From positions 23,157 through 47,225 of the IMG/VR virus record IMGVR_UViG_3300030202_003557: 24,069 bases of DNA. The stretch is one strand, 5' to 3'. This DNA is from a virus. Of the stretch, positions 1 through 24,069 are shown in pieces (positions within the stretch are counted from its first letter, which is position 1; every line of letters starts with the position of its first letter). A program made the position numbers and the translations under genes. A model generated the notes under the pieces. The model saw only the letters and a program-made list of their open reading frames with translations. It was not told the origin of the DNA and searched no databases.

Positions 1-87
1 AGGTGTAATGTGTTTTTCAACTGCCATATCAAATTCTTCTCTTACTATTCTTCTTATTAAGCTTTCTAATAACTGTGTTTGTTTCAT
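1..87 (-). CDS. Partial gene, N-terminus only (IKEE-type helix protein)
   Basis: The ATG is at 85-87 and 29 codons run open to the left edge, so only the N-terminus is visible. It begins MKQTQLLESLIRRIVREEF, a lysine/arginine-rich amphipathic helix. The same kind of helix opens the proteins starting at 6871 (RELNNLIKEEL) and 7169 (SELIEIIKEEI) and recurs inside the protein at 9401-10111. It follows the 100-957 gene by 12 nt, and that gap contains the ATATTTATAATCA motif also found before the gene starting at 4254. The function is unknown; a virion or prohead-associated protein is inferred only from position and the shared helix. Confidence 0.7.
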   Translation of the reverse strand, partial: MKQTQLLESLIRRIVREEFDMAVEKHITP

Positions 88-99
88 GATTATAAATAT

Positions 100-957
100 T
101 TAATTTTCTAAGTCCTCTGAAGGAATTGTTTTTACTGTGTATCTTATTGTTTTATTATTATTTTCTTCGTATTCTTGTATTTTTGTTGCTTCCTCTTGAT
201 TTTTGTTTTCTTTATCTATTAGTGAGTCTAGTGTTTGATTTTGTGCATCTACTCCTCCATCAACTCCATCTTCTAATGAATCGGCTGGTGGTAAAGCTTC
301 AACCAATCTATCTTTCATACATTTATCCATCATTCCTTTTGAAATATCTAATTTTCCTTGAGGTAAATTGGGTAAACTATTTAATGAAGATGATATTTCT
401 TCAATTTTATTTAATTTGGGTACAATAAATGCAACTTTTCCTGTTATTCCCGTTACAACACTTGAAAATAACTTTACAGTATCATCTGCTGACTTTAATT
501 TATCTTTTAATATAAGAATAGGGCCAACTGGTATAGGAGTTACGGCTGTTGAGGGAATAAAAGCTACTGCACTAACCCCTGCCCTTAATGCAATTATAAC
601 ACCTTTCAAAGAATCTAACAACTTCGTCATAATTTTAGCAATATCTAAAATAGCATTTAATAGGGCTTTAACTTTATTTATCATAGCATTTAATTTATCA
701 ATTAACCCTTTCATTCTATCAATTAATTTTTGAGCCTTATTCATTTGATCTCCTAATTGATTATATGTTCTTTTAGCAGTATTCATATCAGCAGTTCCAC
801 ATATTCTTTTTTTAATAACATCAGGAGAAGGAATTTTATCTGTAATTTTAGATAATTGTCTAGGCATTGTATCTTGGAGTTTAGTTGCTTTTTTAGGTAA
901 TTCCAATATAACATCCTTATTTACTCTATTCATTAAATTATTTACTGCACCTACCAT
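100..957 (-). CDS. Long helical virion-module protein, unknown function
   Basis: This is a 285-aa protein that I do not recognise by name. Residues about 60-125 are rich in Lys, Leu, Ile and Met with heptad-like spacing and probably form a long coiled coil. Residues about 126-152 are hydrophobic and Pro/Gly/Val-rich (AVAFIPSTAV, PIPVGPILIL), which could be a buried or membrane-interacting segment. A second helical stretch follows, and the C-terminal 60 residues are acidic and polar. It comes 4 nt after the spike-like gene (962-1438) and closes the baseplate group. A baseplate-associated or tail-tip helical protein is a reasonable inference, but no catalytic motif is visible. Confidence 0.85.
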   Translation of the reverse strand: MVGAVNNLMNRVNKDVILELPKKATKLQDTMPRQLSKITDKIPSPDVIKKRICGTADMNTAKRTYNQLGDQMNKAQKLIDRMKGLIDKLNAMINKVKALLNAILDIAKIMTKLLDSLKGVIIALRAGVSAVAFIPSTAVTPIPVGPILILKDKLKSADDTVKLFSSVVTGITGKVAFIVPKLNKIEEISSSLNSLPNLPQGKLDISKGMMDKCMKDRLVEALPPADSLEDGVDGGVDAQNQTLDSLIDKENKNQEEATKIQEYEENNNKTIRYTVKTIPSEDLEN

Positions 958-961
958 AATT

Positions 962-1438
962 TTATTTTTCTTTTATTAAAAAAACTGATTTAGATTTTAT
1001 ACTCTCAAGTCCTTTTCTCAAATTCTCCATTTCCATCACATAATTAGACATAGCCGCAGGAACTTGAGCAGCCCCTCCTGCTGGAGGCCACATTAAAGGA
1101 CCTATTTGAGTTATCCATGTATCTAATATCCCTTCTAAAGAAGATATTAAATCCTGTAACCACTGCTCTGTTAAATCCCCCATTAATACGGGTTCACCCT
1201 TACTCTCAGCATCTAGGCCTAAATATATTTTTTTAGTATTTATGTGAGTTATGCTCGTTTCATCCTTGTCACCTCCATTTATATGAAATCCTCCATTAGT
1301 AGAAAATGAAAATCCTTTATCAGAGTAACTCATTATATAGTCACTCTTAGCATGGAATAATAATCTTCCCGAATCCAATATTACTTGGTCTTGACCTTCT
1401 TTACTTCCATATACATTCGCTCCTATTGGTTCTTTCAT
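962..1438 (-). CDS. Baseplate spike-like protein (gp5 C-terminal type beta repeats)
   Basis: A 158-aa protein. Residues about 8-75 alternate short beta strands with turns (DQVILDSGRLLFHAKSD, then FSFSTNGGFHING, then KKIYLGLD). This is the look of the triple-stranded spike or beta-prism of T4 gp5-like and VgrG-like proteins. The segment EPVLMGDLTEQWLQDLI is the usual sequel in such proteins, leading into a helical C-terminus (about residues 90-158) that may trimerise or bind the hub. It lies 14 nt after the peptidase-like gene and two genes after the OB-fold hub, a normal order for a membrane-puncturing device split into separate proteins. The family assignment is by pattern, not by alignment. 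Confidence 0.75.
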   Translation of the reverse strand: MKEPIGANVYGSKEGQDQVILDSGRLLFHAKSDYIMSYSDKGFSFSTNGGFHINGGDKDETSITHINTKKIYLGLDAESKGEPVLMGDLTEQWLQDLISSLEGILDTWITQIGPLMWPPAGGAAQVPAAMSNYVMEMENLRKGLESIKSKSVFLIKEK

Positions 1439-1452
1439 AATTTACTTTTATT

Positions 1453-2715
1453 TTATCTCTTTCTTGGACATACAACTGAAAATTTTGTGCTATATTGGGG
1501 TTTATTTCTTCTAATTTTTTTTCTTTTAGTTTTACCTCTATTCCTCTTTCTTCTTGTTTTTGGAGATTTTTTTTCTTTAATTTCTTTTTCTTTTTCCTTA
1601 TCTTCCTTTCTTTGTGATAATTTAAGGTGAATATTTATACACCAATCTCTTACATTTATATTAATTTTGGGAAAATTTATATTTGGAAGAGGAGGAAGTG
1701 GAAACCTAATACCTAATTCTTCATGCCCCCCACCACAGTCTTCAAACATTTCCTCTGCTAAATTCTCTTGGGCAAATTCTCCCATATTAAACCCACTAAC
1801 AACATCATGCATGTCAACGATTTCTATTTCATTTAACAATGCTCTACCAATTGAGGCTTCTTTATATCTTACTCCTTCTACATACCCTTTAAATTCCCCA
1901 GTCCAGTTAGTAGGATCATACCCAGCCCTATAAGGTATTGTAGGATCATCACCTTCAGTTGTTAATTTTATACTATCCTCTACAAAATCATTCCACCAAT
2001 GGGTACCTTGATTAACTGGTTCTTCATTTTCACCATATTCAATATATACTCCCCCCTTCTCTTCATCACAACATTTTCCCGAAAGAGACATAAGAAAACT
2101 ATACCTTGGATCTCCATCCTGGGTTTCTAAATCATATTCATTTATATATTGAAAATGTCTATTTCCTGCTGCTACTCTTTGTAAAATTGTTTCAATTTCA
2201 TCTATAATATTTTGATCATCTGAGGATAAAGTTCCATTTCTAACCTTTTCATTATCAATTCCCTTAACTACAAAATTAATACCTCTACCTCTAACGTGAT
2301 TATTATCTAACCTTTTTCCCTTAGAATTTACAAAATTTTTATAAAATTGATTATTCCCTGCTATAATTTCAATTCCAACATCAGGTAAAAATTCTGAAAT
2401 CATCATAAAAGCACACGCAGCAGATACAAACATACAATGAGTTATATCACCTGCGTTATCTAACTGTCTCCCTGAATGAAATATATCTCCAGGAATGCGG
2501 TCTGCTTGTTCTTGGAATAAACCTGTTTTAGGGTCGGTAGGGAGATTATTTAATACGTCCATAGTTGCCCTTAACTTATTAGCATTTTTTCCTCTCCCTG
2601 CGTAATTTTCACCTATTTTTAACCAGTCAACATCATTAGGATAAGTCCCTTGTACCACTGTTGGGTTAGAATCCATTGGAGTAGCTCCTCCTTTCTTTTT
2701 AGTAGGGTCTGTCAT
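1453..2715 (-). CDS. Baseplate protein with degenerate M15 (D-Ala-D-Ala carboxypeptidase-like) peptidase domain
   Basis: A 420-aa protein. Residues about 85-150 resemble the front half of an M15/VanY-type peptidase: a helix, GIEIIAGNNQFY, then NNHVRGRGIN (residues 138-147), matching the SxHxxGxAxD zinc motif with Asn replacing Asp. Residues 223-241 (GGVYIEYGEN, ending GTHWW) resemble the closing HxH motif with Trp at the second histidine. If the fold is right, two metal ligands are altered, so it may bind rather than cut peptidoglycan. Residues about 335-365 form a Pro/Asn-rich linker. The last 55 residues are an unusual Lys/Arg/Glu-rich tail encoded by long A-runs. It sits between hub and spike genes, so a tail-associated cell-wall role is inferred. 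Confidence 0.7.
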   Translation of the reverse strand: MTDPTKKKGGATPMDSNPTVVQGTYPNDVDWLKIGENYAGRGKNANKLRATMDVLNNLPTDPKTGLFQEQADRIPGDIFHSGRQLDNAGDITHCMFVSAACAFMMISEFLPDVGIEIIAGNNQFYKNFVNSKGKRLDNNHVRGRGINFVVKGIDNEKVRNGTLSSDDQNIIDEIETILQRVAAGNRHFQYINEYDLETQDGDPRYSFLMSLSGKCCDEEKGGVYIEYGENEEPVNQGTHWWNDFVEDSIKLTTEGDDPTIPYRAGYDPTNWTGEFKGYVEGVRYKEASIGRALLNEIEIVDMHDVVSGFNMGEFAQENLAEEMFEDCGGGHEELGIRFPLPPLPNINFPKININVRDWCINIHLKLSQRKEDKEKEKEIKEKKSPKTRRKRNRGKTKRKKIRRNKPQYSTKFSVVCPRKR

Positions 2716-2720
2716 ATCTT

Positions 2721-3899
2721 TTAAGTTGTTAAGTCATCAATATCTCCTCTAAGAATTGATTCTTCAATAATATTTGTAAAGTATGATATAGCAGTGCTGT
2801 CAGATTCATCAAAGAGGGGCTCCATCCCCATATTAGGAATTACGTAATGTTCTGTTATTTGTTCAGGATTTCCGTAAGAATCAGAACTTAAAACTCTTTT
2901 AATAGTATATCCTCTATATTTCTTAATTATAGTTTCAGCATTGGAGGTAGAATCTGTAGAGGTATCATTAAAAATGATATTTTCTCCTTCCTCAGCGAAT
3001 GCTTCATCATTAGTATTAGTAACTCTTACATCCTCATTATTATCTGTTGTTGAAGATTCATTTACAGTAGCACCTACTTCTTCATTAGTTACATTATTTG
3101 GGTCTCCTTCTAATTTTTGAATATCATCTTCCGTCGTAGTATTTTTTTCTTCTACCTTAAATGTTTGCATATTTTTACTGATTACATCAATAGAGATTGT
3201 TTGACCTTTAGTTAGATAAATTGAGGAATTATCCTTATTTATATTTTCATATAAAAAATTCTTATCACCATTAGTATCCATTTGCCCATTCCTTATTATT
3301 GTGATTGGAGAATTATCTTCACCTTTATAGGGAGTATCGATATTAGAATTTCCTAACCTAATAGTATTTCCAAACATTCCCGTTAAAAAAGTATCTCCAG
3401 GGGCTGTTATTAATCTATTTACTTCTCCAATTATACTTTCTTTTATACCAAACCCTAAATCTATACCTTCTTCTCCTAAATCATTTATTGAAACATCAGG
3501 ATTATAATTACTTGTATTAAAAAGATTTAAACTACTAATATAAAAATATTGGGCTGCTCTTGAATCTGTAGGGGCTCTGTTTGGAATAATTAATATTAAT
3601 TCATTTAATAAAGGGGGAGAAGATATAAAAGAAGATAAAGGGAAAGCAAAATTATCACTTACTTTTTTATTACTTATAACATTATTAAAATCTGTCTCTT
3701 TATCATTATCATTTATAAAAGAAAAATATACCCCTCCTAACCCAACATCTGAATCACTATATAATGGAGATTTTTTACTATTTATAATTCCTGTAACTCT
3801 TCCTATATGAATAGATACTTCAGATTGTTCTAAAGGTTTTTTATTAACTCCAGGCGAACTATCTTCTTCATTAGTTTCAATATTATATTCTCTACTCAT
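2721..3899 (-). CDS. Baseplate hub protein with gp5-like OB-fold domain
   Basis: A 392-aa protein. Residues about 28-125 form a beta-rich domain starting IHIGRVTGIIN with YFYISSLNLFN near its end. The segment GDTFLTGMFGNTIRLG (168-183) follows, then ITIIRNGQ (199-206) and ENINKDNSSIYLTKGQ (218-233). This series is typical of hub proteins of T4-like marine phages that carry the gp5 N-terminal OB fold. Residues about 245-330 are an acidic, Thr/Asn/Glu-rich low-complexity linker, followed by a small domain near YRGYTIKRVL. Its start overlaps the end of the upstream gene by 8 nt, suggesting translational coupling. It probably connects the tail tube to the spike (962-1438) and the peptidase-like protein. 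Confidence 0.8.
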   Translation of the reverse strand: MSREYNIETNEEDSSPGVNKKPLEQSEVSIHIGRVTGIINSKKSPLYSDSDVGLGGVYFSFINDNDKETDFNNVISNKKVSDNFAFPLSSFISSPPLLNELILIIPNRAPTDSRAAQYFYISSLNLFNTSNYNPDVSINDLGEEGIDLGFGIKESIIGEVNRLITAPGDTFLTGMFGNTIRLGNSNIDTPYKGEDNSPITIIRNGQMDTNGDKNFLYENINKDNSSIYLTKGQTISIDVISKNMQTFKVEEKNTTTEDDIQKLEGDPNNVTNEEVGATVNESSTTDNNEDVRVTNTNDEAFAEEGENIIFNDTSTDSTSNAETIIKKYRGYTIKRVLSSDSYGNPEQITEHYVIPNMGMEPLFDESDSTAISYFTNIIEESILRGDIDDLTT

Positions 3900-4254
3900 G
3901 GTCTTCTTCCTCCTCTTTTACCTCTTCACCATTCATTTCTACTGCCATCTTAGTTAACTGCTCAATTTCTTCATCAGAAAGTAAATCACCACTATCGTTT
4001 CCACCCGAATTCATAGCTCTTTGAATAATAGCAGCCATTTTAATAAGTTGTTCATCATTTTTAACTCCTATTTCAAGATATTCTTTAATTAAGGGAACAA
4101 CACTAATAGCATCACCCATACTCCCTATAAGGGGTTTGAGTTCTTCTATTAAAGATTTGATTTGGCTTTCTTTTTTCTTACTATTTTTGTAAATATCTTC
4201 AAGAATACTTGAAAAAGTCTTGCCTTTAAATATTACTTTGTCAAAGTCAGACAT
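3892..4254 (-). CDS. Small helical protein of the baseplate/late operon, unknown function
   Basis: A 120-aa protein, almost entirely helical, that I cannot assign a function. The N-terminus (MSDFDKVIFKGKTFSSILEDIY) is followed by a Lys-rich helix and a helix with VVPLIKEYLEIGVKNDEQLIKMAAIIQRAM (in two parts, about residues 57-81). The C-terminus is very acidic (GEEVKEEEEDHE). It sits between the late sigma factor and the baseplate hub and overlaps the hub start by 8 nt (GACCATGAGTAG contains both signals). The 20-nt gap before it has an ATATTTAT motif. A structural or assembly role is inferred from position only. Confidence 0.85.
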   Translation of the reverse strand: MSDFDKVIFKGKTFSSILEDIYKNSKKKESQIKSLIEELKPLIGSMGDAISVVPLIKEYLEIGVKNDEQLIKMAAIIQRAMNSGGNDSGDLLSDEEIEQLTKMAVEMNGEEVKEEEEDHE

Positions 4255-4274
4255 ATTTTTTGATTATAAATATA

Positions 4275-5054
4275 CTAAAGATATCCTTGTTGAGAATATG
4301 ATGCGAATTGATCTGCATATATTTTCTTCATTTTCTTGACTACTCGTGTGATAATTGGGGTTTCTTTTTCCTCTAGGTTGGTAATTTCTCGTATGTAAAC
4401 CCAAAGAGCCTTTTTATTAAATAACATGCCTGGGTTTTTTCTACTTTTAAATACTATAATAAATGCACTGGCTACTTTTTGTTCTTTAGGTTTAGTAAAG
4501 AGAGTAAATAAATTTTCATCAAGATAATCTACAAAATAGGAAAAGAAAGCAATAGTAACATCTCTATTAGTTAATACTTCTCCTTCTTTTAAAAGATAAT
4601 AATCTGTGTCCATTGCTTCTACATCTGCCTTTTTAATAAGTTTTTTGTAGTTTTTAGTATTGTAGTTAATTAAATATCTCTTACCGGCAATTGAAAAATA
4701 GGAAAATGCTTTCCCTTTACCTACTTTAAATTTATCTAATTTCTCTAAGAAAAATATTACCATTTCGTGTTTTAAGTCTTCTAGTGTTTCTACCTCAGTA
4801 TAGTAGAACTTAAATGTATGAATTAAATTCTCAGACATTTTATAAAAGGGGTAATAAAGATGTTTAGTAAATATAGCGTTTTTAGTTTCTTGACAATCAC
4901 AATTTAAGTAATTTACTAATTCTGCTTCTGTTTCTTCGGTGAAGTAATAATTTTTCTTTTTCTTTTTTCTTCCCCTCTTTTTTGGGGCTGGTGGGTCCTT
5001 TGGTAGACTAGGAGAACTAGCATCTGCTAGTTCTTTTTCCTGTGTAGTACTCAT
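4275..5054 (-). CDS. Late-transcription sigma factor, T4 gp55-like
   Basis: A 259-aa protein of the sigma-70 superfamily, T4 gp55 type. Residues 89-130 contain the region 2 core: ETLEDLKHEMVIFFLEKLDKF, then VGKGKAFSYFSIAGKRYLIN, matching the pattern DLxxEgxxxLlxaldkFdpxkGxxFxxya. As in gp55, no clear region 4 is seen, although residues about 215-252 (FNKKALWVYIREITN, then ITRVVKKMKKIY) look helix-turn-helix-like. The N-terminus has a very basic patch (KKRGRKKKKK, 25-34). In T4, gp55 binds host RNA polymerase core and the sliding clamp to read late promoters. Here it lies inside the virion module, and the ATATTTAT motif in nearby gaps is a candidate target. Confidence 0.85.
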   Translation of the reverse strand: MSTTQEKELADASSPSLPKDPPAPKKRGRKKKKKNYYFTEETEAELVNYLNCDCQETKNAIFTKHLYYPFYKMSENLIHTFKFYYTEVETLEDLKHEMVIFFLEKLDKFKVGKGKAFSYFSIAGKRYLINYNTKNYKKLIKKADVEAMDTDYYLLKEGEVLTNRDVTIAFFSYFVDYLDENLFTLFTKPKEQKVASAFIIVFKSRKNPGMLFNKKALWVYIREITNLEEKETPIITRVVKKMKKIYADQFASYSQQGYL

Positions 5055-5059
5055 ATTTT

Positions 5060-5317
5060 TTATTTTAGTTTAAACTGATTAATATGTTCTTGTAACTTCT
5101 TTATTTCATCGAAGTAAAAACCTATTTCATCATCTGATTTAAATGATACTCTTTCATCAATTACTTTTAAAGACTTATCAATAGCATGTATATCTTCATT
5201 CATACTTTCAACAAAATCTTCATATTTTTCTAATTTTTTAAGTAAATTCCTTAATAAATAAATACTTAAAGATCCCCATACTATTAATAACCCTAATATA
5301 ACATATAACAATTCCAT
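5060..5317 (-). CDS. Small membrane-anchored coiled-coil protein
   Basis: An 85-aa protein. Residues 3-24 (LLYVILGLLIVWGSLSIYLL) form one transmembrane segment with a short outside N-terminus. They are followed by RNLLKKLEKYEDFVESM and a charged helical region with heptad spacing to the end, probably a cytoplasmic coiled coil. The start codon shares one base with the stop of the HD-domain gene upstream (TAATG), and the sigma-factor gene follows 5 nt later, so the three are one translation-coupled set. No family is recognised. A spanin or holin role is possible but unsupported, because there is no lipobox or second transmembrane segment. Confidence 0.8.
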   Translation of the reverse strand: MELLYVILGLLIVWGSLSIYLLRNLLKKLEKYEDFVESMNEDIHAIDKSLKVIDERVSFKSDDEIGFYFDEIKKLQEHINQFKLK

Positions 5318-6135
5318 TATTCTTCTGTTTTAAAAAAACTATCTATTAAATTTATCGTTGAATCCTTGAAATTCGGATTTACCTTGTCAGCTGATTTTTT
5401 CATTGCTTTAGTTGCCCTAACAGCTTTGTCAGCTTTGGATGCGTTTTTAGGTTTATATTGTTTTTTAGAAGATTTAGGAACCGATTCTGTACTATTATTC
5501 CACATTTCAAATTCAATCTGAGCAGCCATTTGATCGGCTTGATGTAATAAGATAGGTAAGTGAGTTCTTAATCTAGTTTCTTTCATACTTGACATAAGAT
5601 AAAATTTATTAGCTTCATCATATAAACCATCATGTAACTTAATTCCTAAGAATTCGTTAACAGTTGTCTTAACTCCTATTTGTTGTAAAATGAATAAAGA
5701 TCTCTCTGGAACTTTCATAGCAGGTATCTCAGTATTGCATTTATATACCATTCCTAACTTATCAATGTGCCATTGAGAGTCGTTTGGTTCATAAAAGTGT
5801 TGATTGTCTCCTGGCAATCCCATTTTACCTAAATCGTGAAATAGAGCCGCGAACACTAATTCTTCCTCAGTGTACGTTGATAGGTCACCACCTGCATCTT
5901 CCCACACAGAATATAGTTTTAAAGCATTGTTTACAACGCGAATAACATGATCAATATAGCCGCCTGGAAATGCTGAGTGAAACCAATCTTTAGAAGAGGC
6001 AGGCATCATCATAAAACGTTCCTCATGTTCCATGTGGAAATCTATAATGGGTTTACTTCTTTCTTCCCCGATTCTATTTTTAATAATATTGAGGTATGTA
6101 CCCCAATTTTCTTGAATTTTTTCTGCTGACAACAT
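5317..6135 (-). CDS. HD-domain phosphohydrolase
   Basis: A 272-aa protein with the HD metal-dependent phosphohydrolase signature. GGYIDHVIRVVNNA gives His63, AALFHDLGKMG gives His100-Asp101, KLHDGLYDE gives His168, and LPILLHQADQMA gives Asp201. These supply all the ligands expected for a divalent metal site. Residues from about 215 on are a Lys/Ser/Ala-rich, likely disordered tail. HD proteins cleave phosphomonoesters or phosphodiesters, often in nucleotides or signalling nucleotides; the substrate here is unknown. Its position directly before the late sigma factor suggests expression near the early/late switch, possibly acting on nucleotide pools or on an alarmone-type or cyclic-nucleotide defence signal (inference). 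Confidence 0.88.
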   Translation of the reverse strand: MLSAEKIQENWGTYLNIIKNRIGEERSKPIIDFHMEHEERFMMMPASSKDWFHSAFPGGYIDHVIRVVNNALKLYSVWEDAGGDLSTYTEEELVFAALFHDLGKMGLPGDNQHFYEPNDSQWHIDKLGMVYKCNTEIPAMKVPERSLFILQQIGVKTTVNEFLGIKLHDGLYDEANKFYLMSSMKETRLRTHLPILLHQADQMAAQIEFEMWNNSTESVPKSSKKQYKPKNASKADKAVRATKAMKKSADKVNPNFKDSTINLIDSFFKTEE

Positions 6136-6136
6136 A

Positions 6137-6355
6137 TTATATAGTTCCTATTTGTGAGCCCATAGTGTCTCGGTTAGCTTTAATAATGTCTTCTAATCCC
6201 ATGTATAAATCTTTTAACTCATTATCCATAAAGTGTAAAGCTTTATCATTTTCATTTCGTTTAACGAAAGTGTAGATTCTAGCTAATCCAGCATCTAATC
6301 TGTCTAGACGATTTATTGCTTGAGTTCTAAATCGATTTTCATAATTTGCATCCAT
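6137..6355 (-). CDS. Small helical protein, unknown function
   Basis: A 72-aa protein beginning MDANYENRFRTQAINRLDRL. The ATG at 6353-6355 is chosen over an in-frame TTG at 6403, because the ATG is preceded by the A-rich stretch usual in this genome (AAACAAAAAACAAATTTT) and the TTG-initiated extension is not. The protein is charged and helical, with Arg/Asp/Leu repeats (RLDRLDAGLARIYTFV), and has no known motif. It ends 1 nt before the HD-domain gene start, so it belongs to the HD/gp55 transcription unit. It is the first gene after the terminator at 6425-6452. Confidence 0.75.
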   Translation of the reverse strand: MDANYENRFRTQAINRLDRLDAGLARIYTFVKRNENDKALHFMDNELKDLYMGLEDIIKANRDTMGSQIGTI

Positions 6356-6424
6356 AAAATTTGTTTTTTGTTTTATCGTAAATAATATTTCTTGGGAACC
6401 CAAGTTTTCTTAATAAGAACTACA

Positions 6425-6452
6425 AAAGGGCACACCTAATGGCATGCCCTTT
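6425..6452 (-). terminator. Intrinsic terminator after the acidic prohead-core-like gene
   Basis: A perfect 8-bp inverted repeat, AAAGGGCA (6425-6432) and TGCCCTTT (6445-6452), encloses a 12-nt loop that can add two more C-G pairs (CC-TAAT-GG). Read on the minus strand it follows the stop codon of the 6470-6871 gene by 18 nt, and the stem ends in TTTTGTAGTTCTT, a short U-rich tail. It probably separates high-level expression of the acidic prohead-like gene from the HD/gp55 genes downstream. Confidence 0.7.
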
Positions 6453-6469
6453 AATTAATGTTATATAAA

Positions 6470-6871
6470 TTAACCTCTAATGTTGGCTAATTTTTGGAAT
6501 CGTTTAATTGATTCGTTTAATTTTTCTAATTCGTCATCTTTCTTCTTTCCTTCTTTTTTCACTTCTTCTCCTTCATCTTCTTTTTTAGCTTCCTTCTTCT
6601 TCCCTTCTTCTACTTCTTCTGGAGCTTCTTCTTCTTCCATTTCGTCTTCTTCTTCTTCGGTTTTTTCTTCTCCGCCTTCTTCTCCATCAAAATGTGCTTT
6701 TAATTTCTCATAAAATCCCTTTAGAGAATCCATAAGTTCTTCTTCTCCTTCTTCTCCGCCTTCCATGTCTCCTGCTTCCATGTCTTCTGCTTCTTCTAAA
6801 TAAGATGGGTGACCTTTTACAGCTGCTTCTAGCTCTTCTTTGATAAGGTTATTTAATTCTCTTCTGTTCAT
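6470..6871 (-). CDS. Highly acidic prohead-core-like protein
   Basis: A 133-aa protein in three parts. An N-terminal amphipathic helix (NRRELNNLIKEELEAAVKG) is followed by a central Glu/Asp/Lys block of very low complexity (about residues 25-112). A C-terminal helix (LEKLNESIKRFQKLANIRG) closes it. Short, very acidic, helical proteins of this sort act as scaffold or internal prohead-core components in T4-like phages (gp67/gp68 type), where they are later cut by the prohead protease. That assignment is by composition and context only. The 55-nt gap before it carries CATATATTTATTAG, a candidate late promoter, and a terminator follows it, so it may be a separately transcribed, abundant protein. 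Confidence 0.8.
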   Translation of the reverse strand: MNRRELNNLIKEELEAAVKGHPSYLEEAEDMEAGDMEGGEEGEEELMDSLKGFYEKLKAHFDGEEGGEEKTEEEEDEMEEEEAPEEVEEGKKKEAKKEDEGEEVKKEGKKKDDELEKLNESIKRFQKLANIRG

Positions 6872-6926
6872 TTGAGTATGTATTAATATTTGCTAATAAA
6901 TATATGTAAATTTAGGAAAACGTCAT

Positions 6927-7169
6927 TTATTTTAACTTCTTCTTTACTGTTCTACTTTCAGTAATATCAGATACGTTACTGTGGACGTAATGTTTGGCGT
7001 GATCTGTGTTTTTTAGGGGTTTACGAATGTTATTATCTAAATAAGGTTCGTTTTTATATCTAAGATATTCATCCTCACCATATATACTCCCCACCATGCC
7101 TGTGCTATCTTCTTTTAAGATTTTAGCAATTTCTTCCTTAATAATTTCTATTAATTCAGATTTTTTCAT
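6927..7169 (-). CDS. Small virion-module protein with IKEE helix
   Basis: An 80-aa protein starting MKKSELIEIIKEEIAKILKE, an amphipathic helix nearly the same in pattern as the one opening the next gene (6470-6871). The rest is polar and Tyr/Asn-rich (GSIYGEDEYLRYKNEPYLDN) and probably extended, with a basic C-terminus (RTVKKKLK). It begins 1 nt after the stop of the 622-aa structural protein, so the two are translated together. The function is unknown. The shared N-terminal helix suggests a common docking partner, for example the portal, scaffold or capsid interior. Confidence 0.8.
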   Translation of the reverse strand: MKKSELIEIIKEEIAKILKEDSTGMVGSIYGEDEYLRYKNEPYLDNNIRKPLKNTDHAKHYVHSNVSDITESRTVKKKLK

Positions 7170-7170
7170 T

Positions 7171-9039
7171 TTATTTCCCTTCTTTTACGGTAAATGTTAT
7201 ATCCAATGTCGACTTTTCAATGCTTCCTGTTGCAGGAATAGATATGCTTAACTTTTTATCTTTAAATACTAGATTTTGAATATTTAGGCCTCCCAATTTC
7301 ATTCCTTCTGTTAGTGCTAGAAGAGTGTTTGGATCTGCCCCAACATATCTACCTAAACTAAATTGTGGTAATGATTTATCTTTGATAGCTGGAGACATAG
7401 TTAATATATTACCCCCTTTACTTTCGGAAGCACCAGCATTATAATTTATTGGATTACCTTTATCACTATCTTTAGTATAAATTGCTGCATAAGTCCCTCC
7501 TGAAGAAAGTACTATATGATCTATTACTTTTTCAGTTCTCTTTTCAGTAATTTGTGTTAATCGTAAAGTTACTTTTTTTCCAGATCCAGTTCTAGAGGCT
7601 TTAGTTGGTTGTAATGTATATGTTGTAACTATATCTTCTGCGACTGTAGAAGATGTTACTTCAATGAAAAGAGGAGTATTAGGTACTATAGAACCAGTTT
7701 CATCTTGACTAGTAGTTCCAGGGAATTTATGTACTTGGTAACTTGCTTTATCCTCTTTAAGTATAAGAGGCATATCTTTAGCATTTCCGAAATAATGATA
7801 TTCTTCAACACCTTCATCCGCAGGAATCTTTAATTCTAATAGTGAACTTGTTCCTGTTTTTGAATTTTTTCTAAGTTGTTTAAATTTAGTATTTTCACCA
7901 AGTGGGATATTAAACTCTGCTCCATCTAATTGAGGAGTTTTTTCGTTAGCCTTATCTTTTTCAATTTGTTTTAAAGCATCTTTAACTGCATTAGAGTTAG
8001 ATACCGTTTCTATGTTTGAAAACTTAGCTTTTGATGTTTCAACTGTGGTTTTTACTTCATTTTTTATAACAGTCTTTTGGGCTCTGTTAACCGCTTGAAT
8101 TCTAGTTGTGAGATAATTAGTTGTGTATTGTTCTTGTGAAGCTAAAGATATTAATTCTGTTTTTGTTGCTTCAATTTGTTCAGATAAGACTTTACCATTG
8201 TCAAATGAAATGCCTGCCTTTTCCTGTCCATTAGAAGGATCTATAAATTTAACATCTCCTAAAATTTTACTAACTTCAATTGTAAGAGATTTATTTGCTT
8301 GTCTACCTAATGCTCTGTATGCTGTTCGTTTTCTGTTTTTTGCAGAAAATTCAAGTATTTCTTTTCCAGCCTTCGTAGCATCAGCAGCTTGTTGAGATCC
8401 TTCTAAGGCAACACCTACTGTTTCTGCGATAGCTTCTATTTGAGTCGCCACCGCCTGTGCCGATATTCCTATCTTATTGTTATTTAGAATTGAATCCCCA
8501 ATGTAATCTTTTTGTAATATTATGTCTTTATCTTCAATTGGTAAACTAATACCAAAATAATCAAACGAGTCAGTAAATGTTTTTGTTATTGCTTCATCAA
8601 TTGTTAAAGTTGGTGTTTTTTCATTTTCAATAGATGCTTCTCTTAAATAATGAGCAAACGTAGTAATTGGTGATATAGTTGAGTAATTAGCATTCCCAAT
8701 AAGTTCCCCTTCGTAAGGTAGTCCTGTAATTGCATCTGTTCCACCGGTTACTGTAATTGTTCCTGAAGCCTTACCAGGTAACACGAAATTACCGCCTGCA
8801 TCTGTTGATGTTATACCTGCATTTGAACTTACTATTGCACCCGCAATAGGTCCATCTATAGCTACTCCACTAGAACCACCACCTGAAGTAGCTGAAGTAC
8901 CCTGCATTCGGTTTAGTATGTGTAAATCCTCTTGGAGTCTTGAGTTATTTTCTAATAAAAATTTTTTCTTTTGTTCATGTAAGGGCAAATCTTTAATATC
9001 TGCTCTTGTTGAAAATTGTATCCATCCTATTTGTGCCAT
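7171..9039 (-). CDS. Large virion structural protein with adhesin-like N-terminal domain
   Basis: A 622-aa protein that I do not recognise as a named T4 protein. Residues 1-48 are helical and charged. A Gly/Ser linker (SGGGSSG, 52-58) leads to residues 59-131: DGPIAGAIV, DAGGNFVLPGKASGTITVTGG, LPYEGEL, then STISPITTFAHYL. This order is typical of bacterial and marine-phage surface proteins that carry a carboxypeptidase-regulatory-like beta sandwich followed by an (V/I)(T/S)P(L/I)TT helix. Residues about 150-370 are helical; residues about 375-622 are beta-rich with Ser/Thr/Lys-rich strands. It is the largest protein in the module and is followed at once by an IKEE protein. A fibre, decoration or adhesin role is plausible. 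Confidence 0.8.
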   Translation of the reverse strand: MAQIGWIQFSTRADIKDLPLHEQKKKFLLENNSRLQEDLHILNRMQGTSATSGGGSSGVAIDGPIAGAIVSSNAGITSTDAGGNFVLPGKASGTITVTGGTDAITGLPYEGELIGNANYSTISPITTFAHYLREASIENEKTPTLTIDEAITKTFTDSFDYFGISLPIEDKDIILQKDYIGDSILNNNKIGISAQAVATQIEAIAETVGVALEGSQQAADATKAGKEILEFSAKNRKRTAYRALGRQANKSLTIEVSKILGDVKFIDPSNGQEKAGISFDNGKVLSEQIEATKTELISLASQEQYTTNYLTTRIQAVNRAQKTVIKNEVKTTVETSKAKFSNIETVSNSNAVKDALKQIEKDKANEKTPQLDGAEFNIPLGENTKFKQLRKNSKTGTSSLLELKIPADEGVEEYHYFGNAKDMPLILKEDKASYQVHKFPGTTSQDETGSIVPNTPLFIEVTSSTVAEDIVTTYTLQPTKASRTGSGKKVTLRLTQITEKRTEKVIDHIVLSSGGTYAAIYTKDSDKGNPINYNAGASESKGGNILTMSPAIKDKSLPQFSLGRYVGADPNTLLALTEGMKLGGLNIQNLVFKDKKLSISIPATGSIEKSTLDITFTVKEGK

Positions 9040-9045
9040 TATTTT

Positions 9046-9399
9046 TTATTTAAAGGGGCTTAACATATAACCCTTAAGTTCGCTTGGTAATATTTTAAAA
9101 TTCATTCCTGCTCCTGAAGCGTCTTCGTCGAAAGGAGCAATAAAAGTTGTTTTAATTTCTATATATTTGGCTATTTCTTCTGAGACTCTTTGCTTACCTA
9201 TTTGATCAATTAAATCTAATACTTCGTTACTTTTAGGGAGAAACTGGTAGTAGAAATTACCTTCTCCTTCATAAAAGAAAACATCAAAACTTAAATTCTG
9301 TCCCTCTATAGGAAACTGAATTGGTTGTTTTTCTTCTTGTAAAAGTTGGTATTGAGCGTTGGCTCTTTTTATTTGCCAATTATGAATGTCAAACGCCAT
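9046..9399 (-). CDS. Small virion-module protein, unknown function
   Basis: A 117-aa protein beginning MAFDIHNWQIKRANAQYQLL. It is aromatic-rich (FDVFFYEGEGNFYYQFLP, about residues 38-55), with an amphipathic helix (NEVLDLIDQIGKQRVSEEIAKYI) and a short beta C-terminus. No motif is recognised. It lies 1 nt after the 9401-10111 gene and 6 nt before the 622-aa structural protein, so all three are co-translated. A head or neck accessory role is possible; only position supports it. Confidence 0.8.
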   Translation of the reverse strand: MAFDIHNWQIKRANAQYQLLQEEKQPIQFPIEGQNLSFDVFFYEGEGNFYYQFLPKSNEVLDLIDQIGKQRVSEEIAKYIEIKTTFIAPFDEDASGAGMNFKILPSELKGYMLSPFK

Positions 9400-9400
9400 A

Positions 9401-10111
9401 TTATAGAGAGTTTGCTATTTCAATCATTTCTTCGAGTTTCTTTTTTGTATCTAAAAACTCTTTAACATCTGGATTAGATTCATATACTCTCATATATTCC
9501 ATTTTAAGTCCAGGATTACGACTTGCCTTTTTCTCAGTTTCTGTGTAAAGTTCTTTAAGAATTGGTTTAAGTTCTTTAAGTTTTTGTTTAGTTTCTTTTA
9601 ATTTTTCACTAACAATACTTTTAATTTCGTTAACATACCCTTCAGTTTTTTCCATTACCCCTTCTAATCCGGTTTTAGGTTCTTTCTTCTTAGGTTCTTT
9701 CTTTTCTTTCTTCTCCTCTTTAGCTTCAGTTATTACTTCTTTAATTAAGCTATAGAAACTTTCTTTTAATTTAGATTTTTCCATTTTATCTTTTGGGGCT
9801 TCAGTTACTGTTTTTAAATATTTTTTGAATGTAGGAGGTTTTTTATCGTTAAATTGTCCTCCTGTTTTCATACCTTCATATTCTGATAGAACAGAGTAGT
9901 ATGCTTGATAAGTTCCGAGGTTTTTTAATACTGCCTCTACTATTTTTATAGATGCTTTTTTGTCTTCTTCCTCTAACGTACTAAAGCAATCATATCCTTT
10001 TTTAATTGCTTCATATTCTAAGCCATTTTTAAGTTCGTAAGGGTTAACTCTGTCAGTTGCCATTACTAATTCTCTTGCTTTGTCTGGGACGAGGTTTGAT
10101 AATCTAGCCAT
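9401..10111 (-). CDS. Lys/Glu-rich helical virion-module protein with internal IKEV helix
   Basis: A 236-aa protein. Residues 1-105 form a compact-looking helical domain (ARLSNLVPDKARELVMATDRV, LNPYEL-type turn, EEEDKKASIKIVEAVLKNL). Around residues 113-130, KLKESFYSLIKEVITEAKEE repeats the amphipathic motif seen at the start of three other genes in this window. It is followed by a very Lys/Glu-rich block (KEKKEPKKKEP) and a long coiled coil (SIVSEKLKETKQKLKELKPI). The 67-nt gap before it contains CCATATTTATCGATATATAATA, whose core matches the other candidate late promoters (seen only as a shared ATATTTAT). It could be a scaffold or internal head protein; this is inference. Confidence 0.8.
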   Translation of the reverse strand: MARLSNLVPDKARELVMATDRVNPYELKNGLEYEAIKKGYDCFSTLEEEDKKASIKIVEAVLKNLGTYQAYYSVLSEYEGMKTGGQFNDKKPPTFKKYLKTVTEAPKDKMEKSKLKESFYSLIKEVITEAKEEKKEKKEPKKKEPKTGLEGVMEKTEGYVNEIKSIVSEKLKETKQKLKELKPILKELYTETEKKASRNPGLKMEYMRVYESNPDVKEFLDTKKKLEEMIEIANSL

Positions 10112-10178
10112 TTTTTATTGTTTGTAAGTTATTATATATCGATAAATATGGAAAAAAAAGACAAACTTAATTTAATTT

Positions 10179-11045
10179 TCACACTAATTTTTTCTCTTCT
10201 ATTTCCTGTACCATTTGAAAGTGAATTTTTGCTATTCTATCTCTACCCTCTTCCGAAAGTAAATACTTATGACAATTATCATAGTTAGTCATAAAGAAAT
10301 TCTCACTAAGAATTGATGGCATTACTGTTTTTCTCAATACCCAAAAATTAGATTCTTTATCTGCATCACCATCACGAGTATCTTTTCTCATCTTTTCATC
10401 TGGAAATTCAGCTGCTGCATTCTTTGCTAAAACTGAAGCCACTATGTCCGACTTTGTTTCACCTTCAGAAGTGTAAACTGACCAACCATTTGCTGATTCT
10501 TTAGAAAATCCATTTGCATGTACAGAAATATAAATGCATTGTTTGCCATCTTTATCTTTTTGTTCACGATAGATGTCATTTGCTTTGTCTGTTCTTCTAG
10601 ATAATGGAATATCTTCTTGTGTATCAACTAAATTAACACACTCAATTCCTGCATCAGTGCACAATTTCATTAATCTATTAACAATAGCTCTGTTGAATTC
10701 TCCTTCATATAAAATGGAACCATCATCCCATTTGGGTGATCTCTTACCTGATGTTTGATATACACCATCTATAATGCCTCCGTGACCATTGTCAAAAATC
10801 CATAAGTAATTTGAATCGTTTGTAGTATTTGATGGAGTTGGTTCTTTTTCCTTTACTTCATCTATTTTTAAGGCTTTCCAAGTTAAAGGACCTACTACAC
10901 CATCGATTTCTAAGTCGTTTTGGTCTTGGAATTTCCTAACGGATAATTCAGTTAAATTTCCAAATTTACCATCAACCCCTATCTGTAGGGCTTTTTGAAT
11001 TTTTCTTACTTCTTCTCCAGTATCTCCTTTTTTAATCGTCTTCAT
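10179..11045 (-). CDS. Endolysin: N-acetylmuramoyl-L-alanine amidase with peptidoglycan-binding domain
   Basis: A 288-aa protein. Residues 3-60 are a peptidoglycan-binding domain (GDTGEEVRKIQKAL, DGKFGNLTELSVRKFQ, DGVVGPLTWKAL). After a Pro/Thr/Asn linker, residues 80-285 are an Amidase_3 zinc hydrolase: DNGHGG (His88), YEGEFNRAI (Glu114/116), SVHANG (His176) and SILSENFFMTN (Glu248), the full catalytic set. It cuts the bond between N-acetylmuramic acid and L-alanine. No signal peptide or transmembrane helix is present, so release would need a holin that I do not see in the window. It overlaps the upstream small gene by 14 nt. Confidence 0.95.
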   Translation of the reverse strand: MKTIKKGDTGEEVRKIQKALQIGVDGKFGNLTELSVRKFQDQNDLEIDGVVGPLTWKALKIDEVKEKEPTPSNTTNDSNYLWIFDNGHGGIIDGVYQTSGKRSPKWDDGSILYEGEFNRAIVNRLMKLCTDAGIECVNLVDTQEDIPLSRRTDKANDIYREQKDKDGKQCIYISVHANGFSKESANGWSVYTSEGETKSDIVASVLAKNAAAEFPDEKMRKDTRDGDADKESNFWVLRKTVMPSILSENFFMTNYDNCHKYLLSEEGRDRIAKIHFQMVQEIEEKKLV

Positions 11046-11220
11046 ATAAATTCATTTGGTCGTAATCTCCGTTAAGAGTATCTAATTTACTTTCTATTAA
11101 TTCTTCAATTTGAATTAGAACTTCTTCAAGTTTTTTAGTAGCTGATTCTACATCTAATTCACCGTTTTTCATTTCATCCTTAATGAATTCTAACTCATCG
11201 TATAGTTCTTGTTCTTCCAT
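11032..11220 (-). CDS. Small acidic coiled-coil protein before the endolysin
   Basis: A 62-aa protein beginning MEEQELYDELEFIKDEMKNG. The ATG at 11218-11220 is chosen over a GTG at 11268 because the longer version would add a hydrophobic stretch encoded by what looks like an AT-rich leader (TTATATATTT directly before the ATG). It is acidic and heptad-patterned throughout (LEEVLIQIEELIESKLDTL). Its 3' end overlaps the endolysin start by 14 nt, so the two are coupled. Function unknown; a regulator or partner of the lysis protein is possible. Confidence 0.75.
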   Translation of the reverse strand: MEEQELYDELEFIKDEMKNGELDVESATKKLEEVLIQIEELIESKLDTLNGDYDQMNLYEDD

Positions 11221-11267
11221 AAATATATAATTTAGTATTAAATATAGCCAAATGACAAAAGAATACA

Positions 11268-12950
11268 CTATTTCAGTTGTTTGTTTATATCTTTTAGTAT
11301 TTTAGAAAAATTATTTACGTTTAAAATTTCACTTGTATTCCCATACATTCTTTTAAATGTTTTAAGGCCCTTAGTTGCTTTTATGGTAGAACCACTTTCT
11401 ACAAAATAACTTAGTACATCAATTCCCTCTCTCTTAAATTCATTTATTTTTTTCCTTGTAACTTCTTCAACTTTTTCTTTAATAGTATCTAACATAGCTG
11501 AAGGGAAACCATCTGATATATTTACAAATACTATTTTTTCTTGACTTATTGGATTCATTTCTATATATTTCTTAATACTACCAAAACATAATCCTTCTGG
11601 AGTTAGGTCTTTAAAGTCAATATGGCTTAATTTAGAAATATCTTTAATACTATCTGTTAAGGAGTCAAATATGATTATTGTTACTGGTTTTCTAGTAATA
11701 TTTATATCCTTTTTTTTAGTGTCAGTTTTTACTTTTCTAACACTTATAGAAACCCTAATATTAGGTATTAAACATGCTATAGTAGCCATACAAGCACTTA
11801 ACTTTAGTGTTTTGAAATCCTTATCGTACATACACATACTTCCACTTCCGTCAATAGATAAATGTATATGTGTTTTTTTATGCTCTTTAATAAAGTCTTG
11901 TTTAAAAATTAAATCGTCGAATGTAGCTTTATAAAGATTTCGAGCATCTACTCTACCCTTATTTTGATTATGGTAAGTTATTTTTTGATCTAAATTTCTA
12001 AACTGTAATTTAGATGCTAACTTTTTTCCCATGTTAATTCCTTCTTTTACTGGTACTTTGTTTGTGGAAAGTTGAGTTGAGTGTAAAAAATTGTGGAGAA
12101 AACTATCTTTTATTTTTTGGTCTTTAGGCTTAACATTGTCTATTAAGTTAGATCTTTCTAAATCTTTAATATTTAATTTACTTATTTGTTCAATCATTGA
12201 TTTTTCCTTAGGAGATATTGGTTTTTTCTTAACATCTCCATTTACAAAATCGTCTTGGTCTTTTAAAACAGGAATATGCTCGTAAATATCTCCCTCAACT
12301 CTCTCATTTATAAAATCCCAAACTTCTAAAGCCAATTCATAAGCATCTTGAGTTGACTTAAGTCTATTTATATTCTTTAAATCAATTAATTCGTACAACT
12401 TATCTAACTCCTTCAATGCATTTACATCTCTATGTTTAGAAATCATATTAATTAAATGAAAAATCCAACAATGAATACTCTTAGAATCTCTATTTTTAGA
12501 ATGTTCAATCTGTGTTTTTACCTTCAGATTATTAAAATATTTATCGTATAATTTAGCGTAATAACCGCGATAACCTGCGATATTACTTAATATATAATGA
12601 TCTATACGTCTATCCTCTATCCAATTAAATATCGAATGGAAATTATTATTATTATTTTCAGTTTTAAAGTTAAAGTCAGTAAGTAGGATGTGAGATGCCT
12701 CATGTAGTGTTAAACCTACAATACTATCAATATTTTCCTTATTTATTTGGGAAGAAATTATAATTGTATCTTTTGTTGATTTGCCTCCTTCTTCCCTTGA
12801 GGTAGAAAATCCTACTTTAATATCATCCCTCTCTGTTATTATTTTAACAAAATTGGAGATGCTATTTTGAATAGAAGCGTAGTCAAAAAGGGACAGGTCT
12901 TCGACCTGCCCAATATCTCTGAACCAATAAGCTGAATGTATTTTATTCAT
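11268..12950 (-). CDS. CobT-like protein with HExxH-type metal site and VWA (MIDAS) domain
   Basis: A 560-aa protein. Residues 80-90 (LTLHEASHILL) give a HExxH site and NWIEDRRIDHYI (109-120) a likely third ligand in an ExxR context, as in the N-terminal part of CobT-type proteins. GRVDARNLYKAT (331-342) matches the conserved segment before the VWA domain. The VWA domain has a complete MIDAS: DGSGS (366-370), Thr449 in LTPEG, and Asp479 in NISDG. In bacteria, CobT-like VWA proteins work with a MoxR/CobS AAA+ ATPase, and marine T4-like phages often encode the pair. No AAA+ partner lies in this window. A chaperone-like remodelling role is inferred. Confidence 0.88.
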   Translation of the reverse strand: MNKIHSAYWFRDIGQVEDLSLFDYASIQNSISNFVKIITERDDIKVGFSTSREEGGKSTKDTIIISSQINKENIDSIVGLTLHEASHILLTDFNFKTENNNNNFHSIFNWIEDRRIDHYILSNIAGYRGYYAKLYDKYFNNLKVKTQIEHSKNRDSKSIHCWIFHLINMISKHRDVNALKELDKLYELIDLKNINRLKSTQDAYELALEVWDFINERVEGDIYEHIPVLKDQDDFVNGDVKKKPISPKEKSMIEQISKLNIKDLERSNLIDNVKPKDQKIKDSFLHNFLHSTQLSTNKVPVKEGINMGKKLASKLQFRNLDQKITYHNQNKGRVDARNLYKATFDDLIFKQDFIKEHKKTHIHLSIDGSGSMCMYDKDFKTLKLSACMATIACLIPNIRVSISVRKVKTDTKKKDINITRKPVTIIIFDSLTDSIKDISKLSHIDFKDLTPEGLCFGSIKKYIEMNPISQEKIVFVNISDGFPSAMLDTIKEKVEEVTRKKINEFKREGIDVLSYFVESGSTIKATKGLKTFKRMYGNTSEILNVNNFSKILKDINKQLK

Positions 12951-12951
12951 G

Positions 12952-13179
12952 TTAAAAGTGTTTTTCTTTTTTTGCTAGTGAAATGTGTTTAGGGTCTGCT
13001 TTTATTTCTTTTAGGAATTTTACAAAGTCATCTTTAGAAACATTATCTTGTTTCTCTATTAAGAAATCCTCTTCGGGTATTCCGTTTTTATCATCAAATA
13101 CTAAATAAAAATATCCATAATCATCGCAACCATATACGGCTTCCTTTTGTTCTTTTAATTCTTTTACGTGTCTACTCAT
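12952..13179 (-). CDS. Small unknown protein
   Basis: A 75-aa protein, MSRHVKELKEQKEAVYGCDD at the start, with an aromatic beta-like segment (YGYFYLVFDDKNG), an acidic middle and a Lys-rich end. No family is recognised and no membrane segment is present. It ends 1 nt before the CobT-like gene and begins 11 nt after the 13191-13613 gene, so it belongs to the unit driven by the promoter at 13631-13660. Confidence 0.8.
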   Translation of the reverse strand: MSRHVKELKEQKEAVYGCDDYGYFYLVFDDKNGIPEEDFLIEKQDNVSKDDFVKFLKEIKADPKHISLAKKEKHF

Positions 13180-13190
13180 AACATTTGTTT

Positions 13191-13613
13191 TTATAATTTA
13201 TATTTAACTTTCCATTTTTCAACGAAACTTCTACCTACACCACATTCTAATATAATAGCATTTAGTGGTACTCCTACTAACTTAGGAGCAGATAATATGT
13301 AATCAATATTTTCATTATTAAATACTTTCATTTTAGTTTTAGCATTTGAACGATTTGATGTTTTAAATACTAGAACTACAGGTAATTTACCATATGACTT
13401 ACCCTTTTCAGGTTTAAATTTAGGGGGTTTATGTCCTCTAGGATATGTGGTTTTAGTGGCATAAGGATATGTTTTTGACTTTTTAATATCATAATAGTAT
13501 GTGGTTATATATCCTAACTCTGGTTTGGTTGGATATTCACTAATAACCATTTCCCACTTTTCTTTAATTAGTGTGGGTTTTTCTGAAGGTCTACCTCTAC
13601 GTTCTTTTGACAT
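13191..13613 (-). CDS. Small basic protein with AT-hook-like N-terminus
   Basis: A 140-aa basic protein. It starts MSKERRGRPSEKPTL; RRGRP is an AT-hook-like minor-groove binding motif. The middle is Tyr/Lys/Thr-rich (TTYYYDIKKSKTYPYATKTTYP), and the C-terminus looks like a small folded unit (VPLNAIILECGVGRSFVEKW) that could be a helix-turn-helix. A DNA-binding role is plausible but unproven. It is the first gene after the early-type promoter at 13631-13660; the leader is AT-rich (CTAAATAAAAAGTT before the ATG). Genes 12952-13179 and 11268-12950 follow in the same unit. Confidence 0.82.
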   Translation of the reverse strand: MSKERRGRPSEKPTLIKEKWEMVISEYPTKPELGYITTYYYDIKKSKTYPYATKTTYPRGHKPPKFKPEKGKSYGKLPVVLVFKTSNRSNAKTKMKVFNNENIDYILSAPKLVGVPLNAIILECGVGRSFVEKWKVKYKL

Positions 13614-13630
13614 AACTTTTTATTTAGTAT

Positions 13631-13660
13631 AATATACGAACGATATTTATACTCTCCAAA
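13631..13660 (-). promoter_or_regulatory. Early-type promoter for 13613 gene (Bacteroidota -33/-7)
   Basis: On the minus strand TTTG (13657-13660) and TATATT (13631-13636) are 20 nt apart, with GAGAG after TTTG and TTCG before TATATT. It is one of 12 copies and the leftmost. This copy also contains TATAAATA between the two boxes, which resembles a T4 late promoter and might allow dual control. Confidence 0.85.
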
Positions 13661-13666
13661 TTTATT

Positions 13667-14563
13667 TTAAATTACTCTTTTAAATATGGCTTGTTCCTTT
13701 AATTTAGCTTCAATAACAATATCGGGATTAAGTCCATAAGTATTAATCCTTTCATAAATCAAATCGGAGTGTGCTTGTGGTCGTATTGATTCATCAAGTT
13801 TCTCTTTTTGTCTACTTTCTGAGTAATGACAACATTGAGTAACATCTGAAGGCCATGTAGTAAAGGCTAATTTTAATGCTTCTTCCTCTGTGAGGCCGCC
13901 TGTATTAAATTTGTGGTGAAAATAATCGAATGTAATAGGAATTCCAATTCGTTTGTGGATTCCTTCATATAAATCCTTAACTGAGTATTCGTTTGGACTA
14001 TCATCGTTTTCAATCACTAAACGTTTTTTAGTATCTTCATTTAATAAGTGAAAGTTTTCACAAAAACGTTTTAATGTCTCCTCTTTATCACCATAAGCAC
14101 CACCTACATGAATATTAATTTTATTGTAAGTTGAAGGCTCATAACCCATCATATTAAATTGCTGACTGTGGAAATTTAATTCTCGAATTGTCTTTTCAAC
14201 TACCTTTTGAGTAGGTGAAGCTAGACAATTATAAGGGCCAGGATGCATTGTAAGACGTTGACCGCCTTCTTTAGCAATTTGCCCTACCTCAAACATTATT
14301 TCACAAATTTCTATCCCATCCTCTAATTCTTCTACTATATATTCATCTGACCATGGAAATATTTGAGATGATAACCTAAATAACTTAATACCCATCTCAT
14401 TATTCCACTTAACAATAGTTTTTAAATCCTTTACGTTAGCCAAAGCCAACTCTGAAACATAACTAATCCCTTTGTCATTAAATGTCTTTAACCGCATTGT
14501 ACGATTAGTCATAATTTTATTTGCACTGAGTGCTGTGTTTATACACGCATAACCTAATTCCAT
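13667..14563 (-). CDS. uvsE: UV-damage endonuclease (UVDE family)
   Basis: A 298-aa TIM-barrel endonuclease of full family length. Family blocks in order: LGYACINTAL (3-12), LFRLSSQIFPWSD (61-73), QRLTMHPGPYNCLASP (102-117), NIHVGGAYGDKE (150-161), RLVIENDD (181-188), ITFDYFHHKFN (210-220), HYSES (246-250) and IVIEAKLKE near the C-terminus. By comparison with the bacterial enzyme, His107, His152, Glu185, Asp213, His216, His247 and Glu285 are the metal ligands. UVDE nicks DNA 5' to UV photoproducts without a cofactor and would repair phage DNA in sunlit water. It follows a small membrane-protein gene by 17 nt and is read from the promoter at 14804-14833. Confidence 0.95.
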   Translation of the reverse strand: MELGYACINTALSANKIMTNRTMRLKTFNDKGISYVSELALANVKDLKTIVKWNNEMGIKLFRLSSQIFPWSDEYIVEELEDGIEICEIMFEVGQIAKEGGQRLTMHPGPYNCLASPTQKVVEKTIRELNFHSQQFNMMGYEPSTYNKINIHVGGAYGDKEETLKRFCENFHLLNEDTKKRLVIENDDSPNEYSVKDLYEGIHKRIGIPITFDYFHHKFNTGGLTEEEALKLAFTTWPSDVTQCCHYSESRQKEKLDESIRPQAHSDLIYERINTYGLNPDIVIEAKLKEQAIFKRVI

Positions 14564-14580
14564 AATGATCTTTTTTAATT

Positions 14581-14769
14581 TTATCTATTGTGATTAACGA
14601 AACTATTAATAAATGCTCCTAAAACATAAGGCCATAAAATAGCATTAATAATTCTCATTCCCCAATCAAATTTTATTTTATCTTCTGAATGTAAAACAAA
14701 TTCATTTAACATATCAAAGATAAAACTTAACGACATTCCAATTAACACATACGACAATAAATAATCCAT
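14581..14769 (-). CDS. Small two-helix membrane protein
   Basis: A 62-aa protein with two hydrophobic segments, residues about 3-20 (YLLSYVLIGMSLSFIFDM) and 38-55 (MRIINAILWPYVLGAFIN), joined by a charged loop. No family is recognised. It is the first gene of the promoter at 14804-14833 and precedes the UVDE gene. Small membrane proteins in early phage regions often alter host envelope or exclude other phages, but nothing here proves this. Confidence 0.75.
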   Translation of the reverse strand: MDYLLSYVLIGMSLSFIFDMLNEFVLHSEDKIKFDWGMRIINAILWPYVLGAFINSFVNHNR

Positions 14770-14803
14770 AATTTCTGTTTTTTATAATTTTTTAATATAC
14801 ACT

Positions 14804-14833
14804 AATATACGAACCGTTTTTTGCTTCTCCAAA
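14804..14833 (-). promoter_or_regulatory. Early-type promoter for 14769 gene and UVDE
   Basis: Minus-strand TTTG (14830-14833), 20-nt spacer beginning GAGAAG and ending TTCG, then TATATT (14804-14809). The ATG of the first gene lies 35 nt further on. Confidence 0.88.
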
Positions 14834-15070
14834 TATTTTCACGGAAGTCTTTAAAGTAGATTAAGTTAAGGAACCATTTTCAAAAGTAGGAACATCTACT
14901 TTAGTTTATACCTTATTTTATGTTCGGCAGGCTAATCTAAACCTGGGCGTCATCACGCTAAGTGGCTCATATGTCCATCACCCTTCTATCCACTATAATT
15001 AACTACATTATTTCTCATCATGTGTGGCACACTAGTCGTAGTCACTTCGACTCGTATTTTAATTTTTTAA
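14834..15070. ncRNA. Gene-free stretch with consecutive hairpins; candidate structured RNA or leader
   Basis: No open frame of note on either strand. Inverted repeats run one after another. TAAAGTAGA (14852-14860) pairs with TCTACTTTA (14895-14903), 9 bp perfect. A competing stem pairs AAAGTAG (14883-14889) with CTACTTT (14896-14902). Further stems are GCGT/ACGC (14947-14958), AGTGG/CCACT (14961-14994), GTGT/ACAC (15022-15032) and AGTCG/CGACT (15034-15052). The last is followed on the plus strand by a T-rich run. The first two stems are mutually exclusive, as in an attenuator. The direction of transcription cannot be decided from sequence. Confidence 0.4.
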
Positions 15071-15262
15071 TTAATCGCATAATTGAGCTTCTTCTATTTT
15101 ATTACATAAATAGACTATTCCATTTTTCTTTAAAACAGTATCGACAAAATAATATGCTTTCAAATCCCCCGCATTATAGTCCTCTATAAGTGAAGATTCC
15201 TTAATTGTTCTATTTAAAACATATCTTTCATCATTATATTCTAATATCTTAAATCTAGACAT
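15071..15262 (-). CDS. Small unknown protein
   Basis: A 63-aa protein starting MSRFKILEYNDERYVLNRTI. It looks like a short beta-alpha fold (YYFVDTVLKKNGIVYLC) with no recognised motif. It begins 1 nt after the T5orf172 gene ends and is the last gene of the run that starts at the promoter at 17571-17600. The structured gene-free stretch 14834-15070 follows it. Confidence 0.75.
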   Translation of the reverse strand: MSRFKILEYNDERYVLNRTIKESSLIEDYNAGDLKAYYFVDTVLKKNGIVYLCNKIEEAQLCD

Positions 15263-15263
15263 C

Positions 15264-15737
15264 TTAATTTCCTTTATATTTAGATCCTAATTCCTCAATG
15301 GTTTCTTTTACTAATTCAAAATCCACGTTAAAAAATTCTCTACCATTAGATAACCTATATTCTCCCAACGCTTTATGAACTTCCCTCTCTAGAAACTCAC
15401 CATCGTGGCATCTGAATACGTATTTCACCTTAAACGGATATATAACACCAGTACCCCGCGATAGCTGCTTAGCTCTATGTTCTGGGTGGTTTTTAGTATA
15501 ACCTATTTTATAAACGCCTTTTCCATACCCGTCATTTTCCAAAACATACACATAATAAGGACCATCTCCTTCATAACGATCTGTTCTTCTCTTAATGCTA
15601 GTATAGTAGGTAATGTTTTCCCAACCATCTTCGGTTGCATTTACAGTGTAATTACAATCTCTTAAATCATAACCTGCTCTTTTCTTAAATTCATCGTAAG
15701 GTAAAAAATACGATGCTTCTTCTTCTGTTATTCTCAT
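15264..15737 (-). CDS. T5orf172 / GIY-YIG superfamily protein
   Basis: A 157-aa protein. Residues 61-140 match the T5orf172 (MUG113-type) branch of the GIY-YIG nuclease fold: YYVYVLEND (61-69), GVYKIGYTKNHPEHRAKQL (74-92, giving Tyr76, Gly79 and Arg88), YVFRCHDGEFLEREVHKAL with Glu117 and His121, and NGREFFNV with Glu134. Residues 1-50 are a separate small region. Members are found in phages and in host DNA-modification loci, and many are presumed endonucleases. A homing or DNA-degrading role is possible. It overlaps the lipoprotein gene by 4 nt, so they are translationally coupled. Confidence 0.85.
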   Translation of the reverse strand: MRITEEEASYFLPYDEFKKRAGYDLRDCNYTVNATEDGWENITYYTSIKRRTDRYEGDGPYYVYVLENDGYGKGVYKIGYTKNHPEHRAKQLSRGTGVIYPFKVKYVFRCHDGEFLEREVHKALGEYRLSNGREFFNVDFELVKETIEELGSKYKGN

Positions 15738-16270
15738 TTAATCTTAATTTTAATTGTGTGAGGTGCTGTTTCATCTCCACCAAAATAAGGATATAGATAA
15801 TATCTTTTATAATCGTTAGGACAAGCCCTAGGAATTACTGTGCTTATATTATCTACACTCATAATATATTCATCTTCAAAAATATCTAAAGTACAGGTAT
15901 AGGATTTATTTATTTCGATATTAGCAATAACACCAAATGTAAATTCTCCTGCTTCATGCTTAAACCATAATATTTGTAAACTATCATTATAATATCTCCA
16001 CCCAAACCTCATTGAGTACTTCATGTGACTTTTTCCACAATCACTTACACCATATAACTTATTTACATCAGCTTGATTTGATGGGTTTTTAGTCCTATAA
16101 ATTGCACTTTCATCAAATATAACTTTAAATTCTATATAATTATCATAATTTGCTTTATATCGATAGCCAGACCTATGATTACCCTCCTTAATAGTAAATG
16201 TTCGATATCCATCATTATCAATTTTCTTACACCCTACAAGTGCCAAAAAGCAAAACATCCACTTCTTCAT
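15734..16270 (-). CDS. Phage-encoded lipoprotein, beta-jelly-roll-like
   Basis: A 178-aa protein with a short lipoprotein signal: MKKWMFCFLALVGC, lipobox LVGC with Cys14. The mature part is beta-rich, with IEFKVIFDESAIYRT, MRFGWRYYNDSLQILWF and, near the end, YLYPYFGGDETAPHTIKIKI. That last segment recalls secreted lipoproteins with a concanavalin/jelly-roll fold in Bacteroidota; I recall the pattern but cannot align it. It was probably acquired from a host. Anchored in the inner or outer membrane, it could mask a receptor or block superinfection. It overlaps both neighbours by 4 nt (16267-16270 and 15734-15737). Confidence 0.85.
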   Translation of the reverse strand: MKKWMFCFLALVGCKKIDNDGYRTFTIKEGNHRSGYRYKANYDNYIEFKVIFDESAIYRTKNPSNQADVNKLYGVSDCGKSHMKYSMRFGWRYYNDSLQILWFKHEAGEFTFGVIANIEINKSYTCTLDIFEDEYIMSVDNISTVIPRACPNDYKRYYLYPYFGGDETAPHTIKIKIK

Positions 16271-16500
16271 TTTTTCAAATCTTTATAAATGAAATAAGGC
16301 TGAAGTGCAATGCCAATAGTAAACCCATATAATGCAATATAACCCATTATAAGTGGATATAAAGGCATATCGTAATAATAATACTCATAATAGAGATTAT
16401 CTGTTAGTAAAACGCATTGAGTTACTCCAAGTAAAAATAAAAAGAATTTAATCTTACCATATTTGTGTTCTTCAAATAACCATTTTAAATAATCTATCAT
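16267..16500 (-). CDS. Small membrane protein with two transmembrane helices
   Basis: A 77-aa protein. Residues about 17-34 (IKFFLFLLGVTQCVLLTD) and 47-71 (YPLIMGYIALYGFTIGIALQPY) are hydrophobic, with a very Tyr-rich connector (LYYEYYYYDMP) between them and charged ends. Family unknown. The stop overlaps the lipoprotein start (ATGA), so the two are made together and may act at the envelope as a pair. The 78-nt gap before it has an ATATTTAT sequence but no TTTG/TATATT promoter. Confidence 0.78.
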   Translation of the reverse strand: MIDYLKWLFEEHKYGKIKFFLFLLGVTQCVLLTDNLYYEYYYYDMPLYPLIMGYIALYGFTIGIALQPYFIYKDLKK

Positions 16501-16578
16501 AATGTTTGTTTTAATATAAATATTAGTTAATGCTTGTTCACCTCACTACCCCTCAACCCTCTCCCATCCGTATATACG

Positions 16579-16926
16579 CTATTTCCATAAAACCTGTATA
16601 GATACTAATGTTATCGCTAGGGTTAGAGACACAAACGTTTTTAGGCTTATGCCTTCGTTAAAAAAGTAACTTATAAACAACGCATATATAATCATCCCAA
16701 CTCCAAATCCAACGAATCTTGTCGGCCACATCATTCCATCAAATCCCTGTACGGTGTATTTAGTACCCCAAATATATAGAAATGAAATAGGAATTCCTGC
16801 TATGGCTAACGCCCATTCGTGTTCGCGAAACCACTTCCACATGAATTGGCCATTTAGTTGAAAAAACGTTATTACGTGTGCTAGTAGGAAAAATATGATT
16901 CCTGTAATTAGTGGTTTAATGTTCAT
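16579..16926 (-). CDS. Four-helix membrane protein
   Basis: A 115-aa, strongly hydrophobic protein with four likely transmembrane segments: about residues 5-23 (PLITGIIFFLLAHVITFF), 38-55 (WALAIAGIPISFLYIWG), 70-88 (FVGFGVGMIIYALFISYF) and 95-112. Tryptophans flank the membrane (WKWFREHEW). I do not recognise a family; four helices in 115 residues fits small transporter- or holin-like proteins, without specific support. It overlaps the 50-aa gene upstream by 4 nt (ATGA). Confidence 0.8.
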   Translation of the reverse strand: MNIKPLITGIIFFLLAHVITFFQLNGQFMWKWFREHEWALAIAGIPISFLYIWGTKYTVQGFDGMMWPTRFVGFGVGMIIYALFISYFFNEGISLKTFVSLTLAITLVSIQVLWK

Positions 16927-17075
16927 TGGGTGTTGGGCTTTTTTTCTGTTTTTACTTCCATCATAGCATTGTGGTAGTATTCAGCGTATGCTGTCATTAC
17001 TACGTTTACGGACGACCCATTTGGGTATTTTTTTCGGTTTTTTACATTCCAATTGTGTGCGCTTAATATTTTCAT
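16923..17075 (-). CDS. Small 50-aa protein, unknown
   Basis: A short gene easily missed: ATG at 17073-17075, 50 codons and TGA at 16923-16925, overlapping the ATG of the next gene (ATGA). It starts MKILSAHNWNVKNRKKYPNG and continues with TAYAEYYHNAMMEVK. The leader GAAAAAAAAGCACA before the ATG is the A-rich type seen throughout. It is basic, Tyr/Asn-rich and has no known motif. The exact 4-nt overlap and the leader support it as a real gene. Confidence 0.75.
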   Translation of the reverse strand: MKILSAHNWNVKNRKKYPNGSSVNVVMTAYAEYYHNAMMEVKTEKKPNTQ

Positions 17076-17090
17076 TGTGCTTTTTTTTCT

Positions 17091-17177
17091 TTAATAGGCT
17101 CGATGCGAAAAATCGTACGACTCTTCTTTTCGATATCCTAATGTTTTATGTGCAAAACCCCTATATGGAATTCGCAT
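17091..17177 (-). CDS. Possible 28-aa peptide gene
   Basis: A weak candidate. An ATG at 17175-17177 opens 28 codons (MRIPYRGFAHKTLGYRKEES and 8 more) to TAA at 17091-17093, 15 nt before the next gene on the same strand. It is basic and aromatic, with no motif. The leader (ACAAATATA) is AT-rich but lacks the A-run plus CCAA element. It could equally be a chance frame in the untranslated stretch after the GC-rich island. Confidence 0.25.
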   Translation of the reverse strand: MRIPYRGFAHKTLGYRKEESYDFSHRAY

Positions 17178-17240
17178 TATATTTGTATATACATCGATGG
17201 TGGAAAGGTACGGTCGTTGTTCGAGTTACCACAAATTTTT

Positions 17241-17340
17241 ACATACGGCCCCGCCACATCGACATCCCGCGGCTATGGCGCGGGCCTAACATTAGCGTCC
17301 CACTAGCACACCACTACCGGTGCGCTAGCGTCCTAACATC
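17241..17340. ncRNA. GC-rich island with strong hairpins; candidate noncoding RNA
   Basis: About 100 nt visibly richer in G and C than anything around it. Stem A: CTAGCACACC (17303-17312) with GGTGCGCTAG (17319-17328), 10 pairs with one wobble and a 6-nt loop. Stem B: CCCGCG (17266-17271) with CGCGGG (17279-17284), 7-nt loop; an alternative stem pairs GGCCC (17247-17251) with GGGCC (17282-17286). Two 8-mers occur twice: CCTAACAT (17285, 17332) and TAGCGTCC (17293, 17326). No convincing frame crosses it. GC-rich structured islands in AT-rich genomes usually mark RNAs. If on the minus strand, it lies 13 nt after the 58-aa gene. Confidence 0.5.
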
Positions 17341-17353
17341 CTACTTTTCTATT

Positions 17354-17530
17354 TTACTCCCAAACTTTAAACGTCTCTACACGTATAATATTACCCATAT
17401 TTACTCCATCTTCTTTAACTGCTCTTAATAAACGTTGGGGTGAACTATATGATTTTCTGAAATTCATTACTCTACCACCCACGTTAATTACTGCTTTGAA
17501 CTTTGTTTTTAATTGGCTTTCTTTCCTCAT
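17354..17530 (-). CDS. Small 58-aa protein, unknown
   Basis: A short gene: ATG at 17528-17530, 58 codons, TAA at 17354-17356. It is preceded directly by AAAAAAACCAACA, the leader shared by early genes here, and 41 nt upstream is the -7 box of a full promoter. The protein is basic (MRKESQLKTKFKAVINVGGR at the start) with a likely beta-beta-helix arrangement (RVMNFRKSY, then SPQRLLRAVKEDG) and ends VETFKVWE. Function unknown. The leader and promoter make it one of the better-supported small genes. Confidence 0.85.
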   Translation of the reverse strand: MRKESQLKTKFKAVINVGGRVMNFRKSYSSPQRLLRAVKEDGVNMGNIIRVETFKVWE

Positions 17531-17570
17531 TGTTGGTTTTTTTAAATGTTTTACTTAATTATCTGACATG

Positions 17571-17600
17571 AATATACGAAATGTATTTTGGTTCTCCAAA
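17571..17600 (-). promoter_or_regulatory. Early-type promoter for 17530 gene and the downstream run
   Basis: Minus-strand TTTG (17597-17600), 20-nt spacer GAGAACC to TTCG, then TATATTCATG (box TATATT 17571-17576). No other copy occurs until 14833, so it may also serve the genes from 17075 down to 15071. Confidence 0.9.
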
Positions 17601-17612
17601 TTCCATATATTC

Positions 17613-17787
17613 CACCCCACCAATGGTGGGGTGAATTTATTTAGTTGCCACTGTAATGGAGTCAAACCATACTCACCAACCTCCTACAGTTGGTTATTCA
17701 CTGTCTCCCGTTGTTGTAGTTTTAGGTAAACTACTCAAGTGATACAGGGCTTTCGCTCGGGTTAGGGGCTCCGTTTCTGAAGCCCCT
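17613..17787. ncRNA. Gene-free cluster of hairpins; candidate structured RNA
   Basis: No credible gene. Five inverted repeats follow one another: CACCCCACC/GGTGGGGTG (17613-17633, 9 bp perfect, 3-nt loop), ACCAAC/GTTGGT (17675-17694), GTAGTTT/AAACTAC (17716-17734, 7 bp, 5-nt loop), a short GC/GC hairpin with TTTC loop (GAAA on the other strand) at 17747-17758, and AGGGGCT/AGCCCCT (17764-17787). Between the first two, ATGG-7 nt-CCAT on the minus strand looks like a tRNA T-arm, but no full tRNA can be drawn. It separates the 17813-18142 gene from the promoter at 17571-17600. The first stem may also terminate transcription. Confidence 0.5.
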
Positions 17788-17812
17788 TACTATTACAATA
17801 TGTTATTTTATA

Positions 17813-18142
17813 TTATTTCAAATCTACATCTTTAAACTTAATTACATAATCAACTACATTCCCTATTAAGGTAGTTGTTTGAAACTTCAATTTAGAAGGG
17901 TAAGTATTTGTTAAACTTCCTACCTCCTTAGTATCTTTATATAAAACACTTGAAATTAATTCAAATTCTCCTTCCAATCCATTCACTGTAAAGGTAGTTC
18001 CTGTTAATAAATCATTTACAAAATTCTCTTGATCAATTGCTTCCTGACTCTTTGGTCTCCCTGGATTAAACATCCTTCTATCAATTTGGTTTTCTTTAAC
18101 TTCTACTTTAACTGCTTTTACTTCTTTTACTTCTTTAATCAT
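17813..18142 (-). CDS. Small early protein, unknown function
   Basis: A 109-aa protein. The N-terminus is a Lys/Val/Glu repeat (IKEVKEVKAVKVEVKE) followed by FNPGRPKSQEAIDQENFVND, where GRPKS is weakly AT-hook-like. The rest is beta-rich (TFTVNGLEGEFELISSVLY, LKFQTTTLIGNVVDYVIKF). No family is recognised. The leader AAAAACCAAGTAAA precedes the ATG, and the promoter box at 18189-18194 is 47 nt upstream, so it is a single-gene early unit. Confidence 0.82.
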   Translation of the reverse strand: MIKEVKEVKAVKVEVKENQIDRRMFNPGRPKSQEAIDQENFVNDLLTGTTFTVNGLEGEFELISSVLYKDTKEVGSLTNTYPSKLKFQTTTLIGNVVDYVIKFKDVDLK

Positions 18143-18188
18143 TTTACTTGGTTTTTAGTTATTAATTATTAATTTTTATTATGACATG

Positions 18189-18218
18189 AATATACGAACG
18201 GGTCTTTGCTTCTCCAAA
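18189..18218 (-). promoter_or_regulatory. Early-type promoter for 18142 gene
   Basis: Minus-strand TTTG (18215-18218), 20-nt spacer starting GAGAAG and ending TTCG, then TATATTCATG (box TATATT 18189-18194). Confidence 0.9.
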
Positions 18219-18233
18219 TTCCCAACACTTGAG

Positions 18234-18476
18234 TTACTTAATTGTGATAAATGGAGGAAAATCTTTAATTACTTCCATACTAACAACATGATCATCATTT
18301 GTATTAATATTGAAACAAGCTGGACCACCTAATTTGTGATTCCACTTCCACTCACCCTTATCAAGGTTAAATAGGTTTAACATAAATCTACCATCACCTA
18401 AATCTGTATTCATAGTTCCGAATTGCTCCATTCCATTCCTATATGTAACTTTGTATTTCTTTACTTCCTTCTTCAT
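18234..18476 (-). CDS. Small early protein, unknown function
   Basis: An 80-aa protein that reads as a compact beta-sheet domain: VKKYKVTYRNGMEQFGTM, DGRFMLNLFNLDKGEWKW, ACFNINTNDDHVVSMEVI and a short tail. No family is recognised. The leader is AAAAAAGACCAAAAG before the ATG, and the promoter box at 18514-18519 lies 38 nt upstream. Its stop is 16 nt from the -33 box of the next promoter, leaving no room for another gene. Confidence 0.82.
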   Translation of the reverse strand: MKKEVKKYKVTYRNGMEQFGTMNTDLGDGRFMLNLFNLDKGEWKWNHKLGGPACFNINTNDDHVVSMEVIKDFPPFITIK

Positions 18477-18513
18477 AATGTTAACTTTTGGTCTTTTTTA
18501 ATTATCTGACATG

Positions 18514-18543
18514 AATATACAAACAAAAGACCAATTCACCAAA
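18514..18543 (-). promoter_or_regulatory. Early-type promoter for 18476 gene (variant)
   Basis: Minus-strand TTTG (18540-18543), 20 nt, TATATTCATG (18514-18519). It differs from the rest in having GTGAA after TTTG and TTTG instead of TTCG before the -7 box. Its -33 box lies inside the outer arm of the palindrome at 18535-18684. Confidence 0.8.
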
Positions 18544-18684
18544 GTCCTCACCATACAGCCGTCAACAAAGTCCTCGCCCAATCGTTGATTTTACCGATAG
18601 CCCGTCACGGGTAACGTTAAAAACAACGACCAAACGAGGACGTTAGTAACATTATTGTCAACGAAAAACGAGGATGTTGGTGGA
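18535..18684. repeat. Large nested imperfect palindrome (long hairpin)
   Basis: The inner hairpin spans 18564-18644. From outside in: AAC/GTT, a 3-nt bulge, GTCCTCG (18570-18576) with CGAGGAC (18635-18641), a 5x5 internal loop (CCCAA/CCAAA), TCGTTG (18582-18587) with CAACGA (18624-18629), an A-A mismatch, TTTTA/TAAAA, a mismatch, CG/CG, a mismatch, TA/TA, a one-base bulge, CCCG/CGGG and a 3-nt TCA loop. That is about 29 pairs. An outer stem pairs 18535-18549 (ending AAAGTCCTC) with 18670-18684 (starting GAGGATGTTGG). No gene is present. It could be a structured RNA, a cruciform regulating the promoter at 18514-18543, or a replication element. Confidence 0.7.
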
Positions 18685-18707
18685 AAAGTTAGGCTCGTCG
18701 TAAGGAA

Positions 18708-18750
18708 GTTGGGGGTGTGTGTATTTATTCGTTGTCCAACACACCCCAAC
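18708..18750. repeat. GT-rich hairpin
   Basis: GTTGGGGGTGTGT (18708-18720) pairs with ACACACCCCAAC (18739-18750): 12 base pairs with one bulged G and an 18-nt loop. It lies in the gene-free stretch, 24 nt from the large palindrome. It might terminate transcription or form part of the same RNA; there is no T-run on either side. Confidence 0.6.
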
Positions 18751-18770
18751 CCCCACTACCAACCAAGTAA

Positions 18771-18892
18771 CCCACATACTCTACGTAATTCTTCGCTCAA
18801 TAGTACCAATGTATTATACATTAGATACCTAATATTTTTAGTTTTCCACATACGCTGCTTAATTCATTGCTTAAGCTATCGCTTAATTCGCT
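18771..18892. repeat. Imperfect 30-bp duplication and 12-bp tandem triplet
   Basis: CCACATACTCTACGTAATTC (from 18771) recurs in altered form as CCACATACGCTGCTTAATTC (from 18846), with similarity running on for about 10 nt more. The second copy leads into three 12-nt units: GCTTAATTCATT (18857), GCTTAAGCTATC (18869) and GCTTAATTCGCT (18881). No convincing coding frame passes through. It may be the remains of a degraded gene, or iterated protein-binding sites. Confidence 0.55.
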
Positions 18893-18911
18893 ACACCATC
18901 AACAACAACAC

Positions 18912-19016
18912 TTAACAACGTTTTTCTGTTATTAATACTACCGTCCACACCGTTAACAGTAATGTCAGTAATAGTGTTAGTAGTAGTCTGTATGTTAGTG
19001 GTAACGTCGTTCCCAC
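18912..19016 (-). CDS. Possible 34-aa hydrophobic peptide (no ATG)
   Basis: A weak candidate. A GTG at 19014-19016 opens 34 codons to TAA at 18912-18914. The product has a short polar start (MGTTLPLTYR), about 20 very hydrophobic residues (LLLTLLLTLLLTVWTVVLI) and a charged end (TEKRC), the layout of a one-helix membrane peptide. Upstream, AAAAAAAGCCAACACA resembles the A-run/CCAAC leader but leads to an in-frame ACG (19023-19025) where ATG would be expected. It may be a gene with a lost or unusual start, or only a low-complexity CTA/ACA repeat. Confidence 0.22.
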   Translation of the reverse strand: MGTTLPLTYRLLLTLLLTLLLTVWTVVLITEKRC

Positions 19017-19044
19017 CGTAGTCGTTGTGTTGGCTTTTTTTATT

Positions 19045-19275
19045 TTAGAATAATAATTTTCTCATTACCTTGATTTCTTCACTATCAATGTTCTCGGGTA
19101 AATTCAAATCAGGACAATCTATTTTTAATAGTTTAAATGCTACATTAAAGGCAAAATCAAACTCATTTTTACGTTTTAAATCTAATCCTTGTTTACTAGC
19201 AACATCATCAATGTACTCTCTTATATAACCACCTTCATTGGTGTCTAAGAAATGTATTTTACTCTTCCCAATCAT
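19045..19275 (-). CDS. Small early protein, unknown function
   Basis: A 76-aa protein starting MIGKSKIHFLDTNEGGYIRE. Mostly helical with mixed charge (DVASKQGLDLKRKNEFDFAF, FKLLKIDCPDLNLPENID), with no recognised motif. It is a single-gene unit: promoter box at 19300-19305 is 25 nt upstream of the ATG; the leader ends AAAATTAAAAGTT without the CCAAC element. Confidence 0.78.
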   Translation of the reverse strand: MIGKSKIHFLDTNEGGYIREYIDDVASKQGLDLKRKNEFDFAFNVAFKLLKIDCPDLNLPENIDSEEIKVMRKLLF

Positions 19276-19299
19276 AACTTTTAATTTTTAATATACTTG

Positions 19300-19329
19300 A
19301 ATATACGAATGATTTTCCAGTTTACCAAA
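19300..19329 (-). promoter_or_regulatory. Early-type promoter for 19275 gene
   Basis: Minus-strand TTTG (19326-19329), 20-nt spacer beginning GTAAAC and ending TTCG, then TATATTCAAG (box TATATT 19300-19305). It begins just beyond the stop of the 19333-19551 gene. Confidence 0.88.
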
Positions 19330-19332
19330 TTC

Positions 19333-19551
19333 CTAATAATTTATTAAATCTTTTAAACTTTTAAACATTTCTAATAATTCATCAACTGAATAGTTTTCCA
19401 CTGTATCCTCAGAAACATTTTCTATCATATTCTCAAATAAATCTTGAACATCAACTTCAACAACAGTACCATTATCTAATACTAAGTCTGTTGTGTAAAC
19501 ATCTCTATTGTCAGTTTCTACTATGTTGACTCTTTTTCTTATTCCCTCCAT
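19333..19551 (-). CDS. Small acidic protein, unknown function
   Basis: A 72-aa acidic protein: MEGIRKRVNIVETDNRDVYT, a beta pair (DLVLDNGTVVEVDVQDLFEN) and an acidic helix (DELLEMFKSLKDLINY). No family is recognised. It follows the 19564-20046 gene by 12 nt and has no promoter of its own, so it is the second gene of that unit. Acidic small early proteins in phages often bind or mimic nucleic-acid partners, but there is no specific evidence here. Confidence 0.78.
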   Translation of the reverse strand: MEGIRKRVNIVETDNRDVYTTDLVLDNGTVVEVDVQDLFENMIENVSEDTVENYSVDELLEMFKSLKDLINY

Positions 19552-19563
19552 AATATTATTTTT

Positions 19564-20046
19564 TTATACTCCACTAACTAATTTTTTATTCCAAGCACCT
19601 GATATTAATTCTCCCTCTACTAACAATACTACACCATTAGCTGAATCCTTATCTGGATATGAGTTGTTGTTAAGTATGTTTAATTCTTTAAAGTACATAT
19701 CTAAATTATCATTCCTATGTTTGTCAAAGTTTTTCCAATCACTGTCAACTAAATCTTCAATACCAAATTTTTCTATAAAACAATCTTCACCCCAAAAACC
19801 TTCAATAGCTTCCTTCACATATTCTCCTTTACTATCAAAAGACATACTGTTAACTCCTTCATCATTCCAATATATCATTTGAAAATTTCCTTCATCAATG
19901 TCAACAATGTATTCAGGTTCCCAAGTATCATCATCCTCTTCATAGTCAGATAATATTTGGCTTAATTTTTCTTCATTTGTTAAATAAAGTGTTTCATAAT
20001 CGAAGTGACTATTAATATATGCTTTGGTGTTTTTAGCTTTCTTCAT
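19564..20046 (-). CDS. Acidic early protein, unknown function
   Basis: A 160-aa, strongly acidic protein with many Asp/Glu clusters (SDYEEDDDTWEPEYIVDIDE, about residues 33-52; GIEDLVDSDWKNFDKHRND). The first 10 residues are basic. The C-terminus (NGVVLLVEGELISGAWNKKL) is a beta-like segment. No catalytic motif is seen. The leader is AAAAAAACCAACT directly before the ATG, and the promoter box at 20092-20097 is 46 nt upstream. The acidity is compatible with a DNA-mimic or inhibitor protein, which remains speculation. Confidence 0.82.
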   Translation of the reverse strand: MKKAKNTKAYINSHFDYETLYLTNEEKLSQILSDYEEDDDTWEPEYIVDIDEGNFQMIYWNDEGVNSMSFDSKGEYVKEAIEGFWGEDCFIEKFGIEDLVDSDWKNFDKHRNDNLDMYFKELNILNNNSYPDKDSANGVVLLVEGELISGAWNKKLVSGV

Positions 20047-20091
20047 AGTTGGTTTTTTTAATGGATTTCTGTTAACTTTTTATTATGATAT

Positions 20092-20121
20092 AATATACGA
20101 ACTAGAATTGTGTTTTCCAAA
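20092..20121 (-). promoter_or_regulatory. Early-type promoter for 20046 gene
   Basis: Minus-strand TTTG (20118-20121), 20-nt spacer beginning GAAAAC and ending TTCG, then TATATTATATC (box TATATT 20092-20097). It begins 3 nt after the stop of the 51-aa gene. Confidence 0.88.
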
Positions 20122-20124
20122 TTC

Positions 20125-20280
20125 CTAAAATACCATAAAATCTATTAACTCCTCTCCTATACCATTTCCATTTTTAGTAATTTCATAGTTTGGATCCATT
20201 CCTGACCCCATACAGTGTTCTACTAAATCATCAATTGATTCAAATTCTTTTTTAAAATAACTACAATTTAAACTATACAT
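20125..20280 (-). CDS. Small 51-aa protein, unknown
   Basis: A short gene: ATG at 20278-20280, TAG at 20125-20127, 51 codons. It starts MYSLNCSYFKKEFESIDDLV and contains EHCMGSGMDPNYEI, then GNGIGEELIDFMVF. Its start overlaps the last 8 nt of the 20273-20497 gene (AATGTATAG contains both ATG and TAG), so it is translationally coupled, with its own A-run (AAATAAAAAAAA) upstream. Its stop lies 3 nt from the next promoter. Function unknown. Confidence 0.8.
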   Translation of the reverse strand: MYSLNCSYFKKEFESIDDLVEHCMGSGMDPNYEITKNGNGIGEELIDFMVF

Positions 20281-20497
20281 TTTTTTTATTTTTATTTGGC
20301 ATTTCTGCTATTCCTTTATCCATTACTTCTGAAATTTCTTCTGTTGAAACTCCACCTTTAGTTATGGGAGCATCTAATAAGATCTTTGCTATCCCCATAG
20401 CTATTCCAAAATCTCCCTCTTTAAGGGCTGATTCTATAAACATAAGCTTATTTTCTTTTGGTAAGCTTAGCAACCAATTTGTTTCTTCTACAGTCAT
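20273..20497 (-). CDS. Small helical protein, unknown function
   Basis: A 74-aa protein, mainly helical: TVEETNWLLSLPKENKLMFI, then EGDFGIAMGIAKILLDAPIT and a Lys/Asn-rich tail. The paired helices resemble a short helical-hairpin repeat, but no family can be named. It is the first gene of the promoter at 20522-20551 and is coupled to the 51-aa gene downstream. Confidence 0.8.
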   Translation of the reverse strand: MTVEETNWLLSLPKENKLMFIESALKEGDFGIAMGIAKILLDAPITKGGVSTEEISEVMDKGIAEMPNKNKKNV

Positions 20498-20521
20498 CTG
20501 ATTAATTTTTTATTATGATAT

Positions 20522-20551
20522 AATATACGAACTAGAAAACTGTTTTCCAAA
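20522..20551 (-). promoter_or_regulatory. Early-type promoter for 20497 gene
   Basis: Minus-strand TTTG (20548-20551), 20-nt spacer beginning GAAAACAG and ending TTCG, then TATATTATATC (box TATATT 20522-20527). The downstream leader is nearly identical to that of the promoter at 20092-20121 for about 15 nt, suggesting duplication. Confidence 0.88.
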
Positions 20552-20566
20552 ATCTACGTTTTAAAA

Positions 20567-20872
20567 CTAACTCCAACTATCAAATATATTGTCGGATGCT
20601 TCATCATATTTACCTTCATCTATCAACTTTTCCGTTTCAAGTTGTTTTTTAAGCCCCATTCCTATGGTCTTTTTTTTAATTTGGTACATATTAACTTCAT
20701 GATACTTGTAGATAGCTCTGTATCTTGGTCCTTCTAACCCAAAGCTTCCTCCTATCATATGATGAATGATTCCTTCAGTTACATTGTTAGTAATTTTACA
20801 TTTGTAGTAGACTGTATCTCCGCTTTGAATGATATTACCTTCACAATCTTCTATTTTGTCAAGTTCTCTCAT
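20567..20872 (-). CDS. Small early protein, possible SH3-like beta domain
   Basis: A 101-aa protein. Residues 8-60 read as a small beta barrel (DCEGNIIQSGDTVYYKCKIT, then EGIIHHMIGGSFGLEG, then RYRAIYKYHEVNMYQI), like SH3-type domains with a GDxVxY start. A helical tail follows (LKKQLETEKLIDEGKYDEAS). The exact family is not recognised. It begins 1 nt after the 20874-21221 gene and shares its promoter. Confidence 0.8.
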   Translation of the reverse strand: MRELDKIEDCEGNIIQSGDTVYYKCKITNNVTEGIIHHMIGGSFGLEGPRYRAIYKYHEVNMYQIKKKTIGMGLKKQLETEKLIDEGKYDEASDNIFDSWS

Positions 20873-20873
20873 T

Positions 20874-21221
20874 TTAATAATCTTTTCTATCTACTTTTGA
20901 AAACATTCGTTTTACTTCATTGACAGTTTCAGTCTCTATAATACCTTCAATCTTTTCATCTATCAATTTATCAACATCGATTCCTAGTTCTAGCATTTGC
21001 TCTTTAAACTTATTATATCCACTATATCCTCCTTCAACAAGCATTCCTAAAAACTTTACATCTACTATATCTGTAAAATCAATGTCTACTCCTACTCCTA
21101 GATCTTTACTTTCATAAGCTATTAATAAATGTGTAACTGTTGCTTCAATAGCATCGTTGTTTCCTACTTTAATTGTGTTTTCTACATTAACTAATAATGA
21201 TTTACTTGTAATTTTTGTCAT
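20874..21221 (-). CDS. Small early protein, unknown function
   Basis: A 115-aa protein starting MTKITSKSLLVNVENTIKVG, with an Ile/Val/Asp-rich middle (DLGVGVDIDFTDIVDVKFLG) and a helical C-terminus (DKLIDEKIEGIIETETVNEV). No motif is recognised. The leader AAAAAAACCAACCAAA precedes the ATG and the promoter box at 21258-21263 is 37 nt upstream; the 20567-20872 gene follows in the same unit. Confidence 0.82.
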   Translation of the reverse strand: MTKITSKSLLVNVENTIKVGNNDAIEATVTHLLIAYESKDLGVGVDIDFTDIVDVKFLGMLVEGGYSGYNKFKEQMLELGIDVDKLIDEKIEGIIETETVNEVKRMFSKVDRKDY

Positions 21222-21257
21222 TTTGGTTGGTTTTTTTATTAATTTTTATTATGATAT

Positions 21258-21287
21258 AATATACGAATGAATTTTGTGTTCTCCAAA
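21258..21287 (-). promoter_or_regulatory. Early-type promoter for 21221 gene
   Basis: Minus-strand TTTG (21284-21287), 20-nt spacer beginning GAGAAC and ending TTCG, then TATATTATATC (box TATATT 21258-21263). Confidence 0.9.
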
Positions 21288-21307
21288 ATCTACGTTTGGT
21301 AGTTGAT

Positions 21308-21646
21308 TTATTTACTATCTTCTTCCTTGAAAAATTGTTCGATTTTTCCTACTAAATTTCTTGCTATTTTCTCTTTACCAGACTTTTCAACACCTCTAGT
21401 AATTAAAATTGTTATTAAATTCTTTAACTTTAAAGTACAAGGGCTACCATATTGATTACTACTAGCATTTTCTTCAAATATTTCTTCTAAATCACATTTA
21501 AAAAATTTAATATCATTAACAGTATAACCTCTAAAGTGGTTTTTTTTATCCACTATTTTGTCAGTTATTTCCTGTGATAAATTATCAACTTGTCTTTTAA
21601 ATTCTGTATTTACTCTAACTTGTATTATTTCGCTTGCTTCACTCAT
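21308..21646 (-). CDS. Small early protein, possible divergent ribbon-helix-helix
   Basis: A 112-aa protein. The start, ASEIIQVRVNTEFKRQVDNL, has the strand-then-helix pattern of ribbon-helix-helix DNA-binding proteins (xIxVRVxxEF..xVdxL). An insertion (residues about 35-65) separates it from a second helical part (LKLKNLITILITRGVEKSG) and a Lys/Glu-rich end. The match is weak, so DNA binding is only suggested. The leader AAAAAACCA sits directly before the ATG; the promoter box at 21690-21695 is 44 nt upstream. Confidence 0.8.
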   Translation of the reverse strand: MSEASEIIQVRVNTEFKRQVDNLSQEITDKIVDKKNHFRGYTVNDIKFFKCDLEEIFEENASSNQYGSPCTLKLKNLITILITRGVEKSGKEKIARNLVGKIEQFFKEEDSK

Positions 21647-21786
21647 TGGTTTTTTACTTTTTTAATTATTATTAATTTTCTTATACGTGAATGTATGAAT
21701 AATTCTCCAGTTCTCCAAATTCCAGATATACTTCGTTGATTTTTTGAAAAACCTGCTCTAAATTTTCTTCTTCTTTCTATTTCCAT
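21643..21786 (-). CDS. Possible 47-aa basic peptide overlapping a promoter
   Basis: A weak candidate. ATG at 21784-21786 lies 4 nt after the stop of the 21791-22306 gene; 47 codons run to TGA at 21643-21645, overlapping the next ATG (ATGA). The product is very basic (MEIERRRKFRAGFSKNQRSI at the start). The promoter at 21690-21719 lies inside this frame, so the second half is constrained by promoter sequence and would be an unusual protein. The exact spacing at both ends is the only support. Confidence 0.3.
   Translation of the reverse strand: MEIERRRKFRAGFSKNQRSISGIWRTGELFIHSRIRKLIIIKKVKNQ
21690..21719 (-). promoter_or_regulatory. Early-type promoter for 21646 gene (variant -7)
   Basis: Minus-strand TTTG (21716-21719), 20-nt spacer beginning GAGAAC, then TACATTCACG (box 21690-21695). 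It is the only copy with TACATT instead of TATATT and with TTCA instead of TTCG before it; probably weaker. Confidence 0.8.
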
Positions 21787-21790
21787 ATCT

Positions 21791-22306
21791 TTATACTATT
21801 TTAAATGCAGATTCAACTGGTCTTCTATATCCTGTAAATCTCATATCATTATTATCTATTAATATTCCATCCTTAATTACTAAAGCATGCTTATGAACAA
21901 GTATTAAATATGTTCCTTTACTAAATTTATTTAAGAATGTTTTAACAGTAAATGCTACTTTCTTATGAGTATATTTAGTGTTATATAATTTACCTCCACT
22001 TTTTGGACTACTTCCTACATACTTAATTGTTCTAGTAGTTGATTTTGGAAATAAACTTAATTGACCCACTTTATTTTCATCTTCTAAAGTAACTTCTTTT
22101 AATGATTTAAGTGTTCCTTTGGTACCTTTAGTACCCTTTTTATCTTTTCTATTGAATGTGGCTTTTACAAAAGCGTGAGCTGTATTATAAGTTACTTCAA
22201 AGGCATTCGATACTGCTCTTACTACACAGTCATTCTTTTCTGCTTTTGCTATTTCACTTCCTTTACTTACTTCATATCCACTTTTAAATACTTTTTGGTC
22301 TAACAT
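21791..22306 (-). CDS. Papain-like-fold (cysteine peptidase-like) early protein
   Basis: A 171-aa protein. AEKNDCVVRAVSNAFEVTYN (22-41) places Cys27 at the start of a helix, and residues 131-152 (GTYLILVHKHALVIKDGILID) give His140 and Asp151/Asn152 on strands. This Cys/His/Asp(Asn) order and spacing match small papain-like phage proteins with a DCVVRA start. Residues 50-75 are a Lys/Gly/Thr-rich insertion (KKGTKGTKGT). If active it could cut a host protein or peptide bond, or remove a conjugate, early in infection; the substrate is unknown. The leader is AAAAAAAACAACCAAATT and the promoter box at 22343-22348 is 37 nt upstream. Confidence 0.78.
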   Translation of the reverse strand: MLDQKVFKSGYEVSKGSEIAKAEKNDCVVRAVSNAFEVTYNTAHAFVKATFNRKDKKGTKGTKGTLKSLKEVTLEDENKVGQLSLFPKSTTRTIKYVGSSPKSGGKLYNTKYTHKKVAFTVKTFLNKFSKGTYLILVHKHALVIKDGILIDNNDMRFTGYRRPVESAFKIV

Positions 22307-22342
22307 AATTTGGTTGTTTTTTTTAATTTTTTAATATACCTG

Positions 22343-22372
22343 AATATACGAAAGAATTCTATAATCTCCAAA
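22343..22372 (-). promoter_or_regulatory. Early-type promoter for 22306 gene
   Basis: Minus-strand TTTG (22369-22372), 20-nt spacer beginning GAGATT and ending TTCG, then TATATTCAGG (box TATATT 22343-22348). Confidence 0.9.
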
Positions 22373-22397
22373 TTCCAAACCAATTTAGCTAGCTCTT

Positions 22398-23186
22398 TTA
22401 TACAAGCTCATTACCGGGGGCTCCAATGTACGTTGAAGGTGTTACTTCATAATCTATAATTGGCTCACTTGTATAAAGAAAAGGTCTTATTTTATTATAT
22501 TCCCTCCAAGCAAATTCACTTAAGTAATCTACTCTTTCCTCAGTAGGTTCTAACATACCTCGCTCTAATATCATTTCAAATACACCTTCTAGAAAAAAGT
22601 TATCAAAGTCAATTAAGCTTGTATAAAAGCTTCCACTACTGTTTTTAGGTAATTGATTATCTAAGCCATCTCTTAAATAACTTACCCACCCATTTCCATA
22701 GAATGGAATTACTTTACTAACTGAATAATCTGAAGCTATTCCTATTAAGTTTAAAACGAAATCAACATCTGATATTTCACTATTTTCCCACATAGTATAG
22801 TTATTGTGAGTCTTAACAATACAGTTTATAAGTTCTTTAATTTCGTGTTTTTGGCTTTCTAGTTCTTCAAATTTATCTTCTTTTACTAAAGAATCAGGGT
22901 GAAAATTTCCAAGAACCATATCTTCCTGATCTGGAATATAATAAAAAAACTTTGCTCGTTTTCCTTTTACATTTGCTTCTACTCTTTTAATAATACCTTT
23001 GGTTAAGCCTCTCCTTAACATATCAGCATATTTCTTATTTGAATGTCCACTACGATTTCTATCATATCCAAATGCTGCTGTTGTAAGCTCATTTTCTGAT
23101 AAAAATGGTTTGCTTCTTAAAGCATCTATCATGCTTTCTACTGAATTTTGTGTACTTCTAGATAATGGGTCTATATAACTTCTCAT
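22398..23186 (-). CDS. Winged-helix-like early protein
   Basis: A 262-aa protein. Residues about 15-88 look like a winged helix: SVESMIDALRSKPFLSENEL, then YADMLRRGLTKGIIKRVEAN as the second and recognition helices, and GKRAKFFYYIP as the wing. Residues about 100-262 are helical and aromatic with no known motif (IGIASDYSVSKVIPFYGNGW; FDNFFLEGVFEMILERGMLE). A DNA-binding regulator of phage or host genes is plausible. The leader AAAAAACCAATTAAA precedes the ATG. It overlaps the 23183-23410 gene by 4 nt (ATGA), in the unit read from 23902-23931. Confidence 0.8.
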   Translation of the reverse strand: MRSYIDPLSRSTQNSVESMIDALRSKPFLSENELTTAAFGYDRNRSGHSNKKYADMLRRGLTKGIIKRVEANVKGKRAKFFYYIPDQEDMVLGNFHPDSLVKEDKFEELESQKHEIKELINCIVKTHNNYTMWENSEISDVDFVLNLIGIASDYSVSKVIPFYGNGWVSYLRDGLDNQLPKNSSGSFYTSLIDFDNFFLEGVFEMILERGMLEPTEERVDYLSEFAWREYNKIRPFLYTSEPIIDYEVTPSTYIGAPGNELV

Positions 23187-23410
23187 TTTAATTGGTTTTT
23201 TATGTTTTTAATATTTTGTTTTGCTTTTTCTATTATTTCTTTATCTTCTTCAGTAGTTCTAGCATCAACAACGTATTCTTCTACCTTGTTGTCTAAAGCC
23301 TCAAAAGCAGCCCTAGCATCTGATAGTGCTTTGGCTGTAGTTAAACCTGGGTTAGCATCGAATGCTAACTCAGCTTCTTTAAATCGTTTTTCTAATTCTA
23401 CTCTTCCCAA
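23183..23410 (-). CDS. Small coiled-coil protein, TTG start
   Basis: A 75-aa helical, Glu/Lys/Ala-rich protein (VELEKRFKEAELAFDANPGL, SDARAAFEALDNKVEEYVVD). There is no ATG in frame; the TTG at 23408-23410 is used. It is supported by AAAAAACCAGAAGA just before it, which matches the A-run plus CCA leader of the other early genes, and by an in-frame stop slightly upstream. It overlaps the 23398-23661 gene by 13 nt and the winged-helix gene by 4 nt. Function unknown. Confidence 0.75.
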   Translation of the reverse strand: MGRVELEKRFKEAELAFDANPGLTTAKALSDARAAFEALDNKVEEYVVDARTTEEDKEIIEKAKQNIKNIKNQLK

Positions 23411-23661
23411 TCTTCTGGTTTTTTAAGAATAGTAGGTGGCTCGTAAACACCTCTACTATTTCTGATTTTATGTTCTGTTCTTTTAATTTCAAATGAATCC
23501 CCTTGAATCATAATTTTACCTCCTTGTTGAAGCATTTTTCTAAAACGTTTTTCTTCATTTTCTGAAAAATCTTTAGATATTTCTATCATTTCTTCTTTGG
23601 AAATTATTTCTCCTTCAAGATAAATTGTAACTTCTTTTCTAATTGATTGTTTACTTAGCAT
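23398..23661 (-). CDS. Small early protein, unknown function
   Basis: An 87-aa protein beginning MLSKQSIRKEVTIYLEGEII, with a charged helical middle (SKEEMIEISKDFSENEEKRF) and a beta-like end (GGKIMIQGDSFEIKRTEHKI, VYEPPTILKKPEDWEE). No motif is recognised. It starts 3 nt after the stop of the 23665-23871 gene and overlaps the next gene by 13 nt, so the four genes from 23871 to 22398 form one compact operon. Confidence 0.8.
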   Translation of the reverse strand: MLSKQSIRKEVTIYLEGEIISKEEMIEISKDFSENEEKRFRKMLQQGGKIMIQGDSFEIKRTEHKIRNSRGVYEPPTILKKPEDWEE

Positions 23662-23664
23662 TAT

Positions 23665-23871
23665 TTAATTTTTAAACATTCTACTTTTCATACAAACTCT
23701 AACTAAATGTAAAAACTCTTTTTGTTTTTCTAGTTTGTTATATTCTCCAGTATATGTAAATTCTTCTTCTCTATCTTCCAAATAAGCCTCTTCAATAATC
23801 AAATCAAATGCATTTAATTTATTTAGTTTACAGATATACTTTTCTTTTTCTAATTCTCTTTCGTATCCCAT
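23665..23871 (-). CDS. Small helical early protein
   Basis: A 68-aa charged, helical protein: MGYERELEKEKYICKLNKLN, then FDLIIEEAYLEDREEEFTYT and LEKQKEFLHLVRVCMKSRMF. No motif is recognised. It is the first gene after the promoter at 23902-23931; the leader AAAAAAAACCAAC runs straight into the ATG. Confidence 0.8.
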   Translation of the reverse strand: MGYERELEKEKYICKLNKLNAFDLIIEEAYLEDREEEFTYTGEYNKLEKQKEFLHLVRVCMKSRMFKN

Positions 23872-23901
23872 GTTGGTTTTTTTTATTTTTTAATATACCT
23901 G

Positions 23902-23931
23902 AATATACGAAGGGAATATCAATTCTCCAAA
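23902..23931 (-). promoter_or_regulatory. Early-type promoter for 23871 operon
   Basis: Minus-strand TTTG (23928-23931), 20-nt spacer beginning GAGAAT and ending TTCG, then TATATTCAGG (box TATATT 23902-23907). The -33 box lies within the last codons of the partial gene at the right edge. Confidence 0.9.
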
Positions 23932-24069
23932 TTCCCCAAACCTAATTCGCTTTTTGTATCCTCTAAATGGACAAGAAATTTTATATGTTCAATAAATTCT
24001 TCAACTCTCACTGATGATTTACCTTCATAGTTAGTACTTCTAAATGGGTTTGAAGAGTGACTTCCAACA
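23919..24069 (-). CDS. Partial gene, C-terminus only
   Basis: A frame enters from the right edge (first full codon at 24066-24068) and runs 49 codons to TGA at 23919-23921. The visible part includes NPFRSTNYEGKSSVRVEEFI, then EHIKFLVHLEDTKSELGLG. It looks like a real helical protein end, not noncoding sequence. Its last codons contain the -33 box (AATTTGGAGAAT) of the promoter for the next operon, so gene and promoter overlap. The family cannot be judged from the fragment. Confidence 0.7.
   Translation of the reverse strand, partial: VGSHSSNPFRSTNYEGKSSVRVEEFIEHIKFLVHLEDTKSELGLGNLEN

Follow-up and report, generated by a model that had tools for sequence, protein, structure and literature searches.

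A large nested hairpin in the gap between two small phage genes is best read as structured RNA, and it possibly forms the structured 3' end, or a processing element, of an early minus strand transcript, which is the reading we tentatively prefer. The hairpin lies in the window analyzed here, the last 24,069 bases of an IMG/VR virus record with a total of 47,225 bases, in which all convincing genes are on the minus strand. Protein family matches in the window included a phage baseplate wedge, a primase, a tail family, and a UV-damage endonuclease family. Among phage records, the gene at 22398-23186 matched nothing but Flavobacterium phages immuto. The closest contig found (L003, protein identity up to 97%) encodes type 9 secretion system (T9SS) sorting domains of type A (TIGR04183) and type B (TIGR04131) at L003:2-757 and L003:3293-3865, where the window has the UV-damage endonuclease. 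We read these as phage-borne proteins addressed to the type 9 secretion system of the host. Together, the immuto matches, the T9SS domains in L003, and the Bacteroidota-type promoters described below suggest that the source is probably a myovirus-like phage of a marine Bacteroidota host. The variable block that contains the hairpin also includes a minus strand gene (15264-15737) with a T5orf172/MUG113 (GIY-YIG-like nuclease) domain and homologues in 15 related loci.

The initial annotation had described an 81-nt hairpin enclosed by a second stem, and both formed when the sequence was folded. The minimum free energy of the inner hairpin was -29.8 kcal/mol as plus strand RNA and -38.2 kcal/mol as minus strand RNA (z of -5.6 and -6.3, respectively), and none of 2,000 dinucleotide shuffles was equally stable on either strand. 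Among 4,716 windows of 81 nt taken from both strands of the 47-kb record, three folded at least as well as the minus strand form, which ranks third, and seven folded at least as well as the plus strand form. Chance is excluded as the origin of the fold, and the rank of the minus strand form, together with the shuffling result, supports assignment to an RNA end. With the enclosing stem included, the whole 150 nt gave a z of -5.5 on the plus strand. The 3-nt apical loop was present as described, while the reported count of about 29 pairs in seven helices was not reproduced, as the plus strand structure contained 25 pairs in five helices and the minus strand structure contained 31 pairs. A symmetric 5x5 internal loop, also part of that description, is a feature of the plus strand only. 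All five of its positions are A/C mismatches there, hence G-U pairs on the minus strand, where they are consecutive and the helix runs for 18 bp uninterrupted. The earlier view that coding does not explain the region held: the gap has no credible coding, its upstream neighbor ends at 19045, and its downstream neighbor starts at 18476. An assembly artefact is unlikely, as the arms are diverged and not exact inverted copies.

Table 1 Features of the hairpin region and related elements. Positions are those of the window unless a related locus (L number) is given.
Feature	Position	Strand	Description
Inner hairpin	18564-18644	-	18-bp helix (middle consists of five consecutive G-U pairs), then 5, 2, and 6 bp; 3-nt apical loop
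Whole nested hairpin	18535-18684	-	Outer stem pairs 18535-18549 with 18670-18684; -59.5 kcal/mol, z -5.8
Direct-repeat family D6	18536-18552 (copy 1); 18562-18578 (copy 2)		Copy 1 in outer arm, holds promoter -33 region; copy 2 in inner arm; 17 nt, 88% identity
Direct-repeat family D7	18632-18647 (copy 1); 18666-18681 (copy 2)		Copy 1 in inner arm; copy 2 in outer arm; 16 nt, 88% identity
Promoter of gene 18234-18476	18512-18543	-	-33 box TTTGG at 18543-18539, N16, TTGTATATTCA; same motif in relatives
Small gene driven by hairpin-adjacent promoter	18234-18476	-	80 aa, no family match above threshold
Non-coding island C	18477-19044	-	568 nt; the nested hairpin lies close to the 3' end
Second, G-rich hairpin of island C	18700-18756	-	GGGGGUUGGGGUGUGU / ACACACACCCCCAACUUCC; -32.3 kcal/mol for 18691-18775
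Small gene directly upstream of island C	19045-19275	-	76 aa, no family match
Nearest upstream promoter	19290-19329	-	Predicted start near 19290; would transcribe gene 19045-19275, then island C
Structured island A	17076-17353	-	278 nt, z -3.9; GC-rich 13-bp hairpin; follows gene 17354-17530
Structured island B	17531-17812	-	z -5.5; follows gene 17813-18142; ends in CACCCCACCATTGGTGGGGTG hairpin directly before promoter 17600
Members of the conserved ~150-nt element	L004:6958-7107, L017:6563-6712, L048:6709-6858, L033:5358-5507, L026:738-887		
Further members of the ~150-nt element	L042:322-471, L027:137-286, L132:3493-3642, L127:11931-12080, L135:1266-1415		

The coding strand folded better than its complement. 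Across the 150 nt, the minus strand fold contained 58 pairs (47 Watson-Crick and 11 G-U) versus 42 on the plus strand (39 and 3), and the whole 568-nt gap had a z of -5.0 on the minus strand and -3.4 on the plus strand. This difference supports an RNA end on the minus strand. RNA rich in G and U usually folds better than its complement, and with composition controlled the preference is modest, as the z values of the 150 nt alone were nearly equal (-5.8 versus -5.5). Furthermore, pairing in the outer stem is more extensive as plus strand RNA, with two wobble pairs that favor that strand. Both the modest preference and the better pairing of the outer stem on the plus strand were counted against the RNA-end assignment. 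The minus strand is preferred since it is both the coding strand and the one with the better fold, the asymmetry alone not being decisive.

The promoter proposed next to the hairpin proved real and is one of 12 near-identical minus strand promoters. In a scan of the window with a profile built from these 12 sites themselves, they scored 36 to 53, while the next best minus strand position scored -6 and the best plus strand position 7.5. The consensus consists of GGAATTTGGAGAA, a variable stretch (N), and TTCGTATATT, and the motif is also found in many relatives. The promoters span 13660-23931 at approximately one per small gene or gene pair, and twelve such clean sites provide a concrete candidate transcription map. 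Several contain a TTTGG...CAAA-like dyad. In some relatives, a palindromic TTTACNGGGTAAA closes the -7 region and looks like an operator. The Bacteroidota sigma-A promoter has a -7 box of TAnnTTTG (PMC9723704), with a TTTG box at -33 about 19 nt away. The hairpin-adjacent promoter resembles it in having TTTGG at -33, followed by 19 nt and TATATTCA at -7, in which the TA and TT agree. It differs in that its -7 box ends in CA rather than TG, and it belongs to the extended phage-specific consensus GGAATTTGGAGAA-N-TTCGTATATT.

Most promoters of this block closely follow the preceding gene. Between a stop codon and the -33 box after it, seven of the 11 gaps that could be measured had 3-25 nt and another had 71 nt. 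The remaining three were 501 nt in island C, 212 nt in island B (17601-17812), and 237 nt at 14834-15070, a minus strand non-coding gap that was not significantly structured (z of -0.67). A gap of 501 nt, where 3-71 nt is usual, supports the RNA-end assignment, but it also exceeds what a processing hairpin needs, which was counted against it. Islands B and C share a layout in which a strong hairpin lies directly before a promoter, and the promoters that follow them have the most stable RNA directly upstream among 136 promoter-like sites from the window and relatives. No homologues of island B were found except for its promoter. Island A is not followed by a promoter of the 12-site type. Several promoters in relatives are preceded instead by apparent ordinary terminator hairpins with T-runs, as read by eye. 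The repeated layout in island B and the terminator-like hairpins at this position in relatives are further grounds for placing an RNA end here.

No minus strand promoter was found inside island C in the profile scan, the nearest being that of the upstream gene, which suggests that the island is served by this promoter. The transcript would start at promoter 19329, carry the gene at 19045-19275, and read across island C as far as the hairpin, which immediately precedes promoter 18543 of the next unit. The long, nearly uninterrupted helix could then either be cut by a double-strand-specific RNase of the RNase III type or block 3' exonucleases, which would give a defined end to the upstream message or to a stable RNA fragment. 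In this way the structured 3' region would keep the two transcription units apart as RNAs. Should the hairpin indeed process or protect early messages, it would represent RNA-level separation of dense transcription units without ordinary terminators, in a group, the phages of marine Bacteroidota, where the RNA level has been little studied.

Island C, or about 250-500 nt of it, could alternatively be a free-standing structured non-coding RNA, such as a regulator, a scaffold, or, more speculatively, a decoy of a host defense or RNase, with the hairpin as its 3' domain. We consider this doubtful. The proposal of a new phage non-coding RNA in the initial annotation stands in part: structured RNA is the best reading given the coding-strand fold, the long non-coding 3' region, and the failure of coding or a terminator to explain the site, while a free RNA is possible at most, with no homologue found. 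The non-coding stretch is long and has at least two strong hairpins, two more structured islands (A and B) lie nearby, and related phages have other structured intergenic regions in the corresponding neighborhood that are neither tRNAs nor Rfam families. Against a free RNA, the island lacks a minus strand promoter of its own, it has neither a homologue nor an Rfam match, and outside the hairpin its local folds are weakly better than chance (z of about -2). A candidate internal promoter near 18850 (TGTGG...TATCTAATG) was rejected, as it was absent from the profile scan. A free RNA here would add a new phage non-coding RNA.

Both arms of the hairpin are duplicated, as had been proposed from direct repeats in the sequence. 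The repeats were confirmed at the positions given, except that AACGAGGACGTT begins at 18633 and not at 18634. The -33 box TTTGG does fall inside the enclosing stem, in its outer 3' arm on the minus strand. This arm, GAGGACTTTGGTGA, is the -33 region of promoter 18543; a diverged version of it forms the inner 3' arm, GAGGACTTTGTTGA. The nested arms thus look like duplications of the upstream edge of the promoter, and this resemblance keeps a purely mutational origin as a candidate. In this case, template switching in the course of replication would have copied the -33 region in both direct and inverted orientation, leaving a non-functional quasi-palindrome with the hairpin as a by-product, which we regard as unlikely. 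The fact that the hairpin is found in no relative, and that the small genes nearby have no homologues there, is consistent with fast turnover of this kind. The arms have diverged, yet the inner helix is continuous on the coding strand through its five G-U pairs, which fits retained pairing. Five random transitions would all fall on the G-U side about 1 time in 32, by our own estimate and not as the result of a tool. Island B also has an unrelated strong hairpin in the corresponding position, which argues against a by-product. The pairing may have been retained by selection. That no homologue was found in relatives, and hence no covariation, counts against the RNA-end assignment.

The search for such homologues covered about 1.35 Mb of retrieved loci and 30 whole relative records, in which none was found, and blastn against phage records gave no match. 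No syntenic relatives were found via the neighboring genes 18234, 19564, and 21791, and loci found through genes 13667, 22398, and 11268 either had no hairpin or did not extend to its position. When the island was compared with 116 loci by nhmmer and blastn, the promoter was the sole match; likewise, a DNA search of 32 whole records gave short fragments only, of which the better matches fell on the promoter. A covariance model derived from the single hairpin sequence, with the window as its sole positive control, was run over 82 sources (1.17 Mb) plus 30 whole records and found only itself. Viral and genome collections contained 22 chance matches to exact 17-mers from the hairpin, none with the fold. 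The small genes around the hairpin are also without homologues in relatives, which suggests that the whole region is fast-evolving. A 615-nt structured gap in L003 was apparent only, as the stretch proved to encode a protein that begins with GTG.

A scan of the gaps in related loci identified a non-coding element of about 150 nt that is conserved across at least ten distinct phage sequences (Table 1), mostly adjoining homologues of gene 21791. Its pattern is ACCCACG...GCCGCCGTCCATCG.GCGTG.ATATGCG...CATCGATTGTATATAC, unrelated in sequence to the hairpin at 18564-18644. The sequence is strongly conserved; the consensus fold is weak, with little covariation, and the members scanned had no match in Rfam. 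The element might act as RNA, perhaps including a pseudoknot, or as DNA, for example as an origin. tRNAs explain the largest cluster of structured gaps in relatives; such an explanation does not hold for the cluster beside the gene 21791 homologues. A model of the element built without island A matched island A at an E value of 0.21, with CCATCGATGTATATACAAATATA as the common stretch, so a diverged copy may be present in island A.

A broader proposal is that islands A, B, and C represent a set of unrelated, fast-evolving structured non-coding RNAs, this nested hairpin among them, which these Bacteroidota phages place between small early genes and which act in trans on RNases or defenses of the host; we rate this as rather improbable. 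Least probable of all is a DNA-level element, either promoter control through a cruciform or a dyad bound by protein or part of an origin, as the -33 box inside the outer stem and the dyads in several promoters might suggest, given that such an upstream hairpin is missing from nine or ten of the 11 other promoters, that the helix is better as RNA on one strand through G-U pairs, which add little in DNA, and that iterons were looked for next to the hairpin and none were seen.

With respect to known RNA classes, no match to Rfam 15, including ROOL and GOLLD, was found in the window at the gathering threshold. At a relaxed threshold the best match was Thr_leader, with 25.7 bits (gathering threshold of 55), and it lay outside the hairpin. 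Phage ROOL and GOLLD RNAs are larger, and tRNA genes often lie nearby (PMC12286853). Island C would be similar to them as a long structured phage non-coding RNA, and it differs in size, at about 500 nt versus 659-800+ nt (PMC12286853). Unlike them, it has no Rfam match and only one strongly significant domain, and no tRNA was found in the window.

Intrinsic terminators before phage promoters offer a second comparison. The hairpin is a G+C-rich stem-loop and sits, as they do, between a stop codon and the next promoter. In contrast to them, it has a far longer helix and a nested second stem, and no U-run follows the stem on the transcribed strand; no terminator-like site was found on the minus strand in 16900-19400. 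An intrinsic terminator was rejected on the missing U-run, which was also counted against the RNA-end assignment.

The early mRNA of T7-type phages carries intercistronic hairpins that are processed by RNase III. Here almost every unit has its own promoter, the phage is a Bacteroidota myovirus, and cleavage would be hypothetical, in all of which the present case differs from the T7 type. The likeness is a long irregular hairpin between small, co-directional genes that are probably early, judging from their promoters and the small-gene content of the block. The hairpin is intercistronic within this block, as RNase III sites are, and against the helix of about 20 bp or more expected of such a site it provides 18 bp without interruption and 31 pairs in total.
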